Origin: Bacilli bacterium
GTDB lineage: Bacteria > Bacillota_I > Bacilli_A > RFN20 > CAG-826
Assembly (NCBI GenBank): GCA_024408235.1
Contig: JAKSVF010000004.1
Span: forward strand, 1 to 64,000
Direction of reading: 5' to 3'
DNA length: 64,000 nt
Each line of letters begins with the position of its first letter. Position 1 is the first letter of the stretch. Shown piece after piece: positions 1 to 64,000 of the stretch. The notes below the pieces were generated by a model that searched no databases, had not been told where the DNA came from, and saw only the letters and a program-made list of their open reading frames with translations. Position numbers and translations under genes: made by a program.

Positions 1-2
1 CA

Positions 3-95
3 TCAATTCAAAATTATCTTAGGGAATTAACTCTAAATGGTTTCATTAGAAGAGTGGGAAGCAAAAAAGGCGGTTATTGGGAAGTCCTCAAGTAG
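3..95 (+). CDS. C-terminal end of a putative AlbA_2/AAA_4-type DNA-binding protein (partial)
   Basis: An open frame enters from the left edge and stops at TAG 93-95, leaving 30 residues. The visible segment has a short helix (IQNYLRELTLNGFIRRVG) followed by GYWEVL. This is the pattern at the C-terminal winged helix of the divergent AlbA_2/AAA_4 proteins annotated as 'putative DNA-binding domain' or RecG-related, which commonly end in a GYW-x-V segment. Only the tail is present, so the call rests on this motif and the family is an inference. Confidence 0.5.
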   Translation, partial: SIQNYLRELTLNGFIRRVGSKKGGYWEVLK

Positions 96-180
96 TGGCA
101 GCGACTGATGACACGATATAAACTGATTGGAGGTTGGAATTTGCGATGTTCAACGTTAGAAGAGGCAAATCGTTCTGGGT

Positions 181-474
181 TTGGCTCCTGTTATAGTTTT
201 CATTAATCTAGGATTCGCGTATTTTATTGTCCTCTTTTCTACCCAAGGGCTGTTTGACGAACATCTGGGTGGGGCGATTACGTTTCTTTCAATTTTGGGG
301 ATAATATCCGCTTCCGCAGACGTCGTATTCTTCGCGATGACAACTAAAAAACATTACGGCTTAATGGTTGATGACAAATTCTACTATTGCGGGAAGAACA
401 TCATGGACGGCGCCACGAAAACCGGCGAAAGAATGATAAAACGAGCTTACAGAGAATATGCTGCAGGGGGATAA
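181..474 (+). CDS. Small two-helix membrane protein, possibly 5'-frameshifted
   Basis: The frame from TTG 181 encodes 97 residues with two hydrophobic helices (about residues 3-22 and 31-53) and a basic, Tyr-rich tail. I recognise no family. No Shine-Dalgarno precedes the TTG. A better start, ATG 146 preceded by GGAGG at 129-133, opens MFNVRRGKSFWV in another frame and runs into a stop at 194-196. Adding one base in the GGGTTTGG run near 177-184 would join the two frames into a normal membrane protein. I therefore suspect a frameshift (real decay or a sequencing error). Function unknown. Confidence 0.4.
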   Translation: MAPVIVFINLGFAYFIVLFSTQGLFDEHLGGAITFLSILGIISASADVVFFAMTTKKHYGLMVDDKFYYCGKNIMDGATKTGERMIKRAYREYAAGG

Positions 475-729
475 GGAAACTCTCTATATAAACGAGACGA
501 CGAACCGTTTCAAAATCGTACGAACAACAACTCAACCGTACGGATTGTATAAAAGGATTGCCCTGACACATCTTTGTTTGATTAGAATCCTGCAAAAAAT
601 GTGGGATTTTTCTTTTGCTCTTGCAGTAGATTGACATCATTACCTCCAGTAAAGCGTTTTCTTATATTCTTTTAGTGAAAAGAAAAGAGGATTCCTATAT
701 GGTGTAATGTAATCAATGGAGATATAAAC
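475..729. other. Intergenic region before glyA
   Basis: No gene is visible. It holds a weak terminator-like hairpin at 586-616 and a TTGACA hexamer at 631-636 that has no well-spaced -10. The glyA Shine-Dalgarno (GGAG, 719-722) closes it. Confidence 0.5.
586..616 (+). terminator. Weak rho-independent terminator
   Basis: AATCC and GGATT arms flank a 13-base loop and are followed by TTTTCTTTT. The stretch TGTGGGATTTTTCTTTT (600-616) recurs exactly in the terminator at 28929-28945. Confidence 0.4.
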
Positions 730-1938
730 ATGGACAAAGAGATATTCGATTTAATTGCCCTTGAGTCTAAAAGGCAGAATGAGGGAATTGAGCTCATTGC
801 AAGCGAGAATTACGCTAGCAAAGAAGTCAGAGAGGCTTGCGGATCAATCCTCACCAACAAATATGCAGAAGGCTATCCAAACAAGAGATATTACGGAGGC
901 TGTGTCCATGTTGACACAATCGAGTCAATCGCGATTGCGAGAGCGTGTGAGTTATTTGGCTCAAAATTCGCTAACGTTCAGCCACATTCGGGCTCGCAGG
1001 CAAACGCGGCTGCTTATAGAGCGCTCATGCCAGAGGGCGGTAAGGTCTTATCATTAGTCCTTAATGACGGTGGTCACTTAACACACGGCTCACCAGTCAG
1101 CTTCTCAAGCCACACATATGACTTCGTTTTCTATCCATTAAAAGACGGTAGATTAGATTATGCTGATATCGAAAGAATCGCACTAGAGGAAAAGCCAAAC
1201 GTAATCCTCGCCGGGTATAGTGCATACCCATATGAAATCGACTTCAAGGCAATCAGAGCAATCTGCGACAAGGTTGGTTGCAAGATGATGGTTGATATGG
1301 CTCACATCGCTGGCTTGATCGCCGGTGGAGTTCACCCATCTCCAGTTGGTATCGCTGATGTTGTAACATCGACCACACACAAGACATTAAGAGGCCCTAG
1401 AGGCGGTTTAATCCTTACAGATGACGAAGAGCTCATCAAGAAGATCAACTCTGCCATCTTCCCATATTATCAGGGCGGACCACTTGAACACATTATTGCT
1501 GGTAAGGCAATTTGCTTTAAAGAGGACTTAGACCCTTCCTTCAAGGTCTACGCTCAGGCAATCAAAGACAACACAAAGGCATGCTCAGATGAACTGGCCT
1601 CACTTGGTGTTAAAACAAGCGGAACGGAAAATCACTTGTTCTTAGTCAACGTCTTAGACTCATTCGGAATCAACGGACTTGATGCTCAGAAGAAGTTAGA
1701 AGAGATCAACATCACCACAAACAAGAACATGATTCCAAACGACACTCTTAAGCCAAACAAAACAAGCGGATTAAGAATTGGATTCGCAGCTATAACAACT
1801 AGAGGTTGCACAATTGACGATGCGAAGGAGATTGCCCACATAATCTATGATTATTTAAGCGATAAGGCATCGCAGGAAGAGTGCTTGGCTAAAGTTACTA
1901 AGCTCACTTCAAGTTGGAAAGTCATCGAAGAAATCTAA
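730..1938 (+). CDS. glyA: Serine hydroxymethyltransferase
   Basis: This 402-residue PLP enzyme interconverts serine and glycine with tetrahydrofolate, supplying one-carbon units; thyA and dfrA of the same folate cycle lie at 26.9-28.2 kb. Family hallmarks are ELIASENYAS near residue 21, the YAEGYPNKRYYGG block at 45-57, and the PLP Schiff-base lysine K218 in STTHKTLRGPRGG. The length fits the family (about 405-420). The ATG is preceded by GGAG at 719-722, and a strong terminator follows, so it is probably monocistronic. Confidence 0.97.
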   Translation: MDKEIFDLIALESKRQNEGIELIASENYASKEVREACGSILTNKYAEGYPNKRYYGGCVHVDTIESIAIARACELFGSKFANVQPHSGSQANAAAYRALMPEGGKVLSLVLNDGGHLTHGSPVSFSSHTYDFVFYPLKDGRLDYADIERIALEEKPNVILAGYSAYPYEIDFKAIRAICDKVGCKMMVDMAHIAGLIAGGVHPSPVGIADVVTSTTHKTLRGPRGGLILTDDEELIKKINSAIFPYYQGGPLEHIIAGKAICFKEDLDPSFKVYAQAIKDNTKACSDELASLGVKTSGTENHLFLVNVLDSFGINGLDAQKKLEEINITTNKNMIPNDTLKPNKTSGLRIGFAAITTRGCTIDDAKEIAHIIYDYLSDKASQEECLAKVTKLTSSWKVIEEI

Positions 1939-1947
1939 CAAGAATTA

Positions 1948-1975
1948 CCCTCCAACGCCGGAGGGTTTTCTTTTT
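1948..1975 (+). terminator. Terminator after glyA
   Basis: CCCTCC and GGAGGG arms with a short loop, followed by TTTTCTTTTT. Confidence 0.85.
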
Positions 1976-2056
1976 CGCGCGTATAAGAAAGCGTTGTTTT
2001 AAGTGCACGATTGTCATATCTATGATTGATAATTGATATTAACCTAAAAACATAAA

Positions 2057-2092
2057 ACGCGCCAAAACTGACAAACGTTTTGTTTTGACGCA
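2057..2092. promoter_or_regulatory. Inverted repeat upstream of the GH3 gene
   Basis: GCGCCAAAAC and GTTTTG...GACGC form an imperfect inverted repeat about 65 bases before the GH3 start. It could be an operator or a leader hairpin. A short GCAG/CTGC hairpin sits just before the GH3 Shine-Dalgarno. Confidence 0.3.
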
Positions 2093-2154
2093 CTATTTGT
2101 GCTCATATCGAGACGAATAGACATATGCAGTAATCTGCGAAAGGAAAGCATAGT

Positions 2155-5100
2155 ATGAAGAAAAAGATACTATTATTTGGATTGCTCCCTCTTTTAGGTT
2201 TAGGTGCAGCCATGCATCAGCCATCAGCTCCAAATCTAATCAGAGGTCCGCAGGGCAAATTCATTTCTGAGACAGCATATTCGGATAGAACAACATACTG
2301 TAACAGAGCAATGGAACTCAACAAGAAAATTGCGGAAGAAGGAACGACCCTTCTCAAAAATCAGGATGGAATGCTCCCATTTGAAGGGGTTAAGAAAGTC
2401 TCCATCTTTGGTAAATCATCTACAAGCTTGCAGTATGGTGGTGGTGGATCTGGCTCAGGTTCAGTCTCATCTGGCATCACTCAGATTGACATGCAGCGTT
2501 CTTTGACAGATGCAGGATTTGAGGTTAACGGAACATTAACAAGCTTCTACAAGGACAACAGCAAATCCGGCTCAGGACGCAAGAACGGTAATACCGGCTG
2601 GAAAGGTATATCAGAAGCTACGGTTGGAGAAACTCCAGTAGATAGATATACAGCAGACGTAAAGAGCTCATTCGCCCAGTATGGCGACGCCGCAATCATG
2701 GTCATCGCTCGTGGCGGTACAGAAGGCGCTGACTGTAAGGCGATTGATGCTCGTGACTTCAACAACGCTGACAATGGCATCGCTGCAGATGTTTGGACAG
2801 ATCAGCATTACTTACAGTTATCAGATAATGAAAATGACCTTCTCGACATGATTGAAGAATACTTCGACAAAGTCGTCATCGTCATCAACTCCGGTAACGC
2901 ATTCCAGTGCGATAGATTTGAAGAAGACGACAAGGTTGGCGCTGTCATCTGGATGGGTACTCCAGGCGCAAACGGAACAGCTGCAATCGGTGAAATCTTA
3001 AACGGTTCAGTCTGCCCATCAGGAAGAACGGTTGATACTTGGGAGAGAAACTTCAAGAAGAACCCAACATTCCAGAACTTTGCAGATAACTGTCAAACAA
3101 ACGTTGTTGACGGCAAGGACTATCCAGCAGACACAATGTTCAACGCTGACGGAACTCCAGTCAGATCAGATGGAACATATAAGGGCGATCCTCAATGGGA
3201 TAATGAAGCCCAGAAAGTCGTCAAATACGGACTTAACGGTGTTAGACCATCATCATATGTTAGCTACGAAGAAGGCGTCTACATGGATTACCGTTTCTAC
3301 GAAACTATGTATGACGAACTTAAGGCTAAAGATGAGAACAAAGCCAATGAGTGGTATGCCGGTGATGAAGGTGTCATTTATCCATTCGGTTATGGCCTTT
3401 CATACACTGAGTTCGAACAGGAAATCGTCAGCTGTGACAAAGCAAACGCAAAGCTCTCATATAAAGATGAGAAGATGACTGTCAAAGTTAAAGTCACCAA
3501 TACAGGTTCTGTTAGAGGCAAAGATGTTGTCCAGTTATACTGGAAAGCTCCATATATCGATGGTGGAATCGAAAAACCATCAGAAGTCTTATGCGCATTT
3601 GCTAAGACCAAAGAATTAGCGCCAGGCGAATCACAGGAACTCAAGCTCGACTTCTACATCCAGGATCAGGCTTCCTATGACTTTACAGACGCTAATGGCA
3701 ACGGATTCACAGGATATGAACTCGATCCAGGCGATTATAAGGTCACATTGAATAAGAACGCTCATGAGGTTTACGACGAAGTCAACTTCAAGGTCACTCA
3801 GAGCGGTATTAAATACAAATACGACAGAATTACAGGCGCAGAGGTCAAGAACAGATTCTCAGGACAGGACTTCTATAGCTCACTTCCATTAGATAACGAC
3901 ATCGGATTCGATCAGACAAGCCGTTCTGATTTAGAGGGAACATTCCCAACCCACCCAACAGTGGAAGATAGAACTTTGAAGGAAGGCAGCAGAGTACAGG
4001 AATTCTATACACACGAGTTCACACTTGCCGACATTGATTGCACAGATACATATGAGTACATGCCGGAAGCAGCTCATAAGACAAAGCAGGATATCGTCGA
4101 CTTAGGATGGACGCAGCAGAAGACAGCTCTCTCAGCTGCAGAAAGCACACAGTTCAAGGATATGGTCGGCGTGCCTCTCGATGATGAGAGATGGGAAGAT
4201 TTCTTGAATGAATTCACATTCGATGAATTGAGACAGTTCACAGAAGGCGGAAATACTCACAACCCAGCAATCTCTAGAATTGGAAAGCCATCCACATCAG
4301 ACTCAGATGGACCATCAAAATTCGGTGCAATGTGGTGGTGCGGTGCTCCAATCGTCGCAGCTACTTACAATGTCGACCTTGCATTTGAACAGGGTGAATG
4401 CGTTGGTATCGAAGGCCACATGGACAACAAGTACGGTTGGGCAGGACCTGGCGTTAACCTCCACAGATCACCATTCGGCGGACGTAACTTCGAATATTAT
4501 TCAGCAGATCCATTCTTAACAGGACGTATGGCTGGACGTGTTGTTGCAGCAGCTTCAGATAAGGGAATCTATTGCTATTTCAAGCACTTCGCAGTCAACG
4601 ACCAGGAAAAGAACAGAGAAGGTGTCACATGCTTCCTCACAGAGCAGGCATTAAGAGAACTCTATCTCAAACCATTCCAGATGTGCGTTGAAGAAGGCAA
4701 GTCAATGGGCATCATGTCGTCATATAACCGTTTAGGTCTTATGGAAACGGCAGCATCATATCCACTCTTAACAGAAGTTTTGCGTGGTGAGTGGGGCTTC
4801 AAGGGCGCTATCATCTCTGATATGACCCACCACGGAAACTCAGCATTCAGCAACAAGTGCTATGAAAACATCAACAACCGTATCTTAGCGGGATGCAATA
4901 ACCAGCTTGACGGTGATAAATATTCATCAGATGTTAACGCAAAGTGGGATCCTAATGCATTTGATGGAAAGGGTGCTCCAGTCTTCACACATGACGGAGA
5001 GACAGTTGAATCATATTCGTGGTGGTATGCAGTCCGTGAGATGGCAAAAGGCGCATTATATGTCTGTGCTAACTCGGGTGCTATGGATAGAGAATTTGCT

Positions 5101-5583
5101 GCAAAAGCAAGCGGAATCGTCTTCCAGGGCGTTGAAAACGGATACTATCAGACAAAGGTTGGCGAGGAAGTTGAAATCGGAGTCGAAATCTCAAGCGACT
5201 ATGATATCGGCGCTACATATGGTGGCAAGACAATCAATAACGCTGAAGTAGTCATCGATCCAGTTACACCTCTCCCAGCAGGATTGGAATTTGATGGATC
5301 AATGATCTCAGGAACAGCAGAAGAGGCATTCAACGGCTTTGTCCATCTCCTTATCAATCTTGAACTTGATGACGGTTCAACTACAGTTGTTGGAAAGAGC
5401 TTAGAGCTTCTTGTTGCTCCAGTTCTTGCAACCGATCCAAATGTTGATGACCCAGAAGATCCAGAGCCTGTTAAGCCAACAAAGAAAGGCTGTAAGGGTG
5501 AAATCGTCGCAACTTCTATTGCAACACTTGTAGTCGCAGGATTCGCATTCAGCGTTGCTCTTAGAAAAAGAGACGAGAAATAA
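2155..5583 (+). CDS. Secreted, membrane-anchored GH3 beta-glycosidase with permuted domain order
   Basis: This 1142-residue exported enzyme probably hydrolyses beta-linked oligosaccharides at the cell surface. An N-terminal hydrophobic signal (MKKKILLFGLLPLLGLGAA) is followed by the GH3 C-terminal alpha/beta sandwich (about residues 45-430) and a fibronectin-III-like segment (about 435-560). The catalytic barrel comes last (about 660-960), with the nucleophile Asp near residue 889 in GAIISDM. This C-domain-before-barrel order is known for some rumen and gut GH3 enzymes. A putative Ig-like module precedes a C-terminal transmembrane helix and basic tail; no LPXTG motif is visible, so anchoring is by the helix. 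Substrate cannot be read from the sequence. AAGGAA precedes the ATG and a strong terminator follows. Confidence 0.88.
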   Translation: MKKKILLFGLLPLLGLGAAMHQPSAPNLIRGPQGKFISETAYSDRTTYCNRAMELNKKIAEEGTTLLKNQDGMLPFEGVKKVSIFGKSSTSLQYGGGGSGSGSVSSGITQIDMQRSLTDAGFEVNGTLTSFYKDNSKSGSGRKNGNTGWKGISEATVGETPVDRYTADVKSSFAQYGDAAIMVIARGGTEGADCKAIDARDFNNADNGIAADVWTDQHYLQLSDNENDLLDMIEEYFDKVVIVINSGNAFQCDRFEEDDKVGAVIWMGTPGANGTAAIGEILNGSVCPSGRTVDTWERNFKKNPTFQNFADNCQTNVVDGKDYPADTMFNADGTPVRSDGTYKGDPQWDNEAQKVVKYGLNGVRPSSYVSYEEGVYMDYRFYETMYDELKAKDENKANEWYAGDEGVIYPFGYGLSYTEFEQEIVSCDKANAKLSYKDEKMTVKVKVTNTGSVRGKDVVQLYWKAPYIDGGIEKPSEVLCAFAKTKELAPGESQELKLDFYIQDQASYDFTDANGNGFTGYELDPGDYKVTLNKNAHEVYDEVNFKVTQSGIKYKYDRITGAEVKNRFSGQDFYSSLPLDNDIGFDQTSRSDLEGTFPTHPTVEDRTLKEGSRVQEFYTHEFTLADIDCTDTYEYMPEAAHKTKQDIVDLGWTQQKTALSAAESTQFKDMVGVPLDDERWEDFLNEFTFDELRQFTEGGNTHNPAISRIGKPSTSDSDGPSKFGAMWWCGAPIVAATYNVDLAFEQGECVGIEGHMDNKYGWAGPGVNLHRSPFGGRNFEYYSADPFLTGRMAGRVVAAASDKGIYCYFKHFAVNDQEKNREGVTCFLTEQALRELYLKPFQMCVEEGKSMGIMSSYNRLGLMETAASYPLLTEVLRGEWGFKGAIISDMTHHGNSAFSNKCYENINNRILAGCNNQLDGDKYSSDVNAKWDPNAFDGKGAPVFTHDGETVESYSWWYAVREMAKGALYVCANSGAMDREFAAKASGIVFQGVENGYYQTKVGEEVEIGVEISSDYDIGATYGGKTINNAEVVIDPVTPLPAGLEFDGSMISGTAEEAFNGFVHLLINLELDDGSTTVVGKSLELLVAPVLATDPNVDDPEDPEPVKPTKKGCKGEIVATSIATLVVAGFAFSVALRKRDEK

Positions 5584-5599
5584 TCTTTAAACAAAAATG

Positions 5600-5626
5600 A
5601 GCCCAGGTTTTACCTGGGCTTTTCTT
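5600..5626 (+). terminator. Terminator after the GH3 gene
   Basis: Perfect AGCCCAGGT/ACCTGGGCT stem with a 3-base loop, followed by TTTCTT. Confidence 0.9.
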
Positions 5627-5653
5627 AATAAACACACATTTAGGTGTCTTTAA

Positions 5654-6517
5654 TTATTTTGAATCGTCTGTTTTGAGGATTGTTCCGTAAAGGTCTGGTC
5701 TTCTATCTCTGAAGACGCCCCATGAATATCTCTCTTCCGCGATTGCATCTAAATCGAACTCTGCGACCAGTATTCCCTCCTCTTCTCTGTTCAGTTCTTT
5801 TACCTTTTCGCCGTTTTGGTCTGCGATAAAGCTCGAACCATAGAATTTCATGCTGGAGTTGCCATAGGACTCAGGACCGATTCTATTGGATGCTACAAGC
5901 GGCATTATATTCGCTGCCGCATGTCCTCTCATCGTGTTTTGCCAATGATTCTTGGAATCGATTGTCATGACTGGCTCGCTTCCGATAGCGGTTGGGAATA
6001 AGAGAATCTCCGCTCCTTTAAGGGCCATGCATCTAGCGGTTTCTGGGAACCATTGATCCCAACAGATGCCAACGCCGATCTTTCCGTATTTCGTTTTCCA
6101 GACCTTGAACCCTGTATCGCCTGGGGTGAAATAAAATTTCTCTTCGTAGCACTCTCCGGTCGGGATATGTGATTTTCTATATTTCCCTAATACTGTTCCG
6201 TCTGCATCAACGATGGCAATTGTGTTGTAAAAACAGTTGCCAGATCTTTCGAAGAATGAGATTGGGAGAACTACTCCTAGTTCCTTTGCGACTGTTTGGA
6301 AATGTTTAATGGTCTTTGAATCATCGTAGTCTTCCGCTAGTAAGTAGTGGGAATAATCCTCGATTTGGCAGAAATACTGGTTTTCGAATAATTCTGGCAA
6401 AAGAATGATATTTGCTCCCTCTTTTGCGGCTTTTCTTACCATTTCTTCAGCTTTTGCGATGTTTTCCTCATAGACTTTTGTCATTGAGAACTGTGTTGCT
6501 GCTACCTTTACCTTCAT
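5654..6517 (-). CDS. aguB: N-carbamoylputrescine amidase
   Basis: This 287-residue nitrilase-superfamily enzyme hydrolyses N-carbamoylputrescine to putrescine, CO2 and ammonia. The catalytic triad is visible: E42 in LLPELFENQYF, K115 in KYRKSHIPTG and C152 in GVGICWDQWFPE. The PELFENQYF and WDQWFPE blocks are specific to the AguB branch. It starts three bases after the stop of the upstream fused decarboxylase-deiminase, so the two genes form one transcript covering arginine to putrescine. The spermidine-forming genes are at 16-18.5 kb. Confidence 0.95.
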   Translation of the reverse strand: MKVKVAATQFSMTKVYEENIAKAEEMVRKAAKEGANIILLPELFENQYFCQIEDYSHYLLAEDYDDSKTIKHFQTVAKELGVVLPISFFERSGNCFYNTIAIVDADGTVLGKYRKSHIPTGECYEEKFYFTPGDTGFKVWKTKYGKIGVGICWDQWFPETARCMALKGAEILLFPTAIGSEPVMTIDSKNHWQNTMRGHAAANIMPLVASNRIGPESYGNSSMKFYGSSFIADQNGEKVKELNREEEGILVAEFDLDAIAEERYSWGVFRDRRPDLYGTILKTDDSK

Positions 6518-6520
6518 AGT

Positions 6521-9136
6521 TTATTCTCCTTCTACGTATGGCATATTCATTGTGATGCAGTGGATGTTTCCTCCGCCAAGCAATATCTCTCTGGTGTTAA
6601 GCTGGTGGATCTTTCTAGTTGGGAACAACTTGCTCATTATATCGTATGCGATTTTATCCTCTTTAACTCCGAATGCTGGGAGGATGATGAATGTGTCTCC
6701 CATATAGAAGTTTACGTAAGATGCTGCAAGTCTTCTTCCTCCGCATCTTTGGTCAAGCGTCGTTGCGGATACACTTAAGGATTTAGCTTCTTCATCACTT
6801 AGATATAGGGCAGGGCTTGGCACTGGAATCTTGTGGATGATGAATTTCCTTCCTTCAGCATCTATTGCTTCGCTCAACGCTTTATATGTTTCCTGACAAT
6901 ATTGATATTGAGGGTCGTTAGCATCGTCTGACCAAGCCATTACTACTTCGCCAGGCTTAACGAATGAGACCATGTTGTCGACGTGTTCATTTGTCTCATC
7001 CTCATATATTCCGTGTGGGAGCCAAATGACTTTTTTAATTCCAAGATATTCCTTTAAGGTATCTTCTATCTCTTCTTTTGAGCAGCTTGGGTTTCTTCCT
7101 TTGGATAATAAGCATGCTTCTGTTGTCAGAAGTGTGCCCTCTCCATCAGAATGCACGGATCCGCCTTCCAAGATGAATGTAGGATGACGGTATGATGATA
7201 CGCCTAGCCTCTTCGCGATGATGCCAGACAATTTGTCATCGTCTCGATAGTTCTTATATAAACCATCGTATTCTCCCCCCCAGGAGTTGAAACGGAAATC
7301 AACCGCTCTGACGGATTTGCCGTTTGTGACGAACAAAGGCATGTTGTCCCTTGCCCATGAATCGTTATACCTGATTGAGATAGGTTTAACGTTTTTCATT
7401 CCCTGGAATAGTGGTGCTAATTTTCTATAGTGAGATGGGTGGATGCCAACAACGACCTCCTCATGTTCCGAGATTGCCTTTATAACCTCAACAAAATTAT
7501 CTTGTCCAGGTTTTGCATTGTTTCTCCATGTATCTAGGCGGAATGGCATCAAAATGAAAGTTCTAGCGTGCTTATCGCCTTCGAATGGTAAGTGGTATCC
7601 GTCATTTTCTGGGTATGTTCTTCTATTCATCTGGTAATCGCTCAACTTTCTCTCATATGCGAAATATCGTTTCCATTTCTTGGTGTCTATGACCTCAAAG
7701 CCGTTATCGTATGCGCTGATGAGGCGTCCACCAGAGGAAATGATCTTCTTCAGTTTTCTAATCAGTTCCTTTGTCCAAACCTCACCTGGGACAATTAGAG
7801 GAATGCCAGGAGGGTACATCATGACTTGTTCTCTAGACACTTCGCCGTCTAGATCGCTTATCGGAACGATTTTGCTCGGGGCATTGAAGGCTACACGTGG
7901 CCTTGCAAGCATATAAGGGAATCCGGTGTCAGGTTCTTTAGCCTGATAAGTGATGGATGGGTCATAGTACAGTTTTGATAACTCTTTCAACCCCTCTATC
8001 AAATGATCTATATGTTCTTTTTTTGTGCCGATGGCAAGTATTCCTAAGACAGCATATGTCTCCGCTAACTCCATCTGGACATTAGCGATTTTCTTCATTT
8101 CTCTATATACACCGAAACCATCGATCTTTAACTTATTAAGGCCTATGACCAGCTTCGTTCTATCGAATCCATATGATCCGTATTTTTTAAAGTGCTTGTC
8201 CGCTTCGACTGAGAATCCAGGGATCTTATCGATCTCACGCTTTGCGTATTCTGCAAGTTCATAGACGGATTCCATTTCATCATGTCCTTCTTTTGAACCC
8301 ATATAGGCTGAGGCGGCTTCTAGTGATGCGATAAGTATGTGGGAAGGGGAAGTGCTGTTTATGATATTTAAAGCCTTTTGGATATCTCCTCGAGAAAATC
8401 TATTTCCCTTTAAAAGGAGAACTGAGCTTTGAGTGAGTGAGCCCGCTGTCTTATGGAATGAGACGGATGACATATCCGCTCCTGCATCCATCGCGTTCAT
8501 TGGGCTGTTTTTGCATCTGAAGTAGAGGTGAGCACCGTGAGCCTCATCGACTAAAACCGCGACATTATGCTCATGAGCGAATTTAACCAGTTCTTTAAGA
8601 TTGCCGACAGAGCCAAAATACGTTGGGTTGATAACGAATATCGCCTTTGCAGAGCTGTTTCTCAAAATTGCTTTTTTCCAAACTTCTAGAGATGGTTGAT
8701 TTACAATCTCTAAGTCGTCATCGACTTCAGGCATGACATACGTTGGAACGGCGCCACATAAAACTAAGGCATTAATCACCGATTTGTGGACGTTTCTTGG
8801 CAAAAGAACCTTTTCACCGGCTTTAACCGCTGCTAAAAACATGGCTATGATGCCGCTTGAAGTTCCATTGATTAAATAGAAAGCGTCATCCGCTCCACAT
8901 ACCTCTGCGGTCATTTTCTCGGATTCTAGGACTACTCCATCTGGGTGTGCGAGGTTATCTAATCCGATAGGGGAATTAACATCGCATCTATATAGCTTCT
9001 CTCCCAGGAGTTCTGTCGCTCTATTTTGGACATTCCCCATGTGGTGTCCAGGCACATCAAAAGGCGAGACGTCCTCTTCGATGTACTTTTCTAACGCATC
9101 TATGAAAGGCGTTTTTAATCTGTCGTCTGTCGTCAT
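6521..9136 (-). CDS. Fused arginine decarboxylase - agmatine deiminase (SpeA-AguA)
   Basis: One 871-residue chain appears to carry two successive steps, arginine to agmatine to N-carbamoylputrescine. Residues about 1-495 are a fold-I Orn/Lys/Arg decarboxylase with PFDVPGHHMGN near 25, the VDEAHGAH block at 197-204 and the PLP lysine K229 in SFHKTAGS. Residues about 515-871 are a peptidyl-arginine-deiminase-type agmatine deiminase ending in GGGNIHCIT, with the catalytic cysteine at about 860. I chose ATG 9136 (MTTDDRLK): the upstream extension to 9214 resembles no decarboxylase, and a TATAAT box (9146-9151) lies inside it, 9 bases before this ATG. Arginine specificity is inferred from the attached deiminase and the aguB neighbour. 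Confidence 0.92.
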   Translation of the reverse strand: MTTDDRLKTPFIDALEKYIEEDVSPFDVPGHHMGNVQNRATELLGEKLYRCDVNSPIGLDNLAHPDGVVLESEKMTAEVCGADDAFYLINGTSSGIIAMFLAAVKAGEKVLLPRNVHKSVINALVLCGAVPTYVMPEVDDDLEIVNQPSLEVWKKAILRNSSAKAIFVINPTYFGSVGNLKELVKFAHEHNVAVLVDEAHGAHLYFRCKNSPMNAMDAGADMSSVSFHKTAGSLTQSSVLLLKGNRFSRGDIQKALNIINSTSPSHILIASLEAASAYMGSKEGHDEMESVYELAEYAKREIDKIPGFSVEADKHFKKYGSYGFDRTKLVIGLNKLKIDGFGVYREMKKIANVQMELAETYAVLGILAIGTKKEHIDHLIEGLKELSKLYYDPSITYQAKEPDTGFPYMLARPRVAFNAPSKIVPISDLDGEVSREQVMMYPPGIPLIVPGEVWTKELIRKLKKIISSGGRLISAYDNGFEVIDTKKWKRYFAYERKLSDYQMNRRTYPENDGYHLPFEGDKHARTFILMPFRLDTWRNNAKPGQDNFVEVIKAISEHEEVVVGIHPSHYRKLAPLFQGMKNVKPISIRYNDSWARDNMPLFVTNGKSVRAVDFRFNSWGGEYDGLYKNYRDDDKLSGIIAKRLGVSSYRHPTFILEGGSVHSDGEGTLLTTEACLLSKGRNPSCSKEEIEDTLKEYLGIKKVIWLPHGIYEDETNEHVDNMVSFVKPGEVVMAWSDDANDPQYQYCQETYKALSEAIDAEGRKFIIHKIPVPSPALYLSDEEAKSLSVSATTLDQRCGGRRLAASYVNFYMGDTFIILPAFGVKEDKIAYDIMSKLFPTRKIHQLNTREILLGGGNIHCITMNMPYVEGE

Positions 9137-9145
9137 ACTGGGAAA

Positions 9146-9184
9146 ATTATAACAAATAGGAATGCTTTGAAAATCTTTTTCAAA
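9146..9184 (-). promoter_or_regulatory. Promoter of speA-aguA with overlapping palindrome
   Basis: On the minus strand a TATAAT box (9146-9151) ends 9 bases before the ATG, so the mRNA would be essentially leaderless. A 7-bp-arm palindrome, TTTGAAA-N5-TTTCAAA (9166-9184), covers the -35 area and may be an operator shared with the divergent CPBP gene. Confidence 0.5.
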
Positions 9185-9191
9185 TAACGTG

Positions 9192-9221
9192 TTAGACAAT
9201 ACGCTTTGTAACACTTAAAAT
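9192..9221 (+). promoter_or_regulatory. Leaderless promoter of the CPBP protease gene
   Basis: TTAGAC (9192-9197), 18-bp spacer, TAAAAT (9216-9221), then 7 bases to ATG 9229. No Shine-Dalgarno is present. Confidence 0.5.
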
Positions 9222-9228
9222 TCATTAC

Positions 9229-9969
9229 ATGGCACAGCGTTCAGTCAAATACAGATTTTATTCATCACTGATGTATTTATGCATCTATTTGATTGTGGTC
9301 GCGCTTCCGTTTGATAAATTCCTCAACAGCAACTATCACTTGCTATTGGTCACAATCGGGAAGGTCATTCTTTCAACTGTGATGATAATAATGTTCAAAA
9401 GAGAGGGATTTGCCTTAGAACAGTTCAACCCTAGAAGGTTGGTGGCTTTCATTCCTTTGTTGGTGCTATGTGGCTCTAATCTAGTTTTTCTAGGAGTGGA
9501 TCACTCTAGCGTTGCTCTAGAACCTAATTACTTAAGATTGATTAACTCGGCTTGTTTTTGCTTAGCGACCGCTCTATCAGAAGAGTTGATATTTAGAGGT
9601 ATGGCCATAAATGTTATCAAGAGCAAATTCAATAGACCTCTGACGCTTATTATTAGCGCTCTAGTATTTGGGGCTGTTCATTTTATTGCAGGTGTGTTTT
9701 CAAATCCATTAGGGGCTTTGATTCAGGCCGGATACACCCTTTTCCTCGGGCTTATTGTCGGCTTTGCCTATTTATATGGTGGCAGCATATATGCGGCCGT
9801 GTTCATTCATTTCCTGTTTAACTTCCTCAACGATGGATTGTTCCCGTTGTTGTACGAAGGCGATTGGAATGCCACGTTCTATATCGTTAACATCTCGGTC
9901 GGCGCAGCTGTTGCTATATATAGCGCCATCTTGTTATTCATATTTGAAAGAAAAAAGAAGGAAAACTAA
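9229..9969 (+). CDS. CPBP-family intramembrane metalloprotease
   Basis: This 246-residue polytopic membrane protein belongs to the CPBP (CAAX protease/bacteriocin-processing, Abi) family of glutamate-type intramembrane proteases. The signature EExxxR motif is SEELIFRG (about residues 121-128), followed by FGAVHF and FIHFLFNFLND, which supply the metal-binding histidines. Substrates of bacterial members are mostly unknown; roles in bacteriocin self-immunity or peptide maturation have been proposed for the family. It is divergent from speA-aguA and convergent with lgt, with which it shares a terminator. No bacteriocin gene is visible nearby. Confidence 0.88.
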   Translation: MAQRSVKYRFYSSLMYLCIYLIVVALPFDKFLNSNYHLLLVTIGKVILSTVMIIMFKREGFALEQFNPRRLVAFIPLLVLCGSNLVFLGVDHSSVALEPNYLRLINSACFCLATALSEELIFRGMAINVIKSKFNRPLTLIISALVFGAVHFIAGVFSNPLGALIQAGYTLFLGLIVGFAYLYGGSIYAAVFIHFLFNFLNDGLFPLLYEGDWNATFYIVNISVGAAVAIYSAILLFIFERKKKEN

Positions 9970-9974
9970 AAGAA

Positions 9975-10000
9975 AATCGCCATCATTCGGCGATTTTTTC
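9975..10000. terminator. Terminator between the CPBP gene and lgt
   Basis: AATCGCC/GGCGATT stem followed by TTTTTTCTT on the plus strand. The lgt stop codon lies inside this hairpin, so the two convergent genes use the same DNA. Confidence 0.75.
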
Positions 10001-10744
10001 TTGTTTCTGATTGAATTTTACTTTCTTGAAAAGCAGATATCCTAAATACGCTAAGCCACCAATAATAGCGAGTATTGACCAGAATTGAGATGGCGTAATG
10101 CCAGGGATGAAGCTTCCTCTATGGTCTCCTCTTAGATATTCAATTAAGAACCTAAAGATTCCATATACGATTGCGTATATCGCTAAGCTGTAGTCTGTCT
10201 CCCATTTCATCGCGAGGAATAATAAGACCAGTGACAATAGAATTAAGAATATCGCCTCAAATAGGTTTGTTGGGATGACCTTGACCCCATCTAAGACTAT
10301 TCCATACCACGCGTCTGTCTCTGCTCCGTAACAGCATCCTGCAAAGAAGCATCCCACTCTCCCAAAACCATGAGCGATTGTTATACAGGCCGGCGCAATC
10401 TTTAAAGCGGTGTGAAGGAATGGCCCATCTTTTTTTCTCTGGTAGAGGAAGTAAACGAGCAAGAAGCAAATAACGCCTCCGATGATGCCTCCATAGAAAG
10501 TCATGGCCCACGTCCATTTGTAGGCGCTGCCTTTCTCGATGAAATCGTAAAGATTCTGCGTTAGTATAGCGGTCACAAGTCCTGCAACGATTGATATGCA
10601 TCCGTTGATTTCAATCGCATACATCTGCTTCTTTTTGATTCCCTTCTTCCTCCAGAAGAGCTCGAGATAACCAAAACACGCTACGACGCCTAGCAGCATG
10701 AGAACGGAATATGTGTCGATAAAGCCAAATAGAGTTGGATACAT
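9983..10744 (-). CDS. lgt: Prolipoprotein diacylglyceryl transferase
   Basis: This 253-residue polytopic enzyme transfers diacylglycerol from phosphatidylglycerol to the lipobox cysteine of prolipoproteins; the CotH-like protein at 30.5-32.6 kb is a likely client. The diagnostic stretch HGFGRVGCFFAGCCYG and the late RFLIEYLRGDHRG block (with the conserved Arg) are intact. Seven hydrophobic segments fit the family. It ends in TGA, showing that UGA is a stop here. Its promoter puts the -10 box 6 bases from the ATG with no Shine-Dalgarno. Confidence 0.96.
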   Translation of the reverse strand: MYPTLFGFIDTYSVLMLLGVVACFGYLELFWRKKGIKKKQMYAIEINGCISIVAGLVTAILTQNLYDFIEKGSAYKWTWAMTFYGGIIGGVICFLLVYFLYQRKKDGPFLHTALKIAPACITIAHGFGRVGCFFAGCCYGAETDAWYGIVLDGVKVIPTNLFEAIFLILLSLVLLFLAMKWETDYSLAIYAIVYGIFRFLIEYLRGDHRGSFIPGITPSQFWSILAIIGGLAYLGYLLFKKVKFNQKQEKIAE

Positions 10745-10750
10745 GACTCA

Positions 10751-10780
10751 ATTATATTGATTTATCTATGCTTACTGCAA
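10751..10780 (-). promoter_or_regulatory. Leaderless promoter of lgt
   Basis: Minus strand: TTGCAG (10775-10780), 18-bp spacer, TATAAT (10751-10756), then 6 bases to the ATG. Expected transcription start is at or next to the A of ATG. Confidence 0.7.
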
Positions 10781-10800
10781 AGCATTTTGCTTGCTGACTG

Positions 10801-12267
10801 TCATTCGTTGTTGCGCTTATCGTTGATTGTCTTCCCTGAAAGAGACAATGACAAAAGCATTATGTATACAGCGGTTCCTAATAGGTCAAATAGATGAATA
10901 TCCACCAAACTCATGGCAAGGAAGATGATTGTTGATAGGAATGGATAGAGATTGTAGTTGTTGATGCCATCAGCGATTTTCTTAAACGAAACAAGCCTAT
11001 AAATTGAATACGCAGCGATTCCGAACCAACCGCAGGCGCCCATCATCTCCAGTATTGTGTCATGACAGGCTAGAGGCATTATTGAATCCAATCCGACAAA
11101 GTTATCGGGGCCTATGAAAAAGAAGCCTTTTCCGAAGGCTTTGTCAGATAAGAATGATTCTATTGCCATCTTATAAAGCGGGAATCTGCCGTTGTCAGAC
11201 ATATCAAATCCAATTTTTGCAAAGAACCCGTTTATTTCTCCGATGAACAACAGGACTGCCACGAATGTGATCCATGCTGCCCCATAGACAAAGTACCTTG
11301 CCCTTACTCCTCCGTGTTTAACTATTCCCATTGACACCGTATAGGCGATCAAGAAAAGAATCGCGGCAAGATATGTTTGTCTTGAGAATGTCAAAATAAT
11401 TGTGGCTATAATCATTACAAATACCGCATGAGTTACAATTTTTACGGAGATTCTTTTTTCGAATCTCAACAAAGAGAGGACAAACGGAATGGAGATATCA
11501 AGCAGCATTCCAACCGTATTCTTATTGCCCCAACCAAGGAAGATGTCAGGCCTAGAAGTCATCTCCATCCCGTTAGCGTAATTAGCAATATAATTGACCA
11601 CAGTCTCGCCTATTGGGAGCAAGGCAAATATCAGTACCTGATAGGATATGCCTTTCAGCGTCGATTCATCCACGCTCACATGCGGACGTGTAGCTATAAA
11701 TAAGACAAAGAAGAAAAAGAACATGAATGAGCCGAACATCAGATTTAGAGGTGTGTAGTCTTTTGAGAAGACACCGTTAGCCAAGAATGCGATTCCTAGT
11801 ACTAGGGACGTTATGAAAATGCCATCCACTTTAGTTTTTCCTTCAACAATGTTTGCGATAGCTCTATAAGTTGCGGACACTGCCGGTATGGCGACGAATA
11901 CAATGATTGGTATATAAATACGTGGTTCGAAATAATAAGAAACATCTATGCCGTGAATTCTGTTACCTGGGGAATTCTGAATCGAAATCATTGTGCACAT
12001 AAAAAGGAATGTGACTAGCATGCAGTTCATGTTCTTCTGAAAAAGGTAATTAACTGTGATTAACAATGATATTAGTCCAATAAGGAAAACATCGAGGCCG
12101 AAGTAGTGGGACACAAGGGTCAAGACAAGCAAGACGAGGGAATAATATGGCGTGTTCATCCATTGAGTCACCGCTTTTGTTAATTTGTTATCGACGAATG
12201 CTTTCATTTTTCCCATTCTACTAATCGTAATTGCTAATAAAAACAAAAATAGGACGACAATTGTCAT
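10801..12267 (-). CDS. O-antigen ligase/polymerase-like membrane protein
   Basis: This 488-residue protein has about 11-12 hydrophobic helices and a larger extracytoplasmic loop near residues 340-390 (GFDMSDNGRFPLYKMAIESFLSDKAFGKGFFFIGPD). The SDNGRFPLYKMAIESF segment followed by GxGFFFIG matches the Wzy_C/O-antigen-ligase pattern (R-x-x-x-W/Y near the end of the large loop). In a Gram-positive it would polymerise or ligate a capsule or teichoic-type surface glycan, but no glycosyltransferase cluster is adjacent. The start is uncertain: no Shine-Dalgarno is visible and a TATAAT box lies 20 bases upstream. Confidence 0.7.
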   Translation of the reverse strand: MTIVVLFLFLLAITISRMGKMKAFVDNKLTKAVTQWMNTPYYSLVLLVLTLVSHYFGLDVFLIGLISLLITVNYLFQKNMNCMLVTFLFMCTMISIQNSPGNRIHGIDVSYYFEPRIYIPIIVFVAIPAVSATYRAIANIVEGKTKVDGIFITSLVLGIAFLANGVFSKDYTPLNLMFGSFMFFFFFVLFIATRPHVSVDESTLKGISYQVLIFALLPIGETVVNYIANYANGMEMTSRPDIFLGWGNKNTVGMLLDISIPFVLSLLRFEKRISVKIVTHAVFVMIIATIILTFSRQTYLAAILFLIAYTVSMGIVKHGGVRARYFVYGAAWITFVAVLLFIGEINGFFAKIGFDMSDNGRFPLYKMAIESFLSDKAFGKGFFFIGPDNFVGLDSIMPLACHDTILEMMGACGWFGIAAYSIYRLVSFKKIADGINNYNLYPFLSTIIFLAMSLVDIHLFDLLGTAVYIMLLSLSLSGKTINDKRNNE

Positions 12268-12372
12268 TATTCAAAAGAATGTCATTAATTATAATCATTC
12301 CGAACTGTGCCACTTTAAATAATTTTCTTCTTAAGAAGAACTCTTATTAATAAATGACATCTATACATAGAT

Positions 12373-12390
12373 TGTAATATACTTATTACA
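12373..12390. promoter_or_regulatory. Perfect palindrome upstream of glgA
   Basis: TGTAATA-TACT-TATTACA, a perfect 7-bp-arm inverted repeat 24 bases before the glgA start. It is followed by AAGGAT...ATCCTT, a hairpin whose loop contains the GGGAGAG Shine-Dalgarno. Likely an operator plus a translation-limiting hairpin (inference). Confidence 0.45.
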
Positions 12391-12413
12391 TTCAAGGATG
12401 GGAGAGATCCTTT

Positions 12414-14231
12414 ATGAAAATATTATTTGAAACAAGCGAATGCGCTCCTTTTTCTAAATCAGGCGGTTTAGCAGACGTCGCATTTTCGCTTCCTGGCGCT
12501 TTAAAAGACAACGGCCATGAAGTTGCCATTATTACCCCGTTATACAAATGTGTAAAAGATAGGTTTGGCGAAGGCTTAAGACGTTTTAAAAAAACAAACA
12601 TCACCTTAGGCGACAGATCTATTCCGTGCGCTTTATGGAGAGGCAAACTCGGCAAAGTGCCTGTCTATTTCATTGAGAACGATGATTTTTTCAATAGAGA
12701 TAGGCTTTATGGCTATGATGATGATAAATTGAGATTCGCCTTTTTCTCTAAAGCCGTCATCGACGTGATGAAATTCCTTAAGTTCGTTCCTGATATTCTT
12801 CACTGCAACGACTGGGAAACCGCCTTATCTATTTTATATTTAAAAGATGATCAAGCCGTCCGTTCTGACTATAGAAACGTTAAGACCGTTTATACAATCC
12901 ACAATATCGCCTATCAGGGACAATTTGGCGCGAGTGAGTTATATTCCACATTCGGCTTAGTCGAAGGCTGGTATCAGGGCGCTTTAGCCTATGAATATCA
13001 GGGAAGACACGATGTCAACCTCATGAAAGGCGCGATGCTTATGGCAGACGCAGTTTCAACCGTATCTCCAACTTACGCTAAAGAATTGCATTCGCATGAG
13101 TTCGGAAAAGGCCTCGAAGGCGTGTGTGATTTGGTGGAAGCTAAAATGTACGGAATCCTCAACGGCATCAACATGGCTCATTATGACCCTAGAAAAGACA
13201 AGAGAATTCCTGCTAACTTCAGCCTTAAGAAGAGAGACGGCAAGGATATATGTAAAGCGGAATTGCAGAAAGAATTTGGCTTAAAGACAGAGAAAGATTG
13301 GCCATTATTCTGCTCAGTTGCCCGCTTAGTCGAGCAGAAGGGCATTGAACTCATTAAGGACCTTCTTCCTAAACTCATGGAGATGGGCGTTCAAATCATC
13401 ATCTATGGACAAGGTGATCAGTCTTATATCGACTTCTTCAACGATTTCAAAGAGAAATACCCTGACCAATTTGGGTTCTCAAGCGATTATAACGAAGAGA
13501 GAGCGGCACGTGTATTTGCTGGCTCGGACTTCTATCTCATGCCATCTAGCTTTGAGCCGTGTGGTTTATCACAGATGATGGCAATGAGATATGGAACGAT
13601 TCCTGTTGTTCACGAGACTGGAGGATTAAAGGATTCTGTTAGAGCCTACTCTGACTTCGATGGAATCGGAGACGGATTCTCATTCGCCGCCTATAACTCT
13701 AAAGCGTTGCTCCTAGCGATATCACAGGCCGTTAAGATTTATTTTGGGCAGCAGAATGTTTTCTACACCCTTAGAGATAGATGCATGAAGAAAGATTTCT
13801 CATGGACCAAATCTGCTTTAGTGTACGAGAAGATGTACTCTGATATTGCGGGAGGAGGTTCCGATCCAAGCATCTCCTTCATCGAAGCCTATAATACGCT
13901 TAAAGAATTGTATGAGGGCTTAGAAGAATCAAGAAACGCATATCTTTCCACAAAGAAAGACTCGTATTCAAATATCATCCAGATAAGAATTGAGGGGCCA
14001 GGAGAAGGAACATTCCATCTCAAAATAACAAAGAAAGAAGGAATGATTATTGAACCTGTGAGTTGCAGTGAAGCCGATTGCTTTGTGGCGGCGTCCTTAG
14101 ATAATCTTGTTGGCATGGCTAGCGGGACTGTCAGCGCGGATAAATTGTTCATAACAGGTCAAATGAAGGTCGATGGCAATGTATCTAAAGGCGCACAGAT
14201 GCGTTACTTGATTGGCAAAAAAGAGTTTTAA
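12414..14231 (+). CDS. glgA: Glycogen synthase fused to a C-terminal SCP2-like domain
   Basis: Residues 1-480 are a GT5 starch/glycogen synthase that would extend alpha-1,4-glucan from ADP-glucose. Evidence is the ADP-glucose-binding KSGGLADV near residue 16, ILHCNDWETA, YTIHNIAYQG and the acceptor/catalytic block SSFEPCGLSQMMAMRYG. The chain then continues to residue 605. The last ~90 residues (516-605) read as an SCP2/sterol-carrier-like domain, with FHLKI, an alternating strand region, SLDNLVGMASGTVSADKLFITGQ split across a helix, and MKVDGN. GlgA is normally about 480 residues, so this is a fusion. No other glycogen gene (glgB/C/D/P) is in the window. Confidence 0.9.
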   Translation: MKILFETSECAPFSKSGGLADVAFSLPGALKDNGHEVAIITPLYKCVKDRFGEGLRRFKKTNITLGDRSIPCALWRGKLGKVPVYFIENDDFFNRDRLYGYDDDKLRFAFFSKAVIDVMKFLKFVPDILHCNDWETALSILYLKDDQAVRSDYRNVKTVYTIHNIAYQGQFGASELYSTFGLVEGWYQGALAYEYQGRHDVNLMKGAMLMADAVSTVSPTYAKELHSHEFGKGLEGVCDLVEAKMYGILNGINMAHYDPRKDKRIPANFSLKKRDGKDICKAELQKEFGLKTEKDWPLFCSVARLVEQKGIELIKDLLPKLMEMGVQIIIYGQGDQSYIDFFNDFKEKYPDQFGFSSDYNEERAARVFAGSDFYLMPSSFEPCGLSQMMAMRYGTIPVVHETGGLKDSVRAYSDFDGIGDGFSFAAYNSKALLLAISQAVKIYFGQQNVFYTLRDRCMKKDFSWTKSALVYEKMYSDIAGGGSDPSISFIEAYNTLKELYEGLEESRNAYLSTKKDSYSNIIQIRIEGPGEGTFHLKITKKEGMIIEPVSCSEADCFVAASLDNLVGMASGTVSADKLFITGQMKVDGNVSKGAQMRYLIGKKEF

Positions 14232-14239
14232 AACAAATT

Positions 14240-14264
14240 GAGCGGTCATCCCGCTCTTTTTTAT
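14240..14264 (+). terminator. Terminator after glgA
   Basis: GAGCGG-TCATC-CCGCTC followed by TTTTTT. Confidence 0.88.
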
Positions 14265-14325
14265 TATGCGCATGCGCGTTGATAACTTAATAAGTAGATA
14301 ATATAAAAAATTTTTAAAAAAAGTG

Positions 14326-14353
14326 TTGCACATTATTTTTTTCCTAGTATAGT
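14326..14353 (+). promoter_or_regulatory. Strong promoter of the large structured RNA
   Basis: TTGCAC (14326-14331), 16-bp spacer, TATAGT (14348-14353), preceded by an A/T-rich tract (an UP-element-like run of A and T). The AAAAAGTGTTG...TATAGT layout is almost the same as at the S10 operon promoter (53.72-53.75 kb), suggesting a similarly strong, growth-regulated promoter. Confidence 0.75.
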
Positions 14354-14359
14354 TATGTG

Positions 14360-15440
14360 TTCGCCGGACGAACGAACCAGAAATTGGTGAAGCAACAATC
14401 AAAGATTGTTGATAAAGAACGCGGCGATGCATCATTACTCAAAGAACCGAAAGAACGGAACTTGTGAAAGAAACCGACGTAAGGGGACATGAGAAAACCA
14501 TCCAACCGATGGCTGAGGTTGTAAGACTTCAGTGGAGAGGGAAGAACGTGTTAGGAAGCTAACATGAAGAAGCCCGCTCGACAGGATAGGAAAGAGAAAA
14601 CGAGTCGCAGGTTCTAACAAGAGCTGAGCGGAAACGCCTCTAACCGAAGAACGACGACGAATCGAATCGACCAGATAATGAGCGAGGAGACGTGGCGCCG
14701 GAACCCATCGGAAAGCAATCAGTAAGGCGGCCGAGAGGTACAGTACTGATGTAGCGGAAGAACCGAAGGCCTCGAAAGAGGAACAGGGGAAACCGAAACC
14801 GAGCCAGCTTGAAGCAGGACTCACCGAGGACGAAAGGAATCGGGCAAGGCGCTTGCAAGACTGGATCATCGACCAGCTGATGGAACCTCAAGAAGTTGAG
14901 GATTGTCACCTAGGCCTCTGATCAACCCCGAGAAATTGAGGATGACCCACCTAGTGTGAAAGCGGAGAAGACCTAATAAACAGAAGAAGATCTGAAGAAG
15001 AGGTTGGAGCGAAGTCAGTTGAAGGACGGAGGGCAGATGGAAGTCTGCTAAGCCTCGGCTTGAAGGAGAATCCCGTAAGGGAGAGGACGAGAGCAGGGAA
15101 CGAAGCGATGAAGACAAGTCAGCAATCGTAAGATTGAAAGGACGGTCGGAGCTAATCCGTAGAGACGATGATGAAGCGGGGGAACAAAATGAACCCGCAG
15201 GAGAATCAAAACTATCTGATCCGTGAGGAAAGGACAGGAGGATTCCCGGAACGACCCAGCACAAAGATGGCGCCCGAAAGGACGGCAGGACAAATTCTGG
15301 GTGATTGCTAAGAGATAGATGGCAAGAGATGGAGTACCCTCCATCGCAAAGAGCTAGGCCTCTCCGAATCGTAAGATGCGGGCAGGGGCGCTAAGAGCGT
15401 ATGATGCAAAAGGGGGAGGCAGCGTGAGCTGTCTTTTTTT
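14360..15440 (+). ncRNA. Large (~1.08 kb) structured non-coding RNA, family unknown
   Basis: This stretch between a clear promoter and a clear terminator has no credible ORF, is purine-rich on the plus strand, and is packed with hairpins. Examples: GTTCG/CGAAC 14359-14373; CAACAATC/GATTGTTG 14393-14411; TGTTAG-GAAG-CTAACA 14549-14564; ATCAGTA/TACTGAT 14718-14750; CCTC-GAAA-GAGG 14770-14781; TCCC-GTAA-GGGA 15071-15082; CAATC-GTAA-GATTG 15123-15136; GATGGAG-TACC-CTCCATC 15328-15345. GNRA loops recur. A hairpin plus flank is duplicated at exactly 40-base spacing (14886 and 14926). GCATCAT (14429-14435) can pair with ATGATGC (15401-15407), which would close the molecule. It resembles ornate giant RNAs such as ROOL, GOLLD and OLE in style, but is longer than typical ROOL or OLE. 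I cannot assign it to any of them. Confidence 0.85.
14886..14954 (+). repeat. Imperfect 40-base tandem duplication inside the large RNA
   Basis: Two copies start at 14886 and 14926. Each has a CCNC..GA(A/G)..TTGAGG hairpin followed by GAT..CACCTAG. Differences between copies largely preserve the stem (for example A-U becoming G-U), as expected if the RNA hairpin is what is kept. Confidence 0.6.
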
Positions 15441-15452
15441 CTTCCCCCTTTT
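15408..15452 (+). terminator. Terminator of the large RNA
   Basis: GGCAGC-GTGA-GCTGTC (15418-15433) followed by seven T and CTT, nested in an outer AAGGGGGA/TTCCCCCTT pairing. Confidence 0.88.
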
Positions 15453-16034
15453 ATTAACTGAATGTTTATGAAATGGTTGGAAATATCCGTTGACTTTATA
15501 GCTTCCAAACATAATTTAAGTATGATTAGGATATACGCCTCGCTGTCTTCGTTCTTTATCTCTGCACTTTCTTATTGTAATTATTGCTGTGGAAGTTTTT
15601 ATCAAGTTCGATGTTCGATGAGCGTCAAAAACAGTTAAGATTTAAACATAAATTTGTCTGCGAAAAAAATGATTGCTCTTTTGCGCAAATTAAATTCGAT
15701 AGAATGATGCTTGGATACTTTGTATTTTCAGCTCATTTAATTGACTTTTTTAATTATTAAACACATAATTTTTGTGTCCTAGAAACATAAGCAAATTCAA
15801 AGACGATTAGGATTTTGACATGAGAGTCATAAATGCAGTCCGATCCTCTGCAAAATGGTGATAATGTTATCGCCTTATTGATTGATAACTCGACGGTTAT
15901 CTAAATTTTGTAAGTTGGTTACTTTACAACCATTAAAAGCACCTGCGTGCCACTTGTGAAACTTATCAATAAGAGTAGTAAAAGTATCTTACTATATAGA
16001 CTCTATCCATCTCCTGATGAAGTGATGTTTACGG
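15453..16034. other. Non-coding stretch between the large RNA and the spermidine operon
   Basis: About 580 A/T-rich bases hold no convincing gene. Visible structures are TTGGAA...TTCCAA arms near 15477-15510, a GGTGATA/TATCGCC hairpin near 15857-15874, and a possible promoter (TTGATT about 18 bp before TAAATT) near 15878-15908 that would transcribe the leader of the spermidine operon. Confidence 0.4.
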
Positions 16035-16063
16035 TAGCCGCATGTGAAGTGGCTATCTTTTTG
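15949..16063 (+). promoter_or_regulatory. Attenuator-like leader of the carboxyspermidine operon
   Basis: A terminator hairpin TAGCC/GGCTA (16035-16055) with an 11-base loop and TCTTTTTG ends just before the AGGAGG of the operon. Its 3' side (AAGTGGC, 16047-16053) can instead pair with GCCACTT at 15949-15955, which would disrupt it. Two exclusive structures imply transcription attenuation. The ligand is unknown; polyamine sensing is a guess from the genes. Confidence 0.5.
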
Positions 16064-16080
16064 TTTATTAGGAGGTAAGT

Positions 16081-17358
16081 ATGGCCCGTGTAATCATTAT
16101 TGGCTGTGGTGGTGTTGCCACAGTTGGCATCACAAAGTGCTGCCAGCACCCAGAGGTCTTTGAAGAGATTATGATCGCTTCAAGAACTAAATCTAAATGC
16201 GACGCTCTCGCAGAGAAATTAAGACCAACAACGAAAACGGTTATTCACACAACTGCAATTGATGCAGGTGACGTTAATCAGGTCATCGCCCTCATTAAAG
16301 AATTCAAGGCTGATATGGTCATGCATTTAGGCATGCCATTCCACAACCTCGTCATCATGGATGCTTGCTTAGAGTGCAAGATTCACTATCTCGACACAGC
16401 TGAATATGAACCTGAAGATGTTGATGAGCCAGTATGGAGAGCTAGATACGAGAAGAGAGTTAAAGAACTTGGATTCTCTGCATATTTCGATTACTCATAT
16501 CAGTGGGAATACCGTGAGAGATTCGAGAAGATCGGCAAGATCGCTCTTTTAGGATGCGGATTCGATCCAGGAGTCACTCAGGCATATGTCGCTTATGCAA
16601 AGAAGCATTACTTCGATGAAATTGAATATATCGATATCTTAGACTGCAACGGCGGAGATCATGGTTATAAGTTTGCAACAAACTTCAACCCAGAAATCAA
16701 CTTACGTGAAGTCTCATCTCCAGGCGCTTACTATGAAAATGGTAAATGGCACACAATCGCTCCAATGAGCATCATGCATCCATATGATTTCGACGAAGTC
16801 GGTGTTAAGAACATGTATCTTCTCCACCACGAGGAAACCGAATCTATCGCTAGATGGTTCCCAGAGGTCAAGAGAATCAGATTCTACATGTCATTCGGCG
16901 ATTCATACATCCAGCACATGAACTGCTTACAGGACGTCGGAATGTTAAGAACAGACCCTGTCATGTATAACGGCGTTGAAATCACTCCAATCCAGTTCTT
17001 AAAAGCCCTCTTACCAGACCCAGCAACCCTTGGTCCAAGAACGGTCGGTAAAACAAATATTGGATGTATCTGCCGTGGTAAAAAAGATGGCAAACCAGTC
17101 AGCTACTACATTTATAACGTCTGCGATCACCAGGAATCTTATAAAGAGACTGGATCACAGGCTATCTCATACACAACCGGAACCCCAGCTATGTGCGGCG
17201 CTATGATGGTTTTAACAGGTAAGTGGACAAAACCTGGCGCTAGAACATGCGATGAATATGATCCAGATCCATTCATCGACGCACTCAATAAATACGGACT
17301 TCCAACAAGGGAGAACTTCAATCCTAAGATGATTGATGATTCATATGACAATCTTTGA
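16081..17358 (+). CDS. Carboxynorspermidine/carboxyspermidine dehydrogenase
   Basis: This 425-residue saccharopine-dehydrogenase-family (LYS9-type) enzyme condenses L-aspartate semialdehyde with putrescine (or diaminopropane) using NADPH to give carboxyspermidine. The N-terminal Rossmann motif is IIGCGGVATVG, followed by the family blocks LGMPFHNLVIMDACLE and GFDPGVTQAY. The gene overlaps the decarboxylase that completes the pathway, which separates it from lysine-pathway homologues. With the arginine-to-putrescine genes at 5.7-9.1 kb the cell should make spermidine without S-adenosylmethionine decarboxylase. The ATG follows AGGAGG and an attenuator-like leader. Confidence 0.93.
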   Translation: MARVIIIGCGGVATVGITKCCQHPEVFEEIMIASRTKSKCDALAEKLRPTTKTVIHTTAIDAGDVNQVIALIKEFKADMVMHLGMPFHNLVIMDACLECKIHYLDTAEYEPEDVDEPVWRARYEKRVKELGFSAYFDYSYQWEYRERFEKIGKIALLGCGFDPGVTQAYVAYAKKHYFDEIEYIDILDCNGGDHGYKFATNFNPEINLREVSSPGAYYENGKWHTIAPMSIMHPYDFDEVGVKNMYLLHHEETESIARWFPEVKRIRFYMSFGDSYIQHMNCLQDVGMLRTDPVMYNGVEITPIQFLKALLPDPATLGPRTVGKTNIGCICRGKKDGKPVSYYIYNVCDHQESYKETGSQAISYTTGTPAMCGAMMVLTGKWTKPGARTCDEYDPDPFIDALNKYGLPTRENFNPKMIDDSYDNL

Positions 17359-18550
17359 TAATCGCTTAACGTTCTGCCGTTTAAAGGATAGAACTCCTGA
17401 AGAAGTCTTTGGAAAATTAAGAACCCCATGTTACGTCATTGATGAGGCTATGCTCAAATATGATGGCGAAATCATCAAGAAAATAAGCGATAGAACAGGG
17501 GCTAAATTCCTCCTTGCCCAGAAGTGTTTTAGCAACTTCAATCTATATCCGGTTTTAGAACCATACCTCGCTGGCACTGAGGCCTCAGGTCTTTATGAAG
17601 CCCGCCTTGGAAAAGAGGAGATGGGCAATAAAGAAGTCCATACATTCTGCGGTGCTTTTAGAGAAGATGAATTCGATGAGGTTTTGGAATACTCCGATCA
17701 CATCGTTTTCAATTCGGTCGGACAACTTAAGAAATTTGGTCCGAAAACCAAAGCAGCAGGCAAGAGTGTGGGCTTAAGACTTAACCCGGAATGCTCCACC
17801 CAAATCGGTCACGCAATCTATGACCCTTGTTCACCTGGCTCGAGATTAGGTGTCACTATTGATAGATTTGAGGAGATGGGAGAAGAAACAATCGCGCTCC
17901 TAGATGGCATTCATTTCCATACGTTATGCCAGCAAAACTCGGATGATTTAGCAAAAACAGTTGCCGCTTTAGAAGATAAATTTGGCAAATATCTCCACAA
18001 TTTGAAGTGGATTAACTTTGGTGGTGGACATCATGTCACACGTGAGGATTATGACATTGAACTCCTTATCAAGACTATTGAGCACGTTAGGGACACATAT
18101 GATGTTCAGGTTTATTTAGAGCCTGGAGAAGGCGTTGTTCTTAACGCTGGATATATGGTATCTAGAGTTTTGGATGTTTTTGATAATCACGACACTCACA
18201 TCGCAATGTTAGACTGCTCAGCAGCTTGCCATATGCCAGATGTCATCGAGTGTCCGTATCTTCCACCTTTATACCAAGCTGATCTCCCTGGATATTCATA
18301 TAGAATAAGACTTGGCGGTCCGACATGCTTAGCAGGAGATAACATCGGATATTACAACTTTGAGAAGCCTCTTAAAGAAAACGATCTTCTCGTATTCGGT
18401 GACATGGCTTTATACACAACCGTTAAGAACAACACTTTCAACGGTATGCCATTGCCATCTATCTATGTGATGCATGATGACTATTCAATCGAACTCATAA
18501 CAGAGTTTGGCTATAACGACTTCAAGTACAGACTTGGAAAAATTAATTAA
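17345..18550 (+). CDS. nspC: Carboxynorspermidine/carboxyspermidine decarboxylase
   Basis: This fold-III (alanine-racemase-like) PLP decarboxylase of about 401 residues converts carboxyspermidine to spermidine. Visible features are TPCYVIDE near the N terminus, the PLP-lysine segment FLLAQKCFSN, the HTLCQQN block, the Gly-rich NFGGGHHVT phosphate site and the late CxxCxxxD-type segment GPTCLAGDN. I chose ATG 17345 (MTIFDNR), which overlaps the end of the upstream dehydrogenase by 14 bases; an in-frame ATG at 17333 also exists. The overlap implies translational coupling. Confidence 0.93.
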   Translation: MTIFDNRLTFCRLKDRTPEEVFGKLRTPCYVIDEAMLKYDGEIIKKISDRTGAKFLLAQKCFSNFNLYPVLEPYLAGTEASGLYEARLGKEEMGNKEVHTFCGAFREDEFDEVLEYSDHIVFNSVGQLKKFGPKTKAAGKSVGLRLNPECSTQIGHAIYDPCSPGSRLGVTIDRFEEMGEETIALLDGIHFHTLCQQNSDDLAKTVAALEDKFGKYLHNLKWINFGGGHHVTREDYDIELLIKTIEHVRDTYDVQVYLEPGEGVVLNAGYMVSRVLDVFDNHDTHIAMLDCSAACHMPDVIECPYLPPLYQADLPGYSYRIRLGGPTCLAGDNIGYYNFEKPLKENDLLVFGDMALYTTVKNNTFNGMPLPSIYVMHDDYSIELITEFGYNDFKYRLGKIN

Positions 18551-18629
18551 GGGGCACATTTGCCTCTTTCTTTTACAAATAGAGTTAAGTATTAATGTGC
18601 AGTATAATGCGCACTAGAGGAACTAAAAT

Positions 18630-19856
18630 ATGAAGAAATCAATTCTTAAATCTTATGCAAGATTAATCGTTAGAACTGGTGTTGCCGTTAAGAAAGGCCA
18701 GCCGGTTTTGATTAAGACAAACGTGTCGAATGAAGCTTTCACCGCGTTAGTGGTTGAAGAATGCTATAAAGCAGGCGCAACTAAGGTCGTGGTTGAATGG
18801 GGATCAGAAGAGGTTGCTAGAGCAAATTACAAACATGGTAAAGAGAAGTACTTAAGCGAACTTACTCCAATGCAGATTGCATCCCAGCACTGGCAGAATG
18901 ATGAGCTTCCATGCATGATCTGGCTCGATAATGACGATCCAGACGCATTCGCAGGGCTTGACATGGAGAAAGTCGCCAGAGTGTCCCAATCTTTAAGAAG
19001 ACAGATTTGGCCAATCAGAGTTCTTAGAGAAAACAAGTATCAGTGGTGTATCGCAGCTTGCCCATCAGTTGCTTGGGCAAAGAAAGTATTCCCTAATTTA
19101 TCTAGGGCCAAAGCAGTTGAAGCGTTATGGGAAGCGATCCTCAAATGCTCTAGAGCACTTGACGGAAACGGCATTGCAAACTGGGAAGTTCACAATGAGA
19201 ATTTCAAAGCAAAATTCGAATATTTGAACTCGCTTAATTTAAGGGAACTCCGCTATAAAGCGGGGAACGGCACGGATTTGACTGTCGGATTAATCCCTAA
19301 CATGACATTCTTGGGCGGAGGAGAGAACACGCTTGGCGGAGTTTTCTTCCAGCCAAATATTCCAAGCGAAGAAGTATTCACAACCCCAATGAGAGGTGTA
19401 GCGGAAGGTATTGTCTATTCTTCAAAACCTCTTTCATACAACGGTGTTTTAATCGAGGACTTCTCCGTTAGATTCCATGAAGGCAAAGCAGTGGAAGTGA
19501 AAGCAAAGAAAGGAGAAGAGGCTCTCAAGAGTATCCTTTCAATCGATGAGGGTTCGGCCTATTTAGGTGAATGTGCATTCGTCCCATTCGAATCTCCAAT
19601 CAATCAGACCGGATTGCTTTTCTATAACACCTTATTTGACGAGAACGCTGCATGCCATCTCGCATTAGGTAGAGGTTTCTCCAATTTATATAAGGATTTC
19701 GAGAAATACACCGAAGAGGAGTTGCAGTCTTTTGGCATTAACGACTCTTCCTCACACGTCGACTTCATGATTGGCACAAGAGATATGTCCATCGTCGGAA
19801 TCGACGATAAAGGCGTTGAACATCCTATATTCAAGGATGGAACTTGGGCTTTCTAA
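18630..19856 (+). CDS. M29-family aminopeptidase
   Basis: This 408-residue cytosolic metallo-aminopeptidase (AmpS/PepS/aminopeptidase T family) removes N-terminal residues from peptides with two bound metal ions. The family's metal-ligand region is visible in the C-terminal half: GKAVEVKAKKGEE, LGECAFVPFESPINQTG, HLALGRGF and SSHVDFMIG, covering the conserved Glu, His, Tyr and Asp. The length fits the family. GAGGAA precedes the ATG and a TATAAT box lies about 22 bases upstream, so this gene has a leader. It appears monocistronic. Confidence 0.93.
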   Translation: MKKSILKSYARLIVRTGVAVKKGQPVLIKTNVSNEAFTALVVEECYKAGATKVVVEWGSEEVARANYKHGKEKYLSELTPMQIASQHWQNDELPCMIWLDNDDPDAFAGLDMEKVARVSQSLRRQIWPIRVLRENKYQWCIAACPSVAWAKKVFPNLSRAKAVEALWEAILKCSRALDGNGIANWEVHNENFKAKFEYLNSLNLRELRYKAGNGTDLTVGLIPNMTFLGGGENTLGGVFFQPNIPSEEVFTTPMRGVAEGIVYSSKPLSYNGVLIEDFSVRFHEGKAVEVKAKKGEEALKSILSIDEGSAYLGECAFVPFESPINQTGLLFYNTLFDENAACHLALGRGFSNLYKDFEKYTEEELQSFGINDSSSHVDFMIGTRDMSIVGIDDKGVEHPIFKDGTWAF

Positions 19857-19859
19857 AAA

Positions 19860-19904
19860 ATAGACAAAATGTACTGAAAAAGGTAGATGATGTCTATCTT
19901 TTTT
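19860..19904 (+). terminator. Probable terminator after the aminopeptidase gene
   Basis: ATAGACA and TGTCTAT arms with a long loop, followed by CTTTTTTCC. The long loop makes it moderate. Confidence 0.5.
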
Positions 19905-19919
19905 CCTTTTAAATCGATA

Positions 19920-19989
19920 TATCGGTAAATATTGGTATTTTTTTATCGGTATACTTGCACCAGCCTTTTTTGTTGTTAAAATATCGGTT
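19920..19989. promoter_or_regulatory. Four copies of TATYGGTW upstream of the SDR gene
   Basis: TATCGGTA (19920), TATTGGTA (19930), TATCGGTA (19944) and TATCGGTT (19982) lie in direct orientation, the first two exactly 10 bp apart. The spacing on one DNA face suggests a regulator binding array. Confidence 0.45.
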
Positions 19990-20007
19990 GTTTAGGAGGT
20001 CGAAATA

Positions 20008-20793
20008 ATGTTCGATTATACAGGAAAAGTTGTTGCTATCACTGGTGCTTCATCAGGCTTAGGAAAGCAGATGGCAGAAGGATACGCTCAGTGCGGTGCT
20101 AACCTTGTTTTATTAGCAAGACGTGTCGAGAGACTCGAAGCATCAGCAAAGGAATGGGAAGCAAAATATGGCGTTAAGGTTCTCCCAGTCGCATGTGATG
20201 TCACAAGCGATGAATCAATCGCAAACGCAGTTGCAGCAGTCAAGGCTACATTTGGCCACTGCGAAGTCATCGTTAACGATGCAGGCGGCGAAAAAGGAAC
20301 AGGTACACCACTTGTTAACTTCGTCAGATCAGATTGGGACTTCACTTTAGGTCTCGACCTCACATCAGTCTTCTCAGTCACAAAGGCATTCGTCAACTTA
20401 ATGAAGGACGCTATGGCTGAAGGCAAGCAGACATATGGACGTGTCATCAACATCGCTTCAATCTATGGTTTAGTTGGAAACACAGCTATCCCAACAATCG
20501 CATACCACACAACAAAAGGTGGTGTCGTCAACTTCACACGTGGTGCTGCTGCAGAACTCGCTCCAATGGGAATCACAGTCAACTGCATCTGCCCAGGATA
20601 CTTCTACACAGAGCTCACAACAGACACACTCAACTCAGACTACTTCCAGGAATTCGCTAAGAGAACAGTTCCAGCTCAGAGATATGGCCACGAAGGCGAA
20701 CTCAACGCTGCTGCAGTCTTCTTAGGATCAGAAGAAGCAAGCTACGTCACAGGTCAGTCAATCGCTGTTGACGGTGGCTACACATGCTGCTAA
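20008..20793 (+). CDS. SDR-family oxidoreductase (3-oxoacyl-ACP-reductase / gluconate-5-dehydrogenase type)
   Basis: This 261-residue classical short-chain dehydrogenase has the cofactor motif GASSGLG at 14-20, NDAGG, the catalytic Ser region NIASIYG, YHTTK (Tyr-x-x-x-Lys) and a C-terminal SIAVDGGYT. The closest annotation style is gluconate 5-dehydrogenase or 2-deoxy-D-gluconate 3-dehydrogenase, but substrate cannot be read from the sequence. Codon use is strongly biased, like that of the ribosomal genes, suggesting high expression. AGGAGG precedes the ATG, upstream are four operator-like repeats, and a UUCG terminator follows. Confidence 0.85.
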   Translation: MFDYTGKVVAITGASSGLGKQMAEGYAQCGANLVLLARRVERLEASAKEWEAKYGVKVLPVACDVTSDESIANAVAAVKATFGHCEVIVNDAGGEKGTGTPLVNFVRSDWDFTLGLDLTSVFSVTKAFVNLMKDAMAEGKQTYGRVINIASIYGLVGNTAIPTIAYHTTKGGVVNFTRGAAAELAPMGITVNCICPGYFYTELTTDTLNSDYFQEFAKRTVPAQRYGHEGELNAAAVFLGSEEASYVTGQSIAVDGGYTCC

Positions 20794-20818
20794 TTCCTTA
20801 AGGAATAACAACATAATT

Positions 20819-20842
20819 AAGGCATCTTCGGATGCCTTTTTT
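20819..20842 (+). terminator. Terminator after the SDR gene
   Basis: GGCATC-TTCG-GATGCC (UUCG tetraloop) followed by TTTTTT. Confidence 0.92.
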
Positions 20843-20926
20843 ATTATATTAAGTGATCTTTCTATCAATGTTTTCATTGATAATTAAAATCTTCAAAATA
20901 ATAATTACAAAAAAGGGGTTTTCACT

Positions 20927-21733
20927 ATGGCTGATATTTTTAAGCAAATTGGCGATTACGTTTCTAGTTACGGATTTAAGATCTTATTCATTTTATGCAT
21001 AGCTATTGCAGGATTTGCAATAACTTGGCTTTTGACATTCTTAATAAAGAAGATTCTTTTAAAGACTAGAATTGATGGAGCAATCATTTCATTTATCACC
21101 GCTTTATTTAAGATCGCGATGATTGTGATAATTGTTCTAATCTGCGCTTCGATTCTTGAATTATCAACATCTGGATTAATTGTCTCATTATCAACTGTCG
21201 CTATCGCTGTTGGCCTTGCTTTGAAGGATTCTGTTAGCAATCTTGCAAACGGAATTCTCATTATTGTTAACAAGCCTTTCCGCAGAGGTGATTATGTTTC
21301 CATCAACAATATTGAAGGAAAGGTTCATAGCATCAAGCTTTTGACCACTGAATTAATCACATTTGACAACGTGAAAATCGTTCTTCCTAACAATACCGTT
21401 TTCAATGGAAACGTCATCAACTATTCCGCTTTAGCGATAAGAAGAGTGGATATGAAATTTGGAGTTGCATACGGCTCTGATATGAACAAGGTTGAAGCTG
21501 TGTTGCGTGAAGTTGCGGATGATCATCCAAAAGTCCTCAAATCAATCAAAATCCAGGTATTTATGGAATCTCATGATTCAAGTCAAATCACATACGCTAT
21601 GAAGGTGTGGTGCAATAACTCTGCATATTGGGACGTTTTGCATTCGCTTCCTAGAATGGTATATGACGCATTCGAAAAAGAGGGAATCAGCATCCCATTC
21701 AATCAGTTGGATGTTCATATCGATAAGGAGTAA
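20927..21733 (+). CDS. mscS: Small-conductance mechanosensitive channel, MscS family
   Basis: This 268-residue channel opens under membrane tension to release solutes on osmotic downshock. It has three N-terminal hydrophobic helices. The pore-lining TM3 has the Gly/Ala-rich pattern VGLALKDSVSNLANGILIIVNKPF, split here by its usual kink, followed by the beta domain (GDYVSINNIEGKV) and an alpha/beta C-terminal domain. Two bases separate it from the next gene, a large surface protein, so they are co-transcribed. AAGGGG precedes the ATG. Confidence 0.94.
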   Translation: MADIFKQIGDYVSSYGFKILFILCIAIAGFAITWLLTFLIKKILLKTRIDGAIISFITALFKIAMIVIIVLICASILELSTSGLIVSLSTVAIAVGLALKDSVSNLANGILIIVNKPFRRGDYVSINNIEGKVHSIKLLTTELITFDNVKIVLPNNTVFNGNVINYSALAIRRVDMKFGVAYGSDMNKVEAVLREVADDHPKVLKSIKIQVFMESHDSSQITYAMKVWCNNSAYWDVLHSLPRMVYDAFEKEGISIPFNQLDVHIDKE

Positions 21734-21735
21734 AT

Positions 21736-24129
21736 ATGAAGAAAGCATTGATAACTCTTTCAGCATTGATGCTCCTTGGCTCTTATGCCTTTGTAAATGA
21801 GGTTAAAGAAAATGTAGATATCGCTCACGCTTCTTCAAATGATGTTATGCATCTTTATGATGAAGAAAAAGATGAGATGTGCACAAGGAGAATCTATAGC
21901 AAATCCGCAAGCGATCTTGCCGCTAGTATGGTAAAGCATTTCTCTGCTCCAGCCGGATATGTTGTAAAACTATCCATAAGCGATGAGCAGGCCGATTTCA
22001 TTTTGAGTCAGGCTAAGGAGATGGAAGACAAATATTTAATGGTCGGTATCGTCATAACAAGAATTGTTAACGGTGCTCCTATATATTCAAGTTCTGAATG
22101 GTCATGGACTGCAACAACAGACGACTTATTCAAAGAGTTCATCAAAGATAAAGCTGCCGCGATGACCGTTTTAGATACGGGAACATCCAGTGAGAGCTTT
22201 ATGGCGGGATGTTCTTTAACAATAAACATCAATGATTCATCTGAACTAGTATTCGACCTCAACGAGATGGAAATAACTCCTTATCAAGACGGAGAACTCA
22301 TAAAACTCAACCCTTATTATTACAACGACTTTTCGAATAACGAAACAAGAATCAACTTGTCCGCGGAAGTCGATGACGATTTATTCAATAGAGTGTGCGG
22401 TCTTCCAACAGATGGCGCATCATGGAATGAATACCACTCCGGAATCATAAATGGAGAATATCAAAATGTTCCTGGATGGGATGATAGATACACAATTGAA
22501 TTCATATCTGATGGAGTGTCTTTAGGAACCGTATGTTCAGATTACACACTTGGATATGAAGTCGGCCATGGAATAGAGATCGAAGCTTTTCCAACTAGAC
22601 CATTAAACATAACTGCTTTAGTAAAATTCACGTCAAATGGTGAAGATTATGTCTACAAATCCCAGACGGTTACGTTCGCTCAGGAAGATAGACAGCTCTT
22701 TATTAACGGATACAACAATAGAAAGACGGTTGGTAAGGGAGTTGAACACACATACTCGATCGATGTCCCGGAAATCGATGAAGAAATCATCTCCTGTGAT
22801 GTTCAGGGTTATTACACAACCCCAGGCCAAGAAGGAATCAGTTCTTTTGGCGGAATATTTAATGACGATGAACCATCTACCCCAGGTCCTTCTAGAATAA
22901 AACTTCAGAGCAAGAACAAACCTTATTCCACATCACTGTCTTTTGAAGATATCGGTGAACATAAACTCCATATGTACGCTCTAGTTGAAACCAATAATGC
23001 CTTCATCAAATACAACATAAATGACACGATTGTTGTTGAAGAGGAAGAACCATCGTTCACCCCATTAGAAGATGCCCTCCAGTTGGTTGACACGAAAGAG
23101 AAGATTTATGCGACTTTAAACGGAGATCCATTCACTGTTGCAGCTTCTATCGCTAAAGACCTCCTTAATGATGGAGATGAGGCCAAATTTACTTGGACAG
23201 CCTCAAAAAATAGTATTGTTGATATCATCGGAGAAGGAGAAGAGGTTGTCATCGCCCCAATCAACGCTGGAACGGTAACGGTAAATGTTGTTTGTAATAG
23301 CGACACTTTCTCAGGATTAACTAGATCAATCAACATAACTATAGTTAATGAAGCGTTAGCGACTCCTACGATTGATATACCGGACGAATTCCATAAGACG
23401 GGAGAAGATTTAACTCTCAAGTTCAATCTTGCTGGATATTCAGACCTCATCAATCTGAAGGTTGATTGGAAGGTCTATAACTCAGAGCTTGAAGAAGATG
23501 CTGTTTTTGTCGATAACTTAGATGGCACAATCACAATTAAAGAAGCTAAATCTGGAGCATATGAGGCAACCGCTTTAGTAAATGGAGAAGAACTTGCAAG
23601 AATCTCCTTTGCGGTAAGGCAAATGGATATGCAAAAATTCGCAAGAGATAACCTCATTTGGATTTTCCTCATTATGGTGGGCGCCTTAGCGTTGTTTGTA
23701 ACTTTAAGAGTGGTGCTCTCTAAAAAACATTCTCTTGAAGGAAGAATCTCTAAAGCAATCAAGATTATTGAAACTATCGATGTCGATAGTCCAAATTATA
23801 GAAAAGAGCTCAGAAACGCAAGGCTTTCGATTCTTTCGTGTATTGAACAAACGGAAGCGTTAAACATGGAAAACCTCAATCAATATGAGGAAACCGAGCA
23901 AATGCTCCGCAAAGCTAACGACAATATCAAAGGCATGGTTAGAGAAGATGCCAAGATGGATAAGGAAGTAAAACGCGCTAGAGTGGCGGAACTCTTGAAG
24001 ACCGTTAATAAGGCATTGATTCTTGCTAGCGAACTTGGTGTTGCTCAAGACCTTGTTCTTGAAGGTTATAAGCAGGCTCAAAACAACAACTATATAAAAG
24101 AAGATAAGAAAAACAACAAGGCAAAATAG
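21736..24129 (+). CDS. Large exported membrane-anchored protein with Ig-like region, unknown function
   Basis: The chain is 797 residues. The N terminus is a signal peptide (MKKALITLSALMLLGSYAF). Residues about 30-630 are extracellular, beta-rich and acidic; segments near 350-450 and 480-620 look like bacterial Ig-like repeats (for example INAGTVTVNVVCNSDTFSG). A transmembrane helix (about 640-662, LIWIFLIMVGALALF) is followed by a ~135-residue cytoplasmic, charged, coiled-coil-like tail. I recognise no named family. Immediate coupling to mscS suggests a partner in envelope stress or osmotic sensing (inference). The gene is convergent with the GNAT-Hsp33 gene with only 8 bases between them and no visible terminator. 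Confidence 0.75.
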   Translation: MKKALITLSALMLLGSYAFVNEVKENVDIAHASSNDVMHLYDEEKDEMCTRRIYSKSASDLAASMVKHFSAPAGYVVKLSISDEQADFILSQAKEMEDKYLMVGIVITRIVNGAPIYSSSEWSWTATTDDLFKEFIKDKAAAMTVLDTGTSSESFMAGCSLTININDSSELVFDLNEMEITPYQDGELIKLNPYYYNDFSNNETRINLSAEVDDDLFNRVCGLPTDGASWNEYHSGIINGEYQNVPGWDDRYTIEFISDGVSLGTVCSDYTLGYEVGHGIEIEAFPTRPLNITALVKFTSNGEDYVYKSQTVTFAQEDRQLFINGYNNRKTVGKGVEHTYSIDVPEIDEEIISCDVQGYYTTPGQEGISSFGGIFNDDEPSTPGPSRIKLQSKNKPYSTSLSFEDIGEHKLHMYALVETNNAFIKYNINDTIVVEEEEPSFTPLEDALQLVDTKEKIYATLNGDPFTVAASIAKDLLNDGDEAKFTWTASKNSIVDIIGEGEEVVIAPINAGTVTVNVVCNSDTFSGLTRSINITIVNEALATPTIDIPDEFHKTGEDLTLKFNLAGYSDLINLKVDWKVYNSELEEDAVFVDNLDGTITIKEAKSGAYEATALVNGEELARISFAVRQMDMQKFARDNLIWIFLIMVGALALFVTLRVVLSKKHSLEGRISKAIKIIETIDVDSPNYRKELRNARLSILSCIEQTEALNMENLNQYEETEQMLRKANDNIKGMVREDAKMDKEVKRARVAELLKTVNKALILASELGVAQDLVLEGYKQAQNNNYIKEDKKNNKAK

Positions 24130-24137
24130 CCCGATGT

Positions 24138-25631
24138 TTATATTGAGTTAATTAATTCGTTAATTTCGTCTTCGTCGAAATGATATGAACTTCCACAGAA
24201 TTGGCAGTTGATAGTTATTTCGTGATCCTCGTCTCTAAGTTTTTCGAGTTCTTTTTTGCCGATTGAAATGAGGACTCTTTCACTTCTTTCCTTGCTGCAG
24301 TTGCACTGGAATTTGACCGCTTTCTTTTCGGTAAACTTGACATCAAAACCTTCAAGGATGAATTCAAGCATGTCTTCAGGTGTCATGCCTTCGCCAAGTA
24401 AATCGGTTAGAGCGTACATTTTCCTTAGGTTTCTCTCCAGCCTTGAGATGCTCTCTTCAGGGCAGTTAGGCATCAATTGAAGGAGTATGCCTCCAGCCTT
24501 ATCAACCGTTGCGTCTTTTTTCATAAGGACTCCAAGAGCCACAACGGATGGAGTTTGCTCGCTTGAAGCGAAATAATAGGCCAAATCTTCCGCTATTTCT
24601 CCTGTTTGGAGTCCAACGGTTGAAACGTATGGGTCTTTTAGACCGTAGTCTCTAATAACGGTTAGTGTTCCGTTTCCAATTGCCCCACCGACGTTTAGGT
24701 GTTGAGCGGCATTTGGTGGAAGAATGATGTCTGTTGCCTTTGTATAGCCTTTGACTTCGCCTTTGTTATTGGCGGTTACGACTAGTCCTCTCATCTGCCC
24801 ATCGCCATTGATTTGGAGGGTGATTGTATCGGTTTCTGACTTTAGGTTATTGCCCATCATTAAAGCTGCAGACATAGAACGTCCAAGCGCAGCGGTACAG
24901 ATAGGTGACAAGTTATGAATTGCTCTAGCGTGGTCAACAAGGTTTCTTGATGTTATTGCCCAAGCGAGGATTTCTTCGTTTGCATTAGCTCTAATTAGAT
25001 AATCCTCATCATGTCTTTCATCGCTATAGAACAGAGTTCTTGAGAATGCGAATGTAACGAGGTGCTTAGACATTATTTCCGTGTCTAAATCAACATCGCC
25101 CTGAGCGCATAACTCAAAGTGGTGTTTTTCATAGAACTGGAAGTCGCAATCGCTATCAGTAACGACTGAGTATCTTTCTAATCTGTGATGCTTTGACAAT
25201 TCTCTAAACAATTCGGTGCCAATACCCTGTCTCTTAAAAGGCTTATCAACTGCAAAAAGAAGGATTTCTCCTTTGCCAGCTGGTATGTATTTGGATAATT
25301 CATCGATGTGTTTGTGGTATTTCTCAACATACGGGAGCATCGTGTGCTTGCTTAACTCGATGAAATATGGCTGGTTCAATTCATCTATTTTTGTTGATGA
25401 ATATGCGAGTTTGTCATCTGTATTTTTAGTGATGATAAAACCGATTAGTTTGCCGTTGATTACATATGAGTAAGCTTCGGTTGCTTCCTTTAGATAACCG
25501 GCAATATAGTGGTGGCAAAATGCTTCAATGACGTTATCGTCTTTAAGATATGTCTCGAAACACATGCCATCTCTTATGATTCTGGCTGCCTCTTCAAAAT
25601 CGTTTAGTTCAAATGCTCTAATGTTATTCAT
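24138..25631 (-). CDS. hslO: GNAT acetyltransferase - Hsp33 fusion
   Basis: The 497-residue chain has an N-terminal GNAT domain (about 1-165) with the acetyl-CoA loop RQGIGTELFREL, preceded by LLFAVDKPF. Residues about 190-497 are a complete Hsp33, the redox-activated holdase chaperone: SGNLVDHARxxHxxSP-type opening, QINGDGQMRGLVV, HLNVGGAIGNGTLTVIRDYG, and the zinc redox switch C443-x-C445 ... C476-x-x-C479. All four switch cysteines are present. A -10 TATAAT 6 bases before the ATG indicates a leaderless mRNA that includes the GNAT part. Hsp33 alone is about 290 residues. Confidence 0.92.
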   Translation of the reverse strand: MNNIRAFELNDFEEAARIIRDGMCFETYLKDDNVIEAFCHHYIAGYLKEATEAYSYVINGKLIGFIITKNTDDKLAYSSTKIDELNQPYFIELSKHTMLPYVEKYHKHIDELSKYIPAGKGEILLFAVDKPFKRQGIGTELFRELSKHHRLERYSVVTDSDCDFQFYEKHHFELCAQGDVDLDTEIMSKHLVTFAFSRTLFYSDERHDEDYLIRANANEEILAWAITSRNLVDHARAIHNLSPICTAALGRSMSAALMMGNNLKSETDTITLQINGDGQMRGLVVTANNKGEVKGYTKATDIILPPNAAQHLNVGGAIGNGTLTVIRDYGLKDPYVSTVGLQTGEIAEDLAYYFASSEQTPSVVALGVLMKKDATVDKAGGILLQLMPNCPEESISRLERNLRKMYALTDLLGEGMTPEDMLEFILEGFDVKFTEKKAVKFQCNCSKERSERVLISIGKKELEKLRDEDHEITINCQFCGSSYHFDEDEINELINSI

Positions 25632-25637
25632 GCCGCT

Positions 25638-25643
25638 ATTATA
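25638..25643 (-). promoter_or_regulatory. Leaderless -10 box of GNAT-hslO
   Basis: TATAAT on the minus strand, 6 bases before the ATG; no Shine-Dalgarno. Confidence 0.6.
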
Positions 25644-25753
25644 TGAATGTTTCTTCTTAAACGGTAGTTTTTCACGCGTTAATTGTGCATTACTGTAGCG
25701 ATATTTTGGTTTATAATACTCCCGGGTATAATCCTTACAGGAGAATAATATTT

Positions 25754-26779
25754 ATGGCAAAAGTAATTACAATGGGCGAGATCATGCTCCGCTTATCATC
25801 AGCAGGAAACTCAAGATTCGTTCAGTGCCAGGAATTTGATGCATGCTATGGCGGTGGCGAGGCTAACGTCGCAGTATCACTCGCAAATTATGGTCACGAA
25901 GCATATTTCGTATCAAAGGTTCCAGCACACGAAATCGGACAGTGCGCAGTCAACGCTCTCACAAGATATGGCGTTCATAGCGACTTCATCGCAAGAGGCG
26001 GAGATAGATTAGGCATCTACTTCCTTGAAACAGGTGCATCTATGAGACCTTCAAAAGTCATCTATGATAGAGCACACTCTTCAATCGCAGAAGCAAAGCC
26101 AGAAGACTTTGATTTCGATAAGATCTTTGAAGGTGCTACATGGTTCCATTGGTCAGGCATCACCCCAGCAATCTCTGATGCTTCAGCTGAGTGCTTAAGA
26201 CTTGCTCTTATCGCTGCAAAGAAACACGGCGTCACAGTTTCATGCGACCTCAATTTCAGAAAGAAATTATGGACATCTGAGAAAGCTATCTCGGTCATGA
26301 AGCCATTAATGCAGTACGTCGATGTCTGCATCGGTAACGAAGAAGACGCAAAGCTTTGCTTAGGATTCGAGCCAAAGGCAAATGTTGAAAAAGGCGAAAC
26401 AAACGCTTCGGGCTATTACGAAATCTTCAAGCAGATGAAAGAAGAATTCGGCTTCAAGTATGTCGTTTCAACATTAAGAGAATCACTCTCAGCAACACAC
26501 AACGGCTGGAAGGCACTCTCATATGATGGAAAAGACTTCTATGAATCAAAGCACTACGACATCATGCCAATCGTTGACCGTGTTGGCGGTGGCGACTCAT
26601 TCTCAGGCGGTTTAATCCATGGCTTGATCAAATATAATGGCGATCAGGCTAAAGCACTTGAGTTCGCAGTTGCAGCTTCAGCTCTCAAGCACACAATCCC
26701 AGGCGACTTCAACCTCGTTTCAGAATCAGAAGTTCTCGCTCTTGCAGGCGGTGACGCTTCAGGACGTGTCCAGAGATAA
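25754..26779 (+). CDS. kdgK: PfkB-family sugar kinase, probably 2-dehydro-3-deoxygluconokinase
   Basis: This 341-residue ribokinase-fold enzyme would phosphorylate 2-keto-3-deoxygluconate, feeding the KDPG aldolase step of hexuronate use. The N-terminal PfkB signature is GGGEANVAVSLANYG, and the C-terminal one DRVGGGDSFSGGLIHGL holds the catalytic Asp. YDRAHSS and SGITPAIS match the KdgK branch. I chose ATG 25754 (MAKVITMGE), 8 bases after AGGAG; the frame is open further upstream without family homology. Codon use is highly biased. The SDR at 20.0 kb may act on related sugar acids (inference). Confidence 0.85.
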   Translation: MAKVITMGEIMLRLSSAGNSRFVQCQEFDACYGGGEANVAVSLANYGHEAYFVSKVPAHEIGQCAVNALTRYGVHSDFIARGGDRLGIYFLETGASMRPSKVIYDRAHSSIAEAKPEDFDFDKIFEGATWFHWSGITPAISDASAECLRLALIAAKKHGVTVSCDLNFRKKLWTSEKAISVMKPLMQYVDVCIGNEEDAKLCLGFEPKANVEKGETNASGYYEIFKQMKEEFGFKYVVSTLRESLSATHNGWKALSYDGKDFYESKHYDIMPIVDRVGGGDSFSGGLIHGLIKYNGDQAKALEFAVAASALKHTIPGDFNLVSESEVLALAGGDASGRVQR

Positions 26780-26795
26780 AATTACCAATATAACT

Positions 26796-26818
26796 AAGAC
26801 CTCATTGAGGTCTTTTTT
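26796..26818 (+). terminator. Terminator after kdgK
   Basis: GACCTC-ATT-GAGGTC followed by TTTTTT. Confidence 0.88.
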
Positions 26819-26880
26819 ATTTTTGAACTTTAATAAAATAAGTACTTATTTATAATACCTATAGCGCGGAGGAAATAACT

Positions 26881-27711
26881 ATGTCCAGAGCAGACCAAAT
26901 TTTCATTGAAAACATGAAAGAGATCATGGAAACAGGATTCTCTGATAAAGATTTGCCAGTCAGACCACATTGGGAAGATGGCACACCAGCCCACACAATC
27001 AAGAAGTTCTGTATCGTCAACAGATATAATCTTCAGGAAGAATTACCAATTCTCACAATCAGAAGAACGGCATTCAAATCATGCTTAGATGAGCTTCTCT
27101 GGATTTGGCAGAAGAAGTCTAACAACATCCACGATTTAAAATCTCATATTTGGGATTCCTGGGCGGATGAAACCGGTTCAATCGGAAAGGCTTATGGATA
27201 TCAATTAGGCGTTAAGCATGTCTATCCAGAAGGCGAGTTTGATCAGGTTGACAGAGTTCTCTATGATTTGAAGCACAACCCACAGTCCAGAAGAATTATG
27301 ACTAACATCTATAATTTCCAGGATTTGCATGAGATGCATCTTTACCCATGCGCGTATTCCATGACATTCAATGTCACGGGGGACACCCTAAATGGCATCC
27401 TCAATCAGAGAAGCAACGATATGCTTACCGCGAATAACTGGAACGTCCTCCAGTATTCATTGCTCCTTATGATGTTTGCACAGGTCTCAGGATTAAAAGC
27501 GGGAACACTTGTTCACGTAATCTCAGATGCCCATATCTATGATAGACACGTCGATATCGTTAAGGAAATTATTGCAAAACCACAGCATAAAGCCCCAACG
27601 CTTAAGATTAATCCAAATGTTAAGAACTTCTATGACTTTACAGTGGATGACTTTGAACTTGTCGATTACGAATACGAAAAATTAGAAACAAAGATCCCGG
27701 TGGCTATTTAA
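26881..27711 (+). CDS. thyA: Thymidylate synthase
   Basis: This 276-residue enzyme makes dTMP from dUMP using methylene-tetrahydrofolate. The active-site cysteine is in LHLYPCAYSM, followed by QRSNDM and the late HVISDAHIYDRH. The length fits the family (264-316). GGAGG precedes the ATG. It is directly followed by dfrA, whose product regenerates the dihydrofolate made here, the usual thyA-dfrA pairing. Confidence 0.98.
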   Translation: MSRADQIFIENMKEIMETGFSDKDLPVRPHWEDGTPAHTIKKFCIVNRYNLQEELPILTIRRTAFKSCLDELLWIWQKKSNNIHDLKSHIWDSWADETGSIGKAYGYQLGVKHVYPEGEFDQVDRVLYDLKHNPQSRRIMTNIYNFQDLHEMHLYPCAYSMTFNVTGDTLNGILNQRSNDMLTANNWNVLQYSLLLMMFAQVSGLKAGTLVHVISDAHIYDRHVDIVKEIIAKPQHKAPTLKINPNVKNFYDFTVDDFELVDYEYEKLETKIPVAI

Positions 27712-27712
27712 T

Positions 27713-28222
27713 ATGATCAAATCAATTCTTTGCGTAGATAACAAATACGGAATCGGAAAGAAGAACGACCTTCTCTTCCATCTCCCTGTCGATATGAAAT
27801 ACTTCAGGGAAACAACCAGAGGACATGTTGTCTTCATGGGCGAGAACACTTTGCTCTCATTCCCTGGCTCAAAGCCTTTACCAAAAAGAATCAACGTTGT
27901 CTTGTCTCAGGATGTGACACACAACTATGAAGGTGTCGAGAATGTTCATACATTCGAGGATTTCCTCAACAAGATGAAGGAATACTCCGCAAAAGATGAT
28001 GTCTTTGTCATCGGTGGCGCCTCAATCTATAGACAAACCCTCCCGTATGTTGATGAGGTTTTGCTCACAAAAGCCGATAAAGACGGTGGTGCAGAGGTTT
28101 TCTTCGTGAACTTGGATGAACACCCGGATTTCGAGTGTGTGGACGCTGGAGAGCCTATAATGGATGGAGAAATCGAAATAAGATTCACCCGTTATATTAA
28201 TAAAAACAAAAAATCTATCTAA
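27713..28222 (+). CDS. dfrA: Dihydrofolate reductase
   Basis: This 169-residue NADPH-dependent enzyme reduces dihydrofolate to tetrahydrofolate. Motifs: GIGKKNDLLFHLPVDMKYF (the substrate loop; the usual Trp of LPWHLP is Phe here), VVFMGENTLLSFP, LPKRINVVLSQ and DVFVIGGASIY. It begins one base after the thyA stop. The W-to-F change in the LPW motif is worth noting because that region contacts folate analogues. Confidence 0.96.
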   Translation: MIKSILCVDNKYGIGKKNDLLFHLPVDMKYFRETTRGHVVFMGENTLLSFPGSKPLPKRINVVLSQDVTHNYEGVENVHTFEDFLNKMKEYSAKDDVFVIGGASIYRQTLPYVDEVLLTKADKDGGAEVFFVNLDEHPDFECVDAGEPIMDGEIEIRFTRYINKNKKSI

Positions 28223-28228
28223 CAAAGA

Positions 28229-28262
28229 CCTCTTACCGATTGGTGAGAGGTTTCTTTTAATA
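28229..28262 (+). terminator. Terminator after dfrA
   Basis: CCTCT..ACC and GGT..AGAGG arms followed by TTTCTTTT. The ruvX -35 box lies inside the 3' arm. Confidence 0.8.
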
Positions 28263-28268
28263 TATAAT
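28240..28268 (+). promoter_or_regulatory. Leaderless promoter of ruvX
   Basis: TTGGTG (28240-28245), 17-bp spacer, TATAAT (28263-28268), then 6 bases to the ATG; no Shine-Dalgarno. Confidence 0.7.
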
Positions 28269-28274
28269 GCACGT

Positions 28275-28703
28275 ATGCAAAAGAACATTCTCGGACTTGA
28301 TTTAGGAAAAGGAAGCCTTGGCATCGCCATCTCGCGCAGTGGCATGTTCGTATCTCCATTAAAAGAAGTTAGATTCCATGCGGGAGATTATGATGAGTGC
28401 ATCAAGCTTTTCTTGAAGACAATTGAGCTAGAGAGGATTGAGCATATAGCAATCGGATTGCCTTTATTTCCGTCTGGCGATCCTTGTGAAATGACCCCAA
28501 TCGTTGAGAAGTTCATTGAGAGATTAAAACCATTATTCCCTGGAGTTGATATCATCAAGGTGGACGAAAGAAACTCAACCGTTGAAGCCGCAGCGATGCT
28601 CCACGCGAATAACAAGAACAGTAAAAAGCAGAAGGCATGCATTGATTCAGCGGCCGCGATGATCATTTTAGAAAGATACTTGGATTCTATAGGGCAGTTA
28701 TAA
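28275..28703 (+). CDS. ruvX: Holliday-junction resolvase-like nuclease YqgF/RuvX
   Basis: This 142-residue RNase-H-fold protein has LGLDLGKGSLGIAIS with the first catalytic Asp, the GLPLFPSGDPCEMTP block and DERNSTVEAA, and ends with the conserved DSAAAMIILERYLD. Family members act in 16S rRNA 5' processing and were first proposed as Holliday resolvases. The usual neighbours (alaS, yrzL) are absent. Its terminator overlaps its stop codon. Confidence 0.93.
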   Translation: MQKNILGLDLGKGSLGIAISRSGMFVSPLKEVRFHAGDYDECIKLFLKTIELERIEHIAIGLPLFPSGDPCEMTPIVEKFIERLKPLFPGVDIIKVDERNSTVEAAAMLHANNKNSKKQKACIDSAAAMIILERYLDSIGQL

Positions 28704-28719
28704 AAACTGCTCTTTTTTC
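28692..28719 (+). terminator. Terminator of ruvX
   Basis: GGGCAGTT and AACTGCTC arms followed by TTTTTTC. Confidence 0.82.
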
Positions 28720-28729
28720 AAAAAAACTA

Positions 28730-28784
28730 TTGCAGTTAGCGATAACTAACTATATAGTATGAGTGTAGTTAGGAGGGACTAACT
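28730..28784 (+). promoter_or_regulatory. Promoter with twin AGTTAG-N6-CTAACT operators
   Basis: TTGCAG (28730-28735), 17-bp spacer and TATAGT (28753-28758) make a near-consensus promoter. Two identical-arm palindromes AGTTAG-N6-CTAACT lie at 28734-28751 (in the spacer) and 28767-28784 (over the GGAGGG Shine-Dalgarno), 33 bp apart, about three helical turns. The GTTAG/CTAAC half-sites recall DtxR/IdeR-type metal-regulator sites, but the N6 spacing differs, so that link is only a suggestion. Confidence 0.7.
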
Positions 28785-28790
28785 GAATCT

Positions 28791-28883
28791 ATGAAGAAAA
28801 AAGTAAAACTTTCGGCAATAGTAGTGGCTGTGTCATATGTTGGTCTAGCGGTGGCGGGCACCATCCTCAGCATCCTAGCTTAG
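28791..28883 (+). CDS. 30-residue single-helix membrane peptide
   Basis: A 31-codon ORF starts 8 bases after a full GGAGGG. The product opens with basic MKKKVK and is then one hydrophobic helix (about residues 8-29, with SAIVVAVSYVGLAVAG inside). It has its own strong promoter with two operators and its own terminator, so it looks like a real regulated small protein. I recognise no family. A small membrane regulator, toxin-like peptide or metal-transport accessory are all possible. The next gene is a cation exporter. Confidence 0.65.
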   Translation: MKKKVKLSAIVVAVSYVGLAVAGTILSILA

Positions 28884-28898
28884 TAAAAATCAAGAACG

Positions 28899-28945
28899 AT
28901 CCCACCTTTCCATCTTCTTCCTCAGAACTGTGGGATTTTTCTTTT
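28899..28945 (+). terminator. Terminator of the small membrane peptide gene
   Basis: ATCCCAC (28899-28905) and GTGGGAT (28930-28936) arms with a 24-base loop, followed by TTTTCTTTT. It shares 17 identical bases with the 600-616 terminator. Confidence 0.6.
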
Positions 28946-29169
28946 CCTCATAATATATTTGAGATTAACCTTCGATTTCTGTAGGTTCCCAAGGATATGC
29001 TCCAGCATCTAATTCGCCCTTTCTTTATCTTAACGCGTGCGTAAAACGCGTGTAGTACTGGCACGCGCGCCCGGTATGTAAAACAAAAATGACAAAGTGG
29101 TATAAAATATGTGCTTGCGACCATGAATAAGTGCTTATTGTCGAGTATTGTAAACTCGCATTATCAATA
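28946..29169. other. Intergenic stretch before the CDF exporter
   Basis: No ORF is visible. It has a run of CG-rich inverted pieces (ACGCGTGCGTAAAACGCGTG near 29033-29052 and GCACGCGCGCC near 29061) unlike the surrounding composition, but no recognisable riboswitch. Confidence 0.3.
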
Positions 29170-29197
29170 TTGCGGACTCATATACGTGGTTTATAAT
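29170..29197 (+). promoter_or_regulatory. Leaderless promoter of the CDF exporter
   Basis: TTGCGG (29170-29175), 16-bp spacer, TATAAT (29192-29197), 7 bases to ATG 29205; no Shine-Dalgarno. Confidence 0.65.
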
Positions 29198-29204
29198 CAT
29201 TCAC

Positions 29205-30398
29205 ATGATACGTTTACTTGAAAAGTTGTTTATAGGTAAGGATAAAGACCTTGGAGACCAGAAAGTCCGTTCTCAATACGGCACGCTTGGTGGCGGACTT
29301 GGAATTGTGTGCAATGTTTTCTTGTTCGCTCTCAAAATCACAATAGGCATAATCTCGAATTCTTTAGCTATCTTATCTGACGCATTTAATAACTTGTCCG
29401 ACATGTTTTCTTCCATCGTTTCAATTTTCTCCGCAAAATTAAGCGCAAAGAAGCCTGATAAAGACCATCCATTTGGTCATGGAAGAATTGAATATATTGC
29501 AACGATGATAGTGGCGATGGTCATCATCGTTGTTGGCGCTGAACTCATTATCTCTTCAATTCAGAAGATTATCGCTGGCGTTAACGGGGAAACTGAGCCT
29601 TTAGCGTTCTCCTGGATATTAATCGGAATCCTTGCAGCTTCATTATTTGTTAAGCTTTGGATGTTCTTCTACAACAGATATCTCGGCAAGAAGATTGACT
29701 CTTCTGTTCTCCTCGCGACTGCAACAGATTCTATTAACGACGTTATTACGACTACGGCGGTTTTGCTTGTTACAATAGCGGCTCATTTATGGTTCGAGGA
29801 TTATTACTTCTACGCCGACGGAGCTGTCGGTATCATCATCGGTGCAGTTATCATCATTAATGGCATCAAGATTGTTATTGAATCAATCGGTGATCTTCTT
29901 GGAAGGCCATCATCAAGAGAAGAGGTTGAGGAGATTGAAAAATTCCTCTTACAAGATTCTCACGTATTAGGATGTCATGATTTAACGATTCATGACTATG
30001 GTCCTGGAAGAAAGTTCGCAGTAGTCCATTGTGAAGTTGACCAAGATTCCGATATCGTTGAGGCTCATGAATACATCGATGCTTTAGAAAATGAAGCGGA
30101 AACGAAACTTGGACTGTTTCTCACCATCCACATGGACCCAATAGATAATAAGTCTGAAGAAATTGTTACAATCAGGAATGTTATTCAATCCGTTATCACC
30201 GAGCTTGATGAAAGGCTCACATTTCATGATTTAAGAATTACAAACGGTGAGCACAATATTAATGTTATCTTCGATATGGTAGTTCCATTTGAATACTCAC
30301 ACGAAAAAATCCACGAGACAATAAACGCAATCCGTGTAAAGGTTAAACAAATTGACCAAAGATACACGACGGTCGTCAAGATTGACCATAAAATGTAG
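29205..30398 (+). CDS. Cation diffusion facilitator (metal/H+ antiporter)
   Basis: This 397-residue CDF-family exporter would expel Zn2+, Mn2+, Fe2+ or similar. It has six hydrophobic helices. The metal-site motif SDAFNNLSD is in TM2, with the linked DHPFGHGRIEY, and ATDSINDV (the D-x-x-x-D of TM5) follows. The C-terminal cytoplasmic domain is long (about 185 residues), with HEYIDALENE and HMDP segments. Metal specificity cannot be set from the sequence; the MntE/FieF branch is likeliest. The preceding small gene with metal-regulator-like operators makes a metal-homeostasis locus plausible. Confidence 0.92.
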   Translation: MIRLLEKLFIGKDKDLGDQKVRSQYGTLGGGLGIVCNVFLFALKITIGIISNSLAILSDAFNNLSDMFSSIVSIFSAKLSAKKPDKDHPFGHGRIEYIATMIVAMVIIVVGAELIISSIQKIIAGVNGETEPLAFSWILIGILAASLFVKLWMFFYNRYLGKKIDSSVLLATATDSINDVITTTAVLLVTIAAHLWFEDYYFYADGAVGIIIGAVIIINGIKIVIESIGDLLGRPSSREEVEEIEKFLLQDSHVLGCHDLTIHDYGPGRKFAVVHCEVDQDSDIVEAHEYIDALENEAETKLGLFLTIHMDPIDNKSEEIVTIRNVIQSVITELDERLTFHDLRITNGEHNINVIFDMVVPFEYSHEKIHETINAIRVKVKQIDQRYTTVVKIDHKM

Positions 30399-30420
30399 TT
30401 TGACAACTACTTTAAAATAA

Positions 30421-30457
30421 AAACTTCCTACCGCTATCTAGGATAGGAAGTTTTTTG
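30421..30457. terminator. Bidirectional terminator between the CDF and CotH genes
   Basis: AAACTTCCTA and TAGGAAGTTT arms flanked by A and T runs, so it works for both convergent genes. Confidence 0.85.
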
Positions 30458-30482
30458 AACTATACGGAATTCAGCTTGTTTT

Positions 30483-32555
30483 TTAAGCGTAAATGTCGAT
30501 ATAGTCGATATTGGTGCAGGTATTTTGGCTTGTTAGAACGATTGTGTTCTCTCCGGCTTTTAAATCGAAGAGGCCGACATCGATGTCAATCCAATAATGA
30601 TAGTCTCTATCACCCCTAGAACCCTTTACCACTGATGGATCGGTTTCCGGGAAATATGGCTCCCCATTTATTGTGATGGAGAAGAGTTGTGACAACGTGT
30701 AGTTGGTGTTTCTTGCCGAGAGTCCCATGGAGAGAAGAGCTTCTTTTGCTGTTGCGGCAGTAGTTGTGAATGTTAGCGTTCTTCCAGATCCGCCGTCGAG
30801 GTCGCCGACATATTTGTTTCCGGAGATGCCTTCGGTGGTGTTCTCTTTTACCGTTCCAACTGTAATTGCTGCGTCTTCAGCTTCGAGCCTAGTTGCGGTC
30901 TTGCCTTCTTTCCATTTGGTCAAATCAACTGGTGGGACAATTTCCTTGGCAACATATAGGTTGTTTAAGGCTAAAGCTCTCTTATTTGCCCAGCTGCGGA
31001 GGAATGACTTAGCTTCTTTCTCAGTCTTGAATGACTTGACTTCATTTCTAACTTCGAAGTCAACTTCGCGGTTGCTTCCGATTGTTCCTGGCCATCTGTC
31101 AAAGTTCTTTTTGTAGTCGGCTTCGTATTGAGTTGAGAATGTGTCCATCATATCAAGGACTCTTGTGAAGAGCTTGTCTTCGTTGTAAGCCTTGTTCCAT
31201 TTCTCTGCGACGAGGTTCATGAACCATTGTTCTCTAGAGAAGAGTGCTAACCACTGGTTGGATGATCTAGAAACATATTCACCTTGTGAGTTTTCAACAG
31301 TCTTTGCCCTAACTCCTAATGATGAGTCGAAATCCCATGGGCAGTTGCATGTGAGTTTCTTGTTTCCGGTCTCTGACATATCGATTGATAAGTAGAATGA
31401 TGAATAGCCAATATCAGGGTCGCAGACATAGTCTGAGACGATAAACATTGAGACGAATGAGTCGATATCGAAGTATTTAGCAAGCAAAGTTTGCGAATCG
31501 GTTTCTGTTGAATCCACTAACTGCTCATCGACGATTTCATGATATTTCTTATTCATTACTGCGTCATATAAGACTGTGAATTCTTTCTCAAGGCGGTTCT
31601 TGATGTATGGAACCTGGACTGCTTTATTTGTGATGTTGCTTCCGATTGTGTAACCCTGCTGCATTCTTGTGAAGTTCTCACCTGAGTGGTGCTGGTTGAG
31701 CATTGCAGGTTTGTAATCGACTGTGAATGTTGGATCGCCATCTGGACCTTCAAGGTCGTAATAGTTATCTAATTCGAAGAAGTATCCTGTGTCAGTGGTT
31801 GTCTTTCCTGCCGCTTCTGGGTCTTCGATTTCGACACGTCCTGATTTAACTTCTTTCTGCTCTCCTAAGAGGTAGAGTCCCCAATACTGATCCTTGATGT
31901 AAAGGTGTACAGGTGTGAAGTCTGAGACGAAGATGTCTTCGCCAAAGAGATTTCTTGAGATGTAGAAACCTGTTGAGTTTCTGAGCATGGCTGAGTCTTT
32001 AACGTCTGCTAAGAGGACCCATTCCTTAAACTTCTTTCCGTTGTTTAAACCAAACATGCTCTGCTTTTGATCGAATTTGATTTTGAATGGTTTTTTCTGA
32101 TAGTTAGCGGTGTAGTTACCTCTGACTTTCATTTTTCCAGCAACCCCATCGAGTTTGTATTTGTCTAAGCAACCTTCTGTTGAGATTGTTCCGACTGCAT
32201 AAGGTTTCTCGGATGTTCTATCAGGTGTAGTTGCAAAGCTTAAGTCAGAGTCTGTGTTGAATCTGATTGTTGGTGCTTGTGTAAAGACCGTGTAGTCTTT
32301 GTCTAATTGTTCAACAGGAACTGCAGGTGCAGATGACGCTGGAGTTGATGTTTTTGTTGATGACTGTGCACTTGTTTTTGTGCTGGTCTTTGTTTCGGAT
32401 GATGTCTTCGCTTCGCTGGTCTTTGCCTCGCTCTTGAGAGAAGTGGTCTCCGCTGGGACCGAACTTTCTTTATCTTCTGTTTTTCCTGGCTGTGTTCCAC
32501 ATGCGGCAAGCATTGCTAAAGATGCAAAAAGAACGGTAAGTTTCTTTATCTTCAT
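30483..32555 (-). CDS. CotH-type kinase-fold lipoprotein with carbohydrate-binding-like C-terminal domain
   Basis: This 690-residue exported lipoprotein has a signal peptide with lipobox LAAC, lipidated Cys19, then a Ser/Thr/Lys-rich linker (about 25-75). Residues about 110-530 match the CotH family, whose spore-coat member is a protein kinase: IRFNTDSDLSF, KMKVRGNYTANYQKKPFKIKF and the acidic CPWDFDSSLG are family features. Residues about 550-690 form a beta-sandwich like CBM6/35 (RLEAEDAAI...YIDIYA), which typically binds glycans. No sporulation gene is nearby, so a cell-surface or glycan-associated role is likelier than spore coat. AGGAGG precedes the ATG. Confidence 0.85.
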   Translation of the reverse strand: MKIKKLTVLFASLAMLAACGTQPGKTEDKESSVPAETTSLKSEAKTSEAKTSSETKTSTKTSAQSSTKTSTPASSAPAVPVEQLDKDYTVFTQAPTIRFNTDSDLSFATTPDRTSEKPYAVGTISTEGCLDKYKLDGVAGKMKVRGNYTANYQKKPFKIKFDQKQSMFGLNNGKKFKEWVLLADVKDSAMLRNSTGFYISRNLFGEDIFVSDFTPVHLYIKDQYWGLYLLGEQKEVKSGRVEIEDPEAAGKTTTDTGYFFELDNYYDLEGPDGDPTFTVDYKPAMLNQHHSGENFTRMQQGYTIGSNITNKAVQVPYIKNRLEKEFTVLYDAVMNKKYHEIVDEQLVDSTETDSQTLLAKYFDIDSFVSMFIVSDYVCDPDIGYSSFYLSIDMSETGNKKLTCNCPWDFDSSLGVRAKTVENSQGEYVSRSSNQWLALFSREQWFMNLVAEKWNKAYNEDKLFTRVLDMMDTFSTQYEADYKKNFDRWPGTIGSNREVDFEVRNEVKSFKTEKEAKSFLRSWANKRALALNNLYVAKEIVPPVDLTKWKEGKTATRLEAEDAAITVGTVKENTTEGISGNKYVGDLDGGSGRTLTFTTTAATAKEALLSMGLSARNTNYTLSQLFSITINGEPYFPETDPSVVKGSRGDRDYHYWIDIDVGLFDLKAGENTIVLTSQNTCTNIDYIDIYA

Positions 32556-32643
32556 AAGGATTCCCTCCTGGTAACGTTATGTTATCAGTAGAAATTCTTA
32601 AAAAAACTACCGTTCTTGTTAAGTTTTATAGATTATTTTGCGT

Positions 32644-33777
32644 TTACAAATCGTTCTGAAGCGAGAAATCTCCAGGCTTGATCCAGCCGAGTTTTCTAAA
32701 TAGAAGATCGATTGCAAATACGAGTACGAGTGGTGCGACAATACAGATGCCGATGACCCAAACAATGCTCTGCCATCCGTAGTTTGTGCATGACCAAAGG
32801 TTGAGAGGTCCAACAAGTCCAGATGTACCCATGCCCGCTGAGACAGATAAAGCTGAAACTGCCATATCGCTTGCGAACCATGACTGGTCAAATGTTAAGG
32901 CTAATGGGCCTAAAACAGCTGATACAATGATTGTTGGGAGCCAAACCATCGGCTTTCTGATGATGTTTTTGAATTGGAGCATTGATGTTCCGATACCAAC
33001 AGCGATGACTGAGCCCCACTTATTATCACGTGCTGTGTGGATAGCGAATCCGAGCATCTGCGTGCAGCATCCGATTAACGCTGCGATTGATGCGAGACGT
33101 GTTCCTCCGATTGCAATAGCAACACAGATTGCAACAGATGAGATTGGGGCAGTTAATGCCATGCCAACGAGCACCGAGACAATGATGCACATGATGAATG
33201 AGAGGACTCCATTGATATTGAAGCTCCATTCGATGACCTGTGAGAGGAATAAAGTGACCTGGTGGACCCACTGAGATAATAACAATGAGTAGACCATGCC
33301 GATTGCCAATCCTACAAGTGGGATGAGCAATAAGTCGACCGGCGTCTTCTTTCTCATGATGTATTTGATGCCGAGCATCGCAAGGATGACTGATACATAA
33401 CATGAGAGAGGGTCTGAGATCGTTGTCACTGTGAACTGGATGTTTGTTTCGACTCCAGCGACCATAGCAGTGGCTGGTAACCAGTTGAACATAGAGTTAC
33501 CGAGCATGCCCGCTGCCATAGCAGCAACAACAGCTACGCCTTTCTTATTTAAGGAGAGGGCAACGCCCAATCCGATTCCAGCGCCCATAAGTCCTTTGAT
33601 GACTGTGGACCAGCTGGAGATGATGGTTAAACCTGGGATCTTTGCGAATAAATCAAAGATTGTACCAATGATGAGGGTTCCGAATAAACCGATGGCCATA
33701 CCATTGGTGGTCTTCATCGCCTTGTCTTTTAGATTGGCCCAGAAACCAATTTTGCTTTCTGCATTTTCTTCCGCCAT
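32644..33777 (-). CDS. PTS-type sugar transporter IIC component
   Basis: This 377-residue polytopic protein of the PTS_EIIC_2-type family has about 10 hydrophobic helices and many Gly-rich turns (GTLIIGTIFDLFAKIPG, AIGGTRLASIAALIGCC, GTSGLVGPLNLW). No IIA or IIB domain is fused or adjacent, so it either borrows them or acts as a stand-alone permease. It is divergent from a GPH-type sugar transporter and upstream of the CotH gene. Substrate unknown. Confidence 0.75.
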   Translation of the reverse strand: MAEENAESKIGFWANLKDKAMKTTNGMAIGLFGTLIIGTIFDLFAKIPGLTIISSWSTVIKGLMGAGIGLGVALSLNKKGVAVVAAMAAGMLGNSMFNWLPATAMVAGVETNIQFTVTTISDPLSCYVSVILAMLGIKYIMRKKTPVDLLLIPLVGLAIGMVYSLLLSQWVHQVTLFLSQVIEWSFNINGVLSFIMCIIVSVLVGMALTAPISSVAICVAIAIGGTRLASIAALIGCCTQMLGFAIHTARDNKWGSVIAVGIGTSMLQFKNIIRKPMVWLPTIIVSAVLGPLALTFDQSWFASDMAVSALSVSAGMGTSGLVGPLNLWSCTNYGWQSIVWVIGICIVAPLVLVFAIDLLFRKLGWIKPGDFSLQNDL

Positions 33778-33814
33778 AATAAACGCCTCCTAAGCGTCCT
33801 TGAAAATATATCAC

Positions 33815-33830
33815 AACAAATATATTTGTT
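33815..33830. promoter_or_regulatory. 16-bp perfect palindrome between the divergent transporters
   Basis: AACAAATATATTTGTT lies in the 135-bp gap between the PTS and GPH genes. It could be one operator for both. A TATAGT at 33879-33884 is a likely -10 for the GPH gene. Confidence 0.45.
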
Positions 33831-33912
33831 AAGAAAATTTTACCGATTTATGTATTCATATATTTTTTGCGATAGTGTTATAGTTAATGCACCTAGAAAA
33901 GGAAAATAGTTT

Positions 33913-35322
33913 ATGGAAAACAACACTTCACCAATGAAGTTTAAGCTGAATTGGAAAAGAACATTCTTAATCGGCTTTGCCTTCTTTGGAATCTTGCTTC
34001 TTTGGCAAGTCTATGATTCTTGGTGCCCAACTCTCTTGACGGACATCTTGAAGACTAAGATGGGTATGTCTGACGAAACTCAGGTACAGTGGCTGGTTGG
34101 TATCATCATGGCCTGCGATAACCTGGCAGCATTGATTCTCTTACCTATCTTCGGTAATTTGTCTGACAAGACTAAGACACCTATCGGAAAGCGTATGCCT
34201 TATATTCTTTTGGGCACATTCGTATCCGCTTTGGCGTTCCCATTCATCCCATTCTTCTTCCACTATAACAACGTGGCAGGAATGATCGCATGTATGGCAA
34301 TCGTCCTCATATTCATGATGATGTATCGCAACCCTGCAGTTGCCCTCATGCCAGACATCACGCCTAAACCTGTCCGTGCTAAGGCAAACGGCATCATCAA
34401 CACAATGGGCTATTTCGGTGGCGCTTGTGCGACAGTTCTTGGCATCTTCTTGTCCTTGTCCAAGAAGTACCTTGCAGTGGAAGTTTCATCAAGAAACATT
34501 TGGATTATTGAAATCCCATTCTTGGTTGCTTCGCTTTTGATGGTCATTTCCGCTTTAGTTCTCTTCTTCACAATCAGGGAAAATAAACTCGCTGAAGAAA
34601 TGAAAGAAGAATTAGAGGCTGGCGAGAAACAGGCCGCTATCGCTGATATGGTCGATGACGATAAACCAATGTCAAAAGCCAACAAAATCATGCTTTGGGG
34701 CATTTTGGCTGCAGAATTCCTCTGGTTTATGTGCGACAACGCGATTGGAACATACGCAAATAACTTCGTAATTTACGCATTAAGAGCGGATTCTTCTGGA
34801 ACTTCAATGCTCATCATCGCAGGCGGTGTTGCATCGGTTGTGGGCTTCTTAACCGCTGGCATCATCGCTGATAAAATCGGGCGTAAATGGTGCGTTTCCT
34901 CAGGCTTGATGCTATACGTTGTTGCAACGATCATCTTGTGCTGCATCCCAACATTCGGAAATGATGTTGAACTCAATTCCAAGAGCCTTCCATGGGTCCT
35001 ATATGTCATTTACATCATTAAGGGTTATGGTATCGCGCTTGTTAACACCTGTTCATTCCCAATGGTTGTCGAACTCTGCTCATCTAAGAAGATTGGTAAG
35101 TTCACAGGATTCTATTACGCTTCATCAATGTCAGCTCAGACAGTCACGCCTATTCTCTTAGGCTTGCTCCTTTCTACAACTGGTTGGTGGAGAGTTCTCC
35201 CATTCTATTGTTTAACATTCATCACCTTGTCATGTGTCGTGTTTACGGTGGTGGTTAAGAATATCAAGGCCAAGAAGGTTGAAAACGTCAAAGGCATTGA
35301 AGCCTTAGGCGGAGACGATTGA
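33913..35322 (+). CDS. GPH-family (MFS) sugar/cation symporter
   Basis: This 469-residue protein has 12 hydrophobic helices and a central cytoplasmic loop (about 225-255, Glu/Lys-rich). It carries the MFS-type FGNLSDKTKTPIGKRMPYIL motif after TM2, typical of the glycoside-pentoside-hexuronide and SLC45-like transporters. It would import a sugar or glycoside with H+ or Na+; the GH3 enzyme at 2-5.6 kb could supply such sugars (inference). AAAGGA precedes the ATG. Confidence 0.88.
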   Translation: MENNTSPMKFKLNWKRTFLIGFAFFGILLLWQVYDSWCPTLLTDILKTKMGMSDETQVQWLVGIIMACDNLAALILLPIFGNLSDKTKTPIGKRMPYILLGTFVSALAFPFIPFFFHYNNVAGMIACMAIVLIFMMMYRNPAVALMPDITPKPVRAKANGIINTMGYFGGACATVLGIFLSLSKKYLAVEVSSRNIWIIEIPFLVASLLMVISALVLFFTIRENKLAEEMKEELEAGEKQAAIADMVDDDKPMSKANKIMLWGILAAEFLWFMCDNAIGTYANNFVIYALRADSSGTSMLIIAGGVASVVGFLTAGIIADKIGRKWCVSSGLMLYVVATIILCCIPTFGNDVELNSKSLPWVLYVIYIIKGYGIALVNTCSFPMVVELCSSKKIGKFTGFYYASSMSAQTVTPILLGLLLSTTGWWRVLPFYCLTFITLSCVVFTVVVKNIKAKKVENVKGIEALGGDD

Positions 35323-35338
35323 TAAATATCTGATTAAA

Positions 35339-35373
35339 GATCCCTGCTAAACGAATCTAAGCGGGGATTTTTT
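35339..35373 (+). terminator. Terminator after the GPH transporter
   Basis: ATCCC.GCT and AGC.GGGAT arms followed by TTTTTTATT. Confidence 0.8.
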
Positions 35374-35556
35374 ATTGCCCTCATCTCATTTGGCATTTAG
35401 TGGTGCAAAACCATTGAGCGCGTTGATAAATTAGCATCATTTTACGCGATTTAAGGCCTTTTTAAGATAAATATGGCCAACGAATCGTTTGAATTCTTTA
35501 GTTGTCGCATTTCGAATGACTGCAAGATAGATACCGGCGCAAACGCGAAAAGAAAA

Positions 35557-35588
35557 CCCCGCCTCAGTGTGGTACTGAAGTGGGGCTT
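35557..35588 (-). terminator. Terminator of the uracil permease gene
   Basis: Minus strand: GCCCC.CTTCAGT/ACTGAG.CGGGGT stem followed by TTTTCTTTT. The 35374-35556 stretch before it shows no gene. Confidence 0.85.
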
Positions 35589-35605
35589 TATTGTTTAGCG
35601 AGTAA

Positions 35606-37102
35606 TTACTCAGCCTTTGGCTCTTCTGTTTTTGGAGCTTCTTCGACAGCCTTAGGAGCCTCTTTTGGTTCTCTTAAGATTGTGTTGAGTAAGATACCGA
35701 GGATCATAGCAACTGCTGTTGATGTGATCTGGACACGGTAGTCAAGGTTTCCGAGATAGTTCGTGAATGGGCCAAACTTGAATGCGAGTCCGCCGATACC
35801 TGAAACTAAGATGACTGAAGCGATGAAGATGTTCTTTGCCTTGCTGAAGTCAACCTTCTCAGCGATGAGCATCTTGACGCCTGATGAAGCGATAAATCCA
35901 TAAAGGATTAATGAGACGCCGCCTGTAACACAAGCAGGGATTGTTGAGAGTAATGCGGTGAATGGTGTAAAGAAACCGATTACGATAGACATGAGAGCTG
36001 CAAGGATAACAACGTTGACTGAAGCAATCTTGGTTGTACCGATGACTGCGACGTTTTCACCGTATGTTGTGTTTGCAGCACCACAGAGAGCGCCAGAGAT
36101 TGCTGTTGCAACTCCGTCACCTGTTAATGTTCTTGTCATGCCTGGCTCTTTGTTTAAGAGGTCGCGGCCAAGGATGTTTCCGAGGTTCTCATGGTCGCCG
36201 ATGTGTTCGCAAACTGTGACGAGAGAGACTGGGATGAAGAGTAATGCGACTGTGCCGATTGTTGCCCAGTCAAATGCCTTGATTTGATCGAATCTTAAGA
36301 AGATGAATGATTCGCCATCATTTGGAAGGAATACTTTCCAGTTGAAGATCTGAGCAATGATTTCACCAGCGTTTCCTGACTTAAAGCCATTGCCGATTGC
36401 TTCGAATGGTCCAAAGTTAACGATTGCGAAATATGAATTTCCCCCGATTACTGAACCGAAGATTGTGAATAAGAGGGCAGCGACATAGCCTGAACCCATA
36501 CCGATGATGAATGGGATTAAACCAATCATTTTGTTCTTTCCGTAGTGGGATGCGAGTGCTGTTCCAAGCATTGCGATGAGACCGCAAACGATCTTGATTA
36601 AGTTGTAGTCAGCTGGGTTACCTGTGTTAACGCCTGTTAAATTGTTGATTGCGGAACCTGCGAGACCTAAGCCGATGACCATGATAACTGGTCCGACGAC
36701 TACCGGTGGAAGGAGCTTGTTGATCCAAGCTGTTCCTGTAAACTTGACTGTGACTGCGATTGCAACATAGACAAGTCCGACGAATAACATACCTAAGATA
36801 AGTGCAAGGTAGTTATTTCCTGTTGCGCTGCCAACGAGTCCAACTGCAAGAGCTGCGCCCATTGGGGAGAGGTATGCGAATGATGACGAAAGGAAGACTG
36901 GCGACTTCTTCTTTGTCATGAAAATGTAGAACAATGTGCCGATACCTGCGGCAATTAATGTGGCTGCGATTGGCAAGCCGGTGATGAGAGGCACTGTGAT
37001 ACATGCCACGAGCATCGCTAAGACGTGCTGGATTCCGAATAAGAACCAGTGCGACAACTTCTTAGGATTCTCTTCAACATCTAAGACAAGATTCTTTTCC
37101 AT
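35606..37102 (-). CDS. uraA: Uracil/xanthine permease (NCS2 family)
   Basis: This 498-residue nucleobase:cation symporter has about 14 hydrophobic segments and the NCS2 motif region GDGVATAISGALCGAANTTYGEN, close to the uracil-permease form (NTTYGEN). The C-terminal tail is Pro/Glu/Ala-rich. I chose ATG 37102 (MEKNLVL), 8 bases after AGGAGG. A leader with a short Ile-rich ORF and a terminator precedes it. The divergent upp makes uracil the likely substrate: import, then conversion to UMP. Confidence 0.9.
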   Translation of the reverse strand: MEKNLVLDVEENPKKLSHWFLFGIQHVLAMLVACITVPLITGLPIAATLIAAGIGTLFYIFMTKKKSPVFLSSSFAYLSPMGAALAVGLVGSATGNNYLALILGMLFVGLVYVAIAVTVKFTGTAWINKLLPPVVVGPVIMVIGLGLAGSAINNLTGVNTGNPADYNLIKIVCGLIAMLGTALASHYGKNKMIGLIPFIIGMGSGYVAALLFTIFGSVIGGNSYFAIVNFGPFEAIGNGFKSGNAGEIIAQIFNWKVFLPNDGESFIFLRFDQIKAFDWATIGTVALLFIPVSLVTVCEHIGDHENLGNILGRDLLNKEPGMTRTLTGDGVATAISGALCGAANTTYGENVAVIGTTKIASVNVVILAALMSIVIGFFTPFTALLSTIPACVTGGVSLILYGFIASSGVKMLIAEKVDFSKAKNIFIASVILVSGIGGLAFKFGPFTNYLGNLDYRVQITSTAVAMILGILLNTILREPKEAPKAVEEAPKTEEPKAE

Positions 37103-37127
37103 TGATGTTCCTCCTGAATCTTTTCTT

Positions 37128-37156
37128 AAAAAAAGACTCGGCACTTATTCCGAGTC
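37128..37156 (-). terminator. Attenuator terminator before uraA
   Basis: Minus strand: GACTCGG-AATAAGTG-CCGAGTC followed by seven T, ending 25 bases before the uraA start. It lies downstream of a leader ORF, so it must be read through for uraA expression. Confidence 0.8.
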
Positions 37157-37161
37157 GATTC

Positions 37162-37242
37162 TTAATGAATGGAAATAATAAAGGGACCAAAAGAGGTGGT
37201 AATGCTAAGTGTGTTAATTTCAATAATCACAATAGCCTTCAT
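37162..37242 (-). CDS. Putative 26-residue leader peptide of uraA
   Basis: ATG 37242 follows GGGAG at 9-base spacing and opens a 26-codon ORF whose product is Ile-rich (KAIVIIEINTL ... FIISIH). Its stop (37162-37164) is 5 bases before the attenuator stem, so a ribosome at the stop would block the hairpin. The last codons are U-rich in the mRNA (CTCTTTTGGTCCCTTTATT-type). The layout is that of E. coli pyrBI, in which UTP shortage stalls polymerase in a U-rich tract and the coupled ribosome prevents termination. Confidence 0.55.
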   Translation of the reverse strand: MKAIVIIEINTLSITTSFGPFIISIH

Positions 37243-37335
37243 TTCACTTGCTCCCAGTTTTCCTGCGGTAATTTTCCACTATATCGGCATCAAGTCAACG
37301 AATTATTAACAATTCTGTAAAAGATTTTTCTTATG

Positions 37336-37433
37336 CCTCTTTTGTGTTGAAAAAAGAGGACTCTAGGAATAAAATATTCTTCTCACAGAAGGGAATTATT
37401 GAGAGTCCATCGGGACTTTTTTTATTTTTTCCT
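37336..37433 (+). promoter_or_regulatory. Three mutually exclusive hairpins upstream of upp
   Basis: Hairpin 1, CCTCTTTT/AAAAGAGG (37336-37343 with 37352-37359); antiterminator GGACTCT/AGAGTCC (37358-37364 with 37402-37408); terminator AGTCC-ATCG-GGACT (37404-37417) with TTTTTTTATTTTTT. Each overlaps the next, so forming one excludes its neighbour: a classic attenuator. A five-codon ORF (MPLLC) spans the 5' arm of hairpin 1. No PyrR-type consensus is evident. Confidence 0.6.
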
Positions 37434-37510
37434 TATATTTTATTAGAAAATCCTTTTCATTTGCTCGCGGCTTATTAAACTTGAGAAGGACATATCAGGA
37501 GGACATAGAA

Positions 37511-38164
37511 ATGGATTTATCCAAATATACAAATGTTACTTATATTCAGCACCCATTACTTAAGCACAAAATCTCAATGATGAGATGCGTTGACACACCA
37601 ACCGCAAAATTCAGACAGCTTGTTAAAGAAGTTGCCGTTCTTGAAGGTTATGAAGCTTTCAAGACAATCCCAACTCAGGATGTTGAGATTCAGACACCAA
37701 TCGAAAAGACCGTTCAGCCGATGGTTGAAGGACGCAATATCTGCTTCGTTCCTATCTTAAGAGCAGGACTTGGCATGGTCGATGGCATGGTCGAGCTTAT
37801 ACCAAACGCTCACGTTGGACATTTAGGAATGTATCGTAACGAAGAAACACACATGCCAGTCGAGTATTACTGCAAATTGCCATTAAGCATTGCTAAGCAG
37901 AAAGTCTTCTTACTTGACCCAATGCTCGCAACAGGCGGAAGCGCAATCGACGCAGTCGAATCATTAATCAAACATGGCGTCAAGGACATCACATTCATCT
38001 GCATCATCGCAGCTCCAGAGGGTGTCGCTAAATTTGCTGAGAGATTCCCTGACATCCCAGTTTACGTAGGTGCCCTTGATAGAGAACTTAACGAGAACGC
38101 ATACATCTGCCCAGGATTAGGTGATTGTGGCGATCGTATCTTCGGCACACAGGTCGACGACTAA
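37511..38164 (+). CDS. upp: Uracil phosphoribosyltransferase
   Basis: This 217-residue salvage enzyme makes UMP from uracil and PRPP. The PRPP-loop DPMLATGGSAIDAV is intact, as are ICFVPILRAGLGMVDGM and the C-terminal uracil-binding YVGALDRELNENAYICPGLG-type stretch, ending GDCGDRIFGT. I chose ATG 37511 (MDLSKYTN), 8 bases after AGGAGG, over an upstream in-frame ATG. It pairs functionally with the divergent uracil permease, and both have attenuator-like leaders. Confidence 0.97.
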   Translation: MDLSKYTNVTYIQHPLLKHKISMMRCVDTPTAKFRQLVKEVAVLEGYEAFKTIPTQDVEIQTPIEKTVQPMVEGRNICFVPILRAGLGMVDGMVELIPNAHVGHLGMYRNEETHMPVEYYCKLPLSIAKQKVFLLDPMLATGGSAIDAVESLIKHGVKDITFICIIAAPEGVAKFAERFPDIPVYVGALDRELNENAYICPGLGDCGDRIFGTQVDD

Positions 38165-38213
38165 TCAATAGAAATCTAGCTCGGTAATAGAGAGCTCACA
38201 TAGGGATTCTTAA

Positions 38214-38250
38214 AAGGCTAATCACTTAACCGTGACTAGCCTTGTTTTTA
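38214..38250 (+). terminator. Terminator after upp
   Basis: AAGGCTA.TCAC and GTGA.TAGCCTT arms followed by GTTTTT. Confidence 0.75.
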
Positions 38251-39609
38251 TAAGCAGAATGTCATGTATGCCGGAATGCAAATGATGCCATCTTCTCTAA
38301 TAGATAAATTCTTGGGATGAATTATATAGGCTTTATCGACTCTGTTTTTATATTTTTCAATAAATCTTTTTAAAGATTCAGTTTTATATTTTTTAGTTGA
38401 TTTGACTTCAATTGGTATAATCCTGTTGTTGGTTTTGTTTCCGCTTGAAAGAATAAAGTCTATTTCAATATCGTTTCTATGTTTTTCTTCACTATAGTGA
38501 GTATAGAAATACAATTTATTGCCATTTGATACCAACATTTGGGCTACTACATTTTCAAAGAACATACCTTTATTGATGGATAATTTATCATTTAGAATCG
38601 ATGCATAAATGTTGATATCGTTTTTTACATTTTCATCAAAAGTATGTGAAATAAGGAGACCTGTATCACCCATATAACATTTTATGAAAGAACGATTTTC
38701 GTTTAATGATAGACCAACATTTGGGTCATTACATAAGAAACACTCATTACAAATCATTGAATCTGAAAGCCAAAAGAATGTTTCTTCATAATTAATTGCT
38801 TTATCATTTGGATTTATGGAGCTTATTTTTACTCGTTTTTCGTGAGCGGACAAAAAACCAGGGATTTGATCGTATATAGATAATACTTTATTTTTATAAC
38901 TTGCATTTAGTTTTAGAATGTCATTTCTATAGGTTTTTAATATATCTCTTTTTTCAATATCGCATTTTTTGAATTGTTTCTTTTCAGATAAAAAAGAATC
39001 GATTGCTTTAGGCATCCCGCCGACCAAGATATATTCCTGAAAAAGAAGAGTGGCCTTTTTGTGAAGCGAATCATATAACGGCTCTTTTTTATTAAAACAG
39101 TCCTTTATATATTCAACTATTTTAGTTTCTCCCATTGCCCAAGCAAATTCTTCAAAATCCATAGGAAACATGCATATGCTTCTTTCTTCAGAAGGAATTA
39201 AAATGTTTTTTGTGTTTTCTTTGATTGATATTAAAGATCCTGTTTCAATGTAATCATATCTACCGTCTTTGACTAGGTATTTAATGGCTTCTCTTGCCTT
39301 TGGAAATAGCTGAACTTCATCAAATATTATTAATGAATCTCTTTCGTATAAAGTAACATTATATTCTGCCGAAAGAATCATGAAGAAAGTGTCTAGGTTG
39401 TCTAGTAAATTATAAAATAATTGTTTTACCGATTCTCTAGCTTCACCAAAGTCGATAGTGATGTAACTCTTATAATGTTCTTTTGCAAATTTCAAAGCTG
39501 CTGTAGATTTTCCAATACGACGTGCTCCTTCAATCAATAAGGCTTTTTGACCATTGGCCTCATTTTTCCATTTAAGCAATTCATCATCAATCTTTCTTTT
39601 AAAAATCAT
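38248..39609 (-). CDS. AAA-type ATPase with DUF4143
   Basis: The 453-residue protein has an N-terminal P-loop ATPase (about 1-200: GARRIGKSTAALKFA Walker A, LIIFDEVQLFP Walker B) and a DUF4143 C-terminal half with a nuclease-like end (EIDFILSSGNKT...IPIEVKSTK, as in PD-(D/E)XK folds). Function of the family is unknown. The region is more AT-rich than its neighbours and codon use differs (more TTT, ATA and AAA), pointing to horizontal gain. I chose ATG 39609, 9 bases after AGGTGG; a TTG further upstream is less likely. An exact direct repeat lies in its promoter. Confidence 0.88.
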   Translation of the reverse strand: MIFKRKIDDELLKWKNEANGQKALLIEGARRIGKSTAALKFAKEHYKSYITIDFGEARESVKQLFYNLLDNLDTFFMILSAEYNVTLYERDSLIIFDEVQLFPKAREAIKYLVKDGRYDYIETGSLISIKENTKNILIPSEERSICMFPMDFEEFAWAMGETKIVEYIKDCFNKKEPLYDSLHKKATLLFQEYILVGGMPKAIDSFLSEKKQFKKCDIEKRDILKTYRNDILKLNASYKNKVLSIYDQIPGFLSAHEKRVKISSINPNDKAINYEETFFWLSDSMICNECFLCNDPNVGLSLNENRSFIKCYMGDTGLLISHTFDENVKNDINIYASILNDKLSINKGMFFENVVAQMLVSNGNKLYFYTHYSEEKHRNDIEIDFILSSGNKTNNRIIPIEVKSTKKYKTESLKRFIEKYKNRVDKAYIIHPKNLSIREDGIICIPAYMTFCL

Positions 39610-39654
39610 CTTTGCCAACCACCTTATGTCTAAATACGCATTGTGATTATAAGT

Positions 39655-39713
39655 AAAAACACCGAAAAACGCAATATAAATAGTATCAAAAACACCGAAA
39701 AACGCAATATAAA
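39655..39713. repeat. Exact 26-bp direct repeat (33-bp period) in the ATPase promoter
   Basis: Two identical 26-base copies (39655-39680 and 39688-39713) start with AAAAACACCGAAAAACGCAA and are separated by 7 bases. On the minus strand they sit just upstream of a TATAAT (within GTGTTTTTACTTATAATC) for the ATPase gene. The 33-bp period is about three helical turns, as for paired regulator sites. Confidence 0.85.
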
Positions 39714-39790
39714 CAATGTATCATAGGCAACACTTTGAAAATCACTAAAAGAATGCACTTAAAATGCCGAGCTTTTTTCTTTTTAGCTTA

Positions 39791-39820
39791 AGAAAAAGCC
39801 CCTACAAAGTGAGTAGGGGC
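39791..39820 (-). terminator. Terminator after hpt
   Basis: Minus strand: GCCCCTAC/GTAGGGGC stem followed by TTTTTCTT. Confidence 0.88.
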
Positions 39821-39836
39821 AACATTGTTCCAGTTT

Positions 39837-40406
39837 TTATTTTTCAGTTTGCTCTTTTACGAATCTCTCGTCGATAGCGGTCTTCTCTTCAGGGGAAAGA
39901 TTAAAGACATATGGAGTGGTTCTATAGATTTCCTGGTAGTCTAATCCATATCCGCAAAGGAACTGGTTTCCATGATCCTTTACGCCTGCAAAATCGACCT
40001 TAACGTCATTCTTTCTCGACGTCTCTTTATCAAAGAGTGATACAACAAGTACTCTCTTAGGATTCTTCGAGTAAACGTGTTTGATGAGGTATGCCATCGA
40101 TAAACCCGTATCGACTATGTCTTCAACGATGACGGCGGTTCTTCCCTGAAGATCAAAGCTTATGTCTTTTTTCAATTGGACGATACCGGTTGAAGAAGTT
40201 CCTGAGTAGGATGAAATCTGGATGAAGTCCATGTAGAACTCTAGATCTACCTTTCTTACCAAGTCCATCAAGAACGGCAATGCACCATTCATTACTCCAA
40301 TAAAGACAGGGAATTTTTCCTCATTCTTTAATTCCTCGGTTAATTCACGCCCGAGTCGTGTGCAGATGTCTGCAATCTGCTGCTCTGTTAATACGATTTC
40401 TCTCAT
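39837..40406 (-). CDS. hpt: Hypoxanthine-guanine phosphoribosyltransferase
   Basis: This 189-residue purine-salvage enzyme has the PRPP motif AVIVEDIVDTGLSMAYL, the early FIGVMNGALPFLMDL and the C-terminal FLCGYGLDYQEIYRTTPYVF, which closes over the base. The length fits the family. A TATAAT (40415-40420, minus strand) lies 8 bases before the ATG, with a partial GGAG in between, so it may be nearly leaderless. Confidence 0.96.
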   Translation of the reverse strand: MREIVLTEQQIADICTRLGRELTEELKNEEKFPVFIGVMNGALPFLMDLVRKVDLEFYMDFIQISSYSGTSSTGIVQLKKDISFDLQGRTAVIVEDIVDTGLSMAYLIKHVYSKNPKRVLVVSLFDKETSRKNDVKVDFAGVKDHGNQFLCGYGLDYQEIYRTTPYVFNLSPEEKTAIDERFVKEQTEK

Positions 40407-40530
40407 GACTCCATATTATAATTTTTAGCGTTACATTTTGCTATTATTTGAAGCCTAAAATATCAATAAAAAAACACAGTGTTCCCAAGTGTGTATCTAA
40501 ATGTGAAAAAAAGTTTTCATAAATCTTTAA

Positions 40531-40551
40531 TTTACTAATTTAAATAGTAAA
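40531..40551. promoter_or_regulatory. Inverted repeat over the mscL promoter
   Basis: TTTACTA-N7-TAGTAAA, overlapping a TAAAAT -10 candidate at 40548-40553. Confidence 0.4.
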
Positions 40552-40582
40552 ATATTCACTGCAATTGGAGGTCATACATATT

Positions 40583-41173
40583 ATGGCAAAAGAAAACAAA
40601 GCAAAAGGACTTTGGAACGAATTCAAAGCCTTCATCAGCCGTGGTAACATTCTCGATATGGCAGTTGGTGTCATCATCGGCGGCGCATTCAACGCAATCG
40701 TTACAGCATTTACCAACATCTTATTAAGCTTAGCTACATGGGCAGTTCCAGGTGGTCTTAAGGGCTTAGTCACAGTTCTTCCAGCATTAAACCCAGCACA
40801 GAAGGGTCTCGATGGAATCGGACAGAAGTTCGCTGCTGCTGACTTACAGTCATTAGCAAAGACAGTTGCTTCAGCTAACTATGCTGAGCAGATTGCTGCT
40901 AACCCTGACTACTTAAATGATAATCCTAACCTTATCGAATCTGCTAAGTCATTCCTTACAAGCAAATACACACTTCACGGAACAACTTACACATACAACC
41001 TCTCAGCTGTTATCGATTGGGGAACATTCATCAATGCAATCATCTCATTCCTCATCGTTGCATTAACACTCTTCATCGTTGTTAAAGTTGCATCAGCTTT
41101 CTCAAAGAAGAGAATGGAACTTCAGGCAAAACTCGCTAAGAAGGAAGAAGCTCCTGTTGAAGCTGCAGAGTAA
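40583..41173 (+). CDS. mscL: Large-conductance mechanosensitive channel with enlarged extracellular loop
   Basis: The N terminus ([30 protein letters not shown]) is the conserved amphipathic helix plus pore-lining TM1 of MscL, and the second membrane helix is at about 150-175 ([19 protein letters not shown]). The protein is 196 residues, against about 130-150 for the family. The extra ~55 residues fall in the loop between the helices (about 65-130), which is Ala/Asn-rich. It opens at high membrane tension. GGAGG precedes the ATG, and a terminator follows. I chose ATG 40583 over an upstream in-frame ATG at 40565. Confidence 0.93.
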
Positions 41174-41194
41174 TCTCAACCAATAACTAATATC

Positions 41195-41223
41195 AGAAAG
41201 CCTGAAAATGGCTTTCTTTTTTT
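41195..41223 (+). terminator. Terminator after mscL
   Basis: AGAAAGCC and GGCTTTCT arms followed by seven T. Confidence 0.88.
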
Positions 41224-41246
41224 GTCCCTTTGATTAGACTATTGCT

Positions 41247-42317
41247 ATGGCTAGACATTATAACTTTGAAGAAATAGAGAACTTCCGTGATATCGGAGGC
41301 TATGAGACTCCATATGGCGAGACGGCATACGGCGTTATTTATAGATCTGGCGACCTTAGTGTGGGCACCGAAAACGATCTGAAGAAAATCCAGAGATTGG
41401 GCGTAAAAACTGTCATTGATTTCAGAACCGAGAAAACAAAATTAGAATATCCTGACTGTACATATGGAGTGCCGGGTATTAAGACATATCAAGTGAGCGT
41501 AAATGGCGGTGGACGCATTGCCACAGATTTTGATGATATGGTTGATTCTTACATGGAGATGTTTGAAAATCCTGCAAATTCGCGTGAAATCCTCGAAATT
41601 ATCGCTGATTGTGAGAAACCTTGTATCATTCACTGCACCGCCGGAAAAGATAGAACAGGCGCTTATGTGATGCTTTTGCTTTGGGCAGCCGGCGTCTCGA
41701 ACAACGATATATGCGCCGACTATTTATTGACCTATCCTCTAGTCCCAAAATTATATTCGAGGGCCTTCAATGGAAATGAGCCAAAATACCCATTATGCGT
41801 TCTAGAACCTAATTCGCATTTCTTCCCTAGGGTGATTGACGCTTTTGAGAAGAAATACGGCTCGCCAAAGGAATATTTCAAACTTATTGGATTAAGCGAA
41901 TCGAGGATATTAACCTTATGCAACCTTCTTCATAAGCAGGAGAAGAGCTGTGGCGCTGTGGTGTTCCATGATGGAAAAATCCTTGTTGAACATATGGCCG
42001 GTGGACATTATTCAATTCCTAAGGGTCATGTTGAACCATATGATGACGGGGAAAAGGGTACTGCACTTAGAGAAATAAAAGAGGAAACCGGTCTTGATGT
42101 TGAAATAGTGGGGGATGATTCATATTTCATAAACTACTCACCATTCCCTGGCTGTGTTAAGAAAGTTGTTTTCTTCAAAGCCGTAGCTAATTCTATAAAC
42201 ACAGTGGCCCAAGAATGCGAAGTATCGGGAATTGTCTGGCTAACTCCAGAAGAGGCAATTGATACGGTTACATTCGACAGTGATAAAGATGTCATAAGAT
42301 GGTCTTTATCTATATAG
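41247..42317 (+). CDS. Tyrosine-phosphatase-like - Nudix hydrolase fusion
   Basis: In this 356-residue chain, residues 1-230 are a PF13350-type protein tyrosine phosphatase: NFRDIGGYET opening, VIDFRTEKTK, and the HC-x5-R loop HCTAGKDRTG with nucleophile C130 and R136. Residues about 233-356 are a Nudix hydrolase of the Ap4A/MutT type, with PKGHVEP and REIKEETGL of the Nudix box (the loop between them is one residue longer than the canonical spacing). Both active sites look intact. Substrates are unknown; a dinucleotide or phosphoprotein signalling role is a guess. A TAGACT at 6 bases upstream is a weak leaderless -10. Confidence 0.88.
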   Translation: MARHYNFEEIENFRDIGGYETPYGETAYGVIYRSGDLSVGTENDLKKIQRLGVKTVIDFRTEKTKLEYPDCTYGVPGIKTYQVSVNGGGRIATDFDDMVDSYMEMFENPANSREILEIIADCEKPCIIHCTAGKDRTGAYVMLLLWAAGVSNNDICADYLLTYPLVPKLYSRAFNGNEPKYPLCVLEPNSHFFPRVIDAFEKKYGSPKEYFKLIGLSESRILTLCNLLHKQEKSCGAVVFHDGKILVEHMAGGHYSIPKGHVEPYDDGEKGTALREIKEETGLDVEIVGDDSYFINYSPFPGCVKKVVFFKAVANSINTVAQECEVSGIVWLTPEEAIDTVTFDSDKDVIRWSLSI

Positions 42318-42320
42318 ATA

Positions 42321-42348
42321 TTAACAATTGTCAAAATTATGCTAAAAT
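42321..42348 (+). promoter_or_regulatory. Leaderless promoter of the Phd-NadE fusion
   Basis: TTAACA (42321-42326), 16-bp spacer, TAAAAT (42343-42348), 6 bases to ATG 42355; no Shine-Dalgarno. Confidence 0.55.
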
Positions 42349-42354
42349 TTTGGC

Positions 42355-44487
42355 ATGAAAACTAAAATACAACCAATTTCATCTCTAAGAGATACAAACA
42401 AACTTGAAAACGACCTCATGGCAAATGATGGCACTTTGTTTATAACAAAGAATGGCTATCTTGACCTCGTGGTCCTTTCTCCTGAAACATATGACAGGAT
42501 AATGCCAACCGGCACCGATTATATAAAGGAACCCTCTGTTTTAAGACAGAAATCCATGGAATATAAGGCTCAGTCCAATCCTCTTGGCTTCGTGCGTATA
42601 TGCGCCCAATCAATAGAGATAGATGTATGTGGAATCGAAAAGAATAAGGAGAGGATTATCCAAGCCGTAAAAGAGGCGGACGAAATCGGAACCGACATCC
42701 TTGTTCTCCCTGAATTATGTTTAACCGGTTATACATGCGGGGATCTATTTCTCACAACCGTTCTTCTAGACAATTCAGATAGAGCGATTGATGACATTAG
42801 AGATGCCACAAAAGATTCTGATCTATTCTTTACATTTGGCGCTCCTGTCAGGTTGGGAAACAGCATTTACAACTGCGCTATAGTTATGCAAAAGGGAAAG
42901 ATTTTAGGAGTTGTCCCAAAAGCTAATATACCTAACTATTCTGAATACTATGAAGCCCGCCATTTTGCACCCGCACCAGAAGTTGTTTCTACGATTACAA
43001 TCAGAGGTCACGAATACCCATTTGGCTCTAAGCTTATGTTCCAGGATGAATCTTACGTGAAGATTAAAATCGGTATTGAGATCTGTGAAGATTTATGGGT
43101 CCCTCAAACCCCTTCAACAGGGCTCGTTTTAGCGGGTTGTGATATCATCTTAAACCTCTCGGGCTCTAATGAGGTCGTTGGCAAAAAAGAATTCAGAAGA
43201 AACCTAATTTCAACCACTTCAGCGAGGCTTTGCGCATGTTATGCCTACGCTAACGCTGGTGACGGAGAATCAACTACAGATTTAGTTTACTCATCGCACA
43301 ATATCATTGCAGAAAATGGCAATATTCTCGCAGAAACTAGGGTTTTTGCTATGGAAAAGGCTATTGCGGACACTGATGTAGACCGTTTGCTCTCGGAAAG
43401 AAGAAAGATGTCCACATTCTCAAATCCAGAAGAAAAAGGATACCTCACGATCTATTTTGACAAGGAAATTAAACTAAAAGATAAGCTTTATCACCGATAC
43501 GATAAGAACCCTTTTATTCCTAATGAGAAAGAGATTGATTTTGATAGAGTCCAGGCAGTTTTGGATATTCAGGCTCAGGGTCTTATTAAACGTCTAAAAA
43601 CGGTAAGACAAACTAGAGCGATTATCGGCTTGTCTGGCGGACTTGACTCCACCCTTGCATTACTTGTCACTGTAGAGGCATTTAAAAAATTGAAATATGA
43701 CCTTAAGGGAATATACGCAGTTACTCTTCCTGCATTTGGCACTTCTAGTAGAACTCATGACAACGCTCTTGATTTAGCTAATTGTTTAGGCGTCACATTT
43801 GATGAGGTTAATATCAAAGCCTCTGTCTTGCAGCATTTGAAAGACATTCGTCATGATGAAGAAAACCATAACGTGACTTACGAGAACGCTCAGGCTCGAG
43901 AGAGAACCCAGGTTCTAATGGATCTTGCGAACGATTTGAATGCTCTCATGATCGGAACCGGAGATTTATCTGAATTATGTCTCGGCTGGTGCACATATAA
44001 CGGGGACCACATGTCAAATTATGGTGTAAATGCATCAATTCCTAAAACTTTAGTCAGATATTTATGCCATGGATATGCCCTCATGCATGAAGAAGCTAAA
44101 AGACCTCTATTGGACATCATCGACACACCTATCAGCCCTGAGTTATTGCCTACTGGTAAAGATGGCCAGATTGAGCAAAAGACTGAGGATAAAATTGGCC
44201 CTTATGAGTTACATGATTTCTTCATATTCCATTTCTTAAGAAATGGCTATGGCCCAAAGAAACTGTTTTACATAACGAAACAGGCCCACGGTGATGTATA
44301 TGATGACGCGACTATAAAGAAGTGGTTGAGGGAGTTTTATCGCAGATTCTTCATGAATCAGTTCAAGAGAAGTTGCTTACCTGATGGGGTAAAAGTTGGC
44401 ACCGTTGCCATCTCTCCAAGAGGCGATTGGAGGATGCCAAGCGATGCAAGCAGTCAGGATTTCTTGAAAGAAATTGACCAACTCTAA
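42355..44487 (+). CDS. nadE: Glutamine-dependent NAD+ synthetase with N-terminal Phd/YefM-like domain
   Basis: In this 710-residue chain, residues about 75-370 are the nitrilase-type glutaminase (E120 in LVLPELCLTGY, Lys in the VPKANIPNYSEYYEAR block, Cys in GIEICEDLW). Residues about 400-710 are the ATP-pyrophosphatase synthetase (IIGLSGGLDSTLALL, GTGDLSELCLGWCTYNGDHM). It amidates deamido-NAD to NAD+. Ahead of these, residues 1-55 (ISSLRDTNKLENDLMA...FITKNGYLDLVVLSPETYDR) read as a Phd/YefM antitoxin-like DNA-binding domain, explaining why it is ~70 residues longer than usual (about 640). The promoter abuts the first ATG, so the extension is translated. Confidence 0.95.
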   Translation: MKTKIQPISSLRDTNKLENDLMANDGTLFITKNGYLDLVVLSPETYDRIMPTGTDYIKEPSVLRQKSMEYKAQSNPLGFVRICAQSIEIDVCGIEKNKERIIQAVKEADEIGTDILVLPELCLTGYTCGDLFLTTVLLDNSDRAIDDIRDATKDSDLFFTFGAPVRLGNSIYNCAIVMQKGKILGVVPKANIPNYSEYYEARHFAPAPEVVSTITIRGHEYPFGSKLMFQDESYVKIKIGIEICEDLWVPQTPSTGLVLAGCDIILNLSGSNEVVGKKEFRRNLISTTSARLCACYAYANAGDGESTTDLVYSSHNIIAENGNILAETRVFAMEKAIADTDVDRLLSERRKMSTFSNPEEKGYLTIYFDKEIKLKDKLYHRYDKNPFIPNEKEIDFDRVQAVLDIQAQGLIKRLKTVRQTRAIIGLSGGLDSTLALLVTVEAFKKLKYDLKGIYAVTLPAFGTSSRTHDNALDLANCLGVTFDEVNIKASVLQHLKDIRHDEENHNVTYENAQARERTQVLMDLANDLNALMIGTGDLSELCLGWCTYNGDHMSNYGVNASIPKTLVRYLCHGYALMHEEAKRPLLDIIDTPISPELLPTGKDGQIEQKTEDKIGPYELHDFFIFHFLRNGYGPKKLFYITKQAHGDVYDDATIKKWLREFYRRFFMNQFKRSCLPDGVKVGTVAISPRGDWRMPSDASSQDFLKEIDQL

Positions 44488-44504
44488 TAACAATTTGATA
44501 GAAT
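44474..44504 (+). promoter_or_regulatory. Leaderless promoter of the GtrA gene
   Basis: TTGACC (44474-44479), 19-bp spacer, TAGAAT (44499-44504), 7 bases to ATG; no Shine-Dalgarno. It lies over the end of nadE. Confidence 0.5.
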
Positions 44505-44511
44505 TACAAAT

Positions 44512-45426
44512 ATGAAAAAGAAAAAAGATACCGCTGTTGAGGTTGAAGCCAAGGCTATTGAGACCTCCGAAGACGTTTCTCTCAGCGTCGAAGAAAAGAG
44601 AAGCGCAACCATTGTTGAAGCAGATGCAGCTGAAAAAGCAATTGATGCTAAAAAGACGAAAAAGAAAAAATCCGTGTTCAGAGAACTCGTTCGTTTCGTG
44701 ATAACTGGTGTTTTATGCACACTTGTTGATTTCGGATGTCAGTTCGGATTGCTCAAGGTCTACGATTTATTCATTAAGACACCGGATTTAGAAGCGGCTG
44801 TTTGGCCATTCTATGCAGCATTCGCAGTTGCAATCATCGTTGCATTCGCTGTATCAACCGTCGTCAACTTTGCATTATCTCGTCTCTGGGTATTCCAGAA
44901 TGTTGATAAAAAGATCAACACCAAATCCGCAAAGTCATTCTGGACATACGTTGGTCTTGGATTCCTCGGCCTATTAATCGGTTTAGGAGTTCAGGAGGGC
45001 GGTGTATTCCTTTGCGACACTGTTTGGTCTGTTGGCATTTCTTACGATGTCACTCAGGTTTCTTGGACGACATTATTCACCGAGGGTGGTTTGGCCTTCT
45101 GGTGTTTCGTTGCTATCTTTGCAGTTAAGACAGTTGTCACGATGATCTACAACTACTTAACTAGAAAACTCATCATCTTCAAAGCGCCTAAGAAAGAAGA
45201 AGAGATTCATCAGATTGTCTCCGATCCTGAACCAGAGCCTGTTGTTGAAGAGGTTAAGGAAGAAGAACCACAGCTTGTTACCATTGAATCGTTCAAGAGA
45301 ATCTTCCACGAAGAACTCGAGAAAACATTTGGTCCTGGCCAGCACAAGATGAACAAGGAAAAAGCCTGGAAGATGGTCAACGAAGCCATCAACGAAAGAG
45401 AAGAATCAGGCACCGCAGTTAAGTAA
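44512..45426 (+). CDS. GtrA-like membrane protein with charged N- and C-terminal extensions
   Basis: The 304-residue protein has an acidic/lysine-rich N-terminal region (1-55), then a GtrA domain with four hydrophobic helices (about 57-215; FRELVRFVITGVLCTLVDF and NFALSRLWVFQN are typical), then a charged C-terminal tail (about 220-304, Glu-rich then helical). GtrA proteins are implicated in moving lipid-linked sugars for surface polysaccharides. The tails are unusual in length. No glycosyltransferase is adjacent. Terminator downstream. Confidence 0.82.
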   Translation: MKKKKDTAVEVEAKAIETSEDVSLSVEEKRSATIVEADAAEKAIDAKKTKKKKSVFRELVRFVITGVLCTLVDFGCQFGLLKVYDLFIKTPDLEAAVWPFYAAFAVAIIVAFAVSTVVNFALSRLWVFQNVDKKINTKSAKSFWTYVGLGFLGLLIGLGVQEGGVFLCDTVWSVGISYDVTQVSWTTLFTEGGLAFWCFVAIFAVKTVVTMIYNYLTRKLIIFKAPKKEEEIHQIVSDPEPEPVVEEVKEEEPQLVTIESFKRIFHEELEKTFGPGQHKMNKEKAWKMVNEAINEREESGTAVK

Positions 45427-45437
45427 GATAACATTGA

Positions 45438-45466
45438 AAAACGCCCCAAATCGGGCGTTTTCTTTC
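45438..45466 (+). terminator. Terminator after the GtrA gene
   Basis: AACGCCC/GGGCGTT stem followed by TTCTTTCT; also close to the end of the convergent kinase gene. Confidence 0.8.
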
Positions 45467-45954
45467 TAATCTACATAGAATTCTCTATATTCGTTGAATT
45501 TTTCTATTGTGGATTTTGCTGGGTCTTTGTAGTTTTTTGCCATTGATATGATTACATCTTCTGGGACCCATTTCTCTTCTATTCTTTGCTTGTTTCTGAT
45601 TAGACAGATGTTGTAATCGTGGAGCTTAAGAAGATATAAGGCTTTATATTCAAACATTGGTAGCTGCTCAATGAAATATAACCTCAATCCATCGTATAGC
45701 ATCGTTGTGTCTAACATGACCGTCAGATTATCAACCGTGGCATACAAGTTCTTAATAATCTCTATCATTCTTTCATAGATAGGCTTCATATTCTTATCCG
45801 GTGGAAAGTTTTTATAAGAACCGCATATATCTTTTCTTACTTCGTCGGCTGCAACGACTCTGACATCTTCATCTTTGTGACCTTCTTGGTATTTTTTGCA
45901 GAAGGTACTTTTTCCAATCGCTGCTGGTCCGCATACAAGAATGAGTTTTTTCAT
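45466..45954 (-). CDS. Small P-loop kinase (AAA_33/zeta-like)
   Basis: The 162-residue P-loop protein has Walker A GPAAIGKSTFCK at 9-20, a VVAADEVRKDICG segment (the D-E-x-R-K of the AAA_33/polynucleotide-kinase family) and a lid-like Arg-rich end. It probably phosphorylates a small molecule or nucleic-acid end; zeta toxins share the fold, but no antitoxin partner is visible. A second protein of the same length and family is at 48.3 kb. Its -10-like GATAAT is 8 bases before the ATG. Confidence 0.75.
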   Translation of the reverse strand: MKKLILVCGPAAIGKSTFCKKYQEGHKDEDVRVVAADEVRKDICGSYKNFPPDKNMKPIYERMIEIIKNLYATVDNLTVMLDTTMLYDGLRLYFIEQLPMFEYKALYLLKLHDYNICLIRNKQRIEEKWVPEDVIISMAKNYKDPAKSTIEKFNEYREFYVD

Positions 45955-46034
45955 AGCGGCTTATTATCCACATATTGTGTCTTTGAATAAAGGAAAAAAT
46001 GAAAAATTGGCAAGAAATGCGTAATATATAGCAT

Positions 46035-47174
46035 ATGAACATCGCAGTAGTGGGAGCGGGAGCTTCTGGAATCTATTACTCCTTATTAAGAAAAGAGAGA
46101 CATAAAGAAGACAATATCATCATCTTCGAAAAGGAACTCAAGGCCGGCAGAAAGATCCTTGCAACAGGAAATGGGCACTGCAATCTTTTGAATTCATCGA
46201 TTAGGCCAGAACACTTCAATGACGTTTCCACTCTTAAGCCAGCGTTAGACAAATACCCATATGAGTATTTGGAGTCTGTATTTTATAAATGGGGAATTCC
46301 TCTCCTCAAAAAGGATGAGCTTGTTTATCCGCTTTCTTATAGTGCTAAAAACTATCTAAATCAGCTTTTAAGGCTTTTGGATGATAGAGATGTCAAATTA
46401 TCTTTAGGAACAACAATAACGTCTTATAAAAAGAAAAAGGACGGCTATTATCTTAATGATAAAGGGCCGTTTGATAGAGTTGTCTTCTCTACTGGCGGTG
46501 CCTCATCTCCTAAGCTTGGGAGCGATGGAGAAATCTTTAATGAGATAGCTCGACATGGTTATGATATCAATCCATTGATTCCTGGCCTGTGCCCAATCAT
46601 TTTAAAGGAGAAGGTCAAGTCCATTTCTGGACAGAGACACAGGGCTTCAGTTTCTTTAATGATCAATGGCAAGAAGACATATGAAGAAGAGGGCGAAATC
46701 CTTTTCAAGGATGACGGCATTTCTGGCATCGTGATCTTTAATATTGAATCTAGATATGCCAGATCATATTCGAACATTGATGACGCAAAATTGCATGTTG
46801 ATCTTTTTCCGGAATATAAAGAGGAAGAGCTTTTGAGTCTCATTAAATCATCTTCAAAAGTGAGCAAAGAATACATGCTTGGTTTTGTTTCTCTAGAGAT
46901 GATTAACTATCTTTTGCCAAGGGATCAAAAACAATCTCCAGAGTACTGGGCACATGCGTTGAAGAACATATCATTCACGATAAAAGATGTTTATGACTTC
47001 GACTCATCGCAGGTAACCATCGGTGGAATCGACATCAAAAATCTCACTTCTAACCTCGAATCAAAAAATGAAAAAGGCATTTATTTTATTGGAGAATCAC
47101 TCAATATAGATGGAATTTGCGGGGGTTTTAACCTTTCATGGGCACTTTTGAGCGCATTATTGGCATCTGAGTAA
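46035..47174 (+). CDS. YhiN/HI0933-family FAD-dependent oxidoreductase
   Basis: This 379-residue flavoprotein has the FAD/NAD fold motif VVGAGASGIYY at the N terminus, AGRKILATGNGHCNLLNS (highly diagnostic for the HI0933 family), STGGASSPKLGSDGE and the C-terminal GESLNIDGICGGFNLSWAL that closes over FAD. Its substrate is unknown. TAATAT lies 7 bases before the ATG, again with no Shine-Dalgarno. Confidence 0.92.
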   Translation: MNIAVVGAGASGIYYSLLRKERHKEDNIIIFEKELKAGRKILATGNGHCNLLNSSIRPEHFNDVSTLKPALDKYPYEYLESVFYKWGIPLLKKDELVYPLSYSAKNYLNQLLRLLDDRDVKLSLGTTITSYKKKKDGYYLNDKGPFDRVVFSTGGASSPKLGSDGEIFNEIARHGYDINPLIPGLCPIILKEKVKSISGQRHRASVSLMINGKKTYEEEGEILFKDDGISGIVIFNIESRYARSYSNIDDAKLHVDLFPEYKEEELLSLIKSSSKVSKEYMLGFVSLEMINYLLPRDQKQSPEYWAHALKNISFTIKDVYDFDSSQVTIGGIDIKNLTSNLESKNEKGIYFIGESLNIDGICGGFNLSWALLSALLASE

Positions 47175-47230
47175 GGAGCATTTTCCAAATTTATAATTTG
47201 ACTATTAAAATCGAATAGCATTTAATTATT

Positions 47231-47262
47231 GAGCGTCGCTTTCACTTTCGTGCGGCGGTTTT
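47231..47262 (+). promoter_or_regulatory. Hairpin before the 8-helix membrane gene
   Basis: CGTCGC and GCGGCG arms followed by GTTTTGAGAGG, just ahead of the gene's GAGAGG Shine-Dalgarno. It could be a terminator or attenuator; the U-run is short. Confidence 0.3.
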
Positions 47263-47274
47263 GAGAGGTTAGTT

Positions 47275-48216
47275 ATGAAATATACCAACACTTCGAAAAC
47301 CTTATGTTTGGTTTTTCACACATTAGTTTTCCTCGCTTTCGCAGCGTTAGGAATTTACTTTGGAGCATTCGTTGTTCCTGGATTCTTCAGCGGTAGCAGC
47401 ATCTACGCTGAGTTCTCTGCTAATTTATCACTCATCTCCAGCTCATTTGTTTTCTATCTTGAGTTGGCGGTCCTTGGTATCAGCCTTGCAACAGTTGCCT
47501 GCAAAGGTGTTCTTGATGCAGTTAAGGCTATCAGAGGCGGAAACGATTCAGATGTCGTTAACTCATTCTCAGCTTTCATTGCAGAAGGCTGGATTGCAGC
47601 AATCTTCTTCATCTTAAACGGTGGATTATTCTTCGGCATGATCTCTGGTGAAGCAAACATCTGGTTCATCATCGTCATGTGCTTACTCTTGGCTATCGGC
47701 CTCTTAATTGCTGTCAACATTCCAACAGTCAAATTATTCGATGGAAAAGATGCAACTCCACTCATCGCTAAGTTATCTCTTGCCGGTGTTGGCGTTGGCG
47801 CTCCTTTATTCGTTCTCCCAGTTTTATCAGCAATCTTCCTTCTCCCTGCAAACGTTCAGGCTATGAACGTCGGAAAGGTTAACATCCAGCTCTTTGCAGT
47901 CGCTATCATCGGCGCTGCAATCTTAGCTGCTTCAATTGTTTCAATGCTCACTTCTAAGAAGGGCTTAGCAAAGGCAAGCACACTTGCAGTTTGCGCTTCT
48001 TCTTTAGTTGCAGGCGCAGACATGATCACCCTTGCAGTTCTCAACTTCACATGGAAAGACGAAAAGGTCTTCATCATCGGAAACAAGTTCGTCGGCAAGT
48101 TAGCGGATATCAAATGGGGAACACCATTCTCAATCATGCTTATCGTCTTCGGTATCGCAGTTCTCTGCCTTGGACTTGCAGCTGTCGCTCTTCCTAACAA
48201 GAAGAAATCTAAATAA
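47275..48216 (+). CDS. Polytopic membrane protein, unknown function
   Basis: The 313 residues contain about eight hydrophobic helices, small polar loops and a basic end (LPNKKKSK). I recognise no family. Codon use is strongly biased toward that of the ribosomal genes, suggesting substantial expression. GAGAGG precedes the ATG. It is followed by a terminator shared with the convergent kinase gene. Confidence 0.7.
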   Translation: MKYTNTSKTLCLVFHTLVFLAFAALGIYFGAFVVPGFFSGSSIYAEFSANLSLISSSFVFYLELAVLGISLATVACKGVLDAVKAIRGGNDSDVVNSFSAFIAEGWIAAIFFILNGGLFFGMISGEANIWFIIVMCLLLAIGLLIAVNIPTVKLFDGKDATPLIAKLSLAGVGVGAPLFVLPVLSAIFLLPANVQAMNVGKVNIQLFAVAIIGAAILAASIVSMLTSKKGLAKASTLAVCASSLVAGADMITLAVLNFTWKDEKVFIIGNKFVGKLADIKWGTPFSIMLIVFGIAVLCLGLAAVALPNKKKSK

Positions 48217-48229
48217 TCTAGACTAACGA

Positions 48230-48260
48230 AAAGCGCCTCCAGATGACGAGGCGCTTTTTC
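48230..48260. terminator. Terminator between the membrane gene and the kinase gene
   Basis: AGCGCCTC and GAGGCGCT arms followed by TTTTTCTTATTT; the reverse strand also has T-rich flank. Confidence 0.85.
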
Positions 48261-48749
48261 TTATTTTTGCAATGATTTAGCGATATCTGTGACGCGGATC
48301 ACTTCATCGTACAACTCAATAACTTCTTTGGATGGTTCTTGCATCTCTCTCCTCAGCCTTTCCATCGCGTGTTCAGGAACGACTCTCTCTGCTGAACGCA
48401 TTTTGTTCTGGAGGAGACATATTTCATATGGTATATCGAACAACACCAATATGTGCTTATCGTAACCAGGAGTCATCTCGTGATAGTACTTGCGGTATTT
48501 GTTCTGAAGGTTTGTCGCGTCTGCTATCACGTAGACATCATCTTCGGAGTTCGAGTAAGAATTGAGCCTATCTAAGAAAGTCTGCCACACGAGTGGTTCG
48601 TTTTTGAAACAGCTGACAGATCCATAGAACTCTTTTCTTATCTCATCAGAACTGATGATATGTGTATTTTTGTGTTCAGCTGAGAATTTGTTACTCCAGG
48701 TGCTTTTTCCGCTTCCTGGCAGTGCCGATAGGACAATCATTGTTCGCAT
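48261..48749 (-). CDS. Small P-loop kinase (AAA_33-like), paralogue of the 45.5-kb gene
   Basis: The 162-residue P-loop protein has Walker A SALPGSGKSTWSNKF, the ISSDEIRKEFYG segment and the VIADATNLQNKYR motif typical of AAA_33 kinases (polynucleotide-kinase-like). Same length and layout as the protein at 45466-45954, though they are only distantly alike. An internal Met four residues in (MIVLSALPG) is an alternative start. Substrate unknown. Confidence 0.78.
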   Translation of the reverse strand: MRTMIVLSALPGSGKSTWSNKFSAEHKNTHIISSDEIRKEFYGSVSCFKNEPLVWQTFLDRLNSYSNSEDDVYVIADATNLQNKYRKYYHEMTPGYDKHILVLFDIPYEICLLQNKMRSAERVVPEHAMERLRREMQEPSKEVIELYDEVIRVTDIAKSLQK

Positions 48750-48847
48750 ACTTTTAAATGATAATTACATTGTTATAAAAAATATAGGCAAAATTTTATT
48801 TTGCTTATATGATTGTGTTTGAAATTTATAAATTTAGTCAATTTTTT

Positions 48848-50086
48848 ATGAAATCCATCACAAAATTATTCAGAATCGGACCAGGGCCATCCTCATCTCA
48901 CACAATCGCCCCTTCAAATTGCGCAAAAGCATTTCGCAAGCTTTTAACAGAGGATAAAGGAGATATCGATGTTTCATTATATGGGTCTTTAGCGTTTACT
49001 GGCGGAGGACATAAAACGCAGAATGCTATAGCATCTGTCCTTGAAGGGTATAACGTTAGATTTCATCTTAAGCCATTGGAACCAACCGAACACCCTCTAA
49101 AAATGGAATTTGAATACCATTCATTTGAGGAGAATTACACTTATAAGAACACATATTATTCATTGGGCGGAGGAGAAATTTCATCCCCAGATGACTTATC
49201 TGTCAACGAACCGGATGTTTACCCATTCAAAGATTTTTCCTCGGTTAAGGATTATATGAAGGAAAACAATATATCTTCTATTAAAGATTTGTGCCTTGCT
49301 TTTGAAAAACACAACACAGACGACGAATTGATGATCATTTTAAAAACCATGTTCAAGAGCATAGAAGATGGACTAAAGAGAACTGGACAGATACTCACAA
49401 ACAATAATCCGCGCCTCCAATACTTTAGATGTGCTGGAGACATTGAAAAGGTTGCTCTTAAGATTGAAGAGGTTGAGGCTAGAAGAGAAATGCTTATCAC
49501 CGCTTTCGCATACGCGGTTGCCGAGAATAGTGCTACAGGATGCGAGGTCGTAACAGGGCCGACATGCGGTTCTTCAGGTGTCCTTCCATCCGTACTTTAT
49601 TATGGTTATAAGTACTGTGGCAAGACGTTAGAAAAGTTAAGAGACTCATTATATGTTGCGGGAATGATTGGAAATATCGTTAAGCAAAACGCATCGATTG
49701 CAGGCTCGATTGGTGGGTGCCAAGCGGAGATTGGAACCGCTAGTTCAATGGCTGCTGCGGCTCTTGCATATATTGACGGAAATTCTTTATATCAAATTGA
49801 GTACGCTGCAGAGTGCGCGATGGAACATTTCCTCGGTCTCAGTTGTGATCCTGTTGACGGATTCGTCGTCATCCCTTGCATCGAAAGAAACGGCATGGGG
49901 GCGTTACGTGCGTATAACGCGTTCCTTTATGCTAAATACATTGCGCCTCTTAGAATCAACCAGGTTTCCTTTGATAACGTCGTTTCTGCAATGAAAATTA
50001 CCGGAGATTCCCTTTCTGACAAATATAAAGAAACTGCTCAAGGCGGTTTAGCAGAGATTTTGAAAAATAAGGATACACATTGTTAG
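48848..50086 (+). CDS. sdaA: Iron-sulfur L-serine dehydratase (single-chain)
   Basis: This 412-residue [4Fe-4S] L-serine ammonia-lyase converts serine to pyruvate and ammonia. The beta domain is N-terminal (RIGPGPSSSHTIAPSNCAKAF), fused to the alpha domain with GCEVVTGPTCGSSGVLPSVL, GSIGGCQAEIG and EHFLGLSCDPVDG, which contain the cluster cysteines. I chose ATG 48848 (MKSITKLF); 13 upstream in-frame codons lack homology. Serine is also the glyA substrate. No Shine-Dalgarno is evident. Confidence 0.95.
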   Translation: MKSITKLFRIGPGPSSSHTIAPSNCAKAFRKLLTEDKGDIDVSLYGSLAFTGGGHKTQNAIASVLEGYNVRFHLKPLEPTEHPLKMEFEYHSFEENYTYKNTYYSLGGGEISSPDDLSVNEPDVYPFKDFSSVKDYMKENNISSIKDLCLAFEKHNTDDELMIILKTMFKSIEDGLKRTGQILTNNNPRLQYFRCAGDIEKVALKIEEVEARREMLITAFAYAVAENSATGCEVVTGPTCGSSGVLPSVLYYGYKYCGKTLEKLRDSLYVAGMIGNIVKQNASIAGSIGGCQAEIGTASSMAAAALAYIDGNSLYQIEYAAECAMEHFLGLSCDPVDGFVVIPCIERNGMGALRAYNAFLYAKYIAPLRINQVSFDNVVSAMKITGDSLSDKYKETAQGGLAEILKNKDTHC

Positions 50087-50120
50087 TGCTTAGTGTTATC
50101 ATCTCGGAGCAAAAACTTAG

Positions 50121-50163
50121 AAACGTGTTCTATCCTCTGAACCACGTATAAAAAACAAGGAGG
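50121..50163 (+). promoter_or_regulatory. preQ1-I riboswitch
   Basis: P1 stem ACGTG (50123-50127) and CACGT (50143-50147) encloses the loop TTCTATCCTCTGAAC and is followed by the A-rich tail ATAAAAAACAAGG. This matches the preQ1-I consensus (short stem, UUCUA-type loop, A-tail forming a pseudoknot). TCCT in the loop can pair with AGGA of the queT Shine-Dalgarno (AAGGAGG, 50158-50164), so bound preQ1 should block translation of queT. The riboswitch sits 10 bases before the queT start and fits the operon's role. Confidence 0.85.
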
Positions 50164-50170
50164 TCGTGTT

Positions 50171-50686
50171 ATGACCAAAAATTTAACTAAGAAGATCGTC
50201 GAGAATGCTATAGTCGCGGCGATCTATTTTGTTTTAACAATCGCTCTTGGAAGCTTTGCTTATGGAGAAATCCAGTTCAGAATCTCTGAGGTTTTGGTTC
50301 TCTTGTGCTTCTGGAGACCTGACTTCATAATCGGAGTCACAATCGGAACATTCCTGGCCAATATCCCTTCAACTTTAGGTGCTTGGGATATGGTATTCGG
50401 AACTTTAGCAACATTAATCGCAGCAGTTGGATGCGCCTATTGCTCACCTAGATTAGCGGTTGCAACTTTATTCCCAACAGTTGTTAACGCTTTCGTTGTC
50501 GGAGCGGAGCTTTACTTCGTTTTCGGCTTTGAATCATTGACAGAATTTTTCATCACCGCAGGATATGTTGCTGCAGGTGAGTTTGCGGTCATGATTGTGG
50601 GCTATATTCTGTGGATTCTTCTCTCCAAGAATAAAGCGTTCATGAACTACTTAGAACCAAGTAGACACCTTGCTGCGAGATGGTAA
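50171..50686 (+). CDS. queT: QueT-type queuosine-precursor transporter (ECF S component)
   Basis: The 171-residue, 5-6-helix protein matches QueT, the substrate-binding S component of an energy-coupling-factor transporter for queuosine precursors. The IQFRISEVLVLLCF block, GTFLANIPSTLG and the late GYVAAGEFAVM are family features. Next to tgt, queA and queH, with a preQ1 riboswitch upstream, the assignment is strong. The ECF ATPase and T components must lie elsewhere. Confidence 0.93.
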   Translation: MTKNLTKKIVENAIVAAIYFVLTIALGSFAYGEIQFRISEVLVLLCFWRPDFIIGVTIGTFLANIPSTLGAWDMVFGTLATLIAAVGCAYCSPRLAVATLFPTVVNAFVVGAELYFVFGFESLTEFFITAGYVAAGEFAVMIVGYILWILLSKNKAFMNYLEPSRHLAARW

Positions 50687-50689
50687 TTT

Positions 50690-51847
<1,158 letters not shown>

Positions 51848-51848
<1 letters not shown>

Positions 51849-52906
51849 TGGATATCTCGCTATTTGATTTTGAACTCCCAGAAGAACTAATCGCCCAATC
51901 TCCATCATCAGTTAGAGATGAATGCCGTCTTTTGGTTGTGGATAGAGAACACAAGACAATTGAACATAAACGCTTCTTTGACATTGTTAACTATCTAAAG
52001 CCTGGCGATGTTTTGGTCAGAAACAACACAAAAGTCATTCCTGCGAGGCTTATAGGAGTTAAAGAGGCTACCAAAGGTAAGGTAGAGGTTTTGCTCCTCA
52101 AACAACTTGAAAACGACACATGGGAATGCCTTGTTGGCAACGCTCACTCGGTTAGACCGGGAACAATCTGCTCTTTCGGAAACGGAGAATTAAAATGCGA
52201 ATGCGTTGACGTTTTCCCTGAGGGCATTCGCCACATGAGATTCATATATGATGGTATTTTCCTCGAGGTTTTGGATAAGCTTGGGAAAATGCCTTTACCT
52301 CCATACATCAAGACTCAGTGCTCCAACAACGATGACTATCAAACGGTCTATGCAAAGGTGCCTGGTAGCAGCGCTGCTCCTACAGCAGGCTTCCATTTCA
52401 CCAAAGAATTGTTCGAAAAGATTCAATCAATGGGCATTGAAGTGGTGGATGTCACTTTAAATATTGGTCTTGGAACATTTAGACCCGTAAAAGTAACAGA
52501 CACAAAAGATCATGTTATGCACTCAGAGACATATGAGATGTCAGAGGAAGCCGCCAACACGCTTAACAAGGCAAAAGCAGAAGGCCGCAGAATCATCGCG
52601 ATTGGCACAACATCCGTTAGAACTCTTGAGTCCGTTTATAAGAAATTTGGCACATTTAAGGCCGATAAAGATGCAACATGCATATTTATTCAGCCTGGAT
52701 ACGAATATAAGGCTGTGGACTGCTTAATAACCAATTTCCACCTGCCGAAGAGCACTCTAGTCATGCTCGTCTCTGCCTTTATGGGCAGACATTGGACACT
52801 TCACTGCTATGAAGAAGCTGTGAAGGAGAGATATAGGTTCTTCAGTTTCGGGGATTCAATGTTCATCTATGGAAAATACGACTACTCGAAAAATGACCAG
52901 GATTAA
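51848..52906 (+). CDS. queA: S-adenosylmethionine:tRNA ribosyltransferase-isomerase
   Basis: This 352-residue enzyme adds epoxycyclopentanediol from S-adenosylmethionine to preQ1-tRNA, giving epoxyqueuosine-tRNA. Motifs: FDFELPEELIAQSP, LVRNNTKVIPARL-type stretch, AAPTAGFHF, TLNIGLGTFRPV and TSVRTLESV, then LITNFHLPKSTLVMLVSAF. The length fits (about 340-360). It overlaps tgt by 1 base and queH by 14, so all three are translationally coupled. Confidence 0.97.
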
Positions 52907-53570
52907 AACCCCTCCAAAAAAGACAAACTATTACCTTGTCAGCCTTCAAGAAATAGAAGGGCTTAAGGCGGGGGTTAAGCCTAAGCTTTTACTGCACGCT
53001 TGCTGCGGCCCGTGCTCATGCTTTCCTCTTACTTTTTTGTGCCCGCATTTCGATGTAACGATTTATTTTAACAACTCAAATATCTACCCATTTGAAGAGT
53101 ATTCTAGACGTCTTGAAGAACTAAAAAAACTGTTGGAATGTTATAAAAGAGATTATGGTTATGATATTAATATCATAGTGGAACCATATGATAACCCTGG
53201 ATACATGAAAGATCTTCTTCCTTACCAGGATCTCCGTGAGGGTGGAATCAGGTGCCAACTCTGCTATGAAAAACGCATGAGGGGCGCTTATGATTACGCC
53301 GAGAAAAACGGCTTTGATTACTTCACGACGGTCATGACGATATCACGTCAAAAAGACTCTCAAATCATGAATAATATCGGCAAAAAACTTGAGGCAGAAC
53401 ACACCAGATGCAAGTACTTCTATAGCGACTTCAAGAAGAACGCCGGCATTGATAAGGCAAGGGAATTGAGGCTCCATTACGAGCTCTATAACCAGCAATA
53501 TTGTGGATGTCAGATATCATATGGTGGATACCTGCAAAAGGAAAAATTAAAGGAATCTGGGGGCGAATAA
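52893..53570 (+). CDS. queH: Epoxyqueuosine reductase QueH
   Basis: This ~225-residue QueH (DUF208) enzyme reduces epoxyqueuosine to queuosine in place of QueG. LLHACCGPCSC (the CC-x2-C signature), RCQLCYEKRMRGAYDYA and the C-terminal YNQQYCGCQISYGG (CxGC-type cluster/metal ligands) match the family. I favour ATG 52893 (MTRIK); the frame also opens at 52869. It completes the pathway with queT, tgt and queA. A weak GGGGG/CCTCC hairpin with T-run follows at about 53560-53582. Confidence 0.95.
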   Translation: MTRIKTPPKKTNYYLVSLQEIEGLKAGVKPKLLLHACCGPCSCFPLTFLCPHFDVTIYFNNSNIYPFEEYSRRLEELKKLLECYKRDYGYDINIIVEPYDNPGYMKDLLPYQDLREGGIRCQLCYEKRMRGAYDYAEKNGFDYFTTVMTISRQKDSQIMNNIGKKLEAEHTRCKYFYSDFKKNAGIDKARELRLHYELYNQQYCGCQISYGGYLQKEKLKESGGE

Positions 53571-53724
53571 CCTCCTTTTTTCATGGTTGCTTAATCAAGT
53601 ATTTTTAACCATGTTGAGATACAAAACTGTGCACCGTGCACAATGGATTAGTACTTTTTAAACCGAAATTTTTATGTTGCTCAAAGGAAATTCATCAAAA
53701 AAGCGCTCTTTTTATTAAAAAGTG

Positions 53725-53753
53725 TTGACCGACTATATCTATGCGTGTATAGT
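53725..53753 (+). promoter_or_regulatory. Promoter of the S10-spc operon
   Basis: TTGACC (53725-53730), 17-bp spacer, TATAGT (53748-53753), preceded by AAAAAGTG. It closely resembles the promoter of the large RNA at 14.3 kb. Confidence 0.8.
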
Positions 53754-53759
53754 CCTAAC

Positions 53760-53887
53760 CGTTGGCGTGTGCGTTGAAGTTCGATGTTGCTGACACACCT
53801 AGAGCCGTTGTCGGCGAAGGGGGACGTCAGGAAACTCGGATGGAACACTCACTAACAAGCCAGAAGAAAATCACAGGAGGAAAATTC
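53760..53887 (+). promoter_or_regulatory. Structured leader of the S10 operon
   Basis: About 125 bases hold a GTGTG/CACAC hairpin (53767-53798) and GCCG-TTGT-CGGC (53804-53815). This may be an autogenous ribosomal-protein leader (inference). AGGAGG lies 6 bases before rpsJ. Confidence 0.4.
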
Positions 53888-54202
53888 ATGGCGAAAGAAA
53901 CAGTCTTGCGTATCAGATTGCAAGCTTACGACCACAAGATCCTCGACGTCGCAGTTGAGAAGATCATCGCAGTGGCCAAAACCACAGGCGCCGGAGTTGT
54001 CGGACCAGTCCCACTCCCAACCGAAAAGCAGGTTTACACAATTCTTCGTGCAACCTTCAAGTACAAGGATGCTCGCGAACAATTCGAAATCCGCACTCAC
54101 AAGAGATTAATCGACATCGTTAATCCAAAGAAGGAAACAGTTGACCAGATCAGAAGACTTGATCTTCCAGCTGGAGTCGACATTGATGTCACAGCAAAGT
54201 AA
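53888..54202 (+). CDS. rpsJ: Ribosomal protein S10
   Basis: The 105-residue small-subunit protein and first gene of the S10 operon. [29 protein letters not shown] and [11 protein letters not shown] are diagnostic. I chose ATG 53888 (MAKETVL), 6 bases after AGGAGG; the frame is open further upstream into the leader but without homology. S10 also takes part in NusB-dependent antitermination. Confidence 0.97.
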
Positions 54203-54220
54203 TAGGAGGACCAAATCATC

Positions 54221-54901
54221 ATGAAATCCATCATCGGAAGAAAAATGGGCATGACTGAAGTCTTCGCAGCAGACGGAACAATGTATCCAGTCACTGTTAT
54301 TGAGGTCTTGCCTAACACCGTCATCGCAAAGAAAACAAATGAAAAAGACGGTTATGAAGCAATCCAAATCGGATATGAAGACAAGGCAGAGAAGAGAGCT
54401 AACAAGTGTGAGCTCGGAATCTTCAAGAAAGCCGGCGTAAGCCCAAAGAAATACATCTATGAGCTTAAAGGCGACGAAGTTTATGCAAAGAATGTCGGTG
54501 AGACAATCGATTGCGGAATCTTCGCTGCAGGAGAAGTCGTCGACGTCATCGGCACAACAAAGGGCCATGGCTACAGCGGCGTCATCAAGAAATACGGAAA
54601 GCACATCGGCCCTAAGGCACATGGTTCCGGTTACCACAGACAGATCGGTTCATTAGCAAACAATGGCCGTTGCAACAACAGAGTCATCCCAGGAAAGCTT
54701 ATGTCAGGCCACTGGGGACCAAGACAGTGCACTGTCCAGAACATTACTGTTATCGAGTCAAACAGCGAAAAGGGTTACATCCTTGTCAAGGGTGGCATCC
54801 CAGGCGCAAAGAAGTCATTAGTTATGATCAGAAGCGCAGTCCTCACACAGAAGGGCAAGCCAGAAGTTAAGGCACTCGTTAACTACCAGAAAGGAGAATA
54901 A
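54221..54901 (+). CDS. rplC: Ribosomal protein L3
   Basis: The 226-residue large-subunit protein starts KSIIGRKMGMTEVF and carries the peptidyl-transferase-reaching loop HGSGYHRQIGSLANNGRC-type segment and GHWGPRQCTVQN. Slightly longer than most (about 205-215), with extra residues at the C terminus. AGGAGG precedes it. Confidence 0.97.
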   Translation: MKSIIGRKMGMTEVFAADGTMYPVTVIEVLPNTVIAKKTNEKDGYEAIQIGYEDKAEKRANKCELGIFKKAGVSPKKYIYELKGDEVYAKNVGETIDCGIFAAGEVVDVIGTTKGHGYSGVIKKYGKHIGPKAHGSGYHRQIGSLANNGRCNNRVIPGKLMSGHWGPRQCTVQNITVIESNSEKGYILVKGGIPGAKKSLVMIRSAVLTQKGKPEVKALVNYQKGE

Positions 54902-54906
54902 CGAAA

Positions 54907-55548
54907 ATGGCAGATAAGAAAATCACTCTTCCAGTCGTTTCCCTCGCTGGAGAAAAAGTCGGAGACGTCAAGGTCTCAGCATCTGTATTCGGTGTTACCG
55001 ATGCAAATGAGCAGCCAGTCCACGATGCAGTCGTTACTCAGTTAGCAAACGCACGTCAGGCAACTGCAAAAACAAAAAAGCGTCACGAAGTTAGTGGCGG
55101 TGGCAAGAAGCCATGGAGACAGAAAGGCACAGGCCGTGCTAGAGCTGGTTCAAGCCGTTCCCCAATCTGGGTTGGCGGTGGTAAGGTCTTCGGACCAGAC
55201 GGAAACCAGAATTACACCGTCTCTCAAAATAAGAAGGCTCACGCACTCGCGATGAAGACCGTCTTATCTCAGAAAGTCGCTGAGAAGAAGTTAATCGTTG
55301 TCGATTCACTCGCTCTTGAGGCTATCTCAACAAAGAATGTCGTTGCTGCATTAAACGCAATCAAGGCAGAAGGCAAAGTCGCAATCGTCTATGGTGAGAA
55401 GGACGTCAACCTCGTCTACTCAGCACAGAACCTCGACAACGTCACACTCTTAGGCCTCGGCAACGTCAGCGTCTATGATGTCTTAAATGCAAACGTCGTC
55501 GTTATCGCAAAAGAAGACGTCAAATTCATTGAAGGAGGACTTAAATAA
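54907..55548 (+). CDS. rplD: Ribosomal protein L4
   Basis: The 213-residue protein has the exit-tunnel loop region KKRHEVSGGGKKPWRQKGTGRARAGSSRSP (conserved core KPWRQKGTGRARAG). In some bacteria L4 autogenously controls this operon; a leader is present here. It ends sharing one base with rplW. Confidence 0.97.
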   Translation: MADKKITLPVVSLAGEKVGDVKVSASVFGVTDANEQPVHDAVVTQLANARQATAKTKKRHEVSGGGKKPWRQKGTGRARAGSSRSPIWVGGGKVFGPDGNQNYTVSQNKKAHALAMKTVLSQKVAEKKLIVVDSLALEAISTKNVVAALNAIKAEGKVAIVYGEKDVNLVYSAQNLDNVTLLGLGNVSVYDVLNANVVVIAKEDVKFIEGGLK

Positions 55549-55904
55549 TGGCAAAGAAAGCAGTTAAAGCAGAGCCAGTCGCAGAGACAAAGGCAGCTAC
55601 ATTCGCAGCTCCAACAGCTCACGACTACGAAGTCATCCTCGCTCCAATCTTCACAGAAAAGAGCTATGCACTTCTCGATGCTCAGAATAAGATCACCGTC
55701 AAAGTTGCTCCTCTTGCAAACAAGATTGAGATCAAGGACGCATTCGAGCGTCTCTATCAGGCAAAGGTTGTCGACGTCAAGATCGTCACAGTCAACGCTA
55801 AGGAAAAATCACGCGGCGGCCGTTATAAAGGCTTCGTCGGCGGATATAAGAAGGCAATCGTCTCCCTCGCAGAAGGAAGCGCAGTTGACTTCTTCAAAGA
55901 GTAA
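55548..55904 (+). CDS. rplW: Ribosomal protein L23 with N-terminal extension
   Basis: The 118-residue protein has the L23 core from about residue 28 (VILAPIFTEKSYALLD, KIEIKDAFERLYQAKVVDV) at the tunnel exit, where trigger factor and SRP dock. The Ala/Lys-rich first ~25 residues are extra compared with the usual ~95. Confidence 0.95.
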   Translation: MAKKAVKAEPVAETKAATFAAPTAHDYEVILAPIFTEKSYALLDAQNKITVKVAPLANKIEIKDAFERLYQAKVVDVKIVTVNAKEKSRGGRYKGFVGGYKKAIVSLAEGSAVDFFKE

Positions 55905-55959
55905 GGAAACACCGTTAAGTATCAATTACTTATAAAGCATCCACTATAGGAGAAAGAAA

Positions 55960-56793
55960 ATGGCAATTAAAACATATCGCCCATATACTCCAGCTCGTCG
56001 CGCAATGTCGACAATGGATTATAGCGAATTAACCAAAGTAGCTCCTGAAAAGTCATTGCTCGCACCTAAGAAACATACAGGTGGCCGCAACAATACAGGA
56101 AAGATCACCTGCCGTCACATCGGCGGTGGCAACAAGAACCGCTACAGAATCATCGATTTCAAGCGTAATAAAGATGGTGTCGTCGGCACAGTCGCTACAC
56201 TTGAATACGATCCAAACAGAACAGCATTCATCTGCTTAATCAACTATACAGATGGTGAGAAGCGTTACATCCTCGCTCCAAAAGGATTAAAGGTCGGAGA
56301 CAAGATCGTCTCAGGCGAAGCAACAGATATCAAGATCGGTAACTGCTGCGAATTAAGAAACATCCCAGATGGTTCTGTCGTTCATAACATTGAATTAAAG
56401 CCAGCTAAGGGCGGTCAGATGTGCCGTGCTGCTGGAACAAGTGCTCAGGTACTTGGTTCAGAAGGCAAGTATGTCATGTTAAGACTCGCTTCTGGCGAAA
56501 TGAGAAAAGTTCTCGGCGTTTGCCGTGCAACAATCGGATCAGTCGGCAACGAAGACTATAGCTTAGTCAACGTTGGTAAGTCCGGTAAGGTCAGACACAT
56601 GGGTGTCAGACCAACAGTCCGTGGTTCAGCAATGAACCCATGTGATCACCCTCACGGTGGTGGTGAAGGTAAGTGTCCAGTTGGACGTGATGCACCACGT
56701 ACCCCATGGGGTAAGAGAGCTATGGGTGTTAAGACACGCCATAACAAGAAAGCTTCTACAAAGCTCATCGTGAGACGTAGAAACGGCAAATAA
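55960..56793 (+). CDS. rplB: Ribosomal protein L2
   Basis: The 277-residue protein contains [31 protein letters not shown] and the late [19 protein letters not shown] with the conserved His of the peptidyl-transferase region. The first helix differs slightly in length from the usual 275 residues. Confidence 0.98.
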
Positions 56794-56810
56794 GGAAAGG
56801 AGATCGAACT

Positions 56811-57095
56811 ATGTCACGTTCTAGCAAAAAAGGACCATTCGTAGACGCATACCTCTTAAAGAAGGTTGACGCTCTCGATAAGGCAGGAAAGAAAGAGATC
56901 ATCAAAACATGGTCACGTCGTTCGACCATCTATCCAGCATTCGTCGAACACACCTTCGCTGTTTATAACGGCAAGGAACACATCACCGTCTATGTCACAG
57001 AAGATATGGTCGGACATAAGTTAGGTGAATTCGCACCAACACGTAACTTCCCAGGACACCACGGCAACAACGCTGGTGACAAGGGAAAGAGATAA
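56811..57095 (+). CDS. rpsS: Ribosomal protein S19
   Basis: The 94-residue protein has [40 protein letters not shown] and [16 protein letters not shown]. The length and order fit the S10 operon. AAGGAG lies upstream. Confidence 0.98.
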
Positions 57096-57108
57096 GGAGT
57101 AAACGATA

Positions 57109-57735
57109 ATGGCAGAAACAAAGAAAAAAGCTGTCGCTGCAGAAGCAACAGAAGAAACAGCTGCTAAGAAAGCTGCTCCTAAGAAAACAGCTGCTAAGAA
57201 GACAACTTCAACAGCTGCTAAGAAGACAACAACAAAGAAAGCTGCTCCAAAGGCTGAAAAAGTCGAAGAAGCTGCTCCAGCAGTTGTCGAAGAAAAGCCA
57301 GCAGCAAAGAAACCAGCTGCTAAGAAAGCTCCAGCTAAGAAGGCTGCTCCAAAGGCAGAAGTCAAAGCTGAACCAGTCAAGCCTGCTAAACCAGCAGTTA
57401 CAGAGGCAACATCTGTCGCTAAAGACGTCAGAACAACTCCTCGTAAAGTCCGCTTAATCGCTGACCTCGTCAGAGGCAAGGACGTTGATGAAGCTCTTGC
57501 AATCCTCGCTAATGTCAACAAGGCAGCTAGCGCACCAGTTGCAAAAGTCATCAAAGCTGCAGCAGCAGATGCAACTCACAACTTCCACCTCAACGCAGAT
57601 AAGCTCTACGTTGCAGAAATCCAGGTTGGAGATGGCATCAAGATGAAGAGATTCATGCCAAGAGGTAAAGGATCTTCTTCAGGATTAGTAAAGAGAAGCG
57701 CGCACATCCGCGTAACAGTTAAGGAAAGAAAGTAA
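57109..57735 (+). CDS. rplV: Ribosomal protein L22 with ~100-residue histone-H1-like N-terminal extension
   Basis: The C-terminal ~110 residues are normal L22 (TPRKVRLIADLVRGKDVDEAL, HNFHLNADKLYVAEI, RFMPRGKGSSSGLVKRSAHI), with the tunnel-lining hairpin. Residues 1 to about 100 are a low-complexity Ala/Lys/Pro tract with repeated AAKK and KKTA units and an acidic middle. It is in frame and starts with ATG behind GGAG, so it should be translated. The protein is 208 residues against about 110-115 usually. Confidence 0.95.
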   Translation: MAETKKKAVAAEATEETAAKKAAPKKTAAKKTTSTAAKKTTTKKAAPKAEKVEEAAPAVVEEKPAAKKPAAKKAPAKKAAPKAEVKAEPVKPAKPAVTEATSVAKDVRTTPRKVRLIADLVRGKDVDEALAILANVNKAASAPVAKVIKAAAADATHNFHLNADKLYVAEIQVGDGIKMKRFMPRGKGSSSGLVKRSAHIRVTVKERK

Positions 57736-57747
57736 GGAGGAAACACA

Positions 57748-58431
57748 ATGGGACAGAAAGTTAATCCAGTAGGTCTTAGAGTTGGCGTCAACCGTGGTTG
57801 GAACGCTAGCTGGTATGCTTCCAATCAGGACTTCGCAAAGTTCCTTAACGAAGATATCAAAATCCGTAGCACATTAGAGCCAATGCTCAAAGTCGCTATG
57901 GTCTCACACATCGACATCGCAAGAACAAAGAACGACAAGGGCGCTAACGTCTCAGTCGTCGCATATGTTGCACGTCCAGGTGCATTCCTTGGACAGGATG
58001 ACACAAACGTCAATGCAGCAGTTGCAGCTCTTAAGAAAGTCGTCAAGTCAGGTGAGGTCTCCCTCAAAGTTGTTGAGGTTAAGGACCCAGATCTCGACGC
58101 AACATTAATTGCTAAGTGGATCGCATCTGAACTCGAAAACAGACAGTCATTCAGATCAACTCAGAAGAAAGCTCTTCAGAGAATGAGAAAAGCTGGCGCA
58201 GAAGGTTGCAAGACCCAGTGCCAGGGACGTTTAGGCGGTGCTGAAATCGCTAGACGTGAAGGTTACAAAGAGGGCGTTGTCCCACTCGAGACCTATCGTG
58301 CAGACATCGACTACGCAGCAGTTCCAGCAGCTACTGAGTATGGACGCATCGGCGTCAAGGTTTGGATCTGCAGATCAACAAACAAGAGCTTGGTTAAAAA
58401 AGCAGCTAAGCCAGAGGGAGGAAAAAGATAA
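57748..58431 (+). CDS. rpsC: Ribosomal protein S3
   Basis: The 227-residue protein begins [17 protein letters not shown] and has the KH domain and the C-terminal [20 protein letters not shown]-type region followed by YRADIDYA and GRIGVKVWI. It shares its last base with rplP. Confidence 0.97.
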
Positions 58432-58841
58432 TGTTACAGCCAAAGCGTGTTAAATATCGCCGTCCTCATGGATTAAGCTATGAAGGAATCGCAACCAAAG
58501 GTAACTTCGTTGCATTTGGTAAGTGGGGCCTCCAGGCTGAAGAAGGCACATACATCACCGATCATCAGATCGAAGCAGCTCGTAAGGTCTTATCAAGATA
58601 TACAGACCGTGCAGGAAAGATTTGGATCAGAATCTTCCCTCACCTTGCTAAAACAAAGAAGCCTGCTGAAGTCCGAATGGGTTCTGGTAAAGGATCTCCA
58701 GAAGGATGGGTAGCAGTCGTTAAGAAAGGCCGCATCTTATTCGAAATCGATGGCGTCGCAGACGAAATCGCAAAGAACGCATTAAGACAGGCAGCCTTCA
58801 AGCTTCCAATCAACTGCAAAGTTGTTGGAAAGGAGGACTAA
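58431..58841 (+). CDS. rplP: Ribosomal protein L16
   Basis: The 136-residue protein starts [14 protein letters not shown] and carries [23 protein letters not shown] and [17 protein letters not shown]. It binds near the A-site tRNA. One-base overlap with rpsC. Confidence 0.98.
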
Positions 58842-58844
58842 GCC

Positions 58845-59045
58845 ATGACAGTTAAAGAACTTAGAGAACTCACAATTGCAGAGCTTGACGCTAGAATCGC
58901 AGAGCTTCACCAGAAGCAGTTCGACCTCCAGCAGAAAGCTGCAGTTGGCACCCTCGAAACACCAAACGAGCTCCACAATGTCCGTAAGGATATCGCTAGA
59001 GCAGAAACAGTGAAGCGTGAAAAAGAGCTTCAGATCGCAAGATAA
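58845..59045 (+). CDS. rpmC: Ribosomal protein L29
   Basis: The 66-residue helical hairpin protein opens [20 protein letters not shown] and ends with [15 protein letters not shown]. Gene order and length fit. Confidence 0.95.
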
Positions 59046-59059
59046 GAAAGGAGATCACC

Positions 59060-59365
59060 ATGGAAAGAAATACAAGAAACACTTTCAAGGGAACAGTTGT
59101 CGGAACAAAGATGAACAAGACAATCATCGTTGAAGTCGCAACAAAGAGAAATGATCCCCTTTACACAAAGCGTGTTAAGTACGCTAAGAAGTACTATGCA
59201 CACGATGAGAACAACGAAGCAAACCTCGGTGACGTCGTCACAATCGCAGGCTGCCGTCCACTCTCAAAATTAAAACGCTTCAGATTAGTCTCAATCGACC
59301 AGAAAGCTGTCACAGATGATGTTGCAGCAGTCGAAGCAGCACTCGAAGCTAAGGAAGGAGAATAA
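59060..59365 (+). CDS. rpsQ: Ribosomal protein S17 with acidic C-terminal tail
   Basis: The 101-residue protein has [32 protein letters not shown] and [14 protein letters not shown]. The last ~20 residues ([16 protein letters not shown]) are an acidic addition compared with the usual ~85. Confidence 0.96.
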
Positions 59366-59368
59366 GAT

Positions 59369-59737
59369 ATGGTTCAGAATGAGTCAAATCTTGTCGTAGC
59401 AGACAACTCCGGTGCGAAGTTAGTTCGCATCTTCCACCAGTATGGTGGTTCCCACAAGAAATCATCCACAATCGGTGATGTCGTCCTCTGCGCAGTCAAG
59501 GATGCTATCCCAAGTGGTAAGATCAAAAAAGGACAGGTCGTCCACGCAGTTATCGTCCGTACAAAGCGCGCAGTAGCTCGTAAAGACGGATCCTGCATCG
59601 CATTCGACGACAACGCAGTTGTCATCATCGACGGCGAAGGAAACCCAATCGGCACACGTGTCTTCGGACCAGTTGCCCGTGAACTCCGTGATAAGGGATA
59701 TATGAAGATCATCTCCCTTGCACCAGAGGTCTTATAA
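59369..59737 (+). CDS. rplN: Ribosomal protein L14
   Basis: The 122-residue protein opens [17 protein letters not shown] and includes [25 protein letters not shown] and [20 protein letters not shown]. Length matches the family exactly. Confidence 0.98.
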
Positions 59738-59753
59738 TCAGGAGGAATAGACA

Positions 59754-60062
59754 ATGAACATCAAAACTGGTGATAAAGTCATCGTCCTCTCCGGAAGCGA
59801 CAAGGGCAAAGTCGGAATCGTCCAGAAGGCATTCCCAAAGCTCAATAAGGTCGTTGTTGAGGGCGTCAATGTCCACAAGAAACACAAAAAGGGTGCAAAC
59901 GGCGGCGAAGGCACAGTCTTAGACATGTATTGCCCAATCGACGCATCAAACGTTGCAATCCTTGATCCAAAAACAAAGAAAGCTACCCGCGTCCACCACA
60001 AGGTCGTCGACGGAAAGAAGATTCGTGTTAACGCAAAGGGCGAATCTCTCGAACAGAAATAA
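59754..60062 (+). CDS. rplX: Ribosomal protein L24
   Basis: The 102-residue KOW-motif protein has MNIKTGDKVIVLSGSDKGK, VVVEGVNVHKKHKK and the late KKATRVHHKV. Early assembly protein of the 50S subunit. Confidence 0.96.
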   Translation: MNIKTGDKVIVLSGSDKGKVGIVQKAFPKLNKVVVEGVNVHKKHKKGANGGEGTVLDMYCPIDASNVAILDPKTKKATRVHHKVVDGKKIRVNAKGESLEQK

Positions 60063-60078
60063 GAAGGAGGAATGAAAA

Positions 60079-60624
60079 ATGGCAGAAAATAGAGTCAAAA
60101 CCTATTACAAGAATGAAGTAGTTCCTGCTCTCACAAAGAAGTTCGGCTACACAACCCCAATGCAGGCTCCAAAACTCGTCAAGATCGTCATCAACATGGG
60201 TGTCGGAGATGCAACACAGAACGCAAAGGCTCTCGAAGACGCAGTCAATGACTTAACAATCATCGCTGGTCAGAAGCCAGTCGTTACAAAGGCAAAGAAG
60301 TCAATCGCTACCTTCAAACTTCGTGAAGGCCAGGCAATCGGCTGCAAGGTCACTCTCCGTGGCGAAAGAATGTATGAGTTCTATGATAAGCTCGTCTCAA
60401 TCTCTCTCCCACGTGTTAGAGACTTCCGTGGCGTTTCAAAGAACGCATTCGACGGACACGGCAACTACACACTCGGTGTCAAGGAACAGTTAATCTATCC
60501 TGAAATCGACTACGATAAAGTTGCAAAGGTTCGCGGTATGGACGTTGTCATCGTCACAACCGCAAATACAGACGAAGAAGCATACGCATTATTAGAAATG
60601 CTCGGTATGCCATTCAAGAAATAA
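60079..60624 (+). CDS. rplE: Ribosomal protein L5
   Basis: The 181-residue protein has [39 protein letters not shown] and [20 protein letters not shown]. It binds 5S rRNA and contacts P-site tRNA. Confidence 0.98.
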
Positions 60625-60638
60625 GGAGATCTAGAACA

Positions 60639-60824
60639 ATGGCTAAAACATCATTAAAGGTCAAACAGTCCAGACCTCAGAAATTCAAAGTTCGTGAATA
60701 TACACGTTGCTCACGCTGCGGCAGAGTTCACGGTGTTCTCTCAAAATTCGGAGTATGCCGTATCTGCTTAAGAGAATTAGCTTATAAGGGCGAAATTCCA
60801 GGCATGAAGAAAGCAAGCTGGTAA
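60639..60824 (+). CDS. rpsN: Ribosomal protein S14, zinc-binding form
   Basis: The 61-residue type-Z S14 has C-x2-C at CSRC and C-x2-C at CRIC flanking [12 protein letters not shown]. This short zinc form is usual in Bacilli. Confidence 0.97.
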
Positions 60825-60844
60825 TTAAGGAAGGAGACAGAAAA

Positions 60845-61240
60845 ATGAACGCAGATCCAATCGCAGACATGTTAACACGTATCAGAAATGCTAACGCACT
60901 TCGCTACGAGACTGTTTCCATGCCTAACAGCAAAATGAAAGCTGAAATCGCACGCATCCTCAAGAGAGAAGGCTATATCAGCGAATTCACAATCGAAGGT
61001 GAAGGTGTCAAGAAGACCCTCACAGTCAACCTCAAATACGGCGCAAATGGCGAGCGCGTTATCTCAGGTTTAAAGAAGATTTCAAAGCCAGGTCTTAGAA
61101 TCCACGTCGAATGCGAAAAGCTTCCAAAGGTTCTTAAGGGCTTAGGCATCGCTATCGTTTCAACAAGCAAGGGCATCCTCACAGACTCAGAAGCTCGCAA
61201 GGCTCACGTCGGTGGCGAAATCCTCTGCTATGTTTGGTAA
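60845..61240 (+). CDS. rpsH: Ribosomal protein S8
   Basis: The 131-residue protein begins [22 protein letters not shown] and ends with [15 protein letters not shown]-type residues and GGEILCYVW. Regulator of the spc operon in other bacteria. Confidence 0.98.
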
Positions 61241-61263
61241 TTTAATTTAGGAGAAGAGATTTT

Positions 61264-61824
61264 ATGTCAAGAATTGGATTGAAACCCATCGCTCTTCCAG
61301 CAGGCGTTACTCTCGAATTGAACGGTAACGTTGCCATCGTTAAAGGCTCCAAAGGCGAAGTAAGCGTCCACATCCCAGCGGACGTCAGCGTCGAGGTAGC
61401 TGATGGCGTCGCTCATGTTAAGTTAAATGCTAACGAAAACAACATGAGACAGGCTCAGAAAGATCACGGAACAACAGCAGCTAACCTCACAAACGCAGTC
61501 AAAGGCGTTTCAGAAGGTTGGAAGAAGGAACTCGAGATCGCAGGTACAGGTTACCGTGCATCTATGAAGGGTGACGCAGTCACTATGTTCCTTGGTTACT
61601 CCCACATGGTCGAAAGAAAGCCAATCGGAAAATACACAAAGATCACCTGCAAGGATGAAACACACATCACAGTTGAAGGCTGCTCAAAAGAAGATGTCGG
61701 CCAGACAGCTGCTAGCATCTATGATGCACATAGACCAGATGTCTATGGCAACAAAGGCGTCCACTATGTCGGCCAGAAGATGATCAAGAAGGTCGGTAAG
61801 CGCGCTGCAGGCGGTAAGAAATAA
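61264..61824 (+). CDS. rplF: Ribosomal protein L6
   Basis: The 186-residue protein starts MSRIGLKPIALPAGV and includes GVSEGWKKELEIAGTGYRAS and RPDVYGNKGVHYVGQKMIKKVGK. Length is typical (about 180). Confidence 0.98.
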   Translation: MSRIGLKPIALPAGVTLELNGNVAIVKGSKGEVSVHIPADVSVEVADGVAHVKLNANENNMRQAQKDHGTTAANLTNAVKGVSEGWKKELEIAGTGYRASMKGDAVTMFLGYSHMVERKPIGKYTKITCKDETHITVEGCSKEDVGQTAASIYDAHRPDVYGNKGVHYVGQKMIKKVGKRAAGGKK

Positions 61825-61837
61825 AGGAGGATAGACA

Positions 61838-62194
61838 ATGATTACTTCAGAATCAAGAAATAGCGTTCGTCAGAGAAGACACGCTCGTGTTCGCGAAAGA
61901 GTCAACGGCACAGCAGAGATGCCACGCCTTGTCGTCTTCCGTTCAAACAAGAACATCGAAGCTCAGATCATTGATGATGTTAAGGGAGCTACATTAGTTT
62001 CCAGCTCATCAACTCAGCTTAAGTTAGCAAATGGCGGCAACTGCGAAGCTGCTGCTAAAGTCGGCGAGGACATCGCAAAGAAAGCTCTCGCTGCAGGAAT
62101 TTCAAAAGTCGTCTTCGACAGAGGCGGATATGTCTATCATGGACGTGTCGCAGCACTCGCTGATGGCGCAAGAGAAGGAGGACTCCAGTTCTAA
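61838..62194 (+). CDS. rplR: Ribosomal protein L18
   Basis: The 118-residue 5S-rRNA-binding protein has [35 protein letters not shown] and [23 protein letters not shown]. Confidence 0.98.
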
Positions 62195-62207
62195 GGAGAA
62201 TTAAACA

Positions 62208-62867
62208 ATGGAAGAAAATAAAACTGTCGTTGCTGCTCCAGCAGAAGAAAAGAAGTCCAATCCTACTGGCAACCCAAACAGAGACCCTCAGGGATCAAGA
62301 TCCGCTGAGCGTCCTGGATCACGTAAGTTTGCTGGCAAAGGACGTCCAGGTGAAAGACGTGGCGGCCGTGGCGGCTTCAGACGTGAAGAAGATGAATTCA
62401 CAGATCGTGTTGTAAACATCAACAGAATCTCAACCACAACAAAAGGTGGTAAGCATATGCGTTTCGACGCTCTCACCGTTGTCGGTGATGGCAAAGGACA
62501 CTACGGCTTCGGACTTGCTAAGTCGGTCGAAGTTCCAGACGCAATCAAAAAGTCCCTTACAGCGGCAAAGAAGAAGACCTATGGCATCAAGATCGTCAAG
62601 GGCGGAACAATTGCTCACGAAGTTTGGGGCGTATTCGGTAAGACCCGTGTCTTCCTCAAACCAGCACCTGAAGGTACAGGAATCGTCGCTGGCGGCGCTG
62701 TCCGTGCTGTCCTCGAACTCTGCGGCATCAAGAACGTTGTCTCAAAGGTCTATGGATCACGTACTGCTATCAACGTCATCCGTGCAACACACGCTGGCTT
62801 ACAGGACCTCAAGAACAAAGAGAAAGTCTTAGCTCTTCGTGGTATCGAAACTAAAGGAGGCAAATAA
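62208..62867 (+). CDS. rpsE: Ribosomal protein S5 with RGG-rich N-terminal extension
   Basis: Residues about 62-219 are normal S5 ([57 protein letters not shown]). The first ~60 residues are extra and rich in Arg, Gly and Pro ([19 protein letters not shown]), like eukaryotic RGG boxes. Length is 219, against about 165 usually. The next gene is rplO, not rpmD. Confidence 0.96.
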
Positions 62868-62869
62868 AA

Positions 62870-63316
62870 ATGGCTACATCCTTAGAAAATTTAGTCGTCG
62901 TTGAAGGTTCCAAGAAGGAACACTTCCGCAAAGGCCAGGGCCGCGGCACCGGAAACGGAAAGACCGCTGGTAAAGGTCAGAAGGGTCAGGGCGCTCACGC
63001 ACACACAAAGAAGCACGGCTTCGAGGGTGGTCAGATGCCTTTAGCTCGTAGACTTCCTAAATATGGCTTCAAGAACATCAACAAGAAGACATACGCAGTT
63101 GTCAACCTCACAGTCCTCAACAAGTTTGAAGACGGTGCAGTCATCACACCAGAACTCTTAATCGAATCTGGTATCATCAAAGACGCTTTAGATGGAATCA
63201 AGGTCCTCGGAAGTGGTACACTCGAAAAGAGCATCACTGTCAAGGCTCACGCTTTCTCTAAGTCTGCAGCAGATGCTATCGCTGCAAAAGGCGGCACAAC
63301 TGAGGTAATTAAGTAA
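62870..63316 (+). CDS. rplO: Ribosomal protein L15
   Basis: The 148-residue protein has [33 protein letters not shown] and the C-terminal domain ending [12 protein letters not shown]. It follows rpsE by two bases, with no L30 gene between. Its stop overlaps the secY ATG by one base. Confidence 0.97.
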
Positions 63317-64000
63317 TGAAAAAATTCGTCTCGATCTTCAAAAACAAAGAAATCGTCAACCGTATTTTCTTCACGGTCATGATTCTCTTTGTCATCAGGA
63401 TCGGGGCGGCCATTACAGTTCCAGGGGTTAACGCAGCAAACTTAAAATCACAGCTCAACGCTAGTGGTTCTGCATTAGCTATCATGGACTTACTCGGAGG
63501 TGGAGCACTATCGAACTTCTCCATCTTCGCACTCGGAGTCTCGCCATACATCACAGGCCAGATTATTATTCAGCTTCTCTCCAAGGACGTTTTACCTGCC
63601 TTAACGGAATTATCCAAACAAGGTGAATACGGCCGTAAGAAGATCGAAATGGCTACCAGATACCTCACTCTCCTTTTAGGAGCGGTTCAAGGCTACGGTA
63701 TCATCAAGACAATGGAGAACAGCTCGTATATTTCCCTTACACTGGACGCCAATTTCTGGACATACGCCTACATCGTTACCATTCTCCTCGCCGGAGCTAT
63801 GCTCACGATGTGGTTAGGTGACCAGATCACAGAAAAAGGTATCGGTAACGGTATCTCAGTCATCATCTTTGCAGGTTGTGTCAGATCCATCCCAACCCAG
63901 TTATCAACAGCTTGGACAAAATGGATCAGCAACAACGTTGCACATGGCTCAAGCGAGATGATCAAAGGCGCATTCCAGTTCGCTCTCTACATCTTGGCAA
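63316..64000 (+). CDS. secY: Preprotein translocase subunit SecY (partial at right edge)
   Basis: The frame opens at ATG 63316, overlapping the rplO stop (TAATG), and is still open at the window end (228 codons). The product starts [20 protein letters not shown], then has the plug-region GALSNFSIFALGVSPYITGQ, QLLSKDVLPALTELSKQGE and WLGDQITEKGIGNGISVIIF, all core SecY features. It forms the membrane channel for protein export. Conventional spc-operon position. Confidence 0.98.
   Translation, partial: MKKFVSIFKNKEIVNRIFFTVMILFVIRIGAAITVPGVNAANLKSQLNASGSALAIMDLLGGGALSNFSIFALGVSPYITGQIIIQLLSKDVLPALTELSKQGEYGRKKIEMATRYLTLLLGAVQGYGIIKTMENSSYISLTLDANFWTYAYIVTILLAGAMLTMWLGDQITEKGIGNGISVIIFAGCVRSIPTQLSTAWTKWISNNVAHGSSEMIKGAFQFALYILA

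Follow-up and report, generated by a model that had tools for sequence, protein, structure and literature searches.

The 64,000-nucleotide stretch of DNA analysed here (the window) holds, between a starch-synthase gene (glgA, 12414-14231) and a saccharopine-dehydrogenase-like gene that begins at 16081, an intergenic, purine-rich and ORF-poor transcription unit (14348-15440, forward strand), which raises the question of whether a structured RNA is encoded there and, if so, whether it belongs to a known family of large ornate RNAs or to a class of its own; the original prediction had left both options open. Apart from rRNA and introns, only a few known bacterial RNAs reach such size and complexity, and no large ornate RNA has a settled function. 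By comparing sequences, we established that the unit is the type A copy of a conserved, folded and independently bounded RNA gene family with two paralogues in the same genome. That this family represents a new class of large (0.94-1.11 kb), independently transcribed and trans-acting structured RNA is likely, transcription and trans action being inferred in the absence of transcript data.

We compared the ORFs and the folding energy of the unit with those of shuffled sequences. The longest ORF on the forward strand inside type A has 47 codons (shuffle mean 71), and a reverse-strand ORF of 144 codons is ordinary for the composition (shuffle mean 113, maximum 267). The claims that no credible ORF is present and that the plus strand is purine-rich thus both held, as ORFs on either strand are no longer than shuffles predict and purines make up 65% of the forward strand. 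The folding energy of type A is -324 kcal/mol, against -277 +/- 7.6 for 40 dinucleotide shuffles (z = -6.3), and z ranges from -4.4 to -8.9 across four copies. The promoter, the terminator and the complementary GCATCAT and ATGATGC of the original prediction were all confirmed at the positions given in Table 1, with the reservation that the promoter had been called strong: only 3 of the 6 positions of its -35 box fit the consensus, and we take the promoter as real because the homologues have TTGA/TTGAC boxes at an equal offset. A -35/-10 pair at equal offset, with a spacing of 16-17, was found in 11 of 11 copies, and this pair together with a hairpin/U-run terminator in every copy with available ends; a generic promoter/terminator scan missed both the promoter and the real terminator of type A and was uninformative. 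Since promoter and terminator are conserved, we infer that the unit is transcribed, with a transcript predicted from sequence alone to start near 14360 and to span about 1,080 nt.

A DNA search of 61 relatives returned copies in three genomes: one 94% identical in G027, one 70% identical in G016, and one in G036 that is broken across the ends of two contigs. It also returned an 89-base match at another place in G000, the genome of the window. This match was the visible part of a full second copy, type B (L006), which measures 1,100 nt from the -10 box to the terminator and is about 54% identical to type A. A covariance model of the 5' region then revealed two further types, C in these same four genomes and D (L012) in another genus of the family, and eleven copies are known in all. 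The two diverged paralogues in the window's genome, B and C, share 46-55% identity with type A; between types overall, identity is 44-55%. Measured from the -10 box to the U-run, the copies span 1,093-1,097 nt (A), 1,100-1,102 nt (B), 940-1,110 nt (C) and 1,060 nt (D). Each of the four congeneric species carries two to three paralogue types, with A and C present in all four, and the duplication is therefore older than these species. The type C copies of G036 and G016 (L017 and L018) are shortened to about 940 nt through loss of the 3' hairpin domain and of the closing helix in both its arms, and retain the core, their own promoter and their own terminator.

The distribution of the family is narrow. 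Convincing matches to the 3'-domain/5'-region models were restricted to G000, G027, G016, G036 and G156 (5 of 279 genomes of the order), with the family in 4 of the 37 species of the genus, and the same models gave no further convincing match among 395 class-level and 392 phylum-level genome draws; this narrowness counts against the proposed class. When about 85,000 species genomes were searched for an exact conserved motif, the only real members were in Bacillales bacterium UBA1744 (three copies), Bacilli bacterium Horse_feces351 and Bacillales bacterium SUG1798, the other matches examined being of chance-level score or inside ORFs (e.g., ATP synthase, terminase-like). Weak covariance-model matches of 18-29 bits in other Bacilli were not counted, as those inspected lay in coding sequence or lacked a match to the second model. 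A further match of 27.6 bits (L104, contig 1 of G690, a genome of the same class, apparently from a mollicute that reads UGA as Trp) was judged to be due to chance. No homologue was found in searches of phages, plasmids and viral contigs; viral-contig matches to two conserved motifs lacked the second motif or fell within coding sequence.

The secondary structure was obtained by averaging the base-pair probabilities of the ten full copies on alignment A8 and keeping helices with at least 85% pairing, to which the closing helix was added. The 106 chosen pairs, in 16 helices, are paired in 92.7% of 978 cells of the ten full copies. Changes on both sides were counted at 68 of the 106 pairs, against 40.7 +/- 3.5 in shuffles, and covariation was 0.465, against 0.193 +/- 0.011 for shuffles and 0.042-0.108 for slid partners; for the 3' domain alone, with a hand-written structure, it was 0.578 against 0.221 shuffled. 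Compensatory changes among homologues, which the original prediction had called for, were thus found, the count being made without R-scape and on the same ten partly related sequences that gave the structure. With covarying conserved pairs and no conserved reading frame, the general criterion for a structured noncoding RNA is met. The alternative of a protein-coding remnant or a functionless chance composition, for which only the reverse-strand ORFs of up to 144 codons speak, is all but excluded: such ORFs are expected from the composition, and the alternative does not account for the compensatory changes, the conserved ends and length or the two to three paralogues kept in four species.

Table 1. 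Features of the type A locus, in window coordinates.
Feature	Position	Strand	Remarks
Promoter	14326..14353	+	TTGCAC 14326-14331, 16-nt spacer, TATAGT 14348-14353; A/T tracts upstream
Large structured noncoding RNA, type A	14355..15440	+	Homologues L002, L003, L004/L005 (A), L006, L007 (B), L017-L020 (C), L012 (D)
5' helix CGCCG/CGGCG	14362-14366 / 14422-14426	+	Read by eye; outside the counted structure
Closing helix GCATCAT/ATGATGC	14429-14435 / 15401-15407	+	Spans the molecule
Long-range helix CCAUC/GAUGG	14498-14503 / 15317-15322	+	Helix 3; 95% paired; span about 820 nt
Long-range helix CCGATGG/CCATCGG	14506-14512 / 14705-14711	+	Helix 4; 100% paired
GNRA hairpin (GUAA here)	14513..14532	+	Helix 5; 8/8 pairs double-changed; GNRA in 10/10 copies
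GNRA hairpin (GAAA here)	14769..14782	+	Helix 6; 5/5 pairs double-changed; GNRA in 10/10 copies
Helix UCAUCG/CGAUGA	14866-14871 / 15166-15171	+	Helix 7; 96.7% paired; 4/6 double changes; arms about 300 nt apart
Helix around the 14909-14955 stem	14874-14881 / 15014-15021	+	Helices 8-10; 95% paired; 6/8 double changes
Hairpin GCAGAU-GGAA-GUCUGC	15033..15048	+	Helix 13; GGAA loop invariant in all copies
Helix	15054-15061 / 15091-15098	+	Helix 14; 7/8 pairs double-changed
Hairpin GAUGGAG-UACC-CUCCAUC near the 3' end	15328..15345	+	Helix 16; 6/7 pairs double-changed
Intrinsic terminator	15418..15440	+	GGCAGC-GTGA-GCTGTC (15418-15433), then T7

Long-range helices link bases 200-970 nt apart. The most telling is CCRRUGG/CCAYYGG, whose arms lie 176-234 nt apart and are perfectly paired in all copies, in the three forms CCGATGG/CCATCGG, CCAATGG/CCATTGG and CCGGTGG/CCACCGG; one compensatory change in it distinguishes G000 from G027, the two copies being 94.5% identical. 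The CCAUC/GAUGG helix reads CCGUCU/AGACGG in type B, with an A-U to G-C change. A local CCAUC/GAUGG hairpin in place of the long-range pairings was considered and rejected, as it is broken in G027 and type D while the long-range partners remain paired. The 5' helix is compensated in G027 (CGCCC/GGGCG), and other complementary arms take its place in types B, C and D. The proposed closing pairing held in the eight copies that have it (98.2% of cells paired), with changes only between G-C and G-U or U-A and U-G; both arms are missing together from the type C copies of G016 and G036. As the pairs of this helix are almost invariant, it is supported by conservation and joint loss and not by covariation.

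Conserved sequence blocks are kept alongside the helices, and GNRA-capped hairpins, as had been claimed, are present and conserved among copies: three hairpins carry a GNRA tetraloop in 10 of 10 copies (GUAA, GCAA, GAGA, GAAA, GGAA), with loop letters varying at two of the three, and GNRA 4-mers have a frequency of only 6-10% in these RNAs. Judging from sequence alone, the conserved loops might make loop-receptor contacts. The claim of a 40-base hairpin duplication (at about 14885-14955) held only in part: two similar hairpins can be seen by eye, a single-sequence repeat search returned no repeat family, and they are not retained as a repeat in types B-D.

We then turned to known families. A cmscan comparison with Rfam, which the original prediction had also called for, was run with all 4,227 families (Rfam 15) and none matched any copy, with no match at the cut-off in the whole window; a permissive scan of the type A locus gave chance matches only, and 37 kb of homologous loci gave only two sub-threshold chance matches. 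The RNase P model finds a normal RNase P RNA in the genome (235 bits) and does not match the new RNA. No description of the family was found in the literature searched, which did not cover most subscription papers or bioRxiv's own holdings.

The prediction's first option, a highly diverged member of ROOL, GOLLD or OLE, has in its favour a shared style (large size, many helices, GNRA hairpins, unknown function) and, for ROOL (RF03087), its occurrence in the same genus: genuine ROOL RNAs (113-204 bits) lie at separate loci (L099-L103) in five species (G036, G016, G011, G022 and G030), with two copies in G036, and G016 and G036 carry ROOL plus the new RNA. Against it, cmscan at E-values up to 0.5 gave no match to ROOL, GOLLD or OLE at 12 loci, and the ROOL gathering threshold (99.1 bits) was not reached in the window or at these loci. 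In a search of the genus, the ROOL model scored strongly at the true ROOL loci and had no match in G000 or G027, and a blastn comparison (word size 7) with the five ROOL loci gave a best E-value of 0.35, which is chance level. The ROOL model has 574 positions and OLE (RF01071) about 600 nt, so that the new RNA, at about 1,080 nt, is nearly twice as long as either. OLE is a large Bacillota RNA, dimeric and with A-minor contacts (PMC12286853), and the new loci share no partner gene; its model had no match in 37 genomes of the genus, though no control genome matched either. GOLLD (RF01998), the largest known ornate RNA, with many members above 800 nt, forms a nanocage (PMC12286853); the new RNA is longer, has no covariance-model match and was not found in phage collections. 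The raiA-motif RNA and HEARO, likewise structured bacterial RNAs, do not match and are much shorter (HEARO construct 343 nt). We consider membership in ROOL, GOLLD or OLE unlikely and the prediction's claim of it unsupported, no OLE or GOLLD model matching and ROOL occupying separate loci that do not match. The other option, a new large-RNA class, is supported by the homologues, the conserved ends, the promoter and terminator, the compensatory changes and the absence of an Rfam match: the RNA is of the same genre as the ornate large RNAs and lies outside every described family that could be tested.

We inspected the genomic neighborhood of the copies. In G000 and G027, type A is flanked by glgA and the saccharopine-dehydrogenase-like gene; in G016 and G036 it adjoins a pheA-like gene (luxS-like/pheA-like site). 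Type B is placed after a divergent MFS transporter gene, type C adjoins a lipoprotein gene, divergent from it, in all four species (aldolase/lipoprotein site), and type D follows a lipoprotein gene. A gene common to all types was sought at the loci without success, and no neighbor points to a function or partner. There is no tRNA in the window or at the type A-C loci, with one 1.5 kb from type D; the phage or prophage encoding and tRNA proximity typical of ROOL and GOLLD are not met. Each copy being its own transcription unit, with paralogue types beside different genes, we infer that the RNA acts in trans.

Two readings of this context were weighed. That type A is a cis-acting leader or riboswitch for the saccharopine-dehydrogenase-like gene, upstream of which it lies in G000 and G027, is very unlikely: its own terminator closes the RNA 640 nt before the gene, type A of G016 and G036 precedes a pheA-like gene, and B and C lie elsewhere, C being divergent from its lipoprotein gene. 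A mobile ribozyme, be it a self-splicing intron, a retroelement or another kind, is likewise very unlikely. The occurrence of three paralogues at separate sites, and a type A site that differs between G000/G027 and G016/G036, would fit such an element; against it, neither group I/II introns nor any other Rfam family match, promoter and terminator bound the RNA, no gene is interrupted, the constant lipoprotein-family neighbor of type C in four species means that it is not actively jumping, and the phage, plasmid and viral-contig searches found no homologue.

As to how the RNA might work, its ends would join in the closing helix to give a closed molecule, the CCRUC/GAYGG and CCRRUGG/CCAYYGG long-range helices would then gather several domains, and the GNRA hairpins would probably serve tertiary (A-minor) docking. 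By analogy to ROOL, GOLLD and OLE, the folded RNA may be a self-standing RNA-only particle, perhaps homo- or hetero-oligomeric, whose role would be that of a scaffold or compartment and not that of a regulator working by base pairing, a model against which we lean slightly. The analogy rests on GOLLD (14-mer), ROOL (8-mer) and OLE (dimer) being homo-oligomers, and it leaves the inferred oligomerization well short of an even chance because the same cryo-EM conditions showed raiA-motif RNA to be monomeric (PMC12286853).

The main rival, which shares the family-level claim and differs only in this last step, is a monomeric structured RNA, either a protein-bound RNP or a ribozyme, and could as well be right as wrong. 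In its favour, large size need not mean oligomers, raiA being monomeric and HEARO disordered without its protein (PMC12286853), and the sequence blocks are conserved as well as the helices. Against an RNP, no linked protein gene is common to all loci; a ribozyme is disfavoured by the lack of a match to known ribozyme families and by the presence of a separate RNase P RNA in the genome. The evidence could still be reconciled with catalysis or with a dedicated protein partner. A bolder form of the particle model, in which a kilobase RNA self-assembles without protein, possibly into a mixed A/B/C particle in one cell, cannot be dismissed and, if true, would mean chains longer than in any natural RNA-only complex described to date.

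The proposed class is longer than typical members of ROOL, GOLLD and OLE and is chromosomal, with no phage homologue found. Its two to three paralogue types per genome provide a natural internal comparison and a direct test of mixed large-RNA assemblies, and in the two species that also carry ROOL both RNAs can be studied in one cell type.

Separately from the RNA, the flanking genes gave some observations of their own. The saccharopine-dehydrogenase-like gene is preceded by a long AT-rich leader (15830-16085; folding z -2.5) that matches no Rfam family and ends in a terminator-like hairpin (16033-16057, GGTAGCC...GGCTATC TTTTT) some 20 nt ahead of the start codon at 16081; this leader could conceivably be an attenuator or riboswitch of a putative polyamine operon. 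An 897-aa ORF on the reverse strand (6521-9214) joins an Orn/Lys/Arg decarboxylase domain to an agmatine-deiminase-like (PAD_porph) domain, and this fusion, together with the genes at 16081 and 17333, is suggestive of a carboxyspermidine-type polyamine pathway, a tentative assignment. Finally, the starch/glycogen synthase (12414-14231, forward strand) is an unusual fusion with an extra C-terminal SCP2 sterol-transfer-like domain (residues 517-597, E-value 8e-11).
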